Origin: Pseudarthrobacter sp. PS3-L1
Lineage (GTDB): Bacteria > Actinomycetota > Actinomycetes > Actinomycetales > Micrococcaceae
NCBI RefSeq assembly: GCF_030063285.1
Contig: NZ_JASISU010000001.1
Coordinates: 248,001-312,000, forward strand
Length of the DNA stretch: 64,000 bases
Direction: 5' to 3'
Shown here: positions 1-64,000 of the stretch, in pieces
How positions within the stretch are numbered: the stretch's first letter is position 1
Layout of the letters: every line of letters starts with the position of its first letter
The notes under the pieces: generated by a model
Told to the model about the DNA's origin: nothing
Database searches by the model: none
What the model saw: only the letters and a program-made list of their open reading frames with translations
Position numbers and translations under genes: made by a program

Positions 1-645
1 GTCCGCCAGGACCTGGGCTTCAACGTGCCTGGGCTGATCCAGGAAACGCTCCACGAAGCATTCGTCGCGGCCGAACGCGCTGAGGGATTCCCGCACGGCT
101 GATTCGAACGCGTCTTCAATGTCCGCCAGCTGGCGCGCGACCTTCAAGCCGCGCCCGCCACCGCCAAACGCTGCCTTGATTGCCACGGGCAGCCCATACT
201 CCTGCGCGAACGCCAGGACCTCCTCCGCGTTCTTGACGGGCCCGTCACTTCCGGGTACCAACGGCGCCCCGGCCCGGACAGCGATTTCACGTGCAGTGAC
301 TTTGTTGCCAAGCTCCCGAATTGACTGGGGCGAAGGCCCGATCCAGGTCAGCCCAGCGTCTAGCACCGCCTGTGCGAAGTTGGCGTTCTCGGACAGGAAA
401 CCGTAACCGGGGTGTACTGCGTCGGCGCCGGACCTGCGCGCCGCATCGATCAGTTTGGTGATGTCCAGGTACGTCTGTGTCCCTGTGGAACCACCGAGGG
501 CGTAGGCCTCGTCCGCGAACCGCACGTGGACGGCGTCGGCGTCGGGATCCGAATAGACGGCCACGGACAACAGCCCTGCGTCGGAGCAGGCGCGGGCAAT
601 GCGTACTGCGATTTCGCCGCGGTTGGCGATCAGGACTTTTTTCAT
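1..645 (-). CDS. accC: Biotin carboxylase subunit, partial at window edge
   Basis: ATP-dependent carboxylation of biotin, the first half-reaction of a biotin-dependent carboxylase. The translated N-terminus reads [16 protein letters not shown], the hallmark start of the biotin carboxylase N-terminal domain, followed by the [10 protein letters not shown] motif and a glycine-rich ATP-grasp loop ([10 protein letters not shown]). About 215 residues of the usual 450 or more are present; the 3' part lies left of the window. Its ATG overlaps the TGA of the upstream pxpBC gene (ATGA), so it is translationally coupled to a 5-oxoprolinase-type operon. In Actinobacteria these three genes commonly travel together. 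Whether it works with the Pxp enzymes or with an unseen carboxyltransferase cannot be told from this window. Confidence 0.93.
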
Positions 646-2321
646 GGCGTGGCTCCTTCGGAAGCTTTACCGCGGAGTGCGGGATCAGGACGGGCGGAGA
701 ATTCCTGTGGCGCGGGCGGCTCTGGCTGCAACGTCTCGGCATCGACCACGTGGAAGCGGACACGGTGTCCGGGTGGCAGTTGTGCAGCTGCGGGGTGATC
801 TTCGGGAACGACGACGGCGATCACCGGATATCCGCCGGTCACCGGATGATCGTTAAGGAAGAGGACGGGGTGTCCGTTGGGCGGGACCTGCAGCGCTCCT
901 GCGACGGCTCCCTCACTGGGGAGTTCGCCGCCTCGACTGCGTTCTAGGGCATCCGAGGGGCCGTTGTCCGCACCCGCGGGTGCCAGCCGGATTCCGATCC
1001 GGTTGGACTGTGCGCCCACGGCCCATTCCTGACCGGTGAGGGCCTGAAGCGCGTCAGCGCTAAACCAGTCATCCCGGGGCCCCAGAGTCACCCGCAGTAC
1101 GGCGGGACCTGGCCCTGGCCGAAGCGTTGACGCTTCCGCGCCGCCTACCGGCTGCGAACCGGCCGCGGCAGCCACCGGTAGGACGGTGCCGGCAGCCAGC
1201 GGTTCTGGGCCAATTCCGGACATTGAATCAGTGGACCGGCTGCCCAGCACTGGTGTGGCGTCCAGTCCGCCGCGGATGCCAAGGTAACTGCGGACTCCAG
1301 CGGTCGGTGTGTCCAGACTCAGTGACTCGCCGTCGAGCAACGCAAACGGGGTCCCCATTGCCGGTCGGAGTCGAAGGGCACCTTTGGCATCGCGAACCTC
1401 GAGAGCCACTGTGGCACCCGCAACGGCCACCACGTGATCTCCGCGCGACTGGGCCGAGAAGCCTCCCAGGAGGTTTTCGATGACGGCGGCACCGGGACTG
1501 TTGCCGACCAGCCGGTTGGCCTGCCGGGCAGATTGGTGGTCCGCAGCTCCGGCGGCAGACACGCCAAGGTCCCCGAAGCCAGGGCGGCCAAGATCCTGCA
1601 CAAGGGACTGCAACCCAGGAGCTGTGATCACGAGCGCGGACTGCAGCAAGGACGCATGATCTGCAGGGGCTGGCCGTTCACGTGGGGGTGCCACCTTGAT
1701 TGCCTCACGGACGGCGCGGTAGCGGACGGTGTCGCCGGGGCGGACGAGTGCGGGGGAATCGCGACCCAGCTCCCACAGGACTGCGGACGTTCGCCCGATC
1801 AGCTGCCAGCCGCCAGGCGACTGACGCGGATACACGGCTGAGAAGGCTCCGCCCAGAGCCACGGCGCCAGCGGGGACTGCGGTCCGCGGTGAGGTCCGTC
1901 GCGGCACTTCGAGGCGTTTGTCTTCCCCCACGAGGTAGGTGAATCCCGGGGCAAAGCCACCGAACGCCGCCGTCCACAACTGATCGGTATGCGCAGCCAC
2001 GACCCCATCCGCGCCCAGGCCGGTGAGTTCTCCCACCTCGGCGAGGTCCTCTCCGTCGTACACCACGTCGATGGTGACTTCATGCCCTTTGGCACGGTGC
2101 AGTCCGTCCAGCTCCAACCGCTGGACGGCGGAGTGCCCGGCTACGGCCTGTACCCGGCTGCTGAACTTCACCAGGAGCGTGGCTGCGGCAGCCACTGCGT
2201 CCAGCTGCCCGGGGAGGGGATCGGCGGCTAGGTGCTGGTGCAGGGCCAGTACGGAGGCCAGATCATTCAGTTCCACCAGCCAAGCCCTGGGGCCGGCCCA
2301 TCGGATACCGGTGATGCTCAT
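642..2321 (-). CDS. Fused 5-oxoprolinase subunits PxpB/PxpC (carboxyltransferase-type)
   Basis: A 559-residue fusion of the two subunits that, with PxpA, hydrolyse 5-oxoproline (pyroglutamate) to glutamate using ATP. Roughly residues 1-205 are PxpB/KipI-like ([11 protein letters not shown], the [18 protein letters not shown] stretch). From about residue 225 the PxpC/KipA-like domain follows ([29 protein letters not shown], ending with [14 protein letters not shown]). I chose the ATG at 2321 ([10 protein letters not shown]) because it overlaps the pxpA stop as ATGA and matches the family start; the open frame extends 28 codons further up without such support. Both domains look complete, in contrast to the damaged pxpA just upstream. 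A urea-amidolyase-like carboxylase function is the other annotation often given to such fusions. Confidence 0.9.
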
Positions 2322-2665
2322 GCAAAACTCCGGACAGTAATGCCGGAAGCGTCGAGGCCGGTGCGGACTGCGGACGCCATCGCAACAGCGCCGCGAGTGT
2401 CCCAATGCACGCAGATCGAGTCTGCCTGGACGTTCAATGCGATGCCGTCCCGGGCCGCAATCTTTCCTTCGGCGGCGAGCCGGACCATGTTTTCGGTGAT
2501 GAGGGCAGCATCGGTTGGGACAGCACCATCTTCGCCGCGAGATACAAGGGTTCCGTCAGGGCTGAAGGCGTGGGCGGCATCAACCACGGCCTGCGCATGG
2601 ACCTCACCCATGGTCCAGCTACCGAAGGATTCACCGACATCACTGTTCATGTCAGTGCTGGGCAT
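2318..2665 (-). pseudogene. pxpA: pxpA (LamB/YcsF family) remnant with internal in-frame deletion
   Basis: The frame starts with the family signature NSDVGESFGSWTMG and ends with the normal C-terminus (SPDGTLVSRGEDGAV, then SICVHWDT and [17 protein letters not shown]). Only 115 residues remain, against about 250 usual for PxpA. The segment between residue 20 and the SPDGTL block is missing except for a short piece, EVHAQAVVDA, which in intact members sits near residue 130. This suggests two separate in-frame deletions. The missing central part contains most of the TIM-barrel-like core, so the product should be inactive although reading frame and ATGA coupling to pxpBC are kept. ATG at 2665; no second copy is seen in the window. 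Confidence 0.82.
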
Positions 2666-2714
2666 GTGATCTCCGCCTCAAGTTGCATGGATTCATCATG
2701 CCCTACAACAATGG

Positions 2715-2727
2715 ATTGTTCAACAAT
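2715..2727. promoter_or_regulatory. 13-bp dyad ATTGTT-C-AACAAT upstream of pxp operon
   Basis: Perfect inverted repeat with 6-bp arms and a single central base, about 50 bp upstream of the pxpA start. Its length and position fit an operator for a GntR-type repressor, but no such regulator gene is adjacent in the window. The assignment rests on symmetry and position only. Confidence 0.45.
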
Positions 2728-2823
2728 TAGTCCAGAAGTGCCCATCTATTCTGGTGCAGTGTGTGGTTGCTGCCTGGGCCATCAGCTCCGGCCATCACGT
2801 CCGGGCGGCCGGGCAGGGCTGCC

Positions 2824-4698
2824 TCAGCCCAGCAGGTCGTCGATGTAGCACCAGCGCCATTCTTCTCCCGGCTCCACACTGCGCATCACCGGGTGCCCTG
2901 TTTCCCTGAAGTGCCGGGTGGCATGGAGCCCCACCGATGAATCGCAGCAGCCCACGTTCCCGCAGCTCAGGCACATCCTCAGGTGCACAGGATCGGTCCC
3001 TTCCTGCGCACAGTCGAGGCAGGCCGGATTCTCTGGAACGTCATGGCCTTCGGCAGCCACCAGATGGTCACACGTTCCACCGGGTTGGGACAGGCCTTCG
3101 CCGCCCCCGCCATCGCGTGGGTCCAGTTCATCCAGTGACGCATCCAGCATGGATTCTTCGACATCCAGGCGTTCCAAGACTTCCGTGAGTACCTCATGGG
3201 CAAAATCCCCACCTCGCCGCAGCTCCAGAACCTTGGCCCGTTCGGCTTCCAGCATGGCCATCCGCAGCTGTGCATAGCGTTGGCTGGGAGTCGCGGCGTC
3301 CGCCGTCGGACGTCCCAGACGCTCCCAGGCAGCCAGGCCCCGTTCCTGGGTCCGCCGCCTGAGCATGTCCATCACCTCGGGTGGATCGGTTTCGAGCTGG
3401 ATATCCTGCAACCGTTCAACGCCGGCAGCTGTTGCGAGCTGCATCAGTGAGGCTTGGTTGAGTGCGTCCTCGCGCCTGTCTGGACCCTGCACCCCGAGGA
3501 ACCTGACCAGCAGGGGAAGCGTGAACCCCTGCAGCCCCAGCGTCCCAGCGACCACCACCAGGGCGGCAAGGATCAAGACGTTTCGGTGCTCCAGATCGGC
3601 AGGCAGAGTGAGGACGGCCGCCAGCGTGACCACACCTCGCATTCCAGCCCAGGACACGATCGCAGCAGCCTGCCATGAGGGTTCCGGATCAGCCCGCCGC
3701 ACTGCCGGGAAGAGCCGTGGTAGGTAGGTGGCCGGGAAGACCCAGATGGGCCGCAGGACCAGGACTGCGACGAGGATGATAAGGCACCCGAGCCAGACGC
3801 GGCCAGCGCCTAGCGAATCATCCTGGACGCCCTCAATGATGGTCCGCACCTGGAGCCCGATCAGGAGAAAGACTGAGTTTTCAAGCAGGAACTGGACAGT
3901 GTCCCAGTTGCTGCGGGCGCTCTGCCGTGCTGCACCATTCGGCATGGAAGGTGCTTTGGTGCCCATGACCAGGCCAGTTACGACGACGGCGAGTACCCCT
4001 GACGCGTGAATCGCCTCCGCTGGCAGGAAAGCGACAAACGGTGCCATGAGCGAGGTCGAGGTATTGATGGCCACGTTCCGGATCCGCTGGCGGACCGCTG
4101 TCAGGATAAAGGCCACCGCGAGTCCCACCACCAGCCCACCGCCGGCCGCGACGAGAAAACCACCAGCAATGTCCATGGCGGATACCGAGCCGGCAATGGC
4201 TGCGATTGCGGCGCGGAGGCAAACGAGGGCCGTAGCGTCATTGACCAGGGATTCGCCCTCCAGGATGCTGACAACCCGGCGGGGCATACCCACTTTCCGG
4301 GCGATGGACGTGGCTGCCACGGCATCAGGCGGTGCCACCACCGCACCCAGGGCTATTGCAGCGGCCAGCGGAATTTCGGGGAAAAGCCAGGACACCACGA
4401 TACCGATCGCGAGAGTTCCGAAGATCACGTAGCCTACCGACAAAAGGCCGATGTTGCGGATGTTCGACCTGAAATCAAACAGCGACGTCCGGAATGCTGC
4501 CGCGTAGAGCAGCGGTGGAAGAAGCCCGATCAGGACCAGCTCCGGGTTGAGCTCGATTTCAGGGATGAACGGCAGGAAAGAGCCGGCAATTCCTGCGAGT
4601 ACAAGAAGCAGGGGCACTGAAATGTTCAGTTTTCGTCCCAGGGCACTGCCCGCGCACACTACCGCAACAATCACCAAGAGGCCGAGGGCTATTTCCAT
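2824..4698 (-). CDS. Na+/H+ antiporter (NhaP/CPA1) with C-terminal UBP zinc finger
   Basis: Membrane cation/proton exchanger of 624 residues. Hydrophobic segments fill residues 1 to about 420, with the CPA1 core motif GAVVAPPDAVAATSIA (about residues 125-140, the Asp-containing ion site) and ESLVNDATALV. A cytoplasmic region follows. The last 80 or so residues form a UBP-type zinc finger (CDHLV, NPACLDCAQEG, HLRMCLSCGNVGCCDSS, HATRHFRETGHPV) with the expected Cys/His pattern. The ATG at 4698 (MEIALGLLVIVAVV) is chosen because it begins directly with the first membrane helix; the frame stays open 91 codons upstream without coding character. It is divergent from the MpaB-type gene. The zinc finger fusion recurs in actinobacterial NhaP proteins, role unknown. 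Confidence 0.92.
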   Translation of the reverse strand: MEIALGLLVIVAVVCAGSALGRKLNISVPLLLVLAGIAGSFLPFIPEIELNPELVLIGLLPPLLYAAAFRTSLFDFRSNIRNIGLLSVGYVIFGTLAIGIVVSWLFPEIPLAAAIALGAVVAPPDAVAATSIARKVGMPRRVVSILEGESLVNDATALVCLRAAIAAIAGSVSAMDIAGGFLVAAGGGLVVGLAVAFILTAVRQRIRNVAINTSTSLMAPFVAFLPAEAIHASGVLAVVVTGLVMGTKAPSMPNGAARQSARSNWDTVQFLLENSVFLLIGLQVRTIIEGVQDDSLGAGRVWLGCLIILVAVLVLRPIWVFPATYLPRLFPAVRRADPEPSWQAAAIVSWAGMRGVVTLAAVLTLPADLEHRNVLILAALVVVAGTLGLQGFTLPLLVRFLGVQGPDRREDALNQASLMQLATAAGVERLQDIQLETDPPEVMDMLRRRTQERGLAAWERLGRPTADAATPSQRYAQLRMAMLEAERAKVLELRRGGDFAHEVLTEVLERLDVEESMLDASLDELDPRDGGGGEGLSQPGGTCDHLVAAEGHDVPENPACLDCAQEGTDPVHLRMCLSCGNVGCCDSSVGLHATRHFRETGHPVMRSVEPGEEWRWCYIDDLLG

Positions 4699-4810
4699 GA
4701 GGTCATTCTGACAGGTAGGTGCCCGTGTGGTCGCTTGGTGTTCGCCTGCAGTTCCCCACACCGCACGCATCCCAACTGCCCAGGTGGTGCGCGTCAGGCT
4801 CGGGTATGGT

Positions 4811-5596
4811 ATGGGCATGGTTCGTGGACTGGTTGATATTGGCGCTGAGAGCGTGCTGTTGGCTGGCGCTGGGCGGGCAATTCTGCTGCAGATCGCCAAC
4901 CCCGCCGTTGGGTTGGGCGTTGCGGAACACAGTAACTTCGCTGAGCGTCCACTGGATCGGCTTCGCGGCACCCTTACCTATGTCTACGGAGTGGTGTACG
5001 GCACTGACGAGCAATGCCGGAAGGTCCGTCGGATTGTTAATAGAGCCCACGCGCCGGTCCATCGGGAGGCAACTGCAGAGACCCGCGGCTACAGCGCCTT
5101 TGATGCGCAGGCACAATTATGGGTGGTAGCCACCCTCTATGAAACAGCCGTCATGGTGTACCAGAAGGTCTACGGAACGCTCGACGACGAATCGGCTGAC
5201 CGCGTATATCTCGAGTACGAGAAGATTGGCACTGCACTGCAGCTCCCGTCCGGGATGTGGCCCAGGGATCGCCCCGCATTCCAGGCGTATTGGGATCGCA
5301 GCGTTGGTGCACTGGACGTCGTTCCGGAGGTACAGCTGGTGGCTCGGGATCTGCTGTATCTGAACAGTGGCCCCGTGTGGTTGAGAATGAGCATGCCCGT
5401 CGCCCGGTTCGTGACCGCAGGCCTCCTGCCTGCGCAGCTTCGCCAGAGTTTCGGGCTACCGTGGAGCGCCCGACGTCAGCGGCGGTTCACCAGGCTGATG
5501 GGCTTCACGGCTTGGCTATACCCACGTTTCCCCCTGGGGCTTCGGCACGGCGTCAAAAATTGGTGTCTCCGTACCTTGGATGCCACGGCGGACTAG
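4811..5596 (+). CDS. MpaB-type oxygenase (DUF2236 family)
   Basis: About 260 residues resembling the ER-bound oxygenase MpaB/rubber-oxygenase catalytic family, putative haem-dependent enzymes. Supporting features are the opening GLVDIGAESVLLAGAGRAILLQIANPAVG, the VYGTDEQCRKVRRIVNRAHAPV block with conserved Arg and His, and the FDAQAQLWVVATLYETAV segment. Two starts compete, ATG 4811 and ATG 4817 (MVRGLVDIG), neither with a strong ribosome binding site. Substrate is unknown. The intergenic space to the divergent antiporter is 112 bp and must carry both promoters. Downstream, the TetR gene converges on it. Confidence 0.78.
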   Translation: MGMVRGLVDIGAESVLLAGAGRAILLQIANPAVGLGVAEHSNFAERPLDRLRGTLTYVYGVVYGTDEQCRKVRRIVNRAHAPVHREATAETRGYSAFDAQAQLWVVATLYETAVMVYQKVYGTLDDESADRVYLEYEKIGTALQLPSGMWPRDRPAFQAYWDRSVGALDVVPEVQLVARDLLYLNSGPVWLRMSMPVARFVTAGLLPAQLRQSFGLPWSARRQRRFTRLMGFTAWLYPRFPLGLRHGVKNWCLRTLDATAD

Positions 5597-5659
5597 CCGC
5601 AATACCAGATCCCGGTAGTCACGACGACGGCAGCGGCCAGGTTTTGGGCCCAGGTCCGG

Positions 5660-6295
5660 TCAGTCCCGGGCAGCGGGGGACAGCGCTACCCCGATCAGCA
5701 CTTCTGCCGCGGCACGCGCCTGCCGCGCAGGTTCGGAACTTGCCGCAATGGCCGCCGTCGTAATGGCTCCCTCCGCAAGAATGGCAAGCTGTGGTGCCAG
5801 GCCGGGGGGTGCTCCCAATTCTGTGGCCAGGTCTGCCAGGTAATCCTGGAAGTGCTTCTTCTGTTCACGGACGATGGTGGTGATCCGCCCTGACGCGCCA
5901 CCCACCTCGCCGAACGAGTTGATGAATGCGCAACCGCGGAATCCTTCTGAGGTGAACCAGCCAGCAAGGAAGTCATACACTGCCAAAAGCCTTTGGCGAG
6001 GATCTGCGGCAGCCTGTACCTGGGCATCTATCCCTGAACTCCAGGCATCGCGCCATATCCCAAGGACCTCCTCAATGAGGAGGTCCTTGGAGGGGAAAAG
6101 CTGATAAAGGCGCCGGAGCGACACGTTTGCCTCGGTACGCAAGTCATCCATGCCTACTGCCGTGAAACCCCGAGCATAAAAAAGGACTGCGGCAGCGGCG
6201 AGGATGTCGGATCTTGCACTGTCGGCGACAGGGCGGGCGCGGGATGGCTGGGGGTGGGCTGGCGCCGGGCTGTGTCCCGTTTGCCGCTGTGTCAT
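5660..6295 (-). CDS. TetR/AcrR family transcriptional regulator
   Basis: 211 residues. An N-terminal helix-turn-helix occupies about residues 28-75 (ARSDILAAAAVLFYARGFTAVGMDDL followed by VSLRRLYQLFPSKDLLIEEVL). The C-terminal ligand domain includes the YDFLAGWFTSEGFRGCAFINSFGEV segment, typical of regulators described as TetR C-terminal domain 16-like. A near-perfect 16-bp operator lies between this gene and the divergent sigma factor gene, 64 bp upstream of its ATG, so autoregulation and control of the divergent unit are likely. The inducer is not predictable. Confidence 0.9.
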   Translation of the reverse strand: MTQRQTGHSPAPAHPQPSRARPVADSARSDILAAAAVLFYARGFTAVGMDDLRTEANVSLRRLYQLFPSKDLLIEEVLGIWRDAWSSGIDAQVQAAADPRQRLLAVYDFLAGWFTSEGFRGCAFINSFGEVGGASGRITTIVREQKKHFQDYLADLATELGAPPGLAPQLAILAEGAITTAAIAASSEPARQARAAAEVLIGVALSPAARD

Positions 6296-6358
6296 AAGCC
6301 GTTCTTCCCGAATTCAGTTGCATGCATAACGATCTACCTCTACTGTAAAGCACATGAT

Positions 6359-6374
6359 GAGAACGAACGTTCTC
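6359..6374. promoter_or_regulatory. TetR-type operator GAGAACGAACGTTCTC
   Basis: Perfect inverted repeat with 7-bp arms (GAGAACG / CGTTCTC) and an AA centre, in the intergenic region between the TetR gene and the divergent sigma factor gene. Its spacing and composition match classic TetR/AcrR operators. It ends 25 bp upstream of the sigma factor ATG, so a bound repressor would block that unit. Confidence 0.7.
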
Positions 6375-6399
6375 GCACTCCACCGAATGGATCTGCATC

Positions 6400-6933
6400 A
6401 TGGCTCTCGGCACTGGCGTCACCGGAAGGGGACCGTCTCCGGACCTCTCCTCCCTCCTTATGAGAATTGCCCGTGGCGATCAGGATGCTTTCAGCGATTT
6501 CTACAGCAGAACCGCCACGGAAGTGTACGGCTTTGTGCACGGCGTGGTGGTGGATCGCCAACTTAGCGAAGATGCCACGAGGGACGCCTACCTCTCTGTC
6601 TGGCGGGATGCCTCGCTCTTCAACGCAGGCCAAGGGAGCGCGTCCGCCTGGCTGAGGACCATAGCCCAGCGGACAGCAGTAAAGTTCTTGCGCTCGCGGG
6701 AGGCCCCGGCTAACAATGCTGGCGTGGAAACCGCTGTTGCGACAATTCCGACGCACACTGCTGCCGGGCTGTCGGCCGTTCAGCATGAGGCATTGCACTG
6801 TGCCTACCTTGCAGGGCTTACCGGCGCTGAGATTGCCAGGAAATTGGCGCTCCCCCTCTCCACCATCAACGCCAACCTCACAGATGCCGTGCGGATCCTG
6901 GGGCTCCGGGGGAAAGCGGCTGGTGCTTTCTGA
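6400..6933 (+). CDS. ECF-like RNA polymerase sigma factor
   Basis: 177 residues with sigma-70 region 2 at about residues 20-95 (LLMRIARGDQDAFSDFYSRTATEVYGFVHGVV, then AYLSVWRDASLF and SASAWLRTIAQRTAVKFLRS). Region 4 is near the C-terminus (VQHEALHCAYLAGLTGAEIARKLALPLSTINANLTDAVRIL). It resembles the SigK/RpoE class of extracytoplasmic-function sigma factors. No recognisable anti-sigma factor follows; instead a small unknown protein overlaps its stop (TGATG). The TetR operator sits directly upstream. The region 2 segment is somewhat divergent (DATRDAYLSVW), so promoter specificity cannot be inferred. Confidence 0.85.
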   Translation: MALGTGVTGRGPSPDLSSLLMRIARGDQDAFSDFYSRTATEVYGFVHGVVVDRQLSEDATRDAYLSVWRDASLFNAGQGSASAWLRTIAQRTAVKFLRSREAPANNAGVETAVATIPTHTAAGLSAVQHEALHCAYLAGLTGAEIARKLALPLSTINANLTDAVRILGLRGKAAGAF

Positions 6934-7235
6934 TGCTTGATCATCCGCATCTCTGGCCGGAAGGAGTGCACGGGGGCAGCGCGGCGAATCATGTAGGCGC
7001 GTTCCTGGTCGAGGCGACCACACGCAGCCCGCTCATTGTGACCGGGCTGGGCGCAGATCAGCTCTACGGGCTCTACATCAGCTGGTGCACCATCAGCCGG
7101 GTGGATTCCCTTACCGAGGATGCTTTGTGGGTAGCACTCGGGGAACGGGGGATCGCACCGGGTGAAAACTCGCTGACCATGACCGGACCCGCCGCTGCCG
7201 ATTACATCCTCGAGTCATACCCCGTTTCTGCCTGA
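6933..7235 (+). CDS. Conserved hypothetical protein, coupled to sigma factor
   Basis: 100 residues, start codon overlapping the sigma factor stop (TGATG), hence translationally coupled. No transmembrane segment and no family I recognise. The composition is normal for the genome, with LIVTGLGADQLYGLYISWC in the middle. Position suggests a partner or regulator of the sigma factor, but there is no cysteine/histidine zinc motif (ZAS) and no membrane anchor as in usual anti-sigma factors. A hairpin terminator follows. Confidence 0.6.
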   Translation: MLDHPHLWPEGVHGGSAANHVGAFLVEATTRSPLIVTGLGADQLYGLYISWCTISRVDSLTEDALWVALGERGIAPGENSLTMTGPAAADYILESYPVSA

Positions 7236-7272
7236 GCCAACTTCTTCGCCGATCTCGTAGGGCAGCAAGGGT

Positions 7273-7303
7273 CCCCGGTGCAACCTCCACGGTTGCACCG
7301 GGG
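7273..7303. terminator. Bidirectional hairpin between convergent genes
   Basis: 13-bp perfect stem CCCCGGTGCAACC / GGTTGCACCGGGG around a 5-nt loop, between the small + strand gene and the convergent SDR gene. No T-tract, so it may work as a weak or factor-assisted terminator for both sides. Confidence 0.6.
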
Positions 7304-7330
7304 CTAGCTGGCAAGTGACAGGGCGTCAGT

Positions 7331-8413
7331 TCAAGGAACCAGGCGATCCTGGCTGTACCGGGCAAAGAGGTCGGTGAAGGCATCCTCTGTGCGCCGAAAC
7401 CCGGAGAATCCGGCGATGCGACTCTTGCCCATGTCTGCAACAACTTCAATGTCGCGGCCCAAGTCACCGTCGGTGTGCCACCAGGACGCAATGCGGGAAA
7501 GATCGGCTTCAGCCAACCCGTGCTTCTCGGAGATAGTGGCCCACACGCCCTCCATGCCAGCCATCTGCTCTTCCAGCGGGCGGGGTTTGCCTTCGAATCC
7601 CACGGCCTCCACACCGAAGTACGCAGCCAGACGCGGCCACATCCATCGCCACCGGAAAACGTCGCCGTTAACTATGTTGTAGGCCTCGTCAGCAGCGCCC
7701 GGTGTGGTCGCGGCCCAGATCATGTGGTCAGCCAGGAGCCCGCTGTCCGTCATGTCAACCAGAGAGTTCCACTGTGTTTCTGAGCCCGGGAAGATAAAGG
7801 GGATCTCCAGTTCGCGGCAGATTGCGGCCTGCGCGGCGAGCGTGAGTCCCATGTTCATGGCGTTGCCCACTGCGTGTCCGATCACAGTATGGGCGCGATG
7901 GACAGACCAAGTAAATCCCTGCGCTGCGGCAGCTTCCCAGAGGACGTCCTCCTGGGCGTAGTAAAAATTGTCTACGTCCAGGCGGGGCTCTTCCTCGTGG
8001 AACGGAGTGTCAGGCATTTCGCCTGCCGCATAGGCCTCGAAGGGCCCGAGATAGTGTTTCAGGCCCGTCATCAACGCCACGTGTTCAACTGGCGCATCCT
8101 TGAGGGCGGCCAGCAGGTTACGCAGCATTCCAGCGTTCACGTCAATGTTTTCCTGCTCCGTATCCTGCCGGAGCCAGGCCGTGAAGAAGACGTGGGTAGG
8201 GCGCTCGCCAGCCAGAGCCTCTGCCAGGCTCTTCGCCGAGGTCAGGTCCGCGGCGATATGGCGTGCTCCGACCTGACCGGTGTCCCTCCGCGACAGGGCC
8301 AGCACATTCCAGCCCTCGGTGGAGAGCTGGGAAACCAGGGCTGAGCCCGCGATTCCACTCGCTCCCACAACAAGGGCTGTGCGGGTATTTTCGGGTACTT
8401 CCATGGCAGTCAT
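7331..8413 (-). CDS. SDR family oxidoreductase (PRISE / iridoid-synthase-like)
   Basis: 360 residues, an atypical short-chain dehydrogenase. The Rossmann motif VVGASGIAGSAL is near the N-terminus (about residues 14-25). The segments HVALMTGLKHYLGPFEAY and DNFYYAQEDVLWEAAA match the progesterone 5-beta-reductase/iridoid synthase-like group, where the active-site Tyr lies in FYYxxED rather than YxxxK. NADPH-dependent reduction of an enone or ketone is the family chemistry; substrate unknown. The ATG at 8413 (MTAMEVPENTR) is preceded by a strong GAGGAGG ribosome binding site, so the longer frame to 8482 is rejected. No obvious operon partner. Confidence 0.85.
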   Translation of the reverse strand: MTAMEVPENTRTALVVGASGIAGSALVSQLSTEGWNVLALSRRDTGQVGARHIAADLTSAKSLAEALAGERPTHVFFTAWLRQDTEQENIDVNAGMLRNLLAALKDAPVEHVALMTGLKHYLGPFEAYAAGEMPDTPFHEEEPRLDVDNFYYAQEDVLWEAAAAQGFTWSVHRAHTVIGHAVGNAMNMGLTLAAQAAICRELEIPFIFPGSETQWNSLVDMTDSGLLADHMIWAATTPGAADEAYNIVNGDVFRWRWMWPRLAAYFGVEAVGFEGKPRPLEEQMAGMEGVWATISEKHGLAEADLSRIASWWHTDGDLGRDIEVVADMGKSRIAGFSGFRRTEDAFTDLFARYSQDRLVP

Positions 8414-8552
8414 ATGGTGCCCTCCTCGATGGTGCAGCGATATTCCCCAGCACTCCACTCTAGGTGTGAGGCGCCGGTGCACGCAGTCAATCGCATGTAA
8501 TGCGCCAGGCGCTTAAAACAGATGGACGATGCTTCGGACGGTGCGGGCTGTC

Positions 8553-9243
8553 CTACTCGTAGCGCAGCGACTCGATGGGGTCAGCCCTGGCAGCACGTGC
8601 TGCGGGCAACGTGCCCGCAAGCGGCGCAATGGCCATGACAATAAGGATGATGGCGGCCACGGACGCCGGATCGAAGGCGATCAGGGTCAGGCCGGAGAGA
8701 TCGGCGAACAGCGAGCTCCCCAGGGCGTTTCCAACAAGGGTCCCGGCAATCATGCCGATACCAACGCCGATTGCGCTGCCGAGGAATCCTATGAACACTG
8801 CCTCGAAGCTGAAAAGTCCGAAAATCCTCCCGCTGCCCATGCCCATGGCCTTCATGAGCCCGATTTCGCGGGTCCGTTCCTGAACAGACATCAGCAGTGT
8901 GTTGACGATGCCGAAGCCGGCTGCAAGCAGTGCGATGATGGCGAAAGCGTTGAGCACCAGCACAATCGCATCGATGACGGACTTGAACGTACCCAGCTGA
9001 TCCGCCACTGTCGTGGAAGTGTAACCGGCCAAGCTCAGCCGATCCTGAAGGGCCGTGACCTGGTCAGGGGTCGAATGCGCTGCATCGAAACGCACAGTTG
9101 CCGAGGCATAACTGCTGGCGGCTTCCTCGCTCAGGCCCTACCCCTGGGCTGCGGCAAGGCTGTCAGTGAGCGCTGTATTGGGAATGGCGTTAGTGCCACC
9201 GCTGAGTCCGGATTCGGTTACGGCAGTGACTGTTGCAGTCATC
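8553..9243 (-). pseudogene. FtsX/MacB-type ABC transporter permease, truncated
   Basis: The preserved C-terminal part of an ABC permease of the MacB/FtsX type: LVLNAFAIIALLAAGFGIVNTLLMSVQERTREIGLMKAMG, two more membrane segments and the usual end LPAARAARADPIESLRYE. The same frame continues upstream as TATVTAVTESGLSGGTNAIPN up to AAAQG, is interrupted by TAG at 9138-9140, and resumes as GLSEEAASSYASATVRFD. Upstream of about 9243 the homology stops and a histidine kinase fragment on the other strand begins. The N-terminal half and any ATPase gene are lost. A GTG at 9095 could still initiate a 180-residue product, unlikely to function. Confidence 0.8.
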
Positions 9244-9249
9244 CTCTGG

Positions 9250-9847
9250 CTGCGACCCGTTCGCACCAGGCGTATGTTGCGGCCGTCACGGAACGGGCCC
9301 TCCGCGCCGGGGAGACTCGGGAATCTGTTGCACGACGCCGGGTGGCTGAAGAGCGCTTGAGGATTGCAAGGGATCTGCACGACGTCGTCGCCCACCAGAT
9401 TGCCGTGATCAACCTTCATGCCGGGGTCGCGTCAGCAGCGCTCGCTGCCAGACCTGACGCCGCCGAGCGCCCACTGCTGACCATCCGATCTGCAGCGCGC
9501 ACCGTTATGAGTGAAATTGGCGACCTTCTGGCCATGCTGCGTGGAACTGCGGAGGGCCCTGATGGGGTCTGGCTGGCTCCACCGGGAAACCTCGGACAGC
9601 TTCAGGAGCTCCTGGATGACTTCCGGGCAACAGGACTGGAGGTGACGCAGCGGCACCTGGGCATGGTCTCCAGGGTGTCAAAGAGCGGGTTGAGTCCGTC
9701 CGGGGTACCGTGCACAGCGGCCACAGTGGGCCCCTGTCGTTTCGCCTGAAGGCACACTTGCCTGATGCCGGAAAGGACGGGACGACCCAGCGGGGCCTGG
9801 CTCAGCCTGGAAATCCGAGGACCTCCGACCGGGCGGGCGGACAGTGA
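9250..9847 (+). pseudogene. NarL/DesK-type sensor histidine kinase remnant
   Basis: The reading frame carries the HisKA_3 block ARRRVAEERLRIARDLHDVVAHQ with the phosphoacceptor His, and continues to LDDFRATGLEVTQRHLG near 9663. There the frame jumps. From 9674 a different frame gives GVKERVESVRGTV and ends with AHLPDAGKDGT, the C-terminal end of the HATPase domain, stopping at TGA 9845-9847. The intervening ATP-binding lid and N-box region is deleted, with a frameshift. The sensory N-terminus is also absent because the fragment starts at a junction with the permease remnant. The stop overlaps the response regulator GTG (GTGA), so the original operon organisation is still visible. Confidence 0.8.
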
Positions 9848-10214
9848 GTCCCACTGTCCTGTTGGCTGATGACCAGCCCCTGATTCGCGCCGCAGGTGGT
9901 GCGCTCATGTCGAGTGCATAAGGAATCACTGTTGTAGGTGAGGCGCTCGACGGCCTGGACGCCGTCGAGCGCGTACGCGAGCTCAGGCCGGACGTGCCAG
10001 GCCTGCTCCCGTACCGGGGCTGCATCACCTGACGGAGCGGGAACGGTAAGTGCCCGTTGTGGTGGCGCGCGGTCTTTCGACTACCGAGATTGCGGGCCAG
10101 CTGGTCATTTTCACATCCACAGCCAAGACCCACGTGAACCGGATCATGGCAAAACTACACGCCCATGACCGGGCGCAGTTGGCGATTGCAGCCTACGAGA
10201 GCGGACTCGTCTAG
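9844..10214 (+). pseudogene. NarL/LuxR-type response regulator remnant
   Basis: GTG start overlapping the kinase stop. The receiver begins normally (SPTVLLADDQPLIRAA), has a TAA after LMSSA, then continues GITVVGEALDGLDAVERVRELRPDV, at which point the phosphoacceptor half is missing. The frame resumes at the HTH domain LTERER, interrupted by another TAA, followed by VARGLSTTEIAGQLVIFTSTAKTHVNRIMAKLHAHDRAQLAIAAYESGLV. So there are two nonsense codons and a deletion of the receiver core and linker. The DNA-binding helix itself is well preserved, implying fairly recent decay. Confidence 0.82.
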
Positions 10215-10283
10215 CACAACAGGAGGCTAGTCCCCGGCGCTGACCGGATGGAATGTCAGTTGATCCAGCAGGGCAGACACGAA

Positions 10284-10318
10284 AGTCCCGCCGTCGTGGT
10301 GCTGGAGACGGCGGGACT
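10284..10318. terminator. Strong hairpin, bidirectional position
   Basis: 12-bp perfect stem AGTCCCGCCGTC / GACGGCGGGACT with an 11-nt loop, between the decayed response regulator (+) and the convergent reductase gene (-). No long T-run on either side. Likely terminator shared by both. Confidence 0.65.
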
Positions 10319-10336
10319 GGGGGCGGGTAGCCGCTT

Positions 10337-10978
10337 TTAGACTGTGCGGGGCGCCTTGGCCAGGTTGTCCCTGAGCTCTGTCGCATTCTGGACTGCTCCA
10401 TAGGCGGGGCGGTCGCGCTCTACGCGCCAACTTTCAGCCAGCTGGCCGATGTTGACCGTATCGAAACCGAACTCGTCGTAGAGCCGCGTGACCAGGTCCG
10501 AACCCTCAGTGGAGTCGCTGGCTGTTGCAAGCGCACGTCGATTTTCGGTCCCCGCCGGTGTGCCTTCCGTGGTGATGTCGGCGGCCGTTATGTGGTTGAA
10601 GCCCTTGGCCACAATCGAGGAGGGGAGGTGTGCCTGCAGCATCTGGGCCGTTGTGGTTTCGCCATTGTCGAGCGCAGCGATCCTGCCGTCACGCTCGAAG
10701 TAGTAGTTGTTTGTGTCAATCACGATTTTTCCAGCCAGTGGCTCGACGGGAACGTCCTTCACGTTTTTCAGGGGGACTGTGACAACCACGAAGTCGCCAG
10801 CACCAGCAGCGTCGACTGAGGTTGCTGCCCGGGCCTTGGGTCCCAACTCCGTAACGAGATCCGTCAGGGTTTCTGGACCCCGCGAGTTGCTGATGACCAC
10901 GTCATACCCCAGCTGCACCGCCTTGCGTGCTACCTGGCTGCCAATGTGTCCTGCACCGATGATTCCGATTGTTGTCAT
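10337..10978 (-). CDS. NADPH-dependent F420 reductase-like protein
   Basis: 213 residues. The N-terminal nucleotide-binding motif GIIGAGHIGSQVA (residues 4-16) belongs to the F420-dependent NADP oxidoreductase / pyrroline-5-carboxylate-reductase-like fold. Further family features are VVISNSRGPETL, which follows the second strand and could contact the NADP 2'-phosphate, VVTVPLKNVKDVP, and VIDTNNYYFERDG. These proteins often act as NADP-dependent reductases of uncharacterised substrates, and a true F420 role is not certain. Start ATG at 10978 directly at the beta strand. Flanked by a hairpin terminator and a divergent DUF1992 gene; no operon partner. Confidence 0.8.
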   Translation of the reverse strand: MTTIGIIGAGHIGSQVARKAVQLGYDVVISNSRGPETLTDLVTELGPKARAATSVDAAGAGDFVVVTVPLKNVKDVPVEPLAGKIVIDTNNYYFERDGRIAALDNGETTTAQMLQAHLPSSIVAKGFNHITAADITTEGTPAGTENRRALATASDSTEGSDLVTRLYDEFGFDTVNIGQLAESWRVERDRPAYGAVQNATELRDNLAKAPRTV

Positions 10979-11103
10979 ATATTGCCTAACCTCCGCTGGC
11001 GGCCCAATATTTCCGGTGCACCCGCCAGCGCCATTGTGGGCCCCCTGTTGATTGGTGCCCGCGCCCTGTTCAATACTGTGGGAAAGTCCCGAAGAGACAG
11101 GGT

Positions 11104-11703
11104 GTGATGATTGTGGCGGGCGGATCTAATTTCCGGAAGCGGGTGGAGCGGGCTGCCGGGGCGCGGTCCTCCCGGGGTGCTGGCATCCCTGTCGAGGAGG
11201 AGGCTGAACTGGCAGCCGCCGAGGCCAGGGAGCGGTCCAAGAAGAAGGCTTTTGGAGACGCCGCCCGTGCCGATTACCTGGTCCGCGACGCCATGGCGCA
11301 AGGCAAGTTCGACAATCTCAAGTACGCTGGCAAGCCCATTCCTGGACTAGCGGATGTCCACGATCCCGACTGGTGGCTCAAAGGCCTCCTGCAGCGAGAG
11401 GATCTCAGCGGGCTGGGTCCGAAAGCTATCCTGCTCCGGACCGAGGATGCCCAGTTGGAACAGAGGCTTGATGCGCAGTTCACGCAGAAGCAGGTCCGGG
11501 ATATCCTTGAGGATTTTAACGCCCGTGTTGTTGATGCCCGGCGGCAGCTCCAGGGTGGTCCGCCCGTCGTGACAAGAACACGCGATGTACCGGCTGAACT
11601 GCAACGGTGGGTTGAACGCAAAGCGACTCGGGTTCCCCCTGGGGAACCCGAGCCGGAACGCCCAAAGGGCAGGTGGTGGCGCCGTCGTCGGAGCACCGAC
11701 TGA
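11104..11703 (+). CDS. DUF1992 / DnaJC28-like conserved protein
   Basis: 199 residues. Residues about 60-125 contain the DUF1992 signature (YLVRDAMAQGKFDNLKYAGKPIPGLADVHDPDWWLKGLLQRE). A charged C-terminus follows (GRWWRRRR). The same domain occurs in the DnaJ homolog DNAJC28; molecular role unknown, cytoplasmic. Starts GTG 11104 and ATG 11107 are adjacent and equivalent. Convergent with gntP with a 38-bp gap. Confidence 0.75.
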   Translation: MMIVAGGSNFRKRVERAAGARSSRGAGIPVEEEAELAAAEARERSKKKAFGDAARADYLVRDAMAQGKFDNLKYAGKPIPGLADVHDPDWWLKGLLQREDLSGLGPKAILLRTEDAQLEQRLDAQFTQKQVRDILEDFNARVVDARRQLQGGPPVVTRTRDVPAELQRWVERKATRVPPGEPEPERPKGRWWRRRRSTD

Positions 11704-11741
11704 CCCTTACCTCGGCGGACCAGTCCCGCCCGGGGGCAGTC

Positions 11742-13145
11742 TTAGCCCATCAGGGCAGCCAACCCGAAGACCGCCGCCGCAATCCCGAAGCCCATGACGC
11801 CAATGAGTGTTTCCAGAACTGTCCACGTTGCCAGAGTGGTTTTGACATCCATCCCGAAGAAGCGGCCCACCAACCAGAATCCCGAGTCGTTGACATGGGA
11901 CACCACCACGGAGCCAGCGGCAACGGCAATGACAACAGCGGCAACCTGAACACCGTTGATTCCTGCCAATGCGACTGCAGGCGCAATCAGGCCCGCCGTC
12001 GTCGTCAGTGCCACAGTTGCGGAACCCTGCGCGATGCGGAGGATGGCCGCAATGAGGAAACCGGCAAGAATGAGGGGGATCCCGGCGTCGCCCAGGACAT
12101 CCGCCAGCGCTGCGCCAATCCCGGATGTTCGCAGGACACCGCCGAACATCCCGCCAGCGCCCGTGATGAGAATGACGGAGCAGACGGGGCCGAGTGCCGA
12201 TTCCAGAAGGTTGTTCAATGCGCCGCTGCTTGTACCGCGCCTGCGGCCCAGCACATACATCGCAACGAGGACGGAGATTAACAGTGCCACAGGCGTTTCG
12301 CCCAGGGTCCGCAGAACCTGGAACCAGGTTTCGTCCTTGACCGTCCCCGGGAGTGCGCCAGCTGATGCAGCCGTATTGAGACCGGTATTCATGAAGATCA
12401 ACACCATGGGAAGGAGCAGGAGGCCCACAATGGTGCCGAAGCGGGGTGGGTTGGTCTCCGCTTCTTCATTCGCCTTGCCCAGCAGGGCCGGAACGGGGAG
12501 GACAATCTTTTTCCCGATCCACAGTCCGAACAGGTACGAGGTGACGTACCAGGTGGGGATGGCTGCGATGAGGCCGACAATCAGGACCAGGCCAATGTTC
12601 GCATCAAAGAACGCCGCAGCCGAGACTGGCCCCGGGTGTGGCGGCAGGAAGATATGCATCACGGAGAAGGCGCCAGCTGCGGGGAGCCCGTAGCGCAGGA
12701 CGCCGCCACCCAGCCGGTTCGCCACAGCGAAGACGACGGGGAGCATAACGATCAGCCCGGCGTCGAAGAAGATCGGGAAACCGAAAATCAGGGAAGCCAC
12801 GCCCAGTGCTAGGGGTGCGCGCTTTTCGCCGAAGACATCAATCATCTTCTCCGCCAGGACCTTGGCACCACCACTTGTTTCGACGAGGCGGCCAAGCATT
12901 GCACCCAGGGCAACCAGGAGCGCTACTGTCCCCAGCGTGGTGCCGAAGCCACTGACCAGGACGGGAACAATCTGGTTTGCCGGGATACCTGTGGCAAACG
13001 CCGTTCCTAGGCTGATGAGGATCAGTGCCAACAGTGCGTGGGTCTTGAGTTTGATGATCAGGAACAGTAGGACTGCAATGGCTGCGCCAGCGATCAGCAG
13101 CAGCGGTCCGGCGCCCAGTGTCTGGGTCCAGCCTTCGATTGTCAT
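11742..13145 (-). CDS. gntP: Gluconate:H+ symporter, GntP family
   Basis: 467 residues, about 12-14 hydrophobic segments along the whole length, with GntP hallmarks GFPIFFDAGLIVMLPVVF and HIFLPPHPGPVSAAAFF (about residues 120-180), and VVVSHVNDSGFWLVGRFFGMDVKTTLATWTVLET near the C-terminus. Imports gluconate or a related aldonate across the cytoplasmic membrane. The ATG at 13145 has an AAAGGAG ribosome binding site. Next upstream, 91 bp away and on the same strand, is gluconokinase, so uptake and phosphorylation are in one unit, divergent from a GntR regulator. Confidence 0.94.
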   Translation of the reverse strand: MTIEGWTQTLGAGPLLLIAGAAIAVLLFLIIKLKTHALLALILISLGTAFATGIPANQIVPVLVSGFGTTLGTVALLVALGAMLGRLVETSGGAKVLAEKMIDVFGEKRAPLALGVASLIFGFPIFFDAGLIVMLPVVFAVANRLGGGVLRYGLPAAGAFSVMHIFLPPHPGPVSAAAFFDANIGLVLIVGLIAAIPTWYVTSYLFGLWIGKKIVLPVPALLGKANEEAETNPPRFGTIVGLLLLPMVLIFMNTGLNTAASAGALPGTVKDETWFQVLRTLGETPVALLISVLVAMYVLGRRRGTSSGALNNLLESALGPVCSVILITGAGGMFGGVLRTSGIGAALADVLGDAGIPLILAGFLIAAILRIAQGSATVALTTTAGLIAPAVALAGINGVQVAAVVIAVAAGSVVVSHVNDSGFWLVGRFFGMDVKTTLATWTVLETLIGVMGFGIAAAVFGLAALMG

Positions 13146-13236
13146 GGTTCTCCTTTGAATCCGGTGGTGGGGTGCGGCGGTACTGCCGCGGTATCCGCAG
13201 CAGTATGGCGCCAGTAAGTCTGGGGTGTGGTGTCGC

Positions 13237-13758
13237 TTACATCAGGTGCAGCGTGCTGATGACCTCGTCAAGGAGTTGATCGGGACTCTTGGCGATGTCG
13301 AGTCGTAAGCTTCCGCTGTCCAGTTCGCTGGCAGTGAGGGGTTCCAGGGTTGCAAGCTGGCTGGGCAGAAGCGTGGGCGGCATGAAGTGGCCCTTGCGGT
13401 TTCCAATGCGATCCCCCAGAAGCTCAGCGCTGCCGTCCAGATGGACAAAGACGACGTTCCCGGCGGCACCGGACAGCAAGTCACGATAGCTGTGCTTGAG
13501 GGCAGAACAGGTGAGGACGGTGCTGTTCCCCTCGCTCGCCTGTGCTGTCATCCAGTCGCGGATGGCGTGCAGCCAGGGCCACCGGTCGTTGTCGTCAAGT
13601 GGAGTTCCACTGTTCATTTTGGCGATGTTGGCAGCTGGATGAAATTCATCCGCTTCGGCCATGGGCCATTCGAGGCGGTGCGAGAGCGACTCGGCAAGGG
13701 TGGACTTACCAGATCCGGCAACACCCATCACCACAAGGTGAGTGGCAGCAGACTTCAT
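13237..13758 (-). CDS. gntK: Gluconokinase
   Basis: 173 residues, typical for GntK-type gluconokinase (ATP + D-gluconate to 6-phosphogluconate, feeding the pentose phosphate pathway). P-loop GVAGSGKST at residues 12-20, DEFHPAANIAKMNSGTPLDDNDRWPWL (substrate/Mg site), VLTCSALKHSYRDLL and RKGHFMPPTLLPSQLATLEPL. The ATG at 13758 (MKSAATHLVV) is chosen because it places the P-loop at the normal distance; the frame upstream to 13836 runs into the promoter region. First gene of the gnt unit. Confidence 0.94.
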   Translation of the reverse strand: MKSAATHLVVMGVAGSGKSTLAESLSHRLEWPMAEADEFHPAANIAKMNSGTPLDDNDRWPWLHAIRDWMTAQASEGNSTVLTCSALKHSYRDLLSGAAGNVVFVHLDGSAELLGDRIGNRKGHFMPPTLLPSQLATLEPLTASELDSGSLRLDIAKSPDQLLDEVISTLHLM

Positions 13759-13823
13759 TGTTCTACCTCCGCAGCAGACGTCATTGGCTGGGATGGACGC
13801 TAGCGTCGGAATCCCGTGAGAAT

Positions 13824-13858
13824 AAGATAGCACCATTGAGCTTCATTGGTAGTATCTT
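13824..13858. promoter_or_regulatory. Imperfect inverted repeat in gnt divergent promoter
   Basis: Arms AAGATAGCACCA and TGGTAGTATCTT pair at 10 of 12 positions around an 11-nt spacer, in the 208-bp region between gntK and the divergent GntR gene. Position suggests the operator of that GntR regulator, although the spacing is larger than in many GntR sites. Confidence 0.45.
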
Positions 13859-13859
13859 T

Positions 13860-13875
13860 TGTGCTTCAGCTCACG
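13860..13875. promoter_or_regulatory. Candidate CRP/GlxR-type site in gnt promoter
   Basis: TGTGCTTCAGCTCACG matches the CRP consensus TGTGA-N6-TCACA at 8 of 10 informative positions. It lies in the gnt divergent promoter directly beside the inverted repeat. A Crp-family protein is encoded at 44472-45149. Confidence 0.4.
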
Positions 13876-13966
13876 GTCATCTCGGTGAAATGCACTCTGA
13901 CTGGTCATACCTATGCCTCCATTTCCTTTACAGTTGGGCATGTGTGAGCGCCTAGGAGGCAAAAGA

Positions 13967-14695
13967 ATGTCGCCGTCGACAGATGAGCAAGATGCACTTC
14001 CCGATCCTGGTTTACAGGCCCTGCATCTGAGGGTCCTGGAACTGATTGGACAGCAGATCATCTCCGGTGACCTCAAGGCCGGCGAGCGGCTCACGCTTGA
14101 ACAGATCCAGCAGGATCACGGCATCTCGCGCACCCTTGCACGGGACACCATGCGGGTCCTGGAATCGATGAACCTCGTCTTCTCACGCCGCCGGGTGGGA
14201 ATTGTGGTCCAGGCACCCGATGCGTGGAACGTCTATGACCCCAAGGTCATCCGGTGGCGGCTCGCGTCAGCATCGCGGGCGGACCAGTATGCCAACCTCA
14301 CCGAGCTGCGCATTGCTGTTGAACCCATCGCTGCGGCAGGCGCTGCACGGCGGGCAGGGGCGGCGGAACGGCGCCGGCTCGTGGCGCTATCGCAGTCGCT
14401 GCGAAGACTCGGCGAAGCAGGCGATCTTGAGGCGTTCCTGGCAGTGGATATTGAGTTTCATCAACTCCTGCTGCGCAGTTGCGGTAACGAGATGTTCCGG
14501 GCCCTGGATGCCATGGTGGCAGAAGTCCTCACCAGCCGGACCAGACAGGGCCTGATGCCTTTCAGGCCGAGGGCCGAGGCGCTGCAGGCCCATGAGGACG
14601 TGGCCGCTGCGGTGGCTGGTGGGGATGCGCATGCCGCAGAAGAAGCCATGCACCACATTCTTGAGGAAGTGCGCACTGCCATGGGGTTGCGCTGA
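13967..14695 (+). CDS. FadR-type GntR regulator of gluconate genes
   Basis: 242 residues. Winged HTH at about residues 20-90 (RVLELIGQQIISGDLKAGERLTLEQIQQDHGISRTLARDTMRVLESMNLV). An all-helical FCD ligand domain follows with AFLAVDIEFHQLLLRSCGNEMFRAL carrying the metal-binding Asp/His of FadR-type regulators. ATG 13967 has an AGGAGG site 7 bp upstream, which decides the start over the earlier ATG in frame. Divergent from gntK-gntP, so gluconate or 6-phosphogluconate is the likely effector and the divergent promoter the likely target. Confidence 0.9.
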   Translation: MSPSTDEQDALPDPGLQALHLRVLELIGQQIISGDLKAGERLTLEQIQQDHGISRTLARDTMRVLESMNLVFSRRRVGIVVQAPDAWNVYDPKVIRWRLASASRADQYANLTELRIAVEPIAAAGAARRAGAAERRRLVALSQSLRRLGEAGDLEAFLAVDIEFHQLLLRSCGNEMFRALDAMVAEVLTSRTRQGLMPFRPRAEALQAHEDVAAAVAGGDAHAAEEAMHHILEEVRTAMGLR

Positions 14696-14717
14696 CCTTA
14701 GTGGCAGCGTGTCATTG

Positions 14718-15059
14718 CTACCAGTCGAGCAGGACCACTGTGACGCCCATGGCACCCAGCGCCGCTGCGGCGACGGCAGTCCACAGCACAGCCACCCCAT
14801 CTGACGTCAACTGACCAGCGGAGATTCCCCGCGCATTTGATTGGTACCGCCGACGCTGCGTCGCGTAGATGCTGGCTGCCGCCGTGATCGACATGGCTAG
14901 GGGGCCAAGTACCAGCCAGCCGTGCAACGGCACCCAACGGAGAAAGAGGGAGCTGACAGTGACCAGGGCAAGCAGGGTGCGCCCCCAGGCCAAGGACGTT
15001 CGTTCAGGCTGGAGCCCTGGGTCCTGGTGGGCGCGCGTCACGCCATGATGCTGTGGCAT
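14718..15059 (-). CDS. DUF202 membrane protein
   Basis: 113 residues with three predicted membrane segments after a short polar N-terminus. The conserved DUF202 start ...LQPERTSLAWGRTLLALVTV is clear, followed by LVLGPLAMSITAAASIYA and AVLWTAVAAAALGAMGVTVVLL. Function unknown in this family. Two bp downstream of a second DUF202 gene, so the two form a unit and perhaps a heteromer. Confidence 0.82.
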   Translation of the reverse strand: MPQHHGVTRAHQDPGLQPERTSLAWGRTLLALVTVSSLFLRWVPLHGWLVLGPLAMSITAAASIYATQRRRYQSNARGISAGQLTSDGVAVLWTAVAAAALGAMGVTVVLLDW

Positions 15060-15061
15060 GG

Positions 15062-15559
15062 TCAGCCCAGAAGGATCGACAGGACAATGCCGACGGCGGC
15101 GAGGGCGCCTGCGATGGCCAGCAGCGGGACCATGAGGGGCAGCGGCAGCGGTCTGTTCTGGCGCATACTTCGCTCAACCTGGAGCCAGCGCAATGCTGAG
15201 TTTCCGCTGAGCAGCATTCCCATCAACAGCAGCAGGATGGCAATGGATTTTCTGACCGGTTCCAGGAAAAGGTCCGCGGTAAAGGCCTCGACGGCTATGC
15301 CACCAGCCAACAGCGCCAGGGACGTTCTGATCCAGGCCAGGAACGTCCGCTCATTGGCCAAGGTGAACCGCGGGTCGGGTTCGCTTCCGCCTGCGAGGAG
15401 TCGCTGCGCAATTTTGCCGCGGCCCATCTGCGGTGGCGAGGGAAGGGCGCCCTCTTCGATGTCAGTGTCTGGTTCTTTGTCTGAATCAGTGTCGGAGGTG
15501 GGGCCCGGCCCTGCATGGGGGTGAGGCTGCGGTGAGGCGGGGTGGCTGGACACCGTCAC
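15062..15559 (-). CDS. YidH-type DUF202 membrane protein
   Basis: 165 residues. An acidic, proline-rich cytoplasmic N-terminus of about 60 residues is followed by PRFTLANERTFLAWIRTSLALLAGGIAVEAF, the canonical DUF202 motif, and two further membrane helices (ILLLLMGMLLSGNSALRWLQVER, LPLMVPLLAIAGALAAVGIVLSILL). Same family as its downstream neighbour but longer. Function unknown. Confidence 0.85.
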   Translation of the reverse strand: MTVSSHPASPQPHPHAGPGPTSDTDSDKEPDTDIEEGALPSPPQMGRGKIAQRLLAGGSEPDPRFTLANERTFLAWIRTSLALLAGGIAVEAFTADLFLEPVRKSIAILLLLMGMLLSGNSALRWLQVERSMRQNRPLPLPLMVPLLAIAGALAAVGIVLSILLG

Positions 15560-15638
15560 AGTGTAGCTGGAGGAGATGTGCCCCGATGGAGGCGGGTACG
15601 GGGGCGTCGTTCGAGCATCCTAGGGCACGGTGGGACCG

Positions 15639-16841
15639 CTAGGCAGCCAAATGCGCCATCACCTGCTGGGCCAGGTGCTCTCCAATGGGCAGTGCTGCCG
15701 TGGCGGCGGGCGAAGGTGCGTTAAGCACGTGGACCATGCGTGGGGTCTGCGCCAGGAGGAAGTCGTGGACCAGCATGCCATCGCGTTTGACGGCCTGGGC
15801 GCGTATTCCCGCCTCGTAGGGAAGCAGGTCAGCAGTGGTCAGGCCAGGTGCATATTTCTGGCACTCCCTGAGATAACTGGACTTGAAGAGCGAGTTGCGG
15901 ACCTCGCGCACGGCCGTGCCCATATTGGCGCGGGCCACATGCCAGAGCCCAGGGAAACGCAGGTACCGGGCCATATCTGCCGCATTCATGGAAAACTTCG
16001 GGTAGCCCTCTCGGGAGAGCCCAAGGACAGCGCTGGGACCTACCGTAATGCCTCCGTCCACTGTTGGAGTCAGGTGAACACCGAGGAAAGGCAGGGTGGG
16101 ATCCGGAACGGGATAGATCATGTGCCGCACGTACTCAGATTTACTTGCCGGCAGCTGGAAATATTCACCTCGGAAGGGAATGATCTGGACATCGATATCG
16201 ACGCCGGCTAGTTCGGCAAGGCGATCAGACTGAAGGCCTGCACACACCACTAGCTGCTGGCACGTGAACGCTTCCGAGGCTGTCACCACCTCAACGGTTG
16301 AGGGCGACTCCTTGATGTGGATGACCCGTGAGCCGGTGATGACCTGGCCGCCGGCCTCCACAATGAGGTCCACCAATTTTCGGGATACGGCCGTGTAATC
16401 GACAATTCCGGTACTGGGGATCAGGAGGGCATCGATTCCAGCGATGTTGGGTTCGCGACTGCGCAACTCCGCCTCGTCCAGGCGCTCACAAGCGAGCTCG
16501 TGAATCACTGCACGTTTTTCCAGATCACCCAATCGGGCGGATTCCAGGGCGGTGGTGGCAACCAGGAGCTTTCCCGGTTCCCGGTAGGGGATGCCATGGG
16601 TTGTGCAGAAATCCTTTGTCTGCTGGGCACCGGCCTTGCTGAAGTTGGCTTTGAGGCTTCCCGGGGCGTAGTAGATGCCTGAATGGATGACGCCGCTGTT
16701 GTGGCCCGTTTGGTGGGTCGCCACCGAATTTGCCGCTTCCAAGAGGACAAGGGACGCGCCCGGGTTCTTGCTGAGCAGTTGGTATGCCGTGGCCAGGCCA
16801 ACGATTCCTCCGCCAACCACACAAAAATCCACAGTCGTCAT
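15639..16841 (-). CDS. lhgO: L-2-hydroxyglutarate oxidase
   Basis: 400 residues, FAD-dependent oxidation of L-2-hydroxyglutarate to 2-oxoglutarate. FAD motif VVGGGIVGLATAYQLL at residues 8-23; THQTGHNSGVIHSGIYYAPGSLKANF near residues 43-68 and the C-terminal HVLNAPSPAATAALPIGEHLAQQV are family hallmarks. The ATG at 16841 (MTTVDFCVVGGG) is at the family position; 27 further in-frame codons upstream are not supported. Single gene, followed downstream by the two DUF202 genes on the same strand after about 80 bp. Confidence 0.92.
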   Translation of the reverse strand: MTTVDFCVVGGGIVGLATAYQLLSKNPGASLVLLEAANSVATHQTGHNSGVIHSGIYYAPGSLKANFSKAGAQQTKDFCTTHGIPYREPGKLLVATTALESARLGDLEKRAVIHELACERLDEAELRSREPNIAGIDALLIPSTGIVDYTAVSRKLVDLIVEAGGQVITGSRVIHIKESPSTVEVVTASEAFTCQQLVVCAGLQSDRLAELAGVDIDVQIIPFRGEYFQLPASKSEYVRHMIYPVPDPTLPFLGVHLTPTVDGGITVGPSAVLGLSREGYPKFSMNAADMARYLRFPGLWHVARANMGTAVREVRNSLFKSSYLRECQKYAPGLTTADLLPYEAGIRAQAVKRDGMLVHDFLLAQTPRMVHVLNAPSPAATAALPIGEHLAQQVMAHLAA

Positions 16842-17161
16842 ATTCCCTCTTTCTGTTACGCCTCCCCAGATTCTCCTGTATTTCGCGCAGGAGGGCCACA
16901 GCCCGGGGCAACATCTCCACATTTCAAGACAGCGGCGCTCGGGCTGGACGTGGTAGTGGCGCCTGAGTGTGTCAAGCTAAAGGAAAGAGTTGTATAGCAT
17001 CATCAAGGGCCAGCGGCCGGGGTAGCAACAACAGGAACCAAGGTTGCCACCCAGTCGTTGACCGGTACAGGCGGCCTGGGGGCTTGGGCTGCTTCTTCCG
17101 CCAGGCCACACGGTTGGCGAAAAGTAAATACATTCCTGCTCCCGCTGCAAAGATTGGCCTT
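16842..17161. other. 320-bp intergenic region, no gene seen
   Basis: Separates divergent lhgO and the ferredoxin reductase gene and must hold both promoters. The reductase frame is open across part of it (from 16967) but the predicted residues show no family similarity. No clear dyad, RNA or short gene was recognised. Confidence 0.5.
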
Positions 17162-18262
17162 ATGATCAGTTTCCGACCCTTGGCCCGCGTCGCCTCGGTA
17201 TTGACCACCCCGCTTGCGCCAGAAGATGTTATGGCGTTATTCAACCCTGTGTATTCCTCGCGCCAGCTTCGCGGTGTTGTCACCAGGGTGGTCCAGGAAA
17301 CTGCCCAGTCAGCCACCATCTTCTTCCGACCTGGCCGCGGCTGGCATGCCCACCTCGCCGGACAGTGGGCCCGGATCGGCGTAGAACTCAATGGGGTACG
17401 GCAGTGGCGCTCCTACTCGCTCAGTGCCCCCGCGGGCAAGGACCCCGCCATCACTGTCACGGACGTTGGCTCGGTTTCTGGAACCCTCGTCCGTAAAACC
17501 AAGCCTGGAGACATCCTTTTCCTTGCGCCGCCGCAGGGTGACTTTGTCCTTCCGGAGCATCCCCGGGCCCTGCTGATGCTCACCGCTGGCAGCGGTATCA
17601 CTCCCGTCATGTCGATGATCCGGACGTTGATACCCCGGCGCCCCGACGCTGATGTGGTCCTCATTCATTCTTCCCGCACGGAAGGTGAGAGCATTTTCCG
17701 GGAGGAACTTGCTGAACTCGCTGACCAGTTCCCCAACTTCCGCATTGCTCAGTGGTTTACCAGGGGCCGGGGTCGAATGAATTTCACGTCGACAGCCGAG
17801 GTTGAAGAGATCTGCCCCGACTGGCAGGAGCGTGCCGCATATGCCTGTGGCCCGGAGAGCTTCCTCGACGATGCCGAGACCATGTGGAACCAGGCTGCGC
17901 TGGCCGCTGCGGAAACCTCTGGCGAGGACCTTGCGGTTCGTGGCGAGCAGGGAACCCTCACCATTGAGCGCTTCAGCACAAAACTGATTGGCGGAGACGG
18001 CACTGAAGGCGGACTCGTAACGTTTGAGGCCTCTGACCGCGAGGTCCAGGCCGACGGCGACATCCCCATCCTTGACGTCGGTGAGGACGCAGGCGTCCTG
18101 ATGCCCAGCGGTTGCCGCATGGGCATCTGCCACAGCTGCTTGACCCCCCTGCTCTCCGGCAGCGTCCGTGACCTACGCACCGGCGAGGTACATGGCGAGC
18201 CCGGCGAACTTATCCAAACGTGTGTCTCGGCAGCCGCCGGGCCCGTCAACCTCGAAATCTGA
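17162..18262 (+). CDS. Ferredoxin reductase with C-terminal 2Fe-2S domain
   Basis: 366 residues, an electron-transfer flavoprotein that takes electrons from NAD(P)H and passes them through its own [2Fe-2S] cluster. In order: FAD domain with RQWRSYSLSAP (about residues 79-89), NAD(P) domain with MLTAGSGITPVMSMI and the AYACGPESFLDDAE motif, then a plant-type ferredoxin domain with CRMGICHSC and a fourth Cys (IQTCVSA). Eleven bp separate it from the fatty acid desaturase, the same pairing as Rv3230c-desA3 of mycobacteria, so it probably feeds electrons to the desaturase. The start ATG 17162 gives the usual N-terminus; a second ATG at 17231 is possible. Confidence 0.92.
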   Translation: MISFRPLARVASVLTTPLAPEDVMALFNPVYSSRQLRGVVTRVVQETAQSATIFFRPGRGWHAHLAGQWARIGVELNGVRQWRSYSLSAPAGKDPAITVTDVGSVSGTLVRKTKPGDILFLAPPQGDFVLPEHPRALLMLTAGSGITPVMSMIRTLIPRRPDADVVLIHSSRTEGESIFREELAELADQFPNFRIAQWFTRGRGRMNFTSTAEVEEICPDWQERAAYACGPESFLDDAETMWNQAALAAAETSGEDLAVRGEQGTLTIERFSTKLIGGDGTEGGLVTFEASDREVQADGDIPILDVGEDAGVLMPSGCRMGICHSCLTPLLSGSVRDLRTGEVHGEPGELIQTCVSAAAGPVNLEI

Positions 18263-18273
18263 GGAGTAACCGC

Positions 18274-19440
18274 ATGTCAGTAGATTCAGCGACCAAGCCG
18301 GCACCCGCCGGTCTCAAGACGAGGCCCGGCGCCCTTGCCGAGTCCGGCAGCCCCACGGTTCGTCCGCCTGCCGCAGCACACCTCAGCGACGAGCAGGTTG
18401 CAGAGTTGGGCCGCGAGCTTGATGCCATCCGCGATGACATCCTGGGCCAACGCGGAGCCAGCGACGCTGCGTATATCCGGCGTATGATCAAAATTCAGCG
18501 CGGGCTGGAAGTCTCGGGCCGTGCTGCGCTGCTGGTCAGCAAGAACAAAGCCGCGTGGGCTGCCGGCACCACCCTGCTGAGCTTGGCCAAGATCCTTGAG
18601 AACATGGAACTGGGCCACAACATCCTCCACGGCCAGTGGGACTGGATGCGCGATCCGGACATCCACTCCACGACCTGGGAGTGGGACTTCGTGACGCCGT
18701 CGCGTTCCTGGCAGCACACCCATAACGATCTCCATCACCGCTGGACGAATGTCGTGGGTAAGGACCGCGACGTTGGATACAACCTCCTGCGCATGGATCC
18801 AGAGCAGGAATGGAAACCCTTTAACCTGGGCAACCCGCTCTACAACGCCCTGCTGGCTCCCGTCTTCGAATGGGGCATTGCTGTCTACGATCTTGAGATT
18901 CCTGAGTACAAGGAAGGCCTCAAATCCAAAGAGTCAATGAACAAGGACCTCAAGGCCCTGGGCCGGAAGGCACTCAAGCAGTTCGCCAAGGACTACGCCG
19001 CCACTCCCGCTGTCGCGATGCTGACCGGGTCAGGAAAGCAAGCCCTCTACGGAACACTGACTGCCAATGCCATCCGTAACGTGTGGGCCCATGCCGTGAT
19101 TTTCTGCGGCCACTTCCCGGAGGGAACGGATACGTTCACCGAGGAAATGGTGGAAGGTGAAACCCGTGGGGACTGGTACGTCCGGCAGATGATTGGCTCG
19201 GCGAACATCTCGGGCTCCAAGTTCATGCACCTGATGACTGGCAACCTTTCGCACCAGATTGAGCACCACCTGTTCCCTGACCTGCCATCTCACCGTTACG
19301 CCGATGTGGCGCCCAAGGTGCGCGAAATCTGCCAGCGCTATGGCCTGAAATACACCACTGGGCCTCTCCTGAAGCAGGTTGGCTCCTCCTGGGCCAAGGT
19401 CTTTAAGCTCGCGCTGCCGCCCAGGGCTGGCCGCGCCTGA
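18274..19440 (+). CDS. Membrane fatty acid desaturase (DesA3-like)
   Basis: 388 residues, di-iron acyl desaturase acting at the membrane. The three histidine boxes are present: GHNILHGQW (about residue 110), HTHNDLHHRW (about residue 150) and HQIEHH near residue 325. GAGGAG ribosome binding site right after the reductase stop. Like other actinobacterial enzymes of the DesA3 type it likely inserts a cis double bond in long acyl chains, with the upstream reductase as partner. An exceptionally strong terminator follows. Confidence 0.93.
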   Translation: MSVDSATKPAPAGLKTRPGALAESGSPTVRPPAAAHLSDEQVAELGRELDAIRDDILGQRGASDAAYIRRMIKIQRGLEVSGRAALLVSKNKAAWAAGTTLLSLAKILENMELGHNILHGQWDWMRDPDIHSTTWEWDFVTPSRSWQHTHNDLHHRWTNVVGKDRDVGYNLLRMDPEQEWKPFNLGNPLYNALLAPVFEWGIAVYDLEIPEYKEGLKSKESMNKDLKALGRKALKQFAKDYAATPAVAMLTGSGKQALYGTLTANAIRNVWAHAVIFCGHFPEGTDTFTEEMVEGETRGDWYVRQMIGSANISGSKFMHLMTGNLSHQIEHHLFPDLPSHRYADVAPKVREICQRYGLKYTTGPLLKQVGSSWAKVFKLALPPRAGRA

Positions 19441-19478
19441 CCTGCCCGTCTCTGACCTGCCCGTCTCTGACCTGCCCG
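19441..19478 (+). repeat. Tandem 15-bp repeat after the desaturase stop
   Basis: CCTGCCCGTCTCTGA occurs twice in direct succession (19441-19455, 19456-19470) and a partial third copy (CCTGCCCG) follows. Non-coding; immediately after the stop codon and before the terminator. Confidence 0.75.
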
Positions 19479-19548
19479 CCTTTCACGGATAGGGCTGACG
19501 GGGACACGCTACGGCGGACGTCGGGATTCTTCCCGAAATGCGCAAAGA

Positions 19549-19591
19549 CAAGGACACCCCCACCAGGTTGGTGGGGGTGTCCTTGGTTTTT
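19549..19591 (+). terminator. Rho-independent terminator of reductase-desaturase operon
   Basis: 17-bp perfect stem (arms 19549-19565 and 19569-19585) with a 3-nt loop, followed by a GTTTTTG tract. Textbook intrinsic terminator on the + strand; on the minus strand it also terminates toward the convergent hydrolase gene, whose stop is at 19611. Confidence 0.9.
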
Positions 19592-19610
19592 GTCTAGAGG
19601 TGCGGTTCGG

Positions 19611-20477
<867 letters not shown>

Positions 20478-20693
20478 TCAAGGGGTCCATGGCTTAGTGG
20501 ACTCCCGCACTGCACAACGAATACTAAGCATGCTGTGTTCCCTGCCAGGTGCACTCTGCACGCGAGCCCCAGAAGCAAGGGTCTCCACGCTCACCTGCCA
20601 AGACATCCGGGATGATCTTTTCCTTCCGCGCCGTCAGGGGTAGCGTTGCCTGCACTGTCCCGCCCGGGGACAGATGAAATGCCAGGAGGAAAA

Positions 20694-21566
20694 GTGCGTA
20701 TTGCTGTTACCGGGGCGAGTGGGAAGCTGGGTCGTAGTGTTGTGCGTCGGTTGCGTGAGGATGGGCATCAGGTGACGGGCCTGGACCGTGCCGGGGTGCG
20801 TGGTCCTGGTTTTACCCAGGTGGATCTGCGTGATTATGGGCAGGTGGTGGATGTGATGTTGGGCTTGGATGACAGGCATGGTGGTTTTGATGCTGTGGTG
20901 CATCTGGGTGCGATCCCTGCGCCGGGGATCATGGCTGATGCTGCGACGTTTGAGAACAATATCCTGTCGACCTATAACGTGTTTCAGGCTGCGCGCAGGG
21001 CTGGGGTCAAGAACGTTGTTTATGCTTCGAGCGAGACGGTGCTGGGGCTGCCGTTTGATGTTGATCCGCCCTATATTCCGGTGGATGAGGAGTATCCGGC
21101 GCGGCCAGAGAGTACGTACTCTCTGGTGAAGCATCTTGAGGAGACCATGGCCAGGGAGTTGGTCCGGTGGGATCCGGCCTTGAGTATCACGGCCTTGCGG
21201 TTTTCCAATGTGATGGATCCGGAGGATTATGAGGGTTTTGCTGATTTTCAGGATGATGCAACGCTGCGTAAGTGGAATCTTTGGGGTTACATTGATGGCC
21301 GTGATGGTGCCCAGGCGGTTGCGAAGGCCTTGGAGAGGTCTGTCCCGGGTTTTGAGGCTTTCATTATCGCTGGTGAGGACTCGGTGATGAACAAGCCCAG
21401 TAGGGACCTTGCTGCGGAGGTATTCCCTGATGTCAGGGTCGTTAAGGACCTCGGTGAGCACGAGACCCTGCTCTCCATTGACAAAGCCAAAAGACTCCTG
21501 GGCTACGCCCCAGAACACAGCTGGCGTAGCGTGCCACCCGAGCGCCTGGTCCCTACGGAGGGCTGA
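20694..21566 (+). CDS. NAD-dependent epimerase/dehydratase family protein
   Basis: 290 residues, extended SDR. The Rossmann motif VTGASGKLG is near residue 5 and the catalytic pair is in STYSLVK (Tyr-x3-Lys) near residue 142. It resembles uronate-dehydrogenase-like NAD-dependent epimerases, substrate unknown. The start is GTG 20694 because AGGAGG lies 5 bp upstream and the protein then begins directly with VRIAVTGASG; an in-frame ATG 15 bp earlier has no ribosome binding site. Codon use is odd: the first 700 or so bases use many T- and G-ending codons, while the last 150 return to the C-ending habit of the neighbours, hinting at a mosaic origin. Confidence 0.85.
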   Translation: MRIAVTGASGKLGRSVVRRLREDGHQVTGLDRAGVRGPGFTQVDLRDYGQVVDVMLGLDDRHGGFDAVVHLGAIPAPGIMADAATFENNILSTYNVFQAARRAGVKNVVYASSETVLGLPFDVDPPYIPVDEEYPARPESTYSLVKHLEETMARELVRWDPALSITALRFSNVMDPEDYEGFADFQDDATLRKWNLWGYIDGRDGAQAVAKALERSVPGFEAFIIAGEDSVMNKPSRDLAAEVFPDVRVVKDLGEHETLLSIDKAKRLLGYAPEHSWRSVPPERLVPTEG

Positions 21567-21610
21567 TCGGAACGCGTGGAGAGTTGGGGGCTGGTCCCTG
21601 GATATTTCGC

Positions 21611-22687
21611 CTAGACGAGTCCCCGCTTCTGCAGTTGTTCGGCGAGTCCTGCTCCGTCGGGAGAGTAGAGCCAGGGAACATCGGCGTTGCTCTTGTTCCC
21701 GTGCGCAGCGTGCGCACCGGCCAGCACTGCTTCGCCCGGAGAGAGCTGTCGGATGGCAATGGCCGCCACGTTATTGGGATGCGCTGACGCAAACCGTGAG
21801 TAGATTTCCTCGTCGTGCTGCCCGCTGTCGCCGATCAGCAGCCATCGTGTCTCGGGGAACTCGGTGGCCAGGCGATCTAGGTTTGTGTTCTTGTGCTGCT
21901 GCCCGCTACGGAACCATCTGTCCTGGGTGAGCCCCCAGTCGGTGAGTAGCAGTGCCCCTGTCGGATACATGTTGCGAGCCAGGAAGCGGGCGAGCGTGGG
22001 TGCGGCGTTCCAGGGTCCGGTGGAGAGATAGATGATCGGCGCGTCAGGGTGCTGTTTCGCCAGCCGGTCTAGGAGGACGGCCATACCCGGCGTGGGGGTA
22101 CGGGCGCGCTCGTTCAGGACGAACGTGTTCCACAGTGCCAAGAAGGGGCGGGGAAGGGCTGTGACCATGACGGTGTCGTCTATGTCCGAGACGATCCCGA
22201 ACTTCTCCTCAGCAGAAATGATCTGGATCCGTGCCTCAACAGGCTCGGTGCCCTCGGCCCGAAGCACGGCTGTGTTGGCGCCCGGTGGCAGGTGGACAGC
22301 GATCACCGTGTCCACCAGGCCACCGCGGTCCGCCCGGACGTGGGTCACTGTGTCGCCTATTTCGATCTCTACGTCAACGTACTGCAGGGGCACGCTGGTA
22401 AAGGATCGCCAGCCGCGAACGTTTTGCGCCCTGCTCAGCTTGGCCCGGTCCGTCCGAGCTCCCGGAAGCGGTTTGCTGGTAAGCAGCACGCGGCCCAGGA
22501 CCCGGACCCATTCTGTGGTGCCGTAGCCCTGGTACGGGATGGTCTGGGGAACAAATCCCCACTGCTTGACCTGTCGTAGCCGGACATCATTAAACTTTCG
22601 GGAAATCTTGTGGGCCAGATGAAACAGGGGGCTTCCGCTGACGGGGGCCTCCTGTGCTGACAGGTCCTGGGGTGCCTTCTGCATCAT
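21611..22687 (-). CDS. APP1-like phosphatase-domain protein (DUF2183)
   Basis: About 358 residues. The HAD-like catalytic signature GIVSDIDDTVMVT lies near residue 165 with DxDD, followed by IIYLSTGPWNAAPTLARFL and LIGDSGQHDEEIY, all typical of the phosphatidate phosphatase APP1 catalytic domain. Bacterial members are thought to hydrolyse phosphate esters, perhaps of lipids; no experimental assignment is implied. ATG codons at 22687 and 22684 are adjacent; a longer frame to 22726 is less likely. Divergent from the GH15 gene with 80 bp between. Confidence 0.85.
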   Translation of the reverse strand: MMQKAPQDLSAQEAPVSGSPLFHLAHKISRKFNDVRLRQVKQWGFVPQTIPYQGYGTTEWVRVLGRVLLTSKPLPGARTDRAKLSRAQNVRGWRSFTSVPLQYVDVEIEIGDTVTHVRADRGGLVDTVIAVHLPPGANTAVLRAEGTEPVEARIQIISAEEKFGIVSDIDDTVMVTALPRPFLALWNTFVLNERARTPTPGMAVLLDRLAKQHPDAPIIYLSTGPWNAAPTLARFLARNMYPTGALLLTDWGLTQDRWFRSGQQHKNTNLDRLATEFPETRWLLIGDSGQHDEEIYSRFASAHPNNVAAIAIRQLSPGEAVLAGAHAAHGNKSNADVPWLYSPDGAGLAEQLQKRGLV

Positions 22688-22767
22688 CCCACTCTGCCAC
22701 AGCGTGGGGCGAAGCCTGCCCCGCAAGCTGGCAAGGGCCCAGCGGAGAATGTGGCACCCTAGGAAAC

Positions 22768-24531
22768 ATGGCGAATATCGAGGATTATGCCGTTGTCGGC
22801 GACCTTCATACAGCGGCGCTGGTCAGCACCGAGGGTTCTATCGACTGGATGTGCCTGCCGCGGTTCGACTCGCCGTCGTGTTTCAACTCGCTGTTGGACA
22901 CGCCTGACGCCGGTCGCTGGCTGTTGGCACCCGCTGGCGGTGGCATCTGTACCAATCGTCGATATATCGAGCACACGCTTGTCCTGGAGACTGAATGGGT
23001 GACGCCCGAGGGAACTGTCCGGGTCACCGATTTCATGCCACCGCGCGATGACAAAGCTGACATTGTCCGCATTGTTGAAGGCGTGAGTGGAACGGTTCGG
23101 ATGCATGGTGAGCTGGTGCTCCGCTTCGACTACGGGCACATTATTCCCTGGGTGCGGCGCGACAACCAGGGAATCCATGCTGTGGCTGGCCCGGATGCGG
23201 TGTACCTTGCCACGCCGGCCCCCCTGCATGGCGAAAACATGCACACAGTCAGCGACTTCACCATTTCTGCAGGCCAGCGGGTGCCTTTTGTCTTGACCTG
23301 GGCTCCCAGCCATGAACCAAGGCCGGAGAGTGTCAATGCGGAATCTGTCCTTGAGGAGACGGTTGGGTTCTGGCAGGACTGGGCTTCCCAGTGCACGGTA
23401 GCCGGGACCTATGCCGATGCCATCCAACGCTCCCTCATTACCCTCAAGGCACTCACCTATGCCCCTACTGGCGGGATTGTTGCAGCAGTGACAACGTCCC
23501 TTCCGGAGGAGCTGGGCGGGTCGCGGAACTGGGATTACAGGTATTGCTGGCTGCGTGATGCAACCTTGACCCTGGAAGCGCTGCTGGCCGTGGGGTACAC
23601 GGACGAGGCTGCAGCTTGGCGGGAATGGCTGCTGCGGGCAGTGGCGGGAGATCCTGCGGACCTGCAGATCATGTACGGTCTGCATGGCGAACGCAGGCTC
23701 CCGGAAATGGAACTGCCGTGGCTCAAGGGCTACGAGAATTCGACTCCTGTGCGAATTGGCAACGGTGCCGCCGGTCAGCTCCAGCTTGACGTCTGGGGCG
23801 AGGTGCTGGAATGCCTTGCACTCACCAGAACCTCACTGCTCACCCACAGCGACGATTCCTGGGATATCCAGACCAGCCTGATGACTCACCTGGAGAGTGT
23901 CTGGGACATGCCTGACAACGGGTTGTGGGAGATGCGCGGTCCGCAGCGGCACTTCACACACTCCAAAGTGATGGCCTGGGTTGCAGCTGACCGGATGGTC
24001 AAGGGAATCGAGGACTGGAACCTTCCCGGACCCCTCGAGCGCTGGACTGCCTTGCGTGAGAGAATCCGGGCGGACGTCATGGCACATGGATTTGACAGGG
24101 AGCGCAACACCTTTGTCCAGTCCTATGGGCGGCCGGACCTGGACGCCAGCCTTCTGCTGATTCCCCGGGTAGGGTTCCTGCCCGCCGATGATCCGCGCGT
24201 GGTGGGTACCGTGGATGCCATCCAGAAAGAGCTCACGGAAGACGGTTTTGTGCTGCGCTACCGTCCCACGCAATGCCTGGATGGCCTCGCGGGGGAGGAG
24301 GGCGTCTTCCTGGCATGTTCGTTCTGGATGGTGGATGCACTGGTAGGTGTGGGCCGCAAGGATGAAGCAACGAAGCTGTTCGAGCGATTGCTGTCCCTCC
24401 GCAACGATGTCGGACTGCTGAGTGAGGAGTGGGATGTCAAGGGTCAGCGCCACCTGGGCAACACCCCACAGGCATTTAGCCACTTTGCCCTGGTAACCAG
24501 TGCCCTCAAGCTCCAGGAAGCAGGGTCCTAG
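22768..24531 (+). CDS. GH15 glycoside hydrolase (glucoamylase/trehalase-like)
   Basis: 587 residues. The N-terminal part shows IEDYAVVGDLHTAALVSTEGSIDWMCLPRFDSPSCF, the beginning of the GH15 family found in actinobacterial trehalases and glucoamylases. Catalytic-domain motifs follow: GGSRNWDYRYCWLRDATLTLEALL and GLWEMRGPQRHFTHSKVMAWVAADRM, then LSEEWDVKGQRHLGNTPQAFSHFALV near the end, with candidate general acid/base Glu residues in LWEMRG and LSEEWD. No signal peptide, so cytoplasmic: probable hydrolysis of trehalose or maltooligosaccharides. ATG 22768 is preceded by AGGAAA. Confidence 0.9.
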   Translation: MANIEDYAVVGDLHTAALVSTEGSIDWMCLPRFDSPSCFNSLLDTPDAGRWLLAPAGGGICTNRRYIEHTLVLETEWVTPEGTVRVTDFMPPRDDKADIVRIVEGVSGTVRMHGELVLRFDYGHIIPWVRRDNQGIHAVAGPDAVYLATPAPLHGENMHTVSDFTISAGQRVPFVLTWAPSHEPRPESVNAESVLEETVGFWQDWASQCTVAGTYADAIQRSLITLKALTYAPTGGIVAAVTTSLPEELGGSRNWDYRYCWLRDATLTLEALLAVGYTDEAAAWREWLLRAVAGDPADLQIMYGLHGERRLPEMELPWLKGYENSTPVRIGNGAAGQLQLDVWGEVLECLALTRTSLLTHSDDSWDIQTSLMTHLESVWDMPDNGLWEMRGPQRHFTHSKVMAWVAADRMVKGIEDWNLPGPLERWTALRERIRADVMAHGFDRERNTFVQSYGRPDLDASLLLIPRVGFLPADDPRVVGTVDAIQKELTEDGFVLRYRPTQCLDGLAGEEGVFLACSFWMVDALVGVGRKDEATKLFERLLSLRNDVGLLSEEWDVKGQRHLGNTPQAFSHFALVTSALKLQEAGS

Positions 24532-24628
24532 GACCCTGCCCTGGATTGCAACCCGCTGCGCACTCACTCAGGTGCCGTATTGGACCTTATAAGTAAGTAG
24601 GCTTACTGTTTAGGGATAGGGTGCTCAC

Positions 24629-24641
24629 ACCACAGTGTGGT
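24629..24641. promoter_or_regulatory. 13-bp palindrome ACCACAGTGTGGT
   Basis: Perfect inverted repeat (6-bp arms, one central base) 24 bp upstream of the DUF1508 gene, within a region otherwise rich in A/T for this genome. Possible operator or part of a transcript 5' hairpin; not assigned to a regulator. Confidence 0.35.
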
Positions 24642-24664
24642 GGCAACAAGGGAGTGGTTGTTAA

Positions 24665-24883
24665 ATGTCAGGTCACTTTGAAGTCATGGACGAACCTGCT
24701 GGCGGGTACCGTTTCAGGATGCTCGATGCCAAGGGCAAAGAGGTGGGAAGTTCAGTGATCTTCCCCACAAAGCGGGCAGCGATCGCTGGGCTCGCGAAAA
24801 TGCGGGAGATCGCCGGAACAGGGCTGATCAGGGATCTCAGCAGGACGGCTGGCATGCCTGGGGCGTCGCCCCGTAGCCGGTAG
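24665..24883 (+). CDS. YegP-type DUF1508 protein
   Basis: 72 residues. FEVMDEPAGGYRFRMLDAKGKEVGSSVIFPTKRAAIAGLAKMRE is one DUF1508 repeat, a small alpha/beta module. Function unknown; members are often stress-induced. Start ATG 24665, preceded by GGGAG at about 14 bp. Convergent with the next small gene. Confidence 0.75.
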   Translation: MSGHFEVMDEPAGGYRFRMLDAKGKEVGSSVIFPTKRAAIAGLAKMREIAGTGLIRDLSRTAGMPGASPRSR

Positions 24884-24929
24884 CTATCGGCCCCGCGGTG
24901 CCCGCACTCCAGTTCCCTGGCGGCAATGT

Positions 24930-25142
24930 TCAGCCCTGCGTTGACTTCGTCCAACGGACGGCAACCATGACCGACCCGTCGTCGTTTTTTTCGATGTCGG
25001 TGGTGGTGTCTTCCATCGGAGCACCCATGGAGCGCATTTCCTCCTGGTAATGGTTCACCAGGTCGGCGAGGGTGTCCTCGGTCCATTCGCCCTCGCGCAT
25101 GCGGGTGGAGATCTCGACTGGCTCGGGCTGGTGAAGCGACAT
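24930..25142 (-). CDS. Small conserved hypothetical protein
   Basis: 70 residues, acidic: MSLHQPEPVEISTRMREGEWTE at the start, then DLVNHYQEEMRSMGAPMEDT. No family recognised and no membrane segment. ATG 25142 is chosen for an AAGG element about 9 bp upstream; an alternative longer frame reaches 25190. G/C-biased third positions support coding. Confidence 0.55.
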   Translation of the reverse strand: MSLHQPEPVEISTRMREGEWTEDTLADLVNHYQEEMRSMGAPMEDTTTDIEKNDDGSVMVAVRWTKSTQG

Positions 25143-25279
25143 GACGGGTACCTTCCGGGTCTGATGGCGTGCGGCGCGCTGACCAGCCATGCTGGTGTTC
25201 GTACCGCCGGAAATAAGTCTACTGAGTTCTCAGGTCGTAGCTGTGCCACCTTGGGTTGCAGGCGCATTATCCTGTTCCC

Positions 25280-25621
25280 ATGAGTATCTCGGGGGATGAC
25301 AGATCCACGCCAGATCCGGGTGCCAGGCCGGAGCCTGGGGCCCAGCCGCGGCGTCGCGTGCGGGCCCTGCTGTTCCTGGTTCCAGCAGTTGCGCTGATAG
25401 CGATAGGGATCGGGGGGTTTTTGATGGCAACGGAAACCGTAAGCTTTGGCTGGTTTGCCTACGCTCCGCTCTCAGACACAGCTTTTTCCCCTGACAGTGG
25501 GCTGCGAATTGTGGGCCCACAGGCCCGGGCTGGCCTGGTAGTACTCATTGTAGGAGTCGTCACTCTCGCTTTCTGGGGTGGGTTCCGTCTTGGCCTTCAC
25601 GGACGGTCAACGCCGGATTAA
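25280..25621 (+). CDS. Small membrane protein, unknown function
   Basis: 113 residues. A basic N-terminal segment is followed by a membrane helix (ALLFLVPAVALIAIGIGGFLMA), a short extracytoplasmic stretch (ETVSFGWFAYAPLSDTAF) and a second helix (AGLVVLIVGVVTLAFWGGFRLGL). No known family recalled. ATG at 25280 with no clear ribosome binding site. The stop lies 30 bp before the aldo/keto reductase start, so they may be cotranscribed. Confidence 0.65.
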   Translation: MSISGDDRSTPDPGARPEPGAQPRRRVRALLFLVPAVALIAIGIGGFLMATETVSFGWFAYAPLSDTAFSPDSGLRIVGPQARAGLVVLIVGVVTLAFWGGFRLGLHGRSTPD

Positions 25622-25651
25622 GTGGCCCGTATGGTGCCCTATAGTCGAACG

Positions 25652-26632
25652 ATGGAACAACGCACTTTGGGCAGGACCGGCCGGGACATTTCTGTTGTTG
25701 GCCTGGGCACGTGGCAACTCGGCGGAGACTGGGGCAATGTTGACCCCGGCGATGCGCAGCGGGTACTTACCGCCGCCGCAGAGGCTGGCGTGACATTCTT
25801 CGACACTGCAGACGTCTACGGTGATGGAAAGAGCGAACAGGCCATCGGTTCCTTCCGGCGGGCCAACCCCAACAGCGCCCTCACGGTAGCGACGAAAATG
25901 GGCCGTCGCGTGGATCAAGAGCCGGAGAACTACACCCTGGCAAACTTCCGCCAATGGGTGGACCGCTCACGGACCAACCTTGGTGTCGACCACCTCGACC
26001 TGGTTCAGCTGCACTGCCCGCCCACGCCCGTTTACAGCTCCAATGAGGTCTACGACGCCCTGGACACTCTTGTTTCCGAGGGCTCAATCGCCAACTATGG
26101 CGTTAGCGTGGAGCGCGCCGATGAGGCCCTGGAAGCCATCAGGAGGCCTGGCACGGCCTCGGTGCAGATCATCCTGAATGCCTTCCGGCTCAAGCCACTG
26201 GACGAGGTACTCCCTGCAGCCAAGGCGGCCGGGGTAGGCATCATTGCCCGTGTACCGCTTGCATCAGGCCTGTTGTCCGGAAAATACACCAAGGACACTG
26301 TCTTCGCGGAAAGCGACCACCGCAACTACAACCGCTCAGGATCGGCATTTGATGTCGGAGAGACGTTCTCCGGAGTCGACTTCGCCCTGGGCCTGAAAGC
26401 CGCTGCCGAATTCAACGGGCTTGTGCCCGAGGGCGTCACCCCGGCACAGGCGGCGATTGCATGGATCATCGCCCAGGAGGGCGTCAGCAGCGTCATACCT
26501 GGGGCTCGCTCGGTTGAGCAGGTAAAGGGCAATGCGGCAGCCGCGGCGGTCAGCCTCCCGGAGAACTTCACTGAGGGTGTGCGCTGGATCTACGATCACT
26601 ACTTCCGCGAATCGATCCATCCCCGCTGGTAG
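25652..26632 (+). CDS. Aldo/keto reductase
   Basis: 326 residues, NADPH-dependent TIM-barrel oxidoreductase. LGRTGRDISVVGLGTWQLGGDWG opens the protein. The catalytic tetrad is visible: Asp and Tyr in FDTADVYGDG, Lys in VATKMGRR, His in LVQLHCPP. The C-terminal AIAWIIAQEGVSSVIPGARSVEQVKGN is the NADP-binding part. Likely reduces aldehydes or sugars. The start ATG 25652 (MEQRTLGRTG) is at the family position. The 3' end overlaps the convergent nucleotidyltransferase gene by 65 bp. Confidence 0.92.
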   Translation: MEQRTLGRTGRDISVVGLGTWQLGGDWGNVDPGDAQRVLTAAAEAGVTFFDTADVYGDGKSEQAIGSFRRANPNSALTVATKMGRRVDQEPENYTLANFRQWVDRSRTNLGVDHLDLVQLHCPPTPVYSSNEVYDALDTLVSEGSIANYGVSVERADEALEAIRRPGTASVQIILNAFRLKPLDEVLPAAKAAGVGIIARVPLASGLLSGKYTKDTVFAESDHRNYNRSGSAFDVGETFSGVDFALGLKAAAEFNGLVPEGVTPAQAAIAWIIAQEGVSSVIPGARSVEQVKGNAAAAAVSLPENFTEGVRWIYDHYFRESIHPRW

Positions 26633-27254
26633 GACTCCACTGTTGGGACTCCAGCAGGTGAAGATCTGCTGGAGTATCGATGTCGGCGCCGCTGCAGAGG
26701 TCGCTGCAGTCCACGAGGTCGACGACATCCGGCCGGGCTCGGAGGAACAGGCGGGCTCCAGAGTCGCCACCGGCGCCTGCTGCCGCGGCTTCCCGGTAGG
26801 CGGCGTCCAGAATGAGCGGATGGCCGCGGCGTAGGCTGCCGGCCGCGTCAAGGTACCCTGCGGCCGTGATCCTCGCTGACGTGTGGCATCCGATCAGTCT
26901 CGTGACTGCCTGGGCTGTGAGCCCTGGCTGGTCAACAAGTGCCACCATGATGTGATGGCCAGGTGGTGCCGCCGAGATCCCCAGCTTCAGCGAACTTCCC
27001 ATTCCTGTCTTCCATTGCGCGTTGCGCACCACTGTGTGGCCGATGAGCCCCGGCAGGGCTTCGATCTGTTCCGCGCCAGATCCTGCTACCACCACCACGC
27101 TGGCGCAGCCACCCTTGGCAAGGACCTCGGCGAGTTCCTCGACCAGGCTGCTGCCACGAAATGGCAGCAGCGCCTTCGGGCCGAGCCCCAGCCGGGTGCC
27201 CGAACCTGCGGCGAGGAGCACGGCCGTAATATTGTCCGGCGTGGGAAGATTCAT
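26568..27254 (-). CDS. MobA/MocA-like NTP transferase
   Basis: 228 residues. AVLLAAGSGTRLGLGPKALLPFRG is the nucleotidyltransferase P-loop-like signature, with ALVDQPGLTAQAVTRLI and DIDTPADLHLL near the C-terminus. Members include CTP:molybdopterin cytidylyltransferase MocA, here the closest type by motif. A molybdopterin oxidoreductase of the sulfite-oxidase class occurs at 29408-30985, but that class does not use the dinucleotide cofactor. The last 20 or so residues (SPTSGDGSIRGSSDRR) are a non-family tail that overlaps the end of the aldo/keto reductase on the other strand. Confidence 0.8.
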   Translation of the reverse strand: MNLPTPDNITAVLLAAGSGTRLGLGPKALLPFRGSSLVEELAEVLAKGGCASVVVVAGSGAEQIEALPGLIGHTVVRNAQWKTGMGSSLKLGISAAPPGHHIMVALVDQPGLTAQAVTRLIGCHTSARITAAGYLDAAGSLRRGHPLILDAAYREAAAAGAGGDSGARLFLRARPDVVDLVDCSDLCSGADIDTPADLHLLESQQWSPTSGDGSIRGSSDRRSSAHPQ

Positions 27255-27302
27255 GGCTCAACCCTAGTGGTCAGCCTCCGCCAGGTGGCTTACGATCAAC
27301 TC

Positions 27303-27953
27303 ATGACAGCCAACCGGGGACTCGCGCTCTTTCGTTTCTTTTTTGCGGCGCTCTGCCTGGCGGCAATCGCCAGCCAGTTCGCCTACAACGTGGCAAACAT
27401 CGAGGATTACAAGCCGGGCAACTTCTTCAGCTTTTTCACCATCGAGTCCAACATCATTGCTACTGTTGCGTTTGCCGTTGCGGGCTGGTTCGCGTGGCAT
27501 GGACGGAGTCCGCGCTGGCTGGAGCTCCTGCGCGGCGGCGCCACCATGTACATGGCCATCACGGGGATCATCTACAGCCTCTTGCTCAGCAACATCCAGG
27601 TGGATACGGCTGTGCCCTGGGTGAATGTGGTGCTGCACTACACAATGCCTACCGTGCTGGTGATTGACTGGCTGGTGGATCTTCCGCAGCGGCGGATTTC
27701 GGTCCGGGAATCCCTTATTCTCCTGGTATTCCCTGTCCTGTACCTGGCCTACAGCCTGATCCGCGGACCGATCGTGGATTGGTACCCCTACCCGTTCCTG
27801 GATCCACGGATCGACGGATACGGGCAGGTGGCTGTCATGTCTGTTCTTGTTGCGGTGGTGGCGTTTGTCCTGGCCCTGGTGATTGCATGGTCCACCAGGC
27901 TGCGCAGCGCTGTCCCGCACCCTGCGGCGCTGGATGCCTCCAACACACACTGA
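27303..27953 (+). CDS. Pr6Pr-type integral membrane protein
   Basis: 216 residues with six hydrophobic segments. The FxFFTIESNI motif (NFFSFFTIESNIIATVAFAVAG) and the downstream LLHYTMPTV-like stretch (VVLHYTMPTVLVIDWLVD) are typical of the FAR-17a/AIG1-like Pr6Pr family. Function unknown, possibly lipid hydrolase-like as for the eukaryotic AIG1 relatives. The divergent nucleotidyltransferase start is 48 bp upstream. Confidence 0.78.
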   Translation: MTANRGLALFRFFFAALCLAAIASQFAYNVANIEDYKPGNFFSFFTIESNIIATVAFAVAGWFAWHGRSPRWLELLRGGATMYMAITGIIYSLLLSNIQVDTAVPWVNVVLHYTMPTVLVIDWLVDLPQRRISVRESLILLVFPVLYLAYSLIRGPIVDWYPYPFLDPRIDGYGQVAVMSVLVAVVAFVLALVIAWSTRLRSAVPHPAALDASNTH

Positions 27954-27956
27954 ACC

Positions 27957-28331
27957 TCACAGTAGGGGCAACAGTCCTGACAGGTCTGCACGCAGCCCCG
28001 AGGCGGAAACGCGCCCTTCGCTGACGGCCTCGGACCAGCTCAGGGTCCCTGTGACAAGGCTCAGCCAGGTAGCGGCCTCGCACTCGATAACGTTGGGCGG
28101 GGTACCCCGGGTGTGTCGTGGTCCCGCCACGCACTGCGTCACGCCAAACGGTGGAACCCGCACTTCCACGGAGTTCCCGGGGGCACGCGCGGTGACTTCC
28201 TCAAGGGAGTATCTGACGGCCGTGGCGGTCAGTGGACGCGGGGCCACTCCGCCAGCTTGGACGGCAGAAACCCACGACGCCACGGCGGCGGATCCCTCTG
28301 CGACGTCGATCCGACGTCGAGCTACAGCCAT
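27957..28331 (-). CDS. Sterol carrier family (SCP2-like) small protein
   Basis: 124 residues. Basic start MAVARRRIDVAEG, then ALTATAVRYSLEEVTARAPGNSVEVRVPPFGVTQC and ECEAATWLSLVTGTLSW, the pattern of the actinobacterial sterol-carrier family protein. Cytoplasmic; lipid binding by analogy only. Two starts compete: ATG 28331 and GTG 28337, the latter overlapping the asparaginase stop (GTGA). Coupled with asparaginase upstream. Confidence 0.65.
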   Translation of the reverse strand: MAVARRRIDVAEGSAAVASWVSAVQAGGVAPRPLTATAVRYSLEEVTARAPGNSVEVRVPPFGVTQCVAGPRHTRGTPPNVIECEAATWLSLVTGTLSWSEAVSEGRVSASGLRADLSGLLPLL

Positions 28332-28333
28332 GA

Positions 28334-29359
28334 TCACTGCTCCCTTTCCAACAGTGCGGATACCGACTGACCCAGGCGGATCCGCCCCACGGGCCGCCCA
28401 CCACCGAGGACTGGCTCCACTACCTGGTCCAGGACTGTGGACACGGACGTCGGATTCGCTGCGTCCACGGCGGCCAGCAGCGTCAGTCCCACCAGCGTCG
28501 CAGCCCGCAGATTGCCGTCCAGGATCTTAACGGCTACTGACACGCCCTGCTCTGTAGCCATGGCCACAACGCCTTCTGCGCCGATTTTGGCGAGGATTCC
28601 CAGCTGTTCCATGACCACCGTGTTGGCTTCACCCAACCCCTGCACAGCCCACGGATAGTCCAGCATGGACGTTGCTATGGTGGCGGCGCGAGCATTGGAA
28701 TGTTTGTCGCCGGGGGCCTTGGCAAGCGTTGAGAAAGCCCGGGCCAGACCAGTGAGGGACACTGCAGCGACGGGGGCACCGCAACCGTCTATGCCCATGT
28801 GGGCGATAGGTTCGCCAGTGTATTCCTCGATTACCTCGCGGACCCGCCGCTGGAGTGGGTGGTGCGGTTCAAGGTAGCTGGCCACGTCCCACCCGTTTTC
28901 AGTGCACGCCCAAAGGAAGGCGGCGTGCTTTCCGGAGCAGTTGAAGGCGATTCTGGACTTGCCCTTCTCGGAGCGGATCAGCCAAGCGCGGGCCGTCTCG
29001 TCCTGGGGCCAGCCAGCGGGACACTGCAGGTGGTTCTCGGTAACTCCAGCAGCGCTCAGCATTCCCGAGACAACGTCCATATGGTCCAGCGAGCCCACGT
29101 GGCTTCCGCAAGCCAACGCAACCTGGGCGCCCCGGAGTGGGACGCCCGATTGCATGGCCGCCAGGGCCTGGAAGGGTTTCAGTGCCGAACGCGCGTAGAC
29201 GGGAGCTGCGATGTCGCCTAGCTCAACAACAATGTTGCCATCGGCTGCCATTACCACCGCCGATCCCACGTGCCTGGATTCAATGAATCCACTGCGTTCC
29301 AGGACCGCCAGTTCGACGGCTGACTCTGCGGTGAACGTTGCGTGGGGGAGTGTGGCCAT
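28334..29359 (-). CDS. L-asparaginase II family protein (rhizobial type)
   Basis: 341 residues of the asparaginase family related to Rhizobium etli asparaginase II: SRHVGSAVVMAADG, YARSALKPFQALAAM (conserved Ser-Lys), ALACGSHVGSLDHM, NCSGKHAAFLWACTENGW (conserved Cys-Ser-Gly-Lys-His) and HMGIDGCGAPV. Hydrolyses L-asparagine to aspartate and ammonia; no signal peptide, cytoplasmic. ATG 29359 at the family start. Downstream coupling to the SCP2-like gene. Confidence 0.9.
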   Translation of the reverse strand: MATLPHATFTAESAVELAVLERSGFIESRHVGSAVVMAADGNIVVELGDIAAPVYARSALKPFQALAAMQSGVPLRGAQVALACGSHVGSLDHMDVVSGMLSAAGVTENHLQCPAGWPQDETARAWLIRSEKGKSRIAFNCSGKHAAFLWACTENGWDVASYLEPHHPLQRRVREVIEEYTGEPIAHMGIDGCGAPVAAVSLTGLARAFSTLAKAPGDKHSNARAATIATSMLDYPWAVQGLGEANTVVMEQLGILAKIGAEGVVAMATEQGVSVAVKILDGNLRAATLVGLTLLAAVDAANPTSVSTVLDQVVEPVLGGGRPVGRIRLGQSVSALLEREQ

Positions 29360-29407
29360 GGAGCCAGTCTAAGGCGAGAGGCGCTGTGGTTTAGGCTCCC
29401 GGGGCTG

Positions 29408-30985
29408 TTACTCCGCGGTGACCATCACTGACTGCCAGCCTGAAGCTCCGTCAGGAACGGGGTCAGCACGCTGGTCCGTCTGGACCTCACCGGTGCCGTC
29501 CGTGGCACGGACCTTGATGTAGTGCGGCCCCGGAGTTGCTTCCCACTGATAGGACCACTGGCGCCACGTGACCAGCGATGCCTCGGCTGAGAGTGTTGTC
29601 TCGACCCAGTCATCGTTGTCGATCTGGATCTCAACCTTGGTGATACCCCTGGTCTGCGCCCAGGCGGTGCCACCGATGCCCACGGTGCCTGCCTTGACCT
29701 TTTCAAAGGACTTGGGCACCTCAACACGTGCCATCGTCTTGATGGGTCCGTGATCGGACCAGCCGCGATCGGTCCAGTAGGACGTCTTGTCTTCGAATCG
29801 TGTTACTTCCAGGTCGACCACCCATTTGGTAGCAGACACGAATCCGTAAAGGCCCGGGACCACCATGCGGACGGGGTAGCCGTGTTCCAGCGGAAGGGGC
29901 TCATCGTTCATGCCGATGGCGAAGATCGCATCCCGATCATCCTGGAGGACTTCCAGGGGAGTGGAGGCACTGAAGCCGTCAATCGAGGTGGAGAGGACCA
30001 TATCCGCACCGTCCTTGGGTTTTGCCCGGGCGATGACGTCACGGATGGGCATGCCCAACCATTTGGCGTTGCCGGCCAAGTTGCCGCCGACCGGGTTTGA
30101 AACGCAGGTCATGCTGATGTGGGATTCGATCAGGTCCGCATCCATGAGCTCCTGGAAGGTCATGGTGAACTCTTCCTCCACCATTCCGTGGACACGAAGT
30201 TCCCATTCATCGGCGGCGATCTCCGGCACGCTCAGTGCTGTATCAATGCGGTAAAACTGGTCGTTGGGTGTTACCCAGGGCGTCACTCCCTGGACGGGCG
30301 ACTGCACGCCGTCGGGGATTGCCGGGGCTGCCTTGGCTGGGGCTGGCAGTTTGAGTGAATCGCGGGCCTTGGCAACGTTGCTGCGCGCCGCGCCCAGGAG
30401 TCGCCCACCGGTGGCGGCAATACCGGCTGCCACTGCTGTGATTCCGGTAGCGGCGAAGAACGCCCGGCGGGAGGTCGCAGGCCGTTCCGGCGCCTTGGCA
30501 GCAGAGCCTGCCGGACTCGTCGGGAACGAGTCCATGCGCCAGATGCGGCTGATGAGGAGCCGCAGGATCAGGAGCCCGGCGACAGTGCCGACCAGGCTGG
30601 GGATGGCATCCACAAGCTTGACGCCCGAGCGCGTCACGACGCTGACAACAATCACGGCCCCCATAAACAGGACGCCCAGGACGCCAAGTGCCCATTTACG
30701 GTAGGCGACAACACCGAGCACGCAGGCCAGGATGGCGATGGTGACTCCCATGCCCACAAAGAGGGCCAACTTGTCATTGGTGCCAAACGTGGCAATGGCG
30801 AAATCCTTCAACCACGGCGGTGTGAAGTCAATGAAAGTGGAACCCAGTGCAAAAACCGGAGTGGCACGTGACGTGAAGAACGCACCCAGCAGTTCCGCTA
30901 CGGCGAGGACGACGGCGGCACTAACCACGCCTGCCAGCGCTGCGAGCGCCGTGGGACCCTTGATCCACTTCATTAATTTCTTCAT
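29408..30985 (-). CDS. Membrane-anchored sulfite-oxidase-type molybdopterin enzyme
   Basis: 525 residues. Residues 1 to about 165 hold four membrane helices, then SRRAFFAATGITAVAAGIAA, which looks like an embedded twin-arginine-type segment. The exported oxidoreductase molybdopterin domain follows (QSPVQGVTPWVTPNDQFYRID). The molybdenum-ligand cysteine is in SMTCVSNPVGGNLAGNAKWLGMPIRDVI. A C-terminal Mo-co dimerisation domain (GIGGTAWAQTRGITKVEIQIDN, SLVTWRQWSYQW) completes it. Catalysis is therefore expected outside the membrane, substrate unknown. Start ATG 30985; a TTG nine codons earlier is possible. The 30986-31171 gap before purD shows no gene. Confidence 0.9.
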   Translation of the reverse strand: MKKLMKWIKGPTALAALAGVVSAAVVLAVAELLGAFFTSRATPVFALGSTFIDFTPPWLKDFAIATFGTNDKLALFVGMGVTIAILACVLGVVAYRKWALGVLGVLFMGAVIVVSVVTRSGVKLVDAIPSLVGTVAGLLILRLLISRIWRMDSFPTSPAGSAAKAPERPATSRRAFFAATGITAVAAGIAATGGRLLGAARSNVAKARDSLKLPAPAKAAPAIPDGVQSPVQGVTPWVTPNDQFYRIDTALSVPEIAADEWELRVHGMVEEEFTMTFQELMDADLIESHISMTCVSNPVGGNLAGNAKWLGMPIRDVIARAKPKDGADMVLSTSIDGFSASTPLEVLQDDRDAIFAIGMNDEPLPLEHGYPVRMVVPGLYGFVSATKWVVDLEVTRFEDKTSYWTDRGWSDHGPIKTMARVEVPKSFEKVKAGTVGIGGTAWAQTRGITKVEIQIDNDDWVETTLSAEASLVTWRQWSYQWEATPGPHYIKVRATDGTGEVQTDQRADPVPDGASGWQSVMVTAE

Positions 30986-31171
30986 GACTGCACTTCGAAG
31001 CTGCGCAGCCAAAGGATGGCTCAGGTGGGGGCATGGTCCTGCGGAGCGGGAGGGGTGTTTAGGCCTGGATTCTTCCCAGGCAGTTGTTGGCCTTGTTGCA
31101 GTCCGGCAAATCAGTCCAGCAACCAGTCACAACTTAGGCAGGCAACGCCTCACAAAGTACCCTTGGTGACT

Positions 31172-32488
31172 GTGAAGGTACTAGTCATTGGCCCCGGCGG
31201 CCGCGAACACGCCCTTGTCCGTTCCCTGCTCTCTGATCCCACGGTGTCCGAGGTTCACGCAGCACCGGGCAACGCCGGGATCAACAAACTGGTGCCCAGT
31301 CACGCCATTGATGCAAACAACCCCGACGCCGTTGCGGCCCTGGCCGTCCGTCTTGACGTGGACCTCGTGGTGGTTGGTCCTGAGGCCCCCCTCGCTGCTG
31401 GCGTCTCGGATGCCGTCCGAGCAGCCGGGATTCCGGTGTTTGGACCCAGCATGGCTGCAGCCCAGCTTGAGGCTTCCAAGGCATTCGCCAAGGAAGTCAT
31501 GGCGGAGGCAGAGGTTCCCACGGCCATGGCAATGGTCGCTGCGACCGCAGAGGAAGCTGCCGCTGCCTTGGATACTTTCGGCGCCCCCTACGTTGTCAAG
31601 GATGACGGGCTGGCAGCTGGCAAGGGTGTTGTGGTTACCAAGGACCGTGATGAAGCCCTGGCCCATGCACAGACGTGCTTTGATGCAGGCGGCACTGTGG
31701 TCATCGAGGAGTTCCTTGACGGGCCCGAGGTCTCCATCTTTGTCCTTTGCGATGGCCGCACCACAGTGGCCCTCTCACCTGCACAGGATTTCAAGCGGAT
31801 CTTTGACAATGATGAGGGCCCCAACACTGGCGGAATGGGTGCCTACACCCCGCTGGAGTGGGCACCGCCTGGACTGGTGCAGGAAGTCATTGACCGGGTG
31901 GCCCAGCCTACGGTCCAGGAAATGGCCCGTCGTGGCACCCCGTTCGTTGGTGTGCTTTTTGTGGGCCTGGCGCTGACGTCGCGCGGCACCCGCGTCATTG
32001 AATTCAACGTCCGCTTTGGTGATCCAGAGACCCAGGCGGTCCTGGCCCGGCTCAAAACCCCCTTGGGTGGGGTGCTGCTTGCAGCTGCCAGGGGCGAACT
32101 GGATCAGGCGGATGAGTTGCGTTGGTCAAAGGACACCGCAGTAGCCGTCGTCGTCGCTTCTGAGAACTATCCTGGACTGCCCAAGACAGGTGACCGAATC
32201 CGTGGCCTGAAGAAGGCTGGCGAGCTGGACGGCGTTCACGTCATCCACGCCGGAACCGCCTTGGATGACGACGGCAAGGTGGTATCAGCAGGAGGGCGGG
32301 TGCTCGCCGTGGTGGCTCTGGGCAGCGATCTTGTGGAGGCACGCGAACGGGCGTACGACGGCGTGGAGCTGGTGCAGCTCGACGGCGGGCAGTTCCGCAC
32401 GGACATTGCGCGCAAGGCAGCGCGTGGAGAGATCCGACTGCCCTCGATCCACACATCCGCCCTTCCGATCGTCGCAAAGAAGGCGTGA
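31172..32488 (+). CDS. purD: Phosphoribosylamine-glycine ligase
   Basis: 438 residues, GAR synthetase, second step of purine biosynthesis (ATP + phosphoribosylamine + glycine). [15 protein letters not shown] opens the N-domain; ATP-grasp elements include [15 protein letters not shown] and [11 protein letters not shown] near residue 280. The start is GTG 31172 ([10 protein letters not shown]) or GTG 31166; no good ribosome binding site distinguishes them. purC follows with one base between stop and start. Confidence 0.94.
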
Positions 32489-32489
32489 A

Positions 32490-33428
32490 ATGACTGACCT
32501 GACACCCGGTGGTTTCGAGACCACCGCCCTGGACCTTCCCGGGTGGACCCACGTCTACTCCGGGAAAGTGCGCGACCTCTACGTCCCGACGGATGAATCG
32601 ATCGCACAGCGCCTCGGACAGGACTGCGTCCTGGTGGTGGCAAGCGACAGGATCAGTGCCTATGACCACGTCTTGACCAGCGAAATCCCCGACAAGGGCG
32701 CAATCCTGACGCAGCTGAGCCTGTGGTGGTTTGACCAGCTGGGGGTGGAACACCACGTTCTCGCCTCCACCGTGGCAGATGGTGTTCCGGAAGCCGTCGC
32801 CGGGCGGGCCATGATCTGCAAGAAACTGGACATGTTCCCGATCGAGTGCATTGCCCGTGGGTACCTCACGGGTTCCGGACTCCTCGAATACCGTGATTCC
32901 GGAACCGTCTGCAGTATCCCGCTGCCTGATGGGCTGGTAGATGGCTCACGGCTGGAAACTGCGCTGTTCACCCCGTCAGCGAAAGCCGAGGTGGGCGAAC
33001 ATGATGAAAACATCACCTATGACGCTGTGGTGCAGACGGTAGGACCCGACATTGCCGAACGGCTGCAGGAGCTGACGCTGCGGATCTACACCCGTGCCGA
33101 GGAGATTGCGCGTAGCAGGGGCATCATCCTGGCAGACACGAAAGTGGAGTTTGGCTTTGACGCAAACTCAGGCGCCATCACCCTGGGAGATGAGGTCCTG
33201 ACGCCAGATTCCTCCAGGTTCTGGGACGCTGCCACGTATCAGCCGGGACAGGCCCAGGCGTCCTACGACAAGCAGTATGTCCGTGACTGGCTTACATCTG
33301 CTGAATCAGGCTGGGACAGGGCATCTGATGAGGCGCCGCCCGAGCTGCCAGCCGAGGTGGTGGCAAAGACCCGGGCCCGGTACGTTGAGGCTTTTGAGAA
33401 GCTGACCGGCGGGTCCTTCACGGCCTAG
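32490..33428 (+). CDS. purC: SAICAR synthetase
   Basis: 312 residues, phosphoribosylaminoimidazole-succinocarboxamide synthase. HVYSGKVRDLYVP near residue 20, VVASDRISAYDHVL, IECIARGYLTGSGLLEY, and GIILADTKVEFGF are the family signatures. ATG 32490 begins one base after the purD TGA with AAGAAGG upstream, so purD-purC form an operon. Length is typical of the larger actinobacterial form. Confidence 0.95.
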   Translation: MTDLTPGGFETTALDLPGWTHVYSGKVRDLYVPTDESIAQRLGQDCVLVVASDRISAYDHVLTSEIPDKGAILTQLSLWWFDQLGVEHHVLASTVADGVPEAVAGRAMICKKLDMFPIECIARGYLTGSGLLEYRDSGTVCSIPLPDGLVDGSRLETALFTPSAKAEVGEHDENITYDAVVQTVGPDIAERLQELTLRIYTRAEEIARSRGIILADTKVEFGFDANSGAITLGDEVLTPDSSRFWDAATYQPGQAQASYDKQYVRDWLTSAESGWDRASDEAPPELPAEVVAKTRARYVEAFEKLTGGSFTA

Positions 33429-33439
33429 GGTGCTGCGGC

Positions 33440-34702
33440 TCAGCTGGCCTGGGCGGCAGCAGCACGCTGCTGCGCAAGCCTAATTTCCAGGAGCGTATCC
33501 ATGACCTGCTGGACACGGTCCGCGGCCCCTGCGCTGGTGAACTCTTTTTGGGCCTGACTGAGGAAGTCCACTGCTTCGTCGGATTCTCCTGCTGCTTTGA
33601 GCGACTTGCCGAGCAGCAGCGAGACCTCGCCGGAGGTGTGGGTGGCCAGGTCCTCGCGTTCATGGTGGATCTCGCGGAGCTTTGCGATTGCGGCAGTGAT
33701 GTCACCGGTAAGGTACAGCCAGCGTGCCCGGATGAAAGCCACTTCCAGCCGGTCCACGTTGTTCCCGCCAACAATGGAGAGCGCCAATTCCGCGCGCTCA
33801 ATCGCTGCCAGGGTCTCTGGTTCGACAATGCCGGAGGAAAGCCGGACGGCGGCGGATGCCTTGTTGAACCTGGCCCACAGTTCAATGTCGTTGGCTGGCG
33901 AGAGGAGCTTGGCTGCGCGTTCGTGGTTGCGGATGCCCTCGGGGTAATCGTGGCGCATGAAGGCAACGTTGCCCACCACCCACGCAACCTCGCCGGCGAG
34001 CTGGGACATGGAAGTACCTTCAAGCTGGGTGTTCATGGCCTGGCAGAGGGCCCAGGCTTCATCGAGCCTGCCGCTTTCGGCAAGGGCGCCAATGAGCGCA
34101 CGATGCGCCCCAACAATCAACGTGGAACCCTGAGGCAGGTGCGCGCTCAGGTCAACAGCTGCCTGTGCGTGCCGGACAGCCTCAGTCAGCTGCCCCTGCC
34201 CCTGATGGACTGCGGCGAGCATCTGGCGTGCCCGGACACCAAGCCCCGCTGACTCCTGGGCCATAGGGTGTTCGAGGAGATGTTCCATGATGCGCTGGCA
34301 GCCCTGCCAGTCACCCTGCTTGATCAGGGCCTCTGCCTGCATATATGTCATGTTCCACCAGGCGCTGGTGTTCTTCCCCTCAAGGGCAATCTGCGCCGCA
34401 GCTGCTGCATGGGAGGCCGCAAGGGGGTAATCGCGCAGGTCCCAGGCCTGCCGCGCGTAGAGACCGGCCAGGACATACTCGGCATCACTCAGGGAGATAG
34501 GCTGGCTCCACGCCTCAAGCGCTTTGGGGGCCAACTCAAGCCTGCGCGCCAGCTCCTCGATGATGTCCGCCGTCGGTTCGCGGCGTCCGGTCTCCAGCAG
34601 CGAGATGTAGCTGGGGGAGTAGAGGCCCTTCCCGAGCTCGGCCTGGGTCAAACCGCGTTCCAAACGCTCTGCCCGGAGCTTCTCTCCGAATCCGTTGCCC
34701 AA
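33440..34702 (-). CDS. XRE-family regulator with TPR-like C-terminal region (RRNPP-like)
   Basis: 420 residues. HTH_3 domain at residues 5-60 (EKLRAERLERGLTQAELGKGLYSPSYISLLETGRREP). About 350 residues follow of repeated helical hairpins of TPR type, e.g. ASHAAAAAQIALEGKNTSAWW, LGVRARQMLAAVHQGQGQL, ALIGALAESGRLDEAWALC, ARWLYLTGDITAAIAKL and LGKSLKAAGESDEAVDFL. This order, a single XRE domain then a TPR superhelix, is that of RRNPP peptide-pheromone receptors such as PlcR and NprR. The start is TTG 34702, since GGGAGG lies 6 bp upstream; an upstream GTG at 34726 has no such support. It is divergent from the repeat-containing secreted peptide gene, which is therefore the likely ligand source. 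In relatives of PlcR the peptide binds the TPR groove and alters DNA binding; here that is inference. Confidence 0.85.
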   Translation of the reverse strand: MGNGFGEKLRAERLERGLTQAELGKGLYSPSYISLLETGRREPTADIIEELARRLELAPKALEAWSQPISLSDAEYVLAGLYARQAWDLRDYPLAASHAAAAAQIALEGKNTSAWWNMTYMQAEALIKQGDWQGCQRIMEHLLEHPMAQESAGLGVRARQMLAAVHQGQGQLTEAVRHAQAAVDLSAHLPQGSTLIVGAHRALIGALAESGRLDEAWALCQAMNTQLEGTSMSQLAGEVAWVVGNVAFMRHDYPEGIRNHERAAKLLSPANDIELWARFNKASAAVRLSSGIVEPETLAAIERAELALSIVGGNNVDRLEVAFIRARWLYLTGDITAAIAKLREIHHEREDLATHTSGEVSLLLGKSLKAAGESDEAVDFLSQAQKEFTSAGAADRVQQVMDTLLEIRLAQQRAAAAQAS

Positions 34703-34834
34703 ACCAGTCCTCCCTATAGCGCACAAATTTTTTCAGGTAATGCTTGACAGTACCTGTGGAAGCAATTTTACAATGTATGTCAACACGGACAGTGCCTATT
34801 GTGTAACAAATCCGACTCGTATTGAGGACAACAT
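34703..34834. promoter_or_regulatory. A/T-rich divergent promoter with repeated GACAGTRCCT elements
   Basis: 132-bp region between the TPR regulator and the peptide gene, much A/T-richer than its surroundings. GACAGTACCT (34746-34755) recurs as GACAGTGCCT (34788-34797), 42 bp apart, about four helical turns. An inverted pair CAGGTA / TACCTG (34733-34738 and 34751-34756) overlaps the first element. These are the best candidate binding sites for the regulator. No database motif was available to compare. Confidence 0.5.
34744..34774 (+). promoter_or_regulatory. Candidate sigma-70 promoter of the peptide gene
   Basis: Consensus -35 TTGACA (34744-34749) and near-consensus -10 TACAAT (34769-34774) separated by 19 bp, longer than the usual 17. 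The over-long spacing and overlap of the -35 box with the GACAGTACCT element would suit an activator-dependent promoter. Transcription would start about 55 bp before the ATG. Confidence 0.5.
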
Positions 34835-35092
34835 ATGTTGAAGAAGATTGCTGCTGCGGCTGCCCTGGCGGGCATCGTGGCTCTCGCCGCAGGCACGCCG
34901 GCCGTTTTGTCTGCAGGCATTTCCTCGGGCTCTGCAAGCATCGAGGCGGTGGGCAACTGGCCTGATCCGATGACGTACAAGACGACGGTGGGCAACTGGC
35001 CTGATCCGATGACGTACAAGACGACGGTGGGCAACTGGCCCGACCCCATGACGTACAAGACGACGGTGGGCAACTGGCCTGATCCTATGTAG
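34835..35092 (+). CDS. Secreted repeat-peptide precursor (candidate pheromone)
   Basis: 85 residues. A Sec-type signal peptide occupies about residues 1-28 (MLKK, then the hydrophobic AAAAALAGIVALAAG, with small residues around TPA and LSAG). After a short spacer (ISSGSASIEA) the octapeptide VGNWPDPM occurs four times at residues 39-46, 52-59, 65-72 and 78-85. The first three copies are followed by TYKTT; the last ends the protein. ATG 34835 has GAGGA six bp upstream. Only the octapeptide is common to all four copies, the first being preceded by EA and the others by TT, so it is the best guess for the released signal. The divergent XRE-TPR gene is the likely receptor. Alternatives are a multi-core modified peptide, though no modifying enzyme is nearby, or a small surface protein. 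Confidence 0.85.
   Translation: MLKKIAAAAALAGIVALAAGTPAVLSAGISSGSASIEAVGNWPDPMTYKTTVGNWPDPMTYKTTVGNWPDPMTYKTTVGNWPDPM
34949..35089 (+). repeat. 39-bp coding tandem repeat (3 full + 1 partial copy)
   Basis: Units at 34949-34987, 34988-35026, 35027-35065 and a 24-bp partial unit at 35066-35089. Units 1 and 2 are identical. Unit 3 differs by three silent third-base changes (CCT to CCC, GAT to GAC, CCG to CCC) and unit 4 by one silent change (CCG to CCT). All four encode VGNWPDPM, so changes are silent only: a sign of selection on the peptide rather than a fresh DNA duplication. Confidence 0.95.
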
Positions 35093-35110
35093 AGCAGCAG
35101 CTTCCTTCCA

Positions 35111-35167
35111 GCCGTGAGGCTCACGGCCCAAGACCCCGACTCAGGCTTTGGCATGAGGCGGGGTTTT
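35111..35167 (+). terminator. Terminator region after the peptide gene
   Basis: Two hairpins in series. The first is GCCGTGA-GGC-TCACGGC (35111-35127). The second has arms ACCCCGACTCA (35133-35143) and TGAGGCGGGGT (35154-35164), one mismatch, followed by TTTT. The second is a good intrinsic terminator, isolating the peptide gene as a single-gene transcript. Confidence 0.75.
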
Positions 35168-35254
35168 CTGCGGTCGGCAGGCATCGAAGGGGGCTACAAA
35201 AATCACCTCTTTGCCGAGGCAGGCTGCAGAAAACAGGCGACGTGGGCAATAAAA

Positions 35255-35278
35255 AAGGGCCTTCGTATGAAGGCCCTT
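35255..35278 (-). terminator. Rho-independent terminator of tRNA-Pro
   Basis: 10-bp perfect stem AAGGGCCTTC / GAAGGCCCTT with a 4-nt loop. Read on the minus strand it is followed by a run of six T, directly downstream of the tRNA 3' end. Confidence 0.85.
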
Positions 35279-35286
35279 CTCTATTT

Positions 35287-35363
35287 TGGTCGGGATGACA
35301 GGATTTGAACCTGCGACCTCGTCGTCCCGAACGACGCGCGCTACCAAGCTGCGCCACATCCCG
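35287..35363 (-). tRNA. tRNA-Pro (anticodon CGG), CCA encoded
   Basis: Cloverleaf on the minus strand: acceptor CGGGATG pairs with CATCCCG, D arm GCGC...GCGC, anticodon stem CGTCG/CGACG around the loop TTCGGGA (anticodon CGG, codon CCG), T arm GCAGG TTCAAAT CCTGT, then discriminator A and encoded CCA. 77 nt with CCA. No integrated element abuts either end. Confidence 0.95.
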
Positions 35364-35461
35364 ATCCGCTGCAAAAGCAACTTTTCAAGGATAGCGGACG
35401 CTGCTCTGGAAGCGAAATCCCCAGGAAACGGCGCAGCTGTCGGCAGGGACGCTGGACTGTC

Positions 35462-37342
35462 CTAGACCAGCGATTCCTTCCAGGCACCATGCAGGGTGGC
35501 AAACCGGCCACCACTGCCGATCAGCTCTGCGGGTGTGCCATCCTCCACCACGCGTCCGTCATGGATCACCAGGATGCGGTCAGCTGTCTCCACAGTGGAA
35601 AGCCGGTGGGCAATGATCAGTGCCGTGCGGCCTTCGGTGTCTCCCGACGGCGGGCGCCCGCCCGTGACGCGTCCTTCGGTTTCGTCAGGTGCTGAGGGAC
35701 CGTGGAGGAGGTTTGCCAGACCCTGCTGGACCAGCCGCTCAGAGGGGATATCCAGTGAGGAAGTGGCCTCGTCCAGAATGAGGACTGCTGGACGAGCCAG
35801 GAATGCACGCGCAAAGCTGATGAGCTGCCGCTGCCCCGCCGAGACGCGGCCACCCCGCTTGTTGACGTCGGTGTCATACCCGTCAGGGAGGGCGGCGATA
35901 AAGTCGTGCGCCCCCACAGCCCTGGCTGCCCCCTCAATTTCAGAACGTGTGGCCGCAGGGCGGCCCAGCGCAATGTTGTCCGCCACCGAACCACTGAAGA
36001 GGAACGCTTCCTGCGTCACCATGACAATGTTGTGCCGGAGGTCTGAGGTGCTCAAATTGCGAAGGTCTACGCCGTCGAGGGTCAGCGATCCCGCGGAGAC
36101 GTCGTAGAAGCGTGCAATCAACTTGGCAAGTGTGGACTTGCCCGCACCTGTCTGCCCCACGAGGGCTACTGTCTGTCCCGCAGGAATGTGCAGGTCCATG
36201 GTGGGGACAATGATTGGACCGGCCCCGTAGCGGAACTCAACACCCGTGAAGTTGATGGCTCCCCTGGCGTCCTTCAGTGGTGTTGCGTTTTTAGGTGGCC
36301 GGACGGTGGGGATTTCTTCCAATAGTCCTGAGACCTTTTCCAGGGCAGCCTGTGCGCTTTGGAATGCGTTGTAGAACATGGCCATCTGGTCCACCGGCTG
36401 GAAGAACCGCTTGGTGGAAAGGATGAGGGCAAGCAGGATACCTACAGCCAGGTCCCCATTGAGGACACGGAAGCCACCGCCGAGGAGGACAAATGCGACG
36501 CAGACATTACCGATCAGGACCAAGCCCGGCTGGAAAACGCCGTTGAGGTTGATTGAGCGCACTGTCACCAGGCGGTAACCCTCGGCAAGGGAACCAAACC
36601 GGGAGTCATTCTCGCGCTCCTTGCGGAAAGCCTTCACCGCGCGGATACCTGTCATTGTCTCGATGAAATGCACAATAAGGCCCGCAGAGACGACGCGCGA
36701 CTCCCGGTAGGCGATCTGCGAGTGCTTCTGGTACCAGCGGGACAGGAGAAACATGGGCACGCCAGCTACCAGGACGATGAGTCCACTTTTCCAGTCCAGC
36801 GCGAAGATGGTGATCGCGGTGAAGATCATGAAGAGCAACCCGGAGGCGAGTGCGGAAACGCCGGAGTCCAGAAGCTCGCGCAGCGCTTCCAGATCCGATG
36901 TCTGCCTTGAGATGATGCGCCCCGAGGTGTATTTCTCGTGAAATTCCAGGCTCAGCTGCTGCGTATGCCGAAACACCCGAAGACGCAGGTCCAGCAGCAT
37001 GGCCTGGCTCAGTTTCGCCGTCGATGTCACATACAGGGCGGTAAGGCCGGCAGTGGCAATAGCGGCTGACAGGTAGGCGACACCGGTGAATACCACTGGC
37101 ATGCTGTTCCCGGCCCGCAGAGCAGGCAGGGCATTGTCGATGCCGAACGCGATCAGGGCAGGTCCTGCAACGCGGGCTGCCTGGGACAGCACCACCATGG
37201 CGATGGTCAGCCAGAAGCGCAGCCGGATGGGACGGATCAGTGAGTTGAGGAGGGCCAGAGATCTGCGCCGGAGCACCTTGCTCTCAGCCTTGGTGAGATT
37301 GGAATTGTCCTCATTGGCCGTACCGAAGTTTGTTGCGCTCAT
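35462..37342 (-). CDS. ABC exporter half-transporter, canonical-ATPase subunit
   Basis: 626 residues: six-helix exporter domain (to about residue 330) then an NBD. Walker A is [13 protein letters not shown], Walker [13 protein letters not shown] with the catalytic Glu, H-loop IIAHRLST. The signature motif is VSAGQ instead of LSGGQ. A polar insert ([15 protein letters not shown]) lies between the D-loop and the H-loop. With the coupled upstream gene it makes a heterodimeric exporter of the LmrCD/BmrCD type, where one ATP site is degenerate. ATG 37342 overlaps the partner's TGA (ATGA). Possible multidrug or lipid export. Confidence 0.9.
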
Positions 37343-39201
37343 CGAGTGGCCTTCCCTGGCTGGTGAATCGTCAGTTCTGCCTCGTCAAGGTCCAGGCCTG
37401 TGGTCTGTTCAAGGGCGTCCAGGTCCGTCTCCAGGTCCGAATCCAAATCGTGGGCGTCCTCGTCCAAGCTGGCGATGACGTACCTGTAGTGGTCATTGGT
37501 GGAGAGCAGTTCAGTGTGTGTTCCAACGGCGGTGATTTGCCCGTTCTCGAGTAGGGCCACGCGGTCCGCCAGCGCCACGGTGGACGGACGGTGGGCCACA
37601 ATCAGCGTGGTGGTATCCGCCAGAACCTGGCGCAGCCGCGTTTCGACAAGCTCCTCCGTCGATACGTCCAGTGCTGACAGCGGATCGTCGAGCACCAGGA
37701 CTTTGGGCTTTGCTGCGATGGCCCTGGCCAGGGCTATGCGTTGACGCTGGCCTCCGGAGAGGCTGAGACCTTCTTCCCCAATGAGGGTCTCCAGGCCCTG
37801 GGGCAAGGAATAGACGAAGTGTGCCTGGGCCACATCCAAGGCCTCCGTCAGCACTTCATCACTGCGTTCCGAGGCACCCAGCAGGACGTTGTCGCGGACC
37901 GAACTGGAGAACAGGATGGTGTCCTCAAAGGCGACACCAACTACCTGGCGCAATTGTTCGACGTCGTACTCGCGAAGGTCCATGCCGTCGATCTGGACGG
38001 AGCCCGCGCTCACTTCGTAGAGGCGGGGGACCAATTGCAGCAGGGCACTCTTGCCGCTGCCCGTGATGCCCACCAGGGCCATGGTTTCCCCGGGCCGGAC
38101 ATCAAGGGTGATGTCTTTCAGGATGGGATGCTCAGGGGCATCCTCAAACGCGAAGCCTGCCTGCCGGAAACTGAGTGCACCCACAGTAGTTTCGGGACGA
38201 CTCGGGTTCTCCGGGCTGGTAATGGTGTTTACCGCATCCATGACCTCGAAGTGCCTGTCGACGGCGGCCTTGGCGGTGAGTGCCATGGCCAACAGGGTGC
38301 CGGAAAATTCGACGGGCATGGCAATGACGGCCGCCGTGGCAAAAAACGCCACCAGCGCGCCGATGCTTAGTTCCCCATTGGATACCAGAACAACGCCGAC
38401 AACAAGGCCAGATCCCAGGGCCAGCTCCGGAAGGAGAGTGACCACAAGCGAGAAAACAGCAAGGTGTTTGGCTTTCTGGATTTCCGTCTGGCGCAGTTCC
38501 TCCGCCTGGCCATTAAAATTGGCCAGGGCCTCTCGACTGCGTCCGAAGGCCTTGAGGACGCGGATGCCATGGACAGACTCTTCCACAGTGGTGGCCAAGT
38601 CTCCGGCCTGGTCCTGACTGCGCCGGGTTACCTGGCTGAAGCGGGTGCGGAAGCGGAAGCCGTAGATCATGATGGGCACAGCGGCGGCGAGGAAGATCAG
38701 GGCAAGCTGCCAGCTCATGGAGAACATGACGCCAATTCCGATAACAACTGTCAGTGTGGTGACCACCAGCATGATGGCACCGAACGCCATCCAGCGGCGC
38801 AGGAAGTTCAGGTCAGTCATGGCCCGGGAGAGGAGCTGCCCTGATCCCCAGCGATCATGGAAAGAGACTGTCAGGTTCTGGAGGTGGCTGTAGAGCGAGA
38901 CCCGCATGTTGGTTTCGACGGTGGTCGCGGGGTTGATCACAAACTGCCGACGCAGGGCGACGAGTCCTGCTTCTGCGATGCCCAGCAGCAGGATGGCCCC
39001 GAATGCAATCCAGACGGCATCTGACGTTCCGCCTACCCGGAGGGTGTCGTTGATCAGTACCCGCAGTACCTGCGGAATGGTCAGCGCTACGAGGCTGGCC
39101 AGGAGTGCGCAGAGCAGGCCCATGACGAGCCGCGGAATGATGGGCTTGACGTGGGGGTAGAGACGGCTGATGGAGGAGAAGAATGAACTTTGCGTGGCCA
39201 T
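37339..39201 (-). CDS. ABC exporter half-transporter, degenerate-site subunit
   Basis: 620 residues. Transmembrane domain about residues 20-320, NBD with Walker [14 protein letters not shown] and intact signature LSGGQ. Walker B is [12 protein letters not shown], Asp in place of the catalytic Glu, and H-loop IVAHRPST is present. With the partner's normal Walker B and altered signature this is the usual asymmetry of heterodimeric exporters: partner Glu plus this LSGGQ form the competent site. An acidic C-terminal tail ([20 protein letters not shown]) is unusual. ATG 39201 (MATQSSFF) is picked over the open frame to 39246 because a regulatory palindrome lies just upstream. Confidence 0.9.
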
Positions 39202-39225
39202 GCGAACTTTTAAAGCCTCAATTTT

Positions 39226-39254
39226 TAAGGTAGTTTCCCGTAGCAACTACCTTA
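39226..39254. promoter_or_regulatory. MarR-type palindrome upstream of ABC exporter pair
   Basis: Perfect 10-bp arms TAAGGTAGTT and AACTACCTTA with a 9-nt centre, 25 bp before the exporter ATG. Size and position fit a MarR-family operator covering the promoter or leader. No MarR gene lies in the window, so the regulator would act from elsewhere. Confidence 0.6.
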
Positions 39255-39332
39255 TGACACGCGGGTGATCCGCTTCACAGGATTTGTTCCTGAGACCCGC
39301 ACTTGCTCAGTTATTGCGTTTCGTGATGAGTG

Positions 39333-39356
39333 CGAGGCCTGGTACTTCAGGCCTCG
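39333..39356. terminator. Hairpin overlapping the metallophosphoesterase stop
   Basis: 9-bp stem CGAGGCCTG / CAGGCCTCG with a 6-nt loop, spanning the TGA of the phosphoesterase gene. Probable terminator for it on the minus strand. Confidence 0.55.
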
Positions 39357-40318
39357 GCCGACGTCCGCTCCGTCAACGTAAGGAGGACAGCCTCCGGGCG
39401 GCAGGCAATACGGATGGGGGCATACCGGGACGTTCCAATTCCGCCGGAGACGTTGACCGGCGTCGTATGTCCCTTGCTCTCCCAGGTGTGCAGGCCCTTG
39501 GCTCGCCAGGTGGGAAGGTCGCAGTTGGTCACCAGTGCGCCAAACCCAGGGACGCAGATCTGGCCACCATGCGTGTGCCCGGCCAGCAGTAAATCAGCTT
39601 CGTCCCGCGTGAAGTGGTCCAGCACGCGCTGGTAGGGGGCGTGAATCACAGCCACTTTCAAGTGCGGCGTCTGGTCCTGGCCGGAGGTGCCACGGGGCCA
39701 GCCTGCGTATTTTTCCCGCTGCAGATGGGGATCGTCCACGCCAGAAAAATCGAAGCGCATCCGGTTCATTACCAGCGATTGGTGGCGGTTGGTGAGGTCA
39801 ATCCAGCCACCCAGGCCAAATTCGGTGCTCAGCTTGGTCCAGTCCAGGGGGACAGGTTCCTTTTTCCGCAGGGACGGACCGAAGAGATAACTCGCCGGGT
39901 TTTTCCAGCTGGGACCGTAGTAGTCATTGGAACCCGGGACAAAAACGCCAGGGAACTCGAACAGCGGTTTCAGCGCCTCGAGCAGGGGGTCCACGGCTTT
40001 GACATGGCTCAGGTTGTCACCTGTATTGACCACCAGATCGGGCCTGAGATCAGCCAGCGATGAAAGCCAGGCGGCTTTCTTGTGCTGGCCGGGGACAAAG
40101 TGGATGTCACTCAGGTGCAGGATCCGGAACGGCTGCTGCCCGGGTGGCAGGATCGCGAGGTTTTCCTCGCGGACGCCGAACTGGTTTTTCTCCCAGAGTC
40201 CGTAGCCAAAAGCCGCCGAGCCCACGGCTGCGCCGGTACCGGCAACGAATGCAGCGTTGCGGCCCACAGTGCGGGCACGCTTGGCAAGGCCGGAGAAGTC
40301 AGGTGCTGAGTACCTCAT
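39347..40318 (-). CDS. Membrane-anchored metallophosphoesterase
   Basis: 323 residues. A hydrophobic stretch near residues 20-40 (NAAFVAGTGAAVGSAAFGYGLW) suggests a membrane anchor. The metallophosphatase motifs follow: LSDIHFVPG (DxH), VNTGDNLSH (GDN), FVPGSNDYY (in place of GNHD), AVIHAP and AGHTHGGQICVP (GHTH). YaeI/LpxH-like phosphodiesterase family, lipid or peptidoglycan-linked substrate possible. It precedes ponA2-like and crp-type genes as in mycobacteria (Rv3683 next to ponA2). Gene end overlaps a hairpin; start ATG 40318 is six bp from the PBP stop. Confidence 0.88.
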   Translation of the reverse strand: MRYSAPDFSGLAKRARTVGRNAAFVAGTGAAVGSAAFGYGLWEKNQFGVREENLAILPPGQQPFRILHLSDIHFVPGQHKKAAWLSSLADLRPDLVVNTGDNLSHVKAVDPLLEALKPLFEFPGVFVPGSNDYYGPSWKNPASYLFGPSLRKKEPVPLDWTKLSTEFGLGGWIDLTNRHQSLVMNRMRFDFSGVDDPHLQREKYAGWPRGTSGQDQTPHLKVAVIHAPYQRVLDHFTRDEADLLLAGHTHGGQICVPGFGALVTNCDLPTWRAKGLHTWESKGHTTPVNVSGGIGTSRYAPIRIACRPEAVLLTLTERTSAEA

Positions 40319-40324
40319 GCGCGA

Positions 40325-42592
40325 TCAGTTACTCGGTGCCGGGGACGGCTCGGCACTCGGCTGCGCAGGTGTCCGGGGCTGCGCGGGTGTCCTGGGCTGG
40401 GCAGGCGCTGGCGCGGGCGCAGCGTTGATCATGTTGCTGGGCGGCGCCGGGAAACCGTCAGTTCCGTAATTGGGTGCGATTTCCCGCATGAAGTTCGAGA
40501 ACATGGGGCCCGCCACCATGTAGCCGTCCAGGTTCTGGTAGAACTGCCCGTTGAACGTCAGATCGCGGCCTGGCCTGTTCTGGCTGCCGAGGGGATCGCC
40601 AAACCAGGCCGCAGTCGCAAGTCCGGTGGTGTGGCCAACAACCCAGGTGGACTCGTTCAGGTTGGAAGTACCTGTCTTGGCCGCCACCGGGAAATTGGTG
40701 CGGGTGGAGATCCTTGGCTGGATCAGGGAGCCGGAACCGCGGTTGAGGACTTCCTGGAGAGCGTAGTTCACGCCGCGGGCAACTTCAGGCTTGATGGCAT
40801 CGCGGCAGTTGCTGGCCTGGGCAGGAAGATCGGCGCCGGAAGCATCCTTGACGGAGGTGATGGCAATCGGTTCGCAGTACTTGCCGTCATTGGCAAACGT
40901 GGCGAAGGCGCTGGCCATGGTCAGGGGAGACGTCTGGGTTGACCCAAGCAGGTTGCCCAGGGAGAACATGTTGACCTTCGGATTTGGAACAAGGTTTCCG
41001 TTTTCGTCAGTGGATGGCAATCCGCTGTGAATGCCCACGGCGTCAACGATCTTCTGAATGCCGCAGAAATCCAACTGGGCAGCCGAAGCAAACGTTGCAG
41101 TGTTGATCGAGTTGTAAAGTCCCTCAAGAACCGGCATGGACCGGTAGTAACCATCCTCGGCGTTCTGCAGGTCGTCAGCTTCGTCGGGGTTGGTTGTGTC
41201 GTAGGCGCCGGTCACCACACCGCAGGTGTTTCGCCAGGGAAAGTTAGCGGAATACCTGCGCTGTGCAGCGTTGACTGTGGTGTTCATGGACTTGCCCTCG
41301 TTGAGCCACTCAGCAAAGGTGAAGGGCTTCATGGTGGATCCTGGCTGGGCTCCACCGAGGCCGTTGAGGTCATTACCGTCCTTGTCCAGCTTGTCCACGG
41401 CGAAGTTGACCTGGGAATCAAACTTTCCGTCCGCGGGCAGGAACACGGTGTTCTGCGCCATATTCGTGATCTCGCCGGTGCCAGGTTTCACGGAGACCAT
41501 GGCTGAGCCCCACTTGATCTCATTGGCTCCCGCCGAGGCGTCCACCTGGGCTTGTGCGGCATTTTGTGCTGCTGGATCCAGGGTGGTTTTGATGGTGAGG
41601 CCGCCACCATAGATTCGGCTGACCCGTTCTGCCTCGTCTGCGCCGTAGGCCGGGTTATTCAGCAGGAGGTGCAGCACGTAGTCGCAGAAGTACGGTGCGG
41701 TGGTGGCGTACGCACAGCCCTGCCTGGGCTGGGTCACGTTGGTTTCCACCGGAGTGGCCACGGCGGCGTCGAAGTCGGCCTGCGTAATCTTTCCCTGGTC
41801 CAGCATCAGGCCCAGAACCAGGTCACGGCGGGCTTTGGAGTTTTCCGGGTTGGTGATGGGATCAAAGGCACTGGGGCTGTTGACCAGCCCAGCCAGGAGC
41901 GCTGCCTGGGGGAGGGTCAGGTCTTTGGCGCTGGTGCTGAAGAAAAACTTGGACGCAGCCTCGATGCCGTACGCGTCACGGTTGAAAAAGACGATGTTGA
42001 GGTATCCCTCAAGGATCTGCTCCTTGGTGAATTCTTTCTCCAGGGAAATGGCGAGCTTCATCTCGCGGAGCTTGTCCCCAACACCCTTGTTGCCGTTGAG
42101 GAGAATGTCCTCGTCCTTGCCCTCGGCTGCGTAATTGGAGTTGAGGACGTTGTTCACGTACTGCTGCGTAATGGTCGAAGCACCCTGTTTGTTGCCTCGC
42201 GCTGTTTCGACCACTGCGCGGAGGATACCTGTGGTGTCTACCCCGCCGTGCTCATAGAAGCGGCTATCTTCCACGGCCAATACGGCATCCTGCATGAAAG
42301 GAGAGATCTGGTCCAACGAGACCTTTGTCCGGTTCTCCGTGTACAGCGTGGCAATGGGGCTGTTGTCCGCAGCCAGGATGGTAGTGGACTGATTGGGCGG
42401 ATCCACCTTCAACTCAGCAGGGAGAGTGTCGAAGAATTCGATGGAGCCACTGGCTGCGTTGCCCGATACTGCGGCGGCCGGGACCAGCAGGCCAGCCACC
42501 AGAACACCACAGAGAGCGCTCACGCCAAAGAACCCAAGGATCTTCCCCAGGGTGGTTGCAGTGTCAAAAAGAGGGTTCTTACGGGCAGCCAT
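40325..42592 (-). CDS. Bifunctional class A penicillin-binding protein (PonA2-like)
   Basis: 755 residues. One N-terminal membrane helix, transglycosylase domain (AVEDSRFYEHGGVDTTGILRA, GASTITQQYVNN), and transpeptidase domain with the active-site motif GSTMK (SxxK), SIN (SxN) and KTGTSN (KTG). It polymerises and cross-links peptidoglycan. The C-terminus is a Pro/Ala-rich tail with QPRTPA repeats rather than a PASTA domain as in mycobacterial PonA2. Start ATG 42592; GTG 42601 is a close alternative. Divergent from the DUF4177 gene. Confidence 0.93.
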   Translation of the reverse strand: MAARKNPLFDTATTLGKILGFFGVSALCGVLVAGLLVPAAAVSGNAASGSIEFFDTLPAELKVDPPNQSTTILAADNSPIATLYTENRTKVSLDQISPFMQDAVLAVEDSRFYEHGGVDTTGILRAVVETARGNKQGASTITQQYVNNVLNSNYAAEGKDEDILLNGNKGVGDKLREMKLAISLEKEFTKEQILEGYLNIVFFNRDAYGIEAASKFFFSTSAKDLTLPQAALLAGLVNSPSAFDPITNPENSKARRDLVLGLMLDQGKITQADFDAAVATPVETNVTQPRQGCAYATTAPYFCDYVLHLLLNNPAYGADEAERVSRIYGGGLTIKTTLDPAAQNAAQAQVDASAGANEIKWGSAMVSVKPGTGEITNMAQNTVFLPADGKFDSQVNFAVDKLDKDGNDLNGLGGAQPGSTMKPFTFAEWLNEGKSMNTTVNAAQRRYSANFPWRNTCGVVTGAYDTTNPDEADDLQNAEDGYYRSMPVLEGLYNSINTATFASAAQLDFCGIQKIVDAVGIHSGLPSTDENGNLVPNPKVNMFSLGNLLGSTQTSPLTMASAFATFANDGKYCEPIAITSVKDASGADLPAQASNCRDAIKPEVARGVNYALQEVLNRGSGSLIQPRISTRTNFPVAAKTGTSNLNESTWVVGHTTGLATAAWFGDPLGSQNRPGRDLTFNGQFYQNLDGYMVAGPMFSNFMREIAPNYGTDGFPAPPSNMINAAPAPAPAQPRTPAQPRTPAQPSAEPSPAPSN

Positions 42593-42629
42593 GTTTCCCA
42601 CTTTACCGGCAAGGACTAGGCTTTAGCTC

Positions 42630-42785
42630 ATGACCAAATGGGAGTACGCAACGATTCCGCTCATCATCCACGCTACAAAGCAGATCCTTGACCAGTGGGG
42701 AGAGGACGGCTGGGAGCTAGTGCAGGTAGTCACCGGCCCTGACGGCAACGGCCTTGTCGCCTACCTCAAGCGGGAGAAGCAGTAG
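42630..42785 (+). CDS. Small DUF4177-like protein
   Basis: 51 residues. Begins MTKWEYATIPLIIHATKQIL and continues DQWGEDGWELVQVV with a conserved WExxxV pattern, ending in YLKREKQ. This is the short protein typically found between ponA2-like and RidA genes in Micrococcales. Function unknown. One base separates its stop from the RidA GTG. Confidence 0.75.
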   Translation: MTKWEYATIPLIIHATKQILDQWGEDGWELVQVVTGPDGNGLVAYLKREKQ

Positions 42786-42786
42786 C

Positions 42787-43320
42787 GTGTCAATTCCCTC
42801 AGAGGCCAGCAACGGCGCGGCCGCGGCTCCAGTTTCGGCTGTCGAAAAGCGTTTGGCCGAACTTGGCATGAGCCTTCCGGACGTTGCCGCGCCGGTGGCG
42901 TCCTACGTCCCCGCCATGATCTCGGGAAACCACGTTTACACCTCCGGCCAGCTGCCGTTTATTAACGGCAAACTCCAAGCTACGGGCAAGGTGTCGATCG
43001 GGAGCGAGTCCTACGCCGACGAAGTCACCGTTTCACCCACCGATGCTGCAAAATACGCCGCGGTCTGCGCCGTCAATGCCCTAGCGGCCATCAAAAGCGT
43101 CATTGGCGATCTGGACCGTATCACCCGGATCGTCAAAGTTGTTGGTTTCGTCGCCTCGGATCCCACTTTCATTGGCCAGCCGGCAGTGATCAACGGAGCA
43201 TCCGAGCTCCTGGGCAGTGTCTTCGGTGAGGCAGGCCAGCACGCGCGCTCCGCCGTCGGCGTTGCAGTTCTGCCACTCGACTCGCCGGTGGAAGTCGAAC
43301 TGATCGCGGAATTCAGCTAG
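42787..43320 (+). CDS. RidA family protein
   Basis: 177 residues with a short Ala/Ser-rich extension before the RidA core (KRLAELGMSLPDVAAPVASYVPAMISGNHVYTSGQLPF). AVNALAAIKSVIGDLDRITRIVKVVGFVAS is the helix-strand of the fold. Members deaminate reactive enamines or imines, although this subgroup (YjgH/Rv3678c-like) lacks proof of it. GTG 42787 directly follows the DUF4177 stop. Part of the conserved PBP-RidA-NUDIX-crp string. Confidence 0.88.
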   Translation: MSIPSEASNGAAAAPVSAVEKRLAELGMSLPDVAAPVASYVPAMISGNHVYTSGQLPFINGKLQATGKVSIGSESYADEVTVSPTDAAKYAAVCAVNALAAIKSVIGDLDRITRIVKVVGFVASDPTFIGQPAVINGASELLGSVFGEAGQHARSAVGVAVLPLDSPVEVELIAEFS

Positions 43321-43335
43321 GACGCGGGTTCCCCT

Positions 43336-44247
43336 TTGCCACAGCTTTCCCGACGCCTTTTTGACCTGCCCACCGAACTGACGGGGGCTGCCCAGAGCTG
43401 GCTTGATCACGGGGAGCGCACCCCGCGCGCTCCCCGGTTTGCCTCCTCCGTGGTCCTCCTGCGGGATTCCCCCGCAGGGCTGGAGACCTGGCTTGGCTAC
43501 CGCCCAGGCTCCTCACCCCTCGGTGTCCTTGCATTTCCGGGCGGGTCCCTCGAGTCAGACGATGATGCTTCTGTCGGCTGGCTTGGCCCCTCACCGCGGC
43601 AATGGGCAGAACACCTGGGGACCGCCGACGTCGGGTTGGCACGCCGCCATGTGGCAGGTGCCATCCGGGAGCTTTTTGAGGAAACTGGTGTGCTGCTGGC
43701 CGGGCCGGACCTCTCCACCACTGTGGAAGCAACAACTGCTGCAGAGTGGATGAAGGCACGCGAAGCGGTGGCGACGCAAGAAAAATCCTTTTCGGCGATC
43801 CTTACCAAGCGCGGACTGTCCCTCCGTACCGATCTCCTTAAACCGTTGGTTAACTGGCTCAGCCCAGACTTTGCCCACCGCCGTTTCAATACCCGCTACT
43901 TCGCCGCAACGATTCCCGTGAACCAGCAGCCTTCGATTCTTGCCAGTAAGGGTGTCTGGGGACGATGGGTATGCGCAACAGGCGTCATTCGGGACCGAAA
44001 CACCACGGCTCTGGGTGATGAAGTGGGCCAGCCCAATACGGCAGGCCTGACGCTGGGGCAGCTTCTGGTTCCGGGTTCAGAGATCATGCTTGAGAAAATG
44101 GCCGCGTCGAACGGCTGTATTGCCTATCTCAGCTACAAGCGCAAAGCCCACGTCTACCAGCCGCAGCTCATCACCGAGGATGGCCGCCTGATGCTTGAGG
44201 TGGAAGCTGCGAAGACTGTTGCGGGGGAGCCTCAGCGGGAGCGCTGA
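43336..44247 (+). CDS. NUDIX hydrolase (long actinobacterial type)
   Basis: 303 residues with TTG start (PQLSRRLFDLP). The Nudix box is split by an insertion: FPGGSLESDDD, then about 40 residues later ARRHVAGAIRELFEETGVLL carrying REx2EE. The C-terminal part contains FNTRYFAATIPVNQQPSILA as in NUDT19/RppH-like enzymes. Likely a nucleotide or CoA pyrophosphohydrolase, substrate unknown. 15 bp after RidA, so the unit 42630-44247 is an operon. Confidence 0.8.
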   Translation: MPQLSRRLFDLPTELTGAAQSWLDHGERTPRAPRFASSVVLLRDSPAGLETWLGYRPGSSPLGVLAFPGGSLESDDDASVGWLGPSPRQWAEHLGTADVGLARRHVAGAIRELFEETGVLLAGPDLSTTVEATTAAEWMKAREAVATQEKSFSAILTKRGLSLRTDLLKPLVNWLSPDFAHRRFNTRYFAATIPVNQQPSILASKGVWGRWVCATGVIRDRNTTALGDEVGQPNTAGLTLGQLLVPGSEIMLEKMAASNGCIAYLSYKRKAHVYQPQLITEDGRLMLEVEAAKTVAGEPQRER

Positions 44248-44294
44248 CCCCAGCCCATCCGGACCTGCTCAATTTTGTGGCTCTGATCTCCACC

Positions 44295-44399
44295 GGACAT
44301 GTCCTGAGCTCGGGTCCAGGGGTGGGCATGTTCGCTCATGCCCACACGTCGAAGCCAAGAGTGGACATGTCCAATTTTGTGTATCGAGCATGTCCACTC
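44295..44399. repeat. Cluster of CATGTCC-type palindromes in intergenic region
   Basis: The 224-bp gap after the NUDIX gene holds GGACATGTCC (44295-44304), GTGGGCATG / CATGCCCAC (44322-44330, 44337-44345), and GAGTGGACATG / CATGTCCACTC (44359-44369, 44389-44399). AATTTTGTG also occurs twice (44272 and 44373 region). The regular recurrence resembles terminal repeats of IS21-type elements or a multi-site operator; no transposase gene is adjacent. Terminator function for the convergent NUDIX and crp genes is also possible. Confidence 0.6.
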
Positions 44400-44471
44400 G
44401 TTGATGGTATTAAAGACCGCAGGCCCGGACCCCGTGAGGGGAGCCGGACCTGGGTATGCGGAGCGTCGGGG

Positions 44472-45149
44472 TTAGCGGGAACGCTGACGCAGGCGCTGCA
44501 TGTCAAGGATGACTACGGCACGGGCTTCCAAGCGCAGCCACCCACGCTGCACAAATTCCGCCAGGGCCTTGTTCACTGTCTCGCGGGAGGCGCCCACCAG
44601 CTGCGCCAGTTCTTCCTGCGTGAGTTCGTGGGCCACGAGGACCCCGTCTGTGGCGGGACGGCCGAAGCGGTCTGCCAGGTCCAGGAGGGCTTTGGCAACA
44701 CGGCCCGGAACGTCAGAGAACACCAGGTCGGAGAGGGAATCGTTGGTGCGGCGGAGCCGGCGGGCCAGTGCCTGCAGGAGCTGCGCGGAGACCTCGGGGC
44801 GGGTCCGCAGGAGTGTGTTGAGGCTTTCGTTGCGCAAGCCAGCCAGTCGGGTTTCGGACACAGCCGTCGCTGTTGCGGTCCGGGGGCTGGGGTCAAAGAG
44901 CGCCATCTCGCCAAAGAGCTCACCGGGGCCGAGGATAGCCAAGAGTGACTCACGGCCGTCCGGAGAGGTGCGGCCAAGCTTTACCTTGCCGGAGACGATG
45001 AAGTACAGCTGATCGCCTTGGTCCCCCTCGCGGAAAACAGAGGCGCCGCGGGAGAGGTCCACCTCGGTGAGCTCATCCGTCAGCAGGCGGAATGCGTCGT
45101 CGTCGAGCGTGGCAAAAAGCGGTGCTCGGCGCAGTACCTCGATGTCCAT
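44472..45149 (-). CDS. Crp/Fnr family transcriptional regulator (GlxR-like)
   Basis: 225 residues. Cyclic-nucleotide domain (LYFIVSGKVKLGRTSPDGRESLLAILGPGELFGEMALFDPSPRTATATA) with the phosphate-binding cassette GEMALFDPSPRTATA, then a winged HTH with ELTQEELAQLVGASRETVNKALAEF near residues 170-195. It is the actinobacterial CRP (GlxR) and lies in the same context as mycobacterial crp. Probable cAMP-responsive regulator of carbon metabolism. Candidate sites in this window lie upstream of gnt, the sugar-ABC operon and acs. It is divergent from MarP; the upstream 257-bp gap contains only a weak 61-codon frame, not annotated. Confidence 0.94.
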   Translation of the reverse strand: MDIEVLRRAPLFATLDDDAFRLLTDELTEVDLSRGASVFREGDQGDQLYFIVSGKVKLGRTSPDGRESLLAILGPGELFGEMALFDPSPRTATATAVSETRLAGLRNESLNTLLRTRPEVSAQLLQALARRLRRTNDSLSDLVFSDVPGRVAKALLDLADRFGRPATDGVLVAHELTQEELAQLVGASRETVNKALAEFVQRGWLRLEARAVVILDMQRLRQRSR

Positions 45150-45406
45150 GAAATCTCCTGAATATATAAATCGGCTGGGGCGCTGATGCCATTGTTTCAG
45201 AATTTTTGCCGCTCTGTGACGTACTTGGCATGGAAACGCCGTGGTGTGACACCAGTTGCGGACAAATGGCGGGATTCCTGGGTGAATCAGGCGCAGTCAC
45301 ACAACGATGTACTGAGCCAACGGCTCCGTACAAAGCAGCTCCCTCGGGAAATTGTCAGGGTGGCGCCGTAGAATATCAGGTCCGACCCCTTTCTCCGAGG
45401 AGCCTT

Positions 45407-46597
45407 GTGTTTGGCCTGACCATTCTTGACCTGATCCTGATTCTGGCTCTGCTGTCCTACCTGATTTACGGACTGCGTAACGGTTTCCTTGTCACCCTGG
45501 GCGGCATTGCCGGTTTCGTCGCTGGCGCCATTGCCGCAACCTTCGCGATCCCGGTGGTCAGTGGATGGGTAACTGATGAGCGCTGGCGACTCACGGCAAT
45601 TGTGGCCGCCGGGCTGTTGTTGGTTGTGGTGGGGCACAGCCTGGGAACCCTCATTGGCCGCTCTATCAGCGGCGTCGTGCGGATCAATCCGCTCAAGACC
45701 GTGGACCGGCTCTTGGGCGGAGCCGCCAACCTCGCGGTGTCGGCTCTAGTGATGTCTCTCCTCGCCTTCAGCGTCAGCTCACTTGGCGTGCCCGTTGTGT
45801 CGGCCCAGATAGCCGAATCGCGGGTCATCCGCTTCATCGACGGCGCTACGCCCACCCAGGTCAAGGCCACGATGGCCCAGCTGCGCTCCGCCATGATTGG
45901 GGAGGGAATCCCCACCCTGATCGAGGGACTCGGCCAGGGGCAGGGCGCTACCGTTGCTGCCCCGGAGGCCGACACCACAACGCCAGATCTGACGCAGGCG
46001 GCGTCCTCAGTCCTGAAAATTACGGGCACGGCATTCCAGTGCGGGCAGAACCAGACGGGATCCGGATTTGTTGTCGCTGACGGCAAGGTTGTCACCAACG
46101 CGCACGTCGTTGCAGGGGTTCCGCAGCCGGTCGTCCAGATTTCCGGTGCTGGCGCCTATCAGGCCACAGTGGTCTACTTTGACGCGGTCCACGACCTCGC
46201 CGTGCTTTCCGTGGACGGCCTCCCATCAGCTCCCCTGGAGCTGAGCCCCAACCTTCCCAGTGGCTCCGCAGCGGTATTCGCCGGGTACCCCCACGGCGGG
46301 CCGTTCACCGCACAGCCTGCAACGGTCCAGGACATCAGCACCGTTCTGGTGCCTGACATCTACGGCGAGAACCCGGCGGCGGAGGACATCTACCGCCTTT
46401 CCGGCAACGTCCAGCCAGGCAACTCTGGCGGTCCACTGCTCACCACCAGCGGCCAGGTAGCGGGTGTGATCTTTGCGAAGACCACCACCGATGCGGCCGT
46501 GGGATTCGCCATCACCATGGACGAGTTGGCGCCGGTGGCTGCCCATTCATCGAGCCTTACTGCGCCCGTATCCCCTGGGTCCTGCATCCAGAAGTAG
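45407..46597 (+). CDS. marP: MarP-like membrane serine protease
   Basis: 396 residues. Four N-terminal membrane helices of the CvpA type (LIYGLRNGFLVTLGGIAGFVAG, LTAIVAAGLLLVVVGHSLG, LAVSALVMSLLAFSVSSLG). A trypsin-like protease domain follows with catalytic His (TNAHVV, about residue 232), Asp (HDLAVL, about 262) and Ser (GNSGGP, about 339), the spacing of mycobacterial MarP. Acts at the cell envelope, in acid resistance in M. tuberculosis. GTG 45407 with GAGGAG upstream. The family also holds periplasmic cysteines that may be redox-controlled. Confidence 0.92.
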   Translation: MFGLTILDLILILALLSYLIYGLRNGFLVTLGGIAGFVAGAIAATFAIPVVSGWVTDERWRLTAIVAAGLLLVVVGHSLGTLIGRSISGVVRINPLKTVDRLLGGAANLAVSALVMSLLAFSVSSLGVPVVSAQIAESRVIRFIDGATPTQVKATMAQLRSAMIGEGIPTLIEGLGQGQGATVAAPEADTTTPDLTQAASSVLKITGTAFQCGQNQTGSGFVVADGKVVTNAHVVAGVPQPVVQISGAGAYQATVVYFDAVHDLAVLSVDGLPSAPLELSPNLPSGSAAVFAGYPHGGPFTAQPATVQDISTVLVPDIYGENPAAEDIYRLSGNVQPGNSGGPLLTTSGQVAGVIFAKTTTDAAVGFAITMDELAPVAAHSSSLTAPVSPGSCIQK

Positions 46598-46601
46598 CAG
46601 T

Positions 46602-47054
46602 TCAGGCTGTTGTGGCCAGGAAATCAATGGCAAGGCGGTAGCCGTGAACTCCTGCGCCCGCAATGACAGCCGTGCACACCCCCGAAAGGTACGAATGGTG
46701 GCGGAACTCCTCGCGCTGGTGGACATTGGTGATGTGAACCTCGACGGCGGGGAGGGCGACGGCGGCCAACGCGTCCCGCAGTGCCACTGACGTGTGTGTG
46801 TAGGCACCTGCGTTGATGACGATTCCGGCAGCTGCCCCGCGGGCGGCGTGGATGGCATCAAGCAGGTCGCCCTCATGGTTTGACTGGATGCAGTCCACGG
46901 TGAACCCATGGGCTTCCGCAGCGGCAATGCAGAGATCTTCGACATCGGAGAGGGTGGCTGTTCCGTACTTTTCAGGTTCCCGGGTGCCGAGCAGGTTCAG
47001 GTTGGGGCCATTGATCACCAGGATGGTTCCGTGCGGGGCTGCAGCGTCAGTCAT
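46602..47054 (-). CDS. aroQ: Type II 3-dehydroquinate dehydratase
   Basis: 150 residues, third step of the shikimate pathway. [18 protein letters not shown] near the N-terminus contains the conserved Asn/Arg/Tyr set; [43 protein letters not shown] carry the catalytic His. ATG 47054 ([10 protein letters not shown]) is at the family start; a further 13 in-frame codons upstream are unsupported. Convergent with marP, gap 4 bp. Confidence 0.94.
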
Positions 47055-47167
47055 GCACCCCAATCTATAACTGGAAAGGCTCCTCCCGTGCACGTGACGC
47101 GGACCCGGAACTGTCCGGAGCGTACCGTGCGCGGAAGGAGCCTCCGGCGCGAAGGGACAAGTGGTCC

Positions 47168-49387
47168 TTACACTGCCGTGAACTTCAGGACGACCGCATG
47201 CTCAGGGTTCAGGTTGGGCATGGCGAGCCCCACTTCGGCGAAGAAGCGTCCGCTGGCCTCCGCGCCGCCTTTCAGCCACAGCGGAGGCTGCACCTGAGTA
47301 AACGTGTGGGCGTAATCCGCATCGTCGGCTGTGGGGAAGATGGCATCAACACGGAACTGCTGGTCGGGAGCCAACCCCGGGATGGCCACCCGGCCAATCT
47401 GCTCGGCGAAGGAGGTGCCGGTGCTGACCAGGGCGAACAGCGCCGCCGTCGTTCCTGGCTCTAGGGTTGCGCCGGCCTCCTCACGTGAAGTGTCTGGTGC
47501 AGCAACCACGCCATGCAACATCAACGTGGGGTCGCTGAGGTCTGCGCGGACCATGGTGCCGCTGTGGATCAGGCCTCGGTGTTCCTTGTAGAGGCCGATG
47601 AACCGCTTGAGTTCTTCGCGTTCGGTCCCCGTGACCTGCCGGACATCCCACTCCATGCCAAAGTGGCCAAACAGTGCCGTAATGGCGCGGAAGGACAGAT
47701 CATGGGTGCGGGCGGTGGTGTGTGAGGTGGTGGGGCCGACGTGCCCGCCGACGAGCTCGGGCGGAACCACCAGTCCGGTCCACCGCTGGATGGTCTGGCG
47801 TTCCAGGGCATCGTTGCAGTCCGAGGCCCAGATGCGGTCAGTGCGCTCCAGAATGCCAAGATCAACGCGGGCGCCGCCCGAAGAACAGCTCTCAATCTCC
47901 ACACCGGGGTGGGCCGCGCGGAGCTCATCAAAGAGCCGGTAAGCGGCCAGGGTCTGTGCATGGACTGAGGGACGACCCTGGTGGCCGTGCTCGAGCAGGT
48001 CCCGGTTTTGGTCCCATTTGAGGTAGCTGATGTTGTTCTCGCTGAGCAGGGCATGAATGCGGTTGAAGATGTACTGCCACGCTTCTGGATTGACCAGGTC
48101 AATGATGTGCTGATTGCGCCATTCCATGGGTAGTCGGCCGCCGTCCTTGTGTGCCAGCGCTGACGGTCCAACGATCCAATCGGGATGCGCGCGGGCCGTG
48201 TCCGAGTCGAGGTTGATCATTTCGGGTTCAACCCAGAGCCCGAATTCCATGCCGCGTGAGGTGACGGCGTCGATCAGTGGTGTGAGGCCGTTGGGCCAGA
48301 GGGTCTCGTCGATGTACCAGTCACCCAGTCCCGCGCGGTCATCGCGGCGGCCCCGGAACCAGCCGTCGTCGAGGACAAAGCGTTCCACGCCGAGGTCGGC
48401 CGCAGAATCTGCCAGTTCGATCAGGGTGTCCAGGTTGTGGTCGAAGTACACCGCTTCCCAGGTGTTGAGCACCACCGGACGTGCCTTGCCGGCTCCGGCG
48501 TTAGCCGCCGGGGTGGGCAGGACATGGTGTGGCCGGTTGCGGAACCAGCTGTAGAAAGCCTCGCTGATGCCGTCGAGGCCGCTCTCCGAATAGGCAGCGA
48601 ACAATGCGGGGGTGCTGTACTCGGCACCTGCGCCCAGGACTACTTCTGCAGGTCCCAGCAGTTCGGAGCCGCCAATCATGGTGCGACCGTCCGCGAGGGA
48701 GTCTGCAAACTGTTCGTGGTTGCCGCTCCAGGCCAGGTGGGTGGCCCACACCTTGCCGTGGCGGTTGCCGAAGCCAGCGGTTCCGGCGGCAAACAGAAGC
48801 GAAGAATCGTGTCCGGTGCGGCCGTGGCGTCCGGAACGGACCCAGGTGCCCTGGTGTAGCGGGCTCCGCTGCGGGTGACGTTCGCGGCACCAGCGTCCCG
48901 TCAGGTCCAGCAGTTCAGTGGCATCGGCGCCGATAGGAAGGACGGTGGCTAGCTCATCGAGGGTGAAGTCGGAGGCGCCGTCGTTGCGCACTGTGTGCCT
49001 GAGTTCCAGCAGCCCGCCAGGATGGAGGGTCAGGGTGGACGTGACAGTGATGCCGGCGTCGGCATCTGACTGGACGACGACGGCGGTGCTTCCCTGGGCG
49101 CTGGCGTCAGTGACGCGAAGACGCGCGGAGAAGTCGAAGCCGGGAACGCCGTCAACGCTCCGGTGCCCACGCAGGGCGGGGCGGCCGCGCCAGCTGGACG
49201 AGGCCTGGGGCAGCAGGCCCGCGGGAACGCGTGTATCGATGGCGGAGTGCGCAACGGGTTCACCCAGGAGGACGAGATCCGGGAGTGTCTCTCCAAGATC
49301 TGCGCCCCAGTGGATAACCTCGGCCTCCCCGCTGTCAAGGCTGAGCACCAGGCTGGTACCTGCGGAACGGAGGTGGAGGGGATTCAT
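47168..49387 (-). CDS. GH36 alpha-galactosidase
   Basis: 739 residues, retaining alpha-galactosidase acting on melibiose, raffinose and related oligosaccharides; no signal peptide, cytoplasmic. [12 protein letters not shown], the catalytic nucleophile in YLKWDQNRD (about Asp457), [16 protein letters not shown] and the acid/base in RIWASDCND (about Asp521) are clear. The flanking N-terminal beta-sandwich and C-terminal domain are of normal size. First of a divergent group: the solute-binding protein and permease genes lie upstream on the same strand with 109 bp between. Confidence 0.93.
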
Positions 49388-49496
49388 GGTGGGCCCTTTC
49401 GGGAAAAGTGAGCGGAAGTGCAGTAGAACGTAGCTGGCACCACAACGGGTAGTGCGCTGCAGAATGAGTCCCGCAGCACACTACCCGGCTGGCAGC

Positions 49497-50837
49497 CTAC
49501 TTGAACAGGTTGTTGACCTGTTCGTTGGCGCCCGTGAGGGAACTGGCAGGCACATTGCCTGACAACACAGCATCCATGGCCGGCTTCATGATGCCGTCAA
49601 CCTTTGCCGCATTGTCGGCGATCGGGTACAGGAACGTGGTGTCGTCTGCAACCTGTGCCGTAAAGGCACTGACGTCGACGCCCTTGGCTTTGAAGGCCTC
49701 TGCCGCTTTGTCCGAGGACGTGGTGATGGCAGGGAAGACCACTGCTTTGGAAGCTACAACGTCCTGGCAGGCAGTAGAACCGAGGTATTCGACAAACTTG
49801 GTTGCAGCTTCAGGGTGCTTTGTGCCGGCGTAGATCGAGTCAGCCAGGCCGTTGTACATGGAGGAGCGCTTTCCGTTTTCGCCCACCGGGGTAGGGGCAA
49901 TCCCAACGGAGACGTCCTTGTACCCGGTGTACTGCCCGATCATCCACGAACCGTTGGCATTGATGACTGACTTTCCTGCCGCAAAGGTGTCGGCCATGCT
50001 GGCGCCCACGGTAGTTTCCAGTTTGGGCATGAAACCCTTCTCCACGAGACCCGCGAACCAGTCGATGCTCTCCTGGAACTTGGGATCGTCGAAGTTGTAG
50101 TGGGAGCCCCAGGGGTTCTTGTCCGTGTGCGTCCACCCTGTGGTTCCGGTGAGGTAGCTCCACTCTGTTTGGCCTTGGCCTGAGCCCGACCCGTTCAGTC
50201 CCAGGCCGTAGACATCCACGTTGTTCTTGTCGAAGCCCGCTTCGTCGCCGCGGACGCCGTTCTTGTCCACGCTGAGGTGGGCAATGGTCTTCTCGTACGT
50301 GCCGCCATCCTGTGGGTTCCAGTCAAGGTCAGCCATCTGCTCGGCCGTCACTCCGGCGTCGGTGGCCAGGGCCGAGTTGTAGAACAGGGCAATGGTGTCC
50401 CAGTCCTTCGGGAGTCCGTAGCGCTTGCCGTCCTCGCCCACCCAGAGATCCGCCAGGCCCGCATTGTAGGCGCCGGTATCTATGGCATCCTTTTCGACGG
50501 CGTCATCGAGGCTCAGGAGCTGCTTGTTCTTGATGAACTCCGGGTACTTGCCGAGGTGGTTGGTGAAGACGTCCGGTGCGGTACCCGCGACAAATCCGTT
50601 GGTCAGGGTTCCCCAGTAGTCATCCCAACCGCGCTGGGTGACCTTGACAGTGATGTCCGGGTTTGCCTTGGTGAAGTCCTCGGCGCACTGGTTGTAGGCA
50701 GGGAGCTGGTTGGCGTCCCAGAGCCAGTAGTTGATTTCGCCGGAGGCCGACTCGGCGGAGCTTCCGCCGCCGCAGGCCGAGAGTGCCAGGACAGCGGCGG
50801 CAGCGGCGCTGAGGGCTCCAATGGTTTTTTTATTCAT
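49497..50837 (-). CDS. Sugar ABC transporter solute-binding lipoprotein
   Basis: 446 residues. Lipoprotein signal peptide with lipobox LSAC, cleaved before Cys (about residue 21). The mature part follows the family 1 extracellular solute-binding pattern (GEINYWLWDANQLPAYNQCAEDFTKANPDITVKV; DVFTNHLGKYPEF; GKSVINANGSWMIGQYTGY). Binds an oligosaccharide outside the membrane and delivers it to the permeases encoded next to it; alpha-galactosides are the most likely given GH36 beside it. ATG 50837 chosen because the KK signal start then follows. Confidence 0.92.
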   Translation of the reverse strand: MNKKTIGALSAAAAAVLALSACGGGSSAESASGEINYWLWDANQLPAYNQCAEDFTKANPDITVKVTQRGWDDYWGTLTNGFVAGTAPDVFTNHLGKYPEFIKNKQLLSLDDAVEKDAIDTGAYNAGLADLWVGEDGKRYGLPKDWDTIALFYNSALATDAGVTAEQMADLDWNPQDGGTYEKTIAHLSVDKNGVRGDEAGFDKNNVDVYGLGLNGSGSGQGQTEWSYLTGTTGWTHTDKNPWGSHYNFDDPKFQESIDWFAGLVEKGFMPKLETTVGASMADTFAAGKSVINANGSWMIGQYTGYKDVSVGIAPTPVGENGKRSSMYNGLADSIYAGTKHPEAATKFVEYLGSTACQDVVASKAVVFPAITTSSDKAAEAFKAKGVDVSAFTAQVADDTTFLYPIADNAAKVDGIMKPAMDAVLSGNVPASSLTGANEQVNNLFK

Positions 50838-50909
50838 CAGGGTGGGTCCTTTCAAAGGAATACTGCAAGGCGAGGGGCCGCCATGGCCCGTACCTCTGTG
50901 GGGGAGTGG

Positions 50910-51839
50910 TTATTTGATGCCGGAGAAGCCGATGGAGTTCACAATTTTCTTGCCGAAAATCATGAACAGGATCAGCACGGGAAGGGCTGAAATGAGGGTC
51001 GCGGCCATCAGGCCCGACCAGTCCGGTGCGCCCTGTGGGGACTGGGACTTGAAGACGCCCAGGCCCACTGTGAGGACCCGGAGAGATTCGTCCTGGCCTA
51101 CCAGCAGTGGCCAGAAATATTCGTTCCACTGACCGATGAAGGTCAGCAGCGCCAGAGTGGCAATGGGTGCCGAGGCGTTGGGCATGATGATCTGGAAGAA
51201 GATCCTCAGGTGCTTGGCGCCGTCGAGCATTGCCGCTTCCTCAACTTCGCGGGACATGTTGAGGAAGAACTGGCGCAGGAAGAAGATGGCGAAGGGGGTC
51301 ATGAAGATACACGGCAGGACCATCCCGAGCATGGTGTTGAGCAGGCCCATGTTCTTGATGAGGAGGAAGTTTGGAAGTGCCGTGAAGATGGGCGGCACCA
51401 TCATGGTGGCCAGGAACAGGCTGAACACCACATTGCGGCCCCGCCAGCGGAGCCTGGCGAACGCGTATGCAGCCATGGCGCTGAAGAAAACAGCACCTGC
51501 GGTGGTGGCCGAGGCGAAAATGACCGAGTTGCGCAGGTAGATCCAGAAATTGATCTGTGCCCCGGAGCCTCCTTCCGCCAGGGCTTCTTCCGCTGTCTGG
51601 AGGCCAAACACGCGTTTGAAAGCGCCAAGGTTGAAGTCAGCCGGCAGTAGGTTGCTGGCATTTGTGGCCAGGGAACCATTGGTGGACAGTGCAGTGCGGA
51701 TGACCCAGTAGAAGGGGAGGATTGAGACGGCGACGGCAATCCCCACCAGGATCCAGGCGCCGGTACGGCGCCAGGTGAAGGGGCGACGACGGCGGGTGAT
51801 GGGCGCGCGCGACGGTGCGGGAGCGTGTGCGGTAGTCAT
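50910..51839 (-). CDS. Carbohydrate ABC transporter permease (MalG type)
   Basis: 309 residues, six membrane helices. The EAA loop EEAAMLDGAKHLRIFFQIIMP lies near residue 205, where the ATPase docks. N-terminal cytoplasmic segment basic (PITRRRRPFTWRRTG). Partner of the upstream MalF-type permease and the solute-binding protein. No ATPase gene is in the window; these importers often share MsiK-type ATPases. Confidence 0.93.
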   Translation of the reverse strand: MTTAHAPAPSRAPITRRRRPFTWRRTGAWILVGIAVAVSILPFYWVIRTALSTNGSLATNASNLLPADFNLGAFKRVFGLQTAEEALAEGGSGAQINFWIYLRNSVIFASATTAGAVFFSAMAAYAFARLRWRGRNVVFSLFLATMMVPPIFTALPNFLLIKNMGLLNTMLGMVLPCIFMTPFAIFFLRQFFLNMSREVEEAAMLDGAKHLRIFFQIIMPNASAPIATLALLTFIGQWNEYFWPLLVGQDESLRVLTVGLGVFKSQSPQGAPDWSGLMAATLISALPVLILFMIFGKKIVNSIGFSGIK

Positions 51840-51849
51840 GGCGGTGTCC

Positions 51850-52785
51850 TTAGTCCAGGTCCGAATCGTTGCCCTTGAGGAACTTCATCTGGATGAAGGC
51901 AACAATGGCGAGGATGGCAAAGAGGATGACGGCCAGTGCCGACCCGTAGCCGAAGTCTGATTCCGTGAATGCTTTTTGGTAGATGTAGAACTGCAGGACA
52001 CGGCTGGCGTTGACCGGGCCACCCTGGGTCGTGACGGCCACGGTGTCAAAGACCTGGAAGGAGCCAATCACTGTAACGATTAGGACCAGCGCCAGGACGG
52101 GGCGAAGCAGCGGCATCGTGATCCGCCAGAACGTCTGCATGGGCGATGCGCCGTCCAGGTTGGCAACCTCATAGAGGTGGCTCGGGATGGACTGCAGGCC
52201 GGCGAAGATCAGCAGCGCCGTGTAGCCCATGTGGCGCCATGTGTTGATCAGCGCCTGGGTGGGGATGGCCCATTCTGCACTACCAAAGAAGGCCACTTTG
52301 GGAAACCCAAAGGCATCGATGAAGTAGTTGACGATTCCGATCTGGTAGTCCAACAGCCAGAACCAGAGCAGCGCAGCGATCACGTTGGCCATCAGGTAGG
52401 GCAGCAGGAGTGCGCCGCGGATCAGGGTGGACTTGGCCACCCGGTGCATGAGGATCGCCAGCCCCAAGGCAAGGGCGGTCTGGAGCACGATATTGATCAG
52501 GACATACTGGCTGGTCACGGCGAGTGCGTTCCAGAACAACGGGTCAGTGGCGATTGCCTGGTAGTTTGCGGTGCCAATCCATTCCGGGTCTCCCAGGATG
52601 CTGTATTCGGTGAAGCTCAGGTAGATCCCACGGAGCGTAGGGACCAGATAGAAAAGTGTGAATCCGATCATCGCTGGGGCAATGAAGAACAGCGCAATTT
52701 TCACGTCGCTCTGGCCGCGGCGTTTCCCGGAAGCTGGTGTGAATTGCCTACCGGTGGCGAGGGGGTTCTTGTTAAGGGTGGTCAT
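51850..52785 (-). CDS. Carbohydrate ABC transporter permease (MalF type)
   Basis: 311 residues. FFIAPAMIGFTLFYLVPTLRGIYLSFTEYSI opens the membrane part; the EAA-like loop YEVANLDGASPMQTFWRITMPLLRP lies near residue 215. First gene of the transporter operon (permease, permease, binding protein, GH36). A CRP-type site and a LacI-type operator lie within 65 bp upstream of its ATG. Confidence 0.93.
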   Translation of the reverse strand: MTTLNKNPLATGRQFTPASGKRRGQSDVKIALFFIAPAMIGFTLFYLVPTLRGIYLSFTEYSILGDPEWIGTANYQAIATDPLFWNALAVTSQYVLINIVLQTALALGLAILMHRVAKSTLIRGALLLPYLMANVIAALLWFWLLDYQIGIVNYFIDAFGFPKVAFFGSAEWAIPTQALINTWRHMGYTALLIFAGLQSIPSHLYEVANLDGASPMQTFWRITMPLLRPVLALVLIVTVIGSFQVFDTVAVTTQGGPVNASRVLQFYIYQKAFTESDFGYGSALAVILFAILAIVAFIQMKFLKGNDSDLD

Positions 52786-52804
52786 CTTCGACCCTTCTTA
52801 GGTG

Positions 52805-52820
52805 TGTGATGTGACTAACA
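52805..52820. promoter_or_regulatory. Candidate CRP/GlxR site at sugar-ABC promoter
   Basis: TGTGATGTGACTAACA agrees with TGTGA-N6-TCACA at 9 of 10 informative positions. It lies 20 bp upstream of the permease ATG and 10 bp from the LacI operator, so catabolite-type control together with substrate induction is plausible. Confidence 0.5.
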
Positions 52821-52830
52821 ACTGAGGGTG

Positions 52831-52848
52831 AATCTACACGCGTAGATT
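52831..52848. promoter_or_regulatory. LacI-type operator AATCTAC-ACGC-GTAGATT
   Basis: Perfect 7-bp arms around ACGC, in the divergent promoter between the sugar transporter operon and the oxidoreductase-LacI-GH31 operon. The near-palindrome with a central CG is typical of LacI/GalR operators. A second half-site-like CGTGTAGA occurs at 52916-52923. The LacI gene at 54198 is the natural cognate. Confidence 0.7.
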
Positions 52849-52998
52849 TGAGCTAGCAACCCCGTAGACCATAAAAAATAAAGAAAAATAATTCACCATA
52901 AGGAAATGGTTGACTCGTGTAGAAATATGTCTAAAGATGTAGGGAGTTCACATCGTCCGCCCTCGCGCGGACCTCGCATGCTGGAAGGAACCAGAACA

Positions 52999-54201
52999 AT
53001 GACGTTTAAACTCGGGGTAGTGGGTGCTGGCCAATTTGGTGGCCAGTTCGCCCATCTCTTCATGCTGCATCCAGGAGTCAGTGCCGTGTATGCGGTGGAC
53101 GAGCTCCCGGAGCGTGCAGCCCAGGCTGCTGCGCAGCACGGGCTCACGGGCACCATGGCAACGTTCGAGGAGCTTCTGGCTTCCGACGTGGACGCCGTGG
53201 CCATCTTCACGCAGCGTTGGACCCACGGTCCGCTGGTGGAACGTGCCCTGAGGGCTGGCAAGCACGTCTACTCCGCCGTTCCCATGGCCATCACAGAGGA
53301 CGAGATAGCGCGCATCATCGACGCTGTCCGAGATACCAAGAACGTGTACATGATGGGTGAGACCAGCTATTACAACCCCGCCACGGTATATGCCCGGAAC
53401 CGACAGGCAACTGGTGATTTCGGCAGGGTTTTCTACACCGAAGGCGACTATGTCCACGACATGGACCTGGGTTTCTACGACGCTTACCAGTACAGCGGTG
53501 GGGAACAGTGGAAGGAAACTGCCAGCTACCCACCCATGCTCTACCCGACCCACGCCATTGGTGGCGTCCTGGGGGCACTGGATGCCCACGCGGTGAGCGT
53601 CAGCTGCATCGGAGTCAGGGATGATCGCAATGATGGTGTTTTTGACCGGGACATCAGCATGTTCAACAACGACTTCTCCAACGCCACAGCACTGTTTGAG
53701 ATGAATGACGGCGGAGCCATGCGCACCAACGAAATGCGCAGGGTGGGATATCCGTCCCACATCCGCGAATCCCGATTCCGGTTCTTCGGCACGGAAGCCA
53801 GCTTCGAGCAACTAGCCAACGTAACTGTGTGGCAAGACAAGTCCACAGTGGAGGACATCTCGCATCTGGTGGAGACGCAGGCCAGTATGGCGCTCGATGA
53901 CCCGTCACTGAGTAACGTCGCGCCGGAACTGCGCGACGCATTTGTCTCAGGGTTGGCTCCTGTCCACGAGAGCGGCCGGCTCCCCGAAGAATTCAGGGGT
54001 GCACCCAACGGCCACGAAGGCAGCCACCACTTCCTGGTGGATGACTTCGTCACGGCCGTCAACTCCAGGACACTCCCACCCGTGAATGCGTGGGTAGCCG
54101 CGCGTTTCACCCTGCCGGGCATCGTTGCCCACGCATCAGCACTTCAGGACGGCGCACGCCTGCCGATCCCCGATTTTGGAGATGCTCCGGCCGTCTTATG
54201 A
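52999..54201 (+). CDS. Gfo/Idh/MocA family oxidoreductase
   Basis: 400 residues. NAD-binding motif GVVGAGQFGGQF at residues 6-17, AIFTQRWTHGPLVERALRAGKHVYSAVPMA with the family Lys environment (GKHVY), and a C-terminal dehydrogenase domain with NSRTLPPVNAW. Possible oxidation or epimerisation of a sugar, perhaps in keto-glycoside breakdown. ATG 52999 (MTFKLGVVGAG) follows GGAAGGAA; earlier frame codons are spacer. Its stop overlaps the LacI start (ATGA). Confidence 0.88.
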   Translation: MTFKLGVVGAGQFGGQFAHLFMLHPGVSAVYAVDELPERAAQAAAQHGLTGTMATFEELLASDVDAVAIFTQRWTHGPLVERALRAGKHVYSAVPMAITEDEIARIIDAVRDTKNVYMMGETSYYNPATVYARNRQATGDFGRVFYTEGDYVHDMDLGFYDAYQYSGGEQWKETASYPPMLYPTHAIGGVLGALDAHAVSVSCIGVRDDRNDGVFDRDISMFNNDFSNATALFEMNDGGAMRTNEMRRVGYPSHIRESRFRFFGTEASFEQLANVTVWQDKSTVEDISHLVETQASMALDDPSLSNVAPELRDAFVSGLAPVHESGRLPEEFRGAPNGHEGSHHFLVDDFVTAVNSRTLPPVNAWVAARFTLPGIVAHASALQDGARLPIPDFGDAPAVL

Positions 54202-55286
54202 CTAGCATTGTGACCATGACACCGCTGGAGGGGCCGAGTTCCCGCACCCAAGTTACCCGCAAGGACGTTGCGCGGTACGCAGGTGTCAGTACGGCAGTGG
54301 TCAGCTACGTGGTCAATGATGGTCCCAAAAAGGTTGCCCCAGCGACGGAGGCCAAAGTCCGTGAGGCCATCCGTTTGCTGGGCTACCGGCCCAACGCAGC
54401 GGCCCGGGCCCTGAAACTGGGCTCCAGCAAGACAATCGGTCTCATCATTCCAGATAACAGCAACCCATTTTTCTCGCTCCTGGCTCATGCAGTGGAGGAC
54501 GCGGCAGCCGCGTTGGGCTACGCATTGTTCATGACCAACTCGGATGGAAACCTGGCCAAGGAGAAACGCAACCTCCGCAGCCTGGCAGCCCGCCAGGTGG
54601 ACGGTGTGATCCTTTCAAGCGTGCTGCTCTACCCCGACCTTGCAGAGCTGGAATCGGCGGACATCCCTGCCGTCCTTCTCAACCACGCCACTGACGCGGC
54701 CGGGTTCAACAGCGTTGGCGTCGACCTGGCCGGCGGCGCCCGAATCGCCGTCGAACACCTCATCAGCCACGGCCACACGAACATTGCCCTGGCAATGGGA
54801 ACCAACACCGGAAATGACTTTGACGGCCGTGAGCTGGGATGGCGGCAGGCCCTCACGGATGCTGGCCTTGCAGAAGGGCCAATTATCCGAAGCTACTTCA
54901 CCCGGGACGGCGGCTACGAAGCAGGCAAGAAGTTCCTGCGGACTGTCAACAGGCCCACGGCAATCTTCGCCAGCTCCGACATGCAGGCGATCGGAATTCT
55001 TCGGGCCCTCAGCGAGGGTGGCGTCTCCGTGCCGGAGGATGTTGCCCTCATTGGTTTTGACGGCTCGGCAGAAGCCGAATATTCGATCCCATCGCTGACT
55101 ACGGTGGAGCAACCCACCCGGGCCATGGCGGAGGTGGCCGTGCGTGCTTTGGTGGGGGCCAGCTCGGACACTGAACCGGAGCAGCGAATTTTCCCCACCA
55201 GGCTGTTGATTCGCAGATCCTGTGGCTGCAGTGTTTCCAACGGCGGGGATTCCACCGCCGTCCACAGTCTTTCCCCTTTGTCGTAA
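54198..55286 (+). CDS. LacI family transcriptional regulator
   Basis: 362 residues. HTH at residues 18-38 (VTRKDVARYAGVSTAVVSYVVN) and hinge helix YRPNAAARALKLGSS, then a periplasmic-binding-protein-like sensor domain (IGLIIPDNSNPFFSLLAHAVED; DVALIGFDGSAEAEYSIPSLTTVEQP). Ends with an unusual CGC cysteine pair. Overlapping start with the oxidoreductase stop (ATGA) shows it is in the regulated operon, hence probable autoregulation through the operator upstream. Inducer likely an alpha-galactoside or product. Confidence 0.93.
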   Translation: MTSIVTMTPLEGPSSRTQVTRKDVARYAGVSTAVVSYVVNDGPKKVAPATEAKVREAIRLLGYRPNAAARALKLGSSKTIGLIIPDNSNPFFSLLAHAVEDAAAALGYALFMTNSDGNLAKEKRNLRSLAARQVDGVILSSVLLYPDLAELESADIPAVLLNHATDAAGFNSVGVDLAGGARIAVEHLISHGHTNIALAMGTNTGNDFDGRELGWRQALTDAGLAEGPIIRSYFTRDGGYEAGKKFLRTVNRPTAIFASSDMQAIGILRALSEGGVSVPEDVALIGFDGSAEAEYSIPSLTTVEQPTRAMAEVAVRALVGASSDTEPEQRIFPTRLLIRRSCGCSVSNGGDSTAVHSLSPLS

Positions 55287-55315
55287 CCTGTTGTGCCTCA
55301 CCCCAAGGAACCCTC

Positions 55316-56878
55316 GTGCCCAAGGACACCACCACAGTGTTGAGCGTTGATCTGCTCCCCGGAGAACACTGGTGGGGTGGCGCCGTCGCGGACGGTCAGC
55401 TCATGCCGTTCGGCAGTTCCACGTCGCATCGCCGCAATCTGGCGACCAACGCGGGCCATGCTGATCACCCCACAGCGGGTGCCAACCAGTCTGCGCCGCT
55501 GCTGGTCTCCACCGAGGGGCGTGTCATCTGGTCCGAAAAGCCTTTCACCCTGGCGATCGGCGACGGCTGTGTCAGTGCAGAGACGGAACAGCCTGAGGCA
55601 CCCGAACTTCGCAGGGCCGCTGACCGAACACTTCGTGGTGCTTACCGGTTGGCCTCGGCAGAGTACTTCCCGCCGTCGGGAGACGCCCCGGCCCGGGAAA
55701 TGTTTACGGGTCCGCAGTACAGCACCTGGATTGAACTGCCGTATACCCCTACGCAAGCCGGCGTCCTTTCCTACGCAAAAGCCCTGCTGAGCGCGGGATT
55801 CCCACCAGGCGTGCTGATGATTGATGACCGATGGTCGGTGGACTATGGCGACTGGCGATTTGATGCAGGCCTGTTTCCCGATCCGGCCGCCATGGTAGAT
55901 GAGCTCCATAGCCTGGGCTTCAGCGTCATGCTGTGGCTTGTGCCGTTCGTCAGCCCCGACAGCCCCCCTTTTCGCGATTTGCGCGCCCGCGGCCTCCTCC
56001 TGGAGGATTCGGCAGGGTCAGTCATTGTGCGTGAGTGGTGGAACGGATTCAGTGCGTTGCTTGACACCACCAATCCTGCCGCCATGGCATGGCTGGGACA
56101 TCGGCTGGCGGAACTGCAGGACAGCTTTGGTGTGGACGGCTTTAAATTTGACGCGGGTGATCTGCGGGACTACCGGCCAGATGACAAGCCCGCTGCCGGT
56201 AGCGGTCCCGTTGACCTGTGCGAGGCCTACGCCCGATTCGGCTCCGGCTACCCTTTTAACGAATTCCGGGCCTGTTGGAAAATGGGCGGTACAGCCCTGG
56301 CCCAGCGTCTCCATGACAAGCCACCCACGTGGGATGATGCTGGGCTCCTCTCGCTGGTCCCGGAAGGGATCGCCCAGGGGCTGATGGGACATGCGTTCAC
56401 CTGCGCTGACATGGTGGGCGGCGGTGAGCTGTCAGCATTTGCACCCGGAACCCCAGTGGATCAGGAACAGTTTGTCCGATACGCCCAATGCGCTGCCCTC
56501 TTTCCCATGCTGCAGTTCTCGATCGCACCCGCGCGGGTGCTAGATGAGGAACATCTTGCGGCAGTCCTCGGCGCCGTCGCGCTCCGGCAGGAATTCTTGC
56601 CTCTGATTCTTGACCTTGTCGACCATGCGGCGCGCACGGGTGAGCCGATCATTCGTGCACTGGAGTACCACTTCCCGGGGTATTCCGGGGTGACAGATCA
56701 ATTCCTCCTAGGTGACAGCGTCTTGGTTGCCCCAATCCTCGAGCAGGGAGCCACCAGCAAACGCGTGGTCCTGCCACCCGGAGACTGGGCCGCCACTGAC
56801 GGCACTGTCTACCCCCGGGGAACCCATGACCTTCCGGCAGGGCTCGCGTCCTTCCCGGTCTTCCGCCTGGTCCGCTAG
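55316..56878 (+). CDS. GH31 glycoside hydrolase
   Basis: 520 residues, smaller than many GH31 alpha-glucosidases. GPQYSTWIELPYTPTQAGVLSYAKALLSAGFPPGVLMIDDRW begins the barrel. The nucleophile is in GVDGFKFDAGD (about Asp280), and the AFTCADMVGGGE segment follows with the acid/base candidate. No signal peptide, cytoplasmic. Members cleave alpha-glucosides, alpha-xylosides or, in some subgroups, alpha-galactosides; the neighbours favour the last. GTG 55316 with AAGGAA upstream. Third gene of the operon 52999-56878. Confidence 0.88.
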   Translation: MPKDTTTVLSVDLLPGEHWWGGAVADGQLMPFGSSTSHRRNLATNAGHADHPTAGANQSAPLLVSTEGRVIWSEKPFTLAIGDGCVSAETEQPEAPELRRAADRTLRGAYRLASAEYFPPSGDAPAREMFTGPQYSTWIELPYTPTQAGVLSYAKALLSAGFPPGVLMIDDRWSVDYGDWRFDAGLFPDPAAMVDELHSLGFSVMLWLVPFVSPDSPPFRDLRARGLLLEDSAGSVIVREWWNGFSALLDTTNPAAMAWLGHRLAELQDSFGVDGFKFDAGDLRDYRPDDKPAAGSGPVDLCEAYARFGSGYPFNEFRACWKMGGTALAQRLHDKPPTWDDAGLLSLVPEGIAQGLMGHAFTCADMVGGGELSAFAPGTPVDQEQFVRYAQCAALFPMLQFSIAPARVLDEEHLAAVLGAVALRQEFLPLILDLVDHAARTGEPIIRALEYHFPGYSGVTDQFLLGDSVLVAPILEQGATSKRVVLPPGDWAATDGTVYPRGTHDLPAGLASFPVFRLVR

Positions 56879-56887
56879 CATGCCCGG

Positions 56888-57709
56888 CTACGGGGCGGTC
56901 GAGGCCACGCTAGGATCGCTACCGGCATCAACAATCCGGAGCCTGCCCACTGCTTCGCGAAGGGTGTCCCGCGCGGATTCGCCAAGTCCCGAGTCGCTGA
57001 TGACCTCATCCGCCTCGGACAGTGCTGCGATGCTGCTCATCCCAAGGGTGGCCCACTTGGTATGGTCGGCAAGCACCACCACGTTGCGTGCCGTGGACAC
57101 GAATGCCCTGTCTGTTTCGGCCTCAAGGATGTTGGGTGTGGTGAACCCTGCCTCTGCATCCATGCCGTGCACACCCAGGAAAAGGATGTCCAGGTGCAGC
57201 TGCTTGAGGGCCGCAGTTGCCAGTGGCCCCACCAGGGCGTCCGACGGCGTGCGCTCGCCGCCCGTGAGGATCACTGTGGACGGGTGCCGGGCAGGACCAG
57301 AGGCTCCGCCGTGGTGAAAAAGATCAGCAATGCGGATGGAGTTGGTCACGACTGTGATGGGGGGCCCGTTGACAAGGTGTCCGGCCAGCGCCCACGTGGT
57401 GGTCCCAGCGCTGAGCCCCACGGCCATACCCTCCTGCACCAGTGTGGCGGCCTCGAGGGCAATAGCCATCTTTTCTGCGCGCAACTGCGTGGACTTGAGT
57501 TCAAATCCCGGTTCATGGGTGCTGACATCCCCAGGCAGTTTCGCGCCGCCGTGGATCCTTTCGACGCTGCCCTGCTCCTCCAGCAGTTCGATGTCCCGCC
57601 GCACTGTCATCAGGGACACGCCCAGCTGCTGGGCCAGATCGGATACCCGAACAGCGCGTTGGCGTTGGACAGCGTCCACAATGACCTGGTGGCGGGCAGC
57701 TGGCAGCAT
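56888..57709 (-). CDS. DeoR family transcriptional regulator
   Basis: 273 residues. DeoR HTH at residues 3-55 (ARHQVIVDAVQRQRAVRVSDLAQQLGVSLMTVRRDIELLEEQGSVERIHGGA), then the DeoR sensor domain with GLSAGTTTWALA and VLADHTKWATLG. Such regulators sense sugar phosphates. ATG 57709 (MLPAARHQVI) with AAAGGA upstream; extended frame to 57766 rejected. It converges on the GH31 gene (gap 9 bp), so regulatory link to the sugar cluster is likely. Confidence 0.9.
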   Translation of the reverse strand: MLPAARHQVIVDAVQRQRAVRVSDLAQQLGVSLMTVRRDIELLEEQGSVERIHGGAKLPGDVSTHEPGFELKSTQLRAEKMAIALEAATLVQEGMAVGLSAGTTTWALAGHLVNGPPITVVTNSIRIADLFHHGGASGPARHPSTVILTGGERTPSDALVGPLATAALKQLHLDILFLGVHGMDAEAGFTTPNILEAETDRAFVSTARNVVVLADHTKWATLGMSSIAALSEADEVISDSGLGESARDTLREAVGRLRIVDAGSDPSVASTAP

Positions 57710-57757
57710 GGTGGCGTGTCCTTTGGAAGCGGTTGCGCGGTTGAACAAGTCTAGGCC

Positions 57758-57791
57758 GGGAAGCACCGTTGCTGGTGCTCCGATGCTTCCC
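57758..57791 (-). terminator. Hairpin after acs
   Basis: Outer arms GGGAAGCA / TGCTTCCC (57758-57765, 57784-57791) and an alternative inner stem AGCACC / GGTGCT (57762-57767, 57774-57779). Lies between acs and the DeoR gene; probable terminator of acs, no T-run. Confidence 0.5.
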
Positions 57792-57814
57792 GTCCTGTGC
57801 TTCTCGTCCGGGGA

Positions 57815-59806
57815 CTATTTTCGCAGGGACTCGGCGATCTGAGACATCACCGTCTTGTCTGAGAGTGTGCTGGCATCGCCCACCTCGCGGCCCTCCGCAA
57901 CGTCCTTGAGGAGGCGGCGCATGATCTTTCCGGATCGGGTCTTGGGCAATTCGGGGACCACGAGGATGGTGCGTGGTTTGGCAATAGGGCCAATCTCCTT
58001 GCCCACATGATTCCGGAGTTCCTGGACAATATCGTCACCGGTGTCCACTGCATTGCCGCGCAGGATCACGAACGCCACCACTGCCTGGCCTGTTGTCTCG
58101 TCCGCGGCGCCCACAACAGCCGCCTCTGCAACAGCGGGGTGGGAGACCAGCGCGGATTCGATCTCTGTAGTGGACAGCCGGTGCCCGGATATATTCATGA
58201 CGTCATCAACGCGCCCGAGGAGCCAGATGTCACCGTCCTCGTCCCGTTTTGCGCCGTCGCCAGCGAAGTACATGCCATCAAAACGCGACCAATAGGTCTC
58301 CTTGTACCGTTCAGGATCTCCCCAGATGCCGCGCAGCATGGCAGGCCACGGTTCCCGGATGACAAGATAACCGCCTGAGCCGTTGGGGACTGGTTCGCCC
58401 ATCTCATCGACCACATCCACGGCAATGCCCGGTAGCGGAACCTGCGCTGAACCGGGCTTCGTGGCCGTCACGCCTGGCAGGGGAGTGATCATCTGGGCCC
58501 CAGTTTCGGTCTGCCACCACGTATCCACAATGGGTGTTTTGTCGGCGCCAATGACTTTCCGGTACCACATCCACGCTTCGGGATTGATGGACTCGCCAAC
58601 CGATCCCAGGAGGCGCAGGGACGTCAGGTCGTACCCGTCGGGGATGTCCCGGCCCCATTTCATGAAGGTCCGGATAGCAGTGGGAGCGGTGTAGAGAATG
58701 GTCACCCCGTACTTCTGGACGATCTCCCACCAGCGGCCCTGGTGCGGTGAATCCGGGGTTCCCTCGTACATCACCTGGGTGGCTCCGTTGATGAGCGGCG
58801 CGTAGGTGACGTAGGAGTGCCCGGTGACCCAGCCGACGTCGGCGGTGCACCAGAAAACGTCAGTTTCCGGCTTGAGGTCAAACACCGCCCGATGTGAGTA
58901 GGCGGTTTGGGTAAGGTAGCCGCCCGTGGTGTGGAGGATGCCCTTGGGTTTGCCGGTGGTGCCGGAGGTGTACAGGATGAACAGCGGGTGTTCGGAGTCA
59001 TGCCCGACTGCCGTGTGTTCCGTTGCGGCGGTACCCACGGTGTCCTCCCACCACAGGTCAAGGTCATCGTTCCAGGCAATGTCCTGGCCGTTTCGCTTGA
59101 CCACCACAACGTGCTGAACCGTGTGGCCGGAGGCTTCCAGGGCGGCGTCAACTGCGGGCTTCAGCGCACTGGGCTTGCCACGGCGGTACGTTCCGTCTGC
59201 AGTGACAACCAACTTTGCCTCGGCGTCGTCAATCCTGGAACGCAGAGCCTCAGCTGAGAAGCCGCCAAAAACTACCGAGTGCACGGCGCCGATCCTGGCG
59301 CAGGCGAGCAGGGTAATGACTGCCTCTGGAATCATGGGCAGGTACACGGCAACGCGGTCGCCCTTGGAAACACCCAGGGATTCGAAGGCGTTAGCCGCCT
59401 TCTTGACCTCTACCGTCAACTGCGCGTAGGTGTAGCTGCGGGAGTCGCCGGGCTCGCCCTCAAAATAAATGGCAACGCGGTCGCCGAGGCCATTCTCGAC
59501 GTGGCGGTCCAGGGCGTTGTAGGCAGCGTTGATCTCGCCGCCCACGAACCACTTGGCGAACGGGGGATTCGACCAGTCGAGTGCCTGGTCAAAGTCTTTG
59601 TCCCAGCTCAGAAGGCTGCGTGCCTGCTTGGCCCAGAAGGCTGGGCGGTCCTTGTCGGCCTCGGCATAGTCGTCTGCGGTGACCACGGCGTTGGCTGCAA
59701 ACTCTGCGGAGGGGGGGAAGCTGCGGTTCTCATGCAGCAGATTCTCGAAAGCGTCTGCCTGCTTTGTGCCGGCAGCAGCGCTGGAGCCGGAGATGTCCTG
59801 GGACAT
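57815..59806 (-). CDS. acs: Acetyl-CoA synthetase
   Basis: 663 residues, AMP-forming acetate-CoA ligase. [24 protein letters not shown] is the P-loop, with [20 protein letters not shown] and [18 protein letters not shown] in the core, [24 protein letters not shown] as the hinge region and [11 protein letters not shown] carrying the acetylatable Lys (about 626). Start ATG 59806 (MSQDISGSS) with GAGG upstream. A CRP-type site lies 151 bp upstream, in line with the acetate-utilisation role. Its position near crp-marP-nth is conserved in Actinobacteria. Confidence 0.96.
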
Positions 59807-60252
59807 GGTGAACCTCATCATTCGTCTGATCGTCATCGAATCGTCGCCGGGCGCCGTTCCACGAACCGGAATCCGCCAACAAGGCCGATCCTGTTCGATG
59901 TGAAGTGCGCCTAAAGCCCTTCCACGGCCCACACTATCGTCTGCCTCACACCATGCTGTGCCCGGCGTCACAGATGGCACCACGAGTGGTGTCCATTTCG
60001 CGGTGAATGGCTGCCGCTGGCGTGCGCCGGGTTCATCCGGGCAACTTTTTCGCGGTCTTTCCGGCAAATATTGACGGCGGGCCCCGGCCCGTCAGCTAGT
60101 TCTCTGCACTGCCGTTGGCTAGTGTGAGATGAAATCGTGATGCACGTACCTTTCACTTGGGCCCACCGCGGTCTGGGGTTCAAAGGAACGTGCTGCTGCC
60201 CACGGCTCAGGATCCGGCTCTGCCGTCCGCGGCCACGTCAAGGAGAACGTCA
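59807..60252. other. 446-bp intergenic region with a CRP-type site
   Basis: Between divergent acs and the membrane protein gene. Besides the CRP-like site at 59957-59972 it holds an AACTTTTT tract after an imperfect hairpin near 60030-60055 and a GC-rich dyad near 60074-60095. No open frame with coding character was recognised, so it is regulatory. Confidence 0.5.
59957..59972. promoter_or_regulatory. Candidate CRP/GlxR site upstream of acs
   Basis: TGTGCCCGGCGTCACA matches TGTGA-N6-TCACA at 9 of 10 informative positions. It is 151 bp from the acs ATG. CRP-type control of acs is known in other bacteria, including GlxR in Corynebacterium. Confidence 0.55.
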
Positions 60253-61605
60253 ATGACCCAGCACAGCCAAGGCTCCACACCAGGGAGCAAGGACAAGGCG
60301 AAGCCTGCCCGCACCGGACTCCCGGGTTCACGCAACGAGGCAGTGACAGGTCCCTTCACTGTCCGGGACCTGTCAGTTTTTGCAGCCACAGTGATCCTCT
60401 TTGTCGCGTCCCTACTGCCCGTTTTTGGCCCCGGCTACAACCTTTGGAGTATTGCCAGCCTGTTCTTCCAGGGCCTCGGTATCCTGTTGCCCCTTGTGGT
60501 GAGCGCACTGCTCGCCGCGCGCCGGTTGGCTCCAGAGACACGACTTCGGGTTGGCTCGTTGTCGATTGACCAATTCGCTTCCGTCACGGCGTCGTTTTCC
60601 CTGGCGTTCTTCTTTACGCAGGTTGCAGTCAGCCCGGCGCCAAGTCTGGGAATCGGTATGGTGGGTGCCTTGATCCTCTTTGCCGCCACCGTCCTGGGCA
60701 GGTTTATCCCGTTCTTCTCGGGCGACTTCCTGGACCGCAAGGAAGTTCCTGCCCACGTTGTGGCCCGCGAGGCTGCCGCGCCAGTCCAGAAACCACGCAC
60801 TCCGAAAGCGCAATCCGACGGAGCCGCGGCTGCAACTGCCACCCCGGCCGCCGCCCCAGCTGGAGCAGCACGGCAGTCTTCGACAGCCGCAGTACCCGCA
60901 GATCAGGCCTCGGCCCCGTCAGCGGCCAAGCAGTCCTCGGTAGCTGCCTCTGCGACCGGAGCTGCAGCATCAGCAACAGTGCCAGGTGCCACAGGGCAGC
61001 AGTCCGCTGCAACAGCTAAGTGGCAGCCCGCGGCTGGATCGTCTTCAGGACAGGATGCAACCGCTCTGCCGGGCGCGGACCGGACGTCCCAGGGCCCGGT
61101 AGCCGGTGCTCCCGTGCAGGCTGCCGTCGAAGCCGAGAAAACAGCTGGCAAGCAGGCTGCAAACCAGGATTCGACACAAGTACGCAGTACGTCATCGAGC
61201 GCCCCGGCTGCCGCTTCATCGGACTCCGCTACTTCTGTTTCGGCCTCCTCCGGGTCAGCTTCCGCCGGGTCAGGACAGGGCCGAGAGTCCGCGGCTCCCG
61301 CCTCTGCGGGCACGCCAGCAACGGCAGTGCACCAGCAGGTTCGTGGTTCGGAGGCTATCGGTGCCACTGTGGACCCGAACAGCCGCAAGGATGATACAGA
61401 CGATGCGCCTGCCCCGGAAGCGTTCTGGTTCGCCGTCGCGCAGCAGCGCTCCGCCGTGGACCCCCGCACAGGCGCGCACATGTTTACCGTTGAGCCGGGT
61501 GCTTGGGTACTGGCACTGGAAGACCGCGGCCATGAGTTCCTGGTCCAGAATACGGACGGCCGCGTAGGAGTCCTGCGGGACCTCAGCAACATCGAGCGGG
61601 GCTAG
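60253..61605 (+). CDS. Four-TM protein with long Ala/Ser-rich linker and C-terminal domain
   Basis: 450 residues. A polar N-terminus is followed by four membrane helices (VFAATVILFVASLLPVFG, ASLFFQGLGILLPLVVSALLA, ASVTASFSLAFFFTQVA, GMVGALILFAATVLGRFIP) up to about residue 155. Residues about 165-390 are low complexity, rich in Ala, Ser, Thr, Gln and Pro. The final 60 residues look globular (EAFWFAVAQQRSAVDPRTGAHMFTVEPGAWVLALEDRGHEFLVQ). ATG 60253 with AGGAG. Ten bp before nth. Family not recognised; the linker may span the cell-wall space or project a small domain. Confidence 0.75.
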   Translation: MTQHSQGSTPGSKDKAKPARTGLPGSRNEAVTGPFTVRDLSVFAATVILFVASLLPVFGPGYNLWSIASLFFQGLGILLPLVVSALLAARRLAPETRLRVGSLSIDQFASVTASFSLAFFFTQVAVSPAPSLGIGMVGALILFAATVLGRFIPFFSGDFLDRKEVPAHVVAREAAAPVQKPRTPKAQSDGAAAATATPAAAPAGAARQSSTAAVPADQASAPSAAKQSSVAASATGAAASATVPGATGQQSAATAKWQPAAGSSSGQDATALPGADRTSQGPVAGAPVQAAVEAEKTAGKQAANQDSTQVRSTSSSAPAAASSDSATSVSASSGSASAGSGQGRESAAPASAGTPATAVHQQVRGSEAIGATVDPNSRKDDTDDAPAPEAFWFAVAQQRSAVDPRTGAHMFTVEPGAWVLALEDRGHEFLVQNTDGRVGVLRDLSNIERG

Positions 61606-61614
61606 CCCGGTCAC

Positions 61615-62520
61615 ATGGCAGGCGCCCGTAATCTGCCCCTGCCTGCCGGTTCGGAGTCGCCACTGGCCCTTAAACGGCGGGCGCGGCGTATCAACAGGGA
61701 ACTGGCAGTGGCTTATCCCTATGCGCACGCCGAGCTGGACTTTCGTAACGCTTTTGAGCTGGTGGTGGTGACGGTCCTGTCGGCACAGACCACTGACGTG
61801 GCAGTGAACCTCATCTCACCGGCGCTTTTTGCACGCTATCCGGACCCCCAGGGCCTGGCGCAGGCCGATCCACTGGAGCTGGAGGAGATCATCCGATCCA
61901 CTGGCTTCTTCCGGGCCAAGGCACGGAACGTGATAGCCCTTGCTACCCGACTTGTCGATGAGTACGACGGCGTTGTTCCCGGCCGGCTGGAAGACCTGGT
62001 CAGCCTGCCTGGGGTGGGAAGAAAAACTGCCAACGTTGTCCTGGGTAACGCTTTTGGGGTCCCTGGAATAACAGTTGATACGCATTTTGGTCGGCTTGCT
62101 AGGCGATTCGGGTGGACGTCCAGCGAGGATCCGGTGCACATCGAGGAAGACGCCGCCGAACTTTTCGAGCCCAGGGACTGGACCATGCTCTCGCACCGGG
62201 TGGTTTTCCATGGCCGGCGTGTGTGTCATTCACGAAAGCCCGCCTGCGGGGTCTGTCCGCTCGCGCAGCTGTGTCCAAGCTACGGAGACGGTGAGACGGA
62301 CCCCGTGAAGGCGGCGAAACTCCTCAAATATGAACTAGCTCCCGGGAATGAGGAACTGCTGGCAGCGTATCGGGCTGATCCGGAACATTCTGCGCAGATC
62401 CGGATGGCCTCCCAGCGGCGCCCGTCATCACTGCGCGGGATGACCTTCTTCGCCATGCCTGCGCCGTTGCGGCAGGAAACGGCAGCGGTGCTGACCCGCG
62501 ACTCCTGCGTCAGGGCGTAG
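61615..62520 (+). CDS. nth: Endonuclease III
   Basis: 301 residues. Base-excision repair glycosylase/AP lyase for oxidised pyrimidines. [11 protein letters not shown], helix-hairpin-helix [13 protein letters not shown], catalytic Asp in VDTHFGRLA, and a [4Fe-4S] cluster C-x6-C-x2-C-x5-C ([17 protein letters not shown]). The protein is about 75 residues longer than E. coli Nth at the C-terminus ([19 protein letters not shown]), as in many Actinobacteria. ATG 61615. The next gene's probable N-terminus overlaps its 3' end in another frame. Confidence 0.94.
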
Positions 62521-62552
62521 ATCCGGCAACTGCTCGCCGGGCCGCCGTCCTG

Positions 62553-63110
62553 ATGCTTTTTGGGGTACTCGATGACGTTCCTGCAGTTTCTCCGCTTGAT
62601 CTGGTGGCAGCTGATCTTGACGTCCTACTCCTGGAACGAGCCACTACCCTGAACTCGCACCCTGGGCAGGTGGCTTTTCCTGGTGGCAGCATCGATCCCG
62701 GCGACGCCACGACAGCTGACGCAGCACTGCGTGAGGCCCAGGAAGAAACGGGCCTGGACCCTGCCGGCGTCGAGGTTCTGGGCGTCATGCCGGAACTGGC
62801 CATCCCGCACAGCAATTTCCTGGTCAAACCCGTGCTTGCCTGGTGGGCGGCACCATCGCCAATCCGGGTAGTGGACCCTGCAGAGTCAGCACAGGTTTTC
62901 CGCATTCCGGTCCGTGACCTGCTGGCTCCAGACAACCGAGTCACTGTCACCGTTGCGGGGCGTGAAAGGCTACCCGGAACGCCAGGTTTCCTGGTGAACG
63001 GGGTCGTGGTGTGGGGATTTACTGCCATGATCCTAGATCACCTTTTCGCCCAGTTGGGCTGGGCTGTGCCCTGGGACGCTGGACGGGGACACGTCCTGAG
63101 CTTGGAGTAG
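62553..63110 (+). CDS. CoA-pyrophosphatase-type NUDIX hydrolase
   Basis: 185 residues from ATG 62553. Nudix box with the CoA motif preceding it: LNSHPGQVAFPGGSIDPGDATTADAALREAQEETGLDP. Hydrolyses CoA or related dinucleotide-like compounds to phosphopantetheine and AMP derivatives, by family. Upstream the same frame stays open and coding-like across the nth 3' end ([33 protein letters not shown], the family's N-terminal region) but has no ATG, GTG or TTG. An ATC at 62427 stands where relatives begin. So the native start is probably upstream and non-standard, or this is an N-terminal truncation. Confidence 0.85.
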   Translation: MLFGVLDDVPAVSPLDLVAADLDVLLLERATTLNSHPGQVAFPGGSIDPGDATTADAALREAQEETGLDPAGVEVLGVMPELAIPHSNFLVKPVLAWWAAPSPIRVVDPAESAQVFRIPVRDLLAPDNRVTVTVAGRERLPGTPGFLVNGVVVWGFTAMILDHLFAQLGWAVPWDAGRGHVLSLE

Positions 63111-63157
63111 CCCGGCTCAGGCGCTGCCTGCTCCGGTGGCCTTCACCCGGAGCGACG

Positions 63158-64000
63158 CTATTTGGCTTTGTCGTACGACTCGACGATGGCGACGCTGACG
63201 GGAAATTCCACCGGTATCCGGCCAAACAGCAGTTCACGGGCAGCAGCAGCAGCTTCCTCAATGGCCTGCACGCAGTCCGGCACCAGGTGGTCCGGAGCAT
63301 GTACCATCACCTCGTCGTGAAGGAAAAAGACGAGTTCCGCCGCGGGTTGTCCCTGCACCCGCATCCGGCGCAGCCGACGCCGTAGTTCAGCCAGCCAGCA
63401 TGCTGCCCAATCCGCCGCGGAGCCCTGCACCACAAAGTTCCTGGTGAACCGTCCCCTGGAGCGGGCCAGCGATTCGGCCCTTCGTTGTTCTTCCGCGGAG
63501 CCGGACCGCTGGCTTTTGTACCAGCTTTCCGACGGCGGCGGGCTGCTCCGTCCCAACCGGGTGGTAACAGTTCCGCCGGCTTCGCCGGCCCTGGCCGCTT
63601 GTTCAACGTAGTCCACGGCGCGGGGATAGGTACGCGAAAGTTGGGGCATGAGGCGTCCCGATTCGCCGGTGGTTGCTCCGTAGATGGCGCCCAGGAGCGC
63701 TACTTTTGCCTTGGCTCTGTCGCCGCCAAACCCTTGGCTGGCGATGCCTGCGTACAGGTCCTTGTCCCGCGCGGCCTCTGCCATCCGGGTATCCCTGGCC
63801 AGGGCTACCAGCACCCGCGGTTCAAGTTGCGAGGCATCCGCGACGATGAGTTTGAAGCCGGGATCTGCATGGACGGCACCGCGGATCTGGCGTGGGATCT
63901 GCAGGGCGCCGCCACCACGGGACGCCCAACGGCCTGACACCACACCCCCCACCACGTATTCCGGACGGAAGCGGCCGCCTGCCACCCACGCGTCCAGCCA
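63158..64000 (-). CDS. PolA-like DNA polymerase domain, partial at window edge
   Basis: 281 C-terminal residues; the 5' part lies right of the window. Family A polymerase palm and fingers: motif A as VADASQLEPRVLVALARD, motif B region RAKAKVALLGAIYG, and motif C as FFLHDEVMVHAP. Motif A has DASQLEP instead of DYSQIELR, and motif B has Leu-Leu where Phe is usual, so the active site is divergent. This matches the actinobacterial 'bifunctional 3'-5' exonuclease/DNA polymerase' group, shorter than PolA and without the 5' nuclease. Convergent with the NUDIX gene. Role in repair is inferred. Confidence 0.85.
   Translation of the reverse strand, partial: WLDAWVAGGRFRPEYVVGGVVSGRWASRGGGALQIPRQIRGAVHADPGFKLIVADASQLEPRVLVALARDTRMAEAARDKDLYAGIASQGFGGDRAKAKVALLGAIYGATTGESGRLMPQLSRTYPRAVDYVEQAARAGEAGGTVTTRLGRSSPPPSESWYKSQRSGSAEEQRRAESLARSRGRFTRNFVVQGSAADWAACWLAELRRRLRRMRVQGQPAAELVFFLHDEVMVHAPDHLVPDCVQAIEEAAAAARELLFGRIPVEFPVSVAIVESYDKAK

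Follow-up and report, generated by a model that had tools for sequence, protein, structure and literature searches.

In the literature covered here, the sensing of quorum peptides by cytosolic TPR receptors is regarded as a trait of Bacillota, and the available passages of two papers describe RRNPP systems for Firmicutes (PMC10075063, PMC9765709); in the same portions of text, a survey with an RRNPP detector covered only Firmicutes and viruses (PMC10075063). In the Bacillales systems the precursor lies immediately downstream of the receptor, and Rap carries an N-terminal three-helix bundle (PMC9765709). Duplicated pheromones are described for some Phr precursors of Bacillus phages (PMC11343458). 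The RcbA/RcbB pair of Vibrio vulnificus is a case in which contact with a TPR protein controls a GGDEF enzyme (PMC12282931). Actinobacterial quorum signals are described as mainly gamma-butyrolactone-type small molecules (PMC10075063, PMC13220807, PMC4748050). A review of actinobacterial quorum sensing also mentions cyclic or modified peptides, and treats as bioinformatic hints the TPR-domain hits that it gives for Streptomyces, Rhodococcus, Saccharopolyspora and Thermobifida; for Arthrobacter, its available passages list AAA, LuxR-like and REC domains only and no TPR hit (PMC4748050). Among the open-access matches listed, as far as their accessible text goes and with subscription papers and preprints outside the scope, no actinobacterial RRNPP-like circuit with a precursor was found, in agreement with an earlier sequence-only reading of the present DNA, which knew of none in such a host. 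The peptide string GNWPDP has no occurrence in the open-access literature searched.

The window, by which we mean the whole stretch of 64,000 nucleotides that was analysed, contains an XRE-TPR gene and, divergent from it, a gene for an 85-residue protein with four copies of VGNWPDPM. This arrangement, on which the sequence-only reading was built, was confirmed by the open reading frames, by tandem repeat search (TRF) and by Pfam. The features are given below; genus loci are those of a set of 61 genomes of the genus, own genome included, sampled evenly from a larger group.

33440..34702, minus strand: XRE-TPR receptor gene, 420 amino acids, TTG start at 34702 (start from 60 genus loci), GGGAGGA ribosome site
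33446..34492, minus strand: TPR superhelix, model residues 72-420, predicted peptide-binding part (structure model, conservation)
34505..34696, minus strand: HTH DNA-binding domain, model residues 4-67 (Pfam HTH_3, E 7.8e-11; model helices)
34703..34834, no strand: shared divergent promoter region, 132 bp, intergenic between receptor and precursor
34743..34785, no strand: conserved blocks CTTGACAG, CTGTGGAA, ATTTTACAATG and TGTCAACA, candidate promoter/operator (60 genus loci)
34835..35092, plus strand: predicted pheromone precursor gene, 85 amino acids, GAGGA ribosome site
34835..34948, plus strand: pre-repeat part of the precursor, 38 residues, predicted export signal (Lys-Lys, then a hydrophobic stretch)
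34949..34972, plus strand: VGNWPDPM copy 1 (this and the other copies from translation and tandem repeat)
34988..35011, plus strand: VGNWPDPM copy 2
35027..35050, plus strand: VGNWPDPM copy 3, silently different from copies 1 and 2
35066..35089, plus strand: VGNWPDPM copy 4, the C-terminal end of the precursor
35255..35278, plus strand: terminator-like hairpin of 10 pairs between precursor and tRNA-Pro (hairpin scan)

The longest open reading frame of the receptor, 33440-34726(-), encodes 428 residues and matches HTH_31 (E 1e-10) and TPR families in Pfam besides HTH_3. Since the start codon falls on the same residue in 60 genus loci, that of the window included (GTG in 56, ATG in three, and TTG in the window alone), and a GGGAGGA site is present, the receptor is taken to be 33440-34702, with 420 residues; the longer frame starting at 34726 appears less likely. 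Many receptor relatives in databases also have 420 residues. The AF2 model (pLDDT 94.1) consists of an HTH and a TPR superhelix of eight predicted helix pairs spanning residues 72 to 420, so that the expectation of a TPR superhelix held at the level of the fold, and its top structural matches include PlcR, Rap and NprR together with unrelated TPR proteins. The best-conserved TPR helices hold W242/G245/N246/F249, W277/F280/N281/R288 and W329 (model numbering).

Among solved HTH-TPR proteins, PlcR comes closest to the receptor (profile E 1.3e-9 over positions 4-215; Foldseek rank 2), and the profile matches of Rgg and ComR fall chiefly within the HTH. Generic TPR proteins and designed PPR proteins also turn up in the fold and profile searches, some of them ranked above PlcR. 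With VIA-align the model matches APPBP2 and MalT best, Rap, NprR and AimR rank lower, and the absence of PlcR from the top 50 is counted neither for nor against. Matches of the receptor to anti-phage defence or phage regulator families (PADLOC, PHROGs) are confined to the HTH region. A phage origin was considered and rejected: one viral_contigs scan gave no related locus, and the single phage match covers the HTH only. A plasmid origin was likewise set aside; the search gave 41 plasmid records, 37 of them from Streptomyces (24-30% identity among the 20 listed), and none of the nine XRE-TPR loci inspected (Streptomyces and allies) has a convincing precursor.

The precursor begins with MLKK and a hydrophobic stretch, followed by exactly four VGNWPDPM with TYKTT linkers between them, and the repeat DNA forms a 39-nt tandem array (34947-35089, 3.7 copies, TRF score 258). 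The calculated monoisotopic mass of VGNWPDPM is 914.396. Its export is likely, as predicted from the charged N-terminus and the hydrophobic stretch (15-residue Kyte-Doolittle mean up to 2.44). No Pfam, NCBIfam or PADLOC match below E 0.001 was found for the precursor; in PHROGs it matches phrog_36462, of unknown function (E 4.7e-4). Among about 5.8 billion proteins searched, 470 precursor relatives were above threshold, of which the best 120 are unnamed, 'hypothetical' or given unrelated names; the organisms named among these 120 are Arthrobacter, Pseudarthrobacter or Micrococcaceae. Receptor relatives above threshold in the protein search numbered 402.

The four conserved blocks between the two genes are separated by short variable spacers, with conservation of 95% or more at every column across the 60 genus loci, and the first three blocks with their spacers are exact in 52 of the 61 genus precursor loci. 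Inside the blocks sits a dyad, ACAG-N3-CTGT, which is a candidate operator. The string CTTGACAG-N3-CTGTGGAA occurs exactly once in the own genome, in the promoter between receptor and precursor; the scan gave zero sites with one or two mismatches, so no regulon is visible, and 34 sites with three mismatches, against 32 for the reversed control. A single operator-like site at the own promoter would fit autoregulation. A scan for sigma-70-like promoters at the locus found none. The hairpin scan gives two such sites in 800 bases against 0.7 expected from shuffles. Neighbours of the locus are purD, purC, tRNA-Pro, two ABC transporters, a phosphoesterase and a penicillin-binding protein, and two ABC exporter-like genes lie beyond the tRNA-Pro.

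Within the genus, the receptor, the precursor (homology search, best E per genome <=8e-8) and their adjacency are each kept in 61/61 genomes. Full-length receptor orthologues, the window's own aside, are 74-84% identical, and in one genome (G053) the receptor is in two pieces of 83% and 78% identity. The genus precursors hold one to four copies of the peptide, and the last copy is the protein end in all 61. On parsing 58 of these precursors, it was found that their 148 copies amount to seven octapeptides (IGNWPDPM 63, VGNWPDPM 55, IGNWPDPA 10, TGNWPDPM 6, TGNWPDPV 6, IGNWPDPV 4, VGNWPDPA 4) yet to 102 DNA versions, and that 73 of 90 linkers are distinct. The remaining three carry TGIWPDPM twice (G025, four silent differences), SGNWPNPM twice (G058, two silent differences) and SGNWPYPV once. 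A six-residue core, G[NI]WP[DNY]P, is uniform within each of the 59 multi-copy precursors; recent duplication does not explain this, because 55 of them show silent differences between copies. The eighth residue is non-uniform in four of the 59, one copy having V and the others M. Judged from these sequences, the core is fixed or altered in every copy together, while linkers and silent sites drift; this points to selection acting on the short peptide and refutes a freely varying repeat, the outcome that the sequence-only reading had named as fatal to its proposal. One database relative (P0064) is identical to the window precursor save that it has three copies, and copy number itself therefore drifts.

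At the family level, a receptor profile search detected relatives in 66 of 149 genomes, and 17 of the 32 genera have them. An automatic filter recognised a Trp-Pro precursor in 67 of 90 family loci (L062-L151) and none in the other 23; this recurrence counts in favour of the sequence-only reading. On inspection by eye of 70 of these loci (L082-L151), 17 were without a precursor, many being extra XRE-type paralogues. The family words include GNWPDA, GIWPN, GDWPH, GEWPH, GLWPY, NNWPL, GNWPY and GYWPF. In the 90 family loci, 67 of 101 leader-like open reading frames in the divergent slot have Trp-Pro in a tail or repeat, against 15 of 473 elsewhere (Fisher p 9e-47, ignoring relatedness); three of the 15 (L095, L107, L138) look like genuine precursors whose receptor start was misplaced and were kept in. 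The same count over 34 class loci gives 8 of 27 and 5 of 153 (p 7e-5, again ignoring relatedness), with four of the eight coming from one genus and one of the five (L184, ending SIEWP, on the receptor's strand) looking real and kept in. Trp-Pro was a search criterion for the family words, the slot counts and the pair set described below, and its constancy there is partly built in; no such criterion entered the genus precursor homology search or the second-locus search.

At the order level, 15 of 248 genomes match at E 1e-12, three of them outside the family; one of the three has GGSWPT three times, another a C-terminal SDTWPA, and in the third none was seen. At the class level, a broader profile at E 1e-10 picks up 97 of 296 genomes, many in the HTH alone. 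In 14 named loci (Phytoactinopolyspora 5, Jiangella 7, Haloactinopolyspora 1, an actinomycete bin 1), a short leader-like open reading frame ending in Cys-Cys is present in 13, a Cys end being a search criterion, and Trp-Pro in five of these.

A set of 120 receptor/precursor pairs was curated from 126 automatic pairs by removing six (L114, L122, L130, L140, L148, L151), with eight words set by hand. These pairs use 32 five-residue words around Trp-Pro, itself partly a search criterion, and at least 32 words are in use across the family and its neighbours. Of the 87 multi-copy precursors in this wider set, 86 have a uniform five-residue core, the exception being L120. Receptors more than 80% identical share their word in 96% of cases and those 35-50% identical in 2%; word sharing thus tracks receptor identity, which indicates co-inheritance of receptor and word. 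The covariation of receptor and repeat that the sequence-only reading named in its refuting condition is clear at the level of receptor clades and gave no clear signal at single sites. With 43 non-redundant receptors, no column rose above the permutation threshold for peptide positions -1 and +1, and the sole pair above it, column 210 with position -2, rests on few rows: where position -2 is Gly, 104 of 106 receptors have Glu in column 210, and where it is Asn, five of eight have Asp. Groove-side helices are not favoured in this analysis, nor is helix A ahead of helix B.

The sequence-only reading saw one circuit; the analysis found a whole family, one branch of which lacks the HTH and is linked to c-di-GMP genes. 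Of the 61 genus genomes, 33 (the own genome and 32 others) have a second receptor, whose similarity is limited to the TPR part (35-46% identity); in alignment these receptors begin at the first TPR helix and are therefore HTH-less. The second system of the own genome (G000:C10, about 515.5-518.6 kb) comprises an HTH-less receptor, a precursor with one copy of VGWWPNS, ending VAVGWWPNSIGKF, and a GGDEF-EAL neighbour, and both arms are present in one cell with different words, VGNWPDPM and VGWWPNS. By a filter blind to Trp-Pro, 19 of the 20 second loci inspected, of 33, have a precursor in divergent orientation whose word is a related one; the words include GWWPN, GWWPD, NWWPN, GSWPN and others.

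A GGDEF-EAL gene adjoins 33 of 43 HTH-less loci against 0 of 40 XRE-type loci, where the flanks covered were 0-2.3 kb 5' and 1.4-2.3 kb 3' for the XRE-type and 1.35-2.3 kb 5' and 1.3-2.3 kb 3' for the HTH-less loci, and where three HTH-less loci that look broken or partial (L116, L136, L148) were scored as misses. With 11 GGDEF genes across the 3.57 Mb of the own genome, we estimate chance adjacency at about a few percent. The neighbour is always in the orientation of the HTH-less receptor; it lies upstream in some clades and downstream in others, which implies that the association outlived rearrangement, and the open frames overlap in six loci. The GGDEF motif is intact in 24 of the 25 inspected of the 33 neighbours (GGNEF in the own genome), and the EAL and DDFG motifs in all seven inspected. 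A chitinase-like CBM5/12 gene adjoins five of the ten HTH-less loci without GGDEF-EAL. On a quick tree of 56 receptors with long branches, the labels XRE, GGDEF-EAL and neither need five changes against 21.5 when shuffled, L138, in which no HTH was found, having been given the XRE label by hand; 32 of 36 HTH-less rows cluster (SH-aLRT 85), L125 to L128 standing apart. The HTH-less receptor would control the c-di-GMP enzyme via protein contact and not via transcription, a proposal that draws on the Rap-like absence of the HTH, on the gene layout and on the RcbA/RcbB precedent. No link from a peptide to a second messenger via a TPR receptor was found in the open-access literature searched.

Taking these observations together, we consider it probable that the window locus is a peptide-pheromone circuit. 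The 85-residue precursor would be exported and cut, releasing four VGNWPDPM or a shorter Trp-Pro peptide; the mature peptide would be taken back up, for which the nine SBP_bac_5 binding-protein genes of the own genome are import candidates, and would bind the TPR groove of the divergent XRE regulator. The bound peptide would then likely change the binding of the receptor to the intergenic promoter, in a direction of regulation that we infer. Alternatively, the receptor may sense the unexported precursor or its fragments within the cell, gauging the state of export or proteolysis with no cell-to-cell signal. This would gain from re-import being an inferred step, and from open reading frames of about 21 residues that end in VGDWPD with no evident export signal (L147 and L148, two genomes of one genus). 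However, nearly all precursors inspected have a leader-like N-terminus, the genus copy always ends the protein, and the multi-copy arrays, whose cores are fixed while their linkers drift, suit peptide release better than recognition of a whole protein, and we regard such intracellular sensing as unlikely.

A role of the small protein as a secreted antimicrobial or surface peptide, with the XRE-TPR gene as its regulator or immunity gene, is more doubtful still. Bacteriocin loci likewise place a small secreted peptide beside a regulator, and the ABC exporter-like genes beyond the tRNA would suit such a role, but no modification or immunity gene was recognised among the tested neighbours, and the paralogous branch pairs with c-di-GMP genes. 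Antimicrobials usually vary, whereas this peptide is nearly unchanged across 61/61 genomes. Tandem repeats can be neutral and the precursor holds one, so the repeat might also mark a structural low-complexity protein that is an incidental neighbour of the regulator; this is strongly disfavoured and hardly credible, as the copies hold one peptide despite silent divergence, the peptide is retained where copy number drops to one, and the pairing recurs family-wide with new words.

The best reading of the whole is an actinobacterial RRNPP-like family with a transcription arm, to which the window locus belongs, and a c-di-GMP arm. The broader view that Actinobacteria own a superfamily of intracellular signalling, in which secreted Trp-Pro words act through XRE-TPR receptors on transcription and through HTH-less TPR receptors on an adjacent c-di-GMP enzyme, seems to us somewhat better than an even prospect. 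If true, it would constitute a second large radiation, independent or anciently related, in a common soil lineage, and would provide naturally matched words and receptors on which specificity could be studied, as well as a peptide receptor wired to c-di-GMP turnover. Hundreds of Arthrobacter-type entries named 'hypothetical protein' or 'pentatricopeptide repeat protein' would then be signalling pairs.

With regard to known systems, the RRNPP(A) receptor traits present at the locus are a TPR superhelix (in the model), an N-terminal HTH and an adjacent small precursor gene whose export is predicted. Like PlcR of the Bacillus cereus group, the receptor has an XRE-type HTH followed by a TPR superhelix, and in PlcR-PapR too a small precursor gene neighbours the receptor gene; the window locus differs in belonging to another phylum and in its divergent precursor, tandem Trp-Pro peptides and longer TPR part. 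The HTH-less branch shares with Rap-Phr of Bacillus a TPR-only receptor beside a precursor; unlike Rap, as the accessible text describes it, these receptors start at the first TPR helix without a three-helix bundle and have a GGDEF-EAL gene as neighbour. RcbA/RcbB, at the level of the abstract (PMC12282931), involves no peptide signal and comes from another phylum. The sequence relation beyond PlcR is weak, and it is in its workings that the locus is predicted to resemble an RRNPP system; conservation, fold and recurrent pairing support the proposal of the sequence-only reading that an analogous or homologous circuit of this type exists in an Arthrobacter-like host.

The genome that holds the window also encodes a second circuit (locus L062), in which the GGDEF-EAL gene carries the motif form GGNEF and the precursor has the C-terminal end VGWWPNSIGKF. 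This circuit and the features flanking the window's precursor gene are located as follows:

Window 35255-35278: terminator-like hairpin, between the precursor gene and tRNA-Pro (cgg)
Window 35287-35363, minus strand: tRNA-Pro (cgg), beyond the precursor gene
G000:C10:515500-520500 (own genome): GGDEF-EAL gene, precursor and HTH-less TPR receptor of L062

Amongst HTH-less receptors without a GGDEF-EAL neighbour, those at loci L106, L125, L126, L129 and L131 are adjoined by CBM5/12 (chitinase-like) genes, with a weak GH18 match at L131, and such genes are possibly another output of these receptors. At the HTH-less locus L070, a GAF-HisKA histidine kinase gene (L070:3-1478) lies on the precursor's other side. 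L107 (G158:C1, about 1948-1950 kb) carries a tandem pair of HTH-less receptors and two precursors with different words, IDDWPH and VGNWPGS. The receptor of G053, a genome of 79% completeness, is read in two pieces (G053:C1:3486038-3487299).

Distant XRE-TPR genes were also observed on plasmids of Streptomyces, Embleya and Kitasatospora (L260-L267), several of them adjoined by NRPS, condensation-domain or acyl-carrier genes; no convincing Trp-Pro precursor was seen at these plasmid loci. At the XRE-TPR loci L268-L280, from Phytoactinopolyspora, Haloactinopolyspora and Jiangella, very short leader-like ORFs end in Cys-Cys. Other very short ORFs, divergent to XRE receptors and without an evident leader, end in RVNWPF (L118, 16 residues) or VGDWPD (L147 and L148, about 21 residues each); these ORFs resemble short precursors of the ComS/SHP type.
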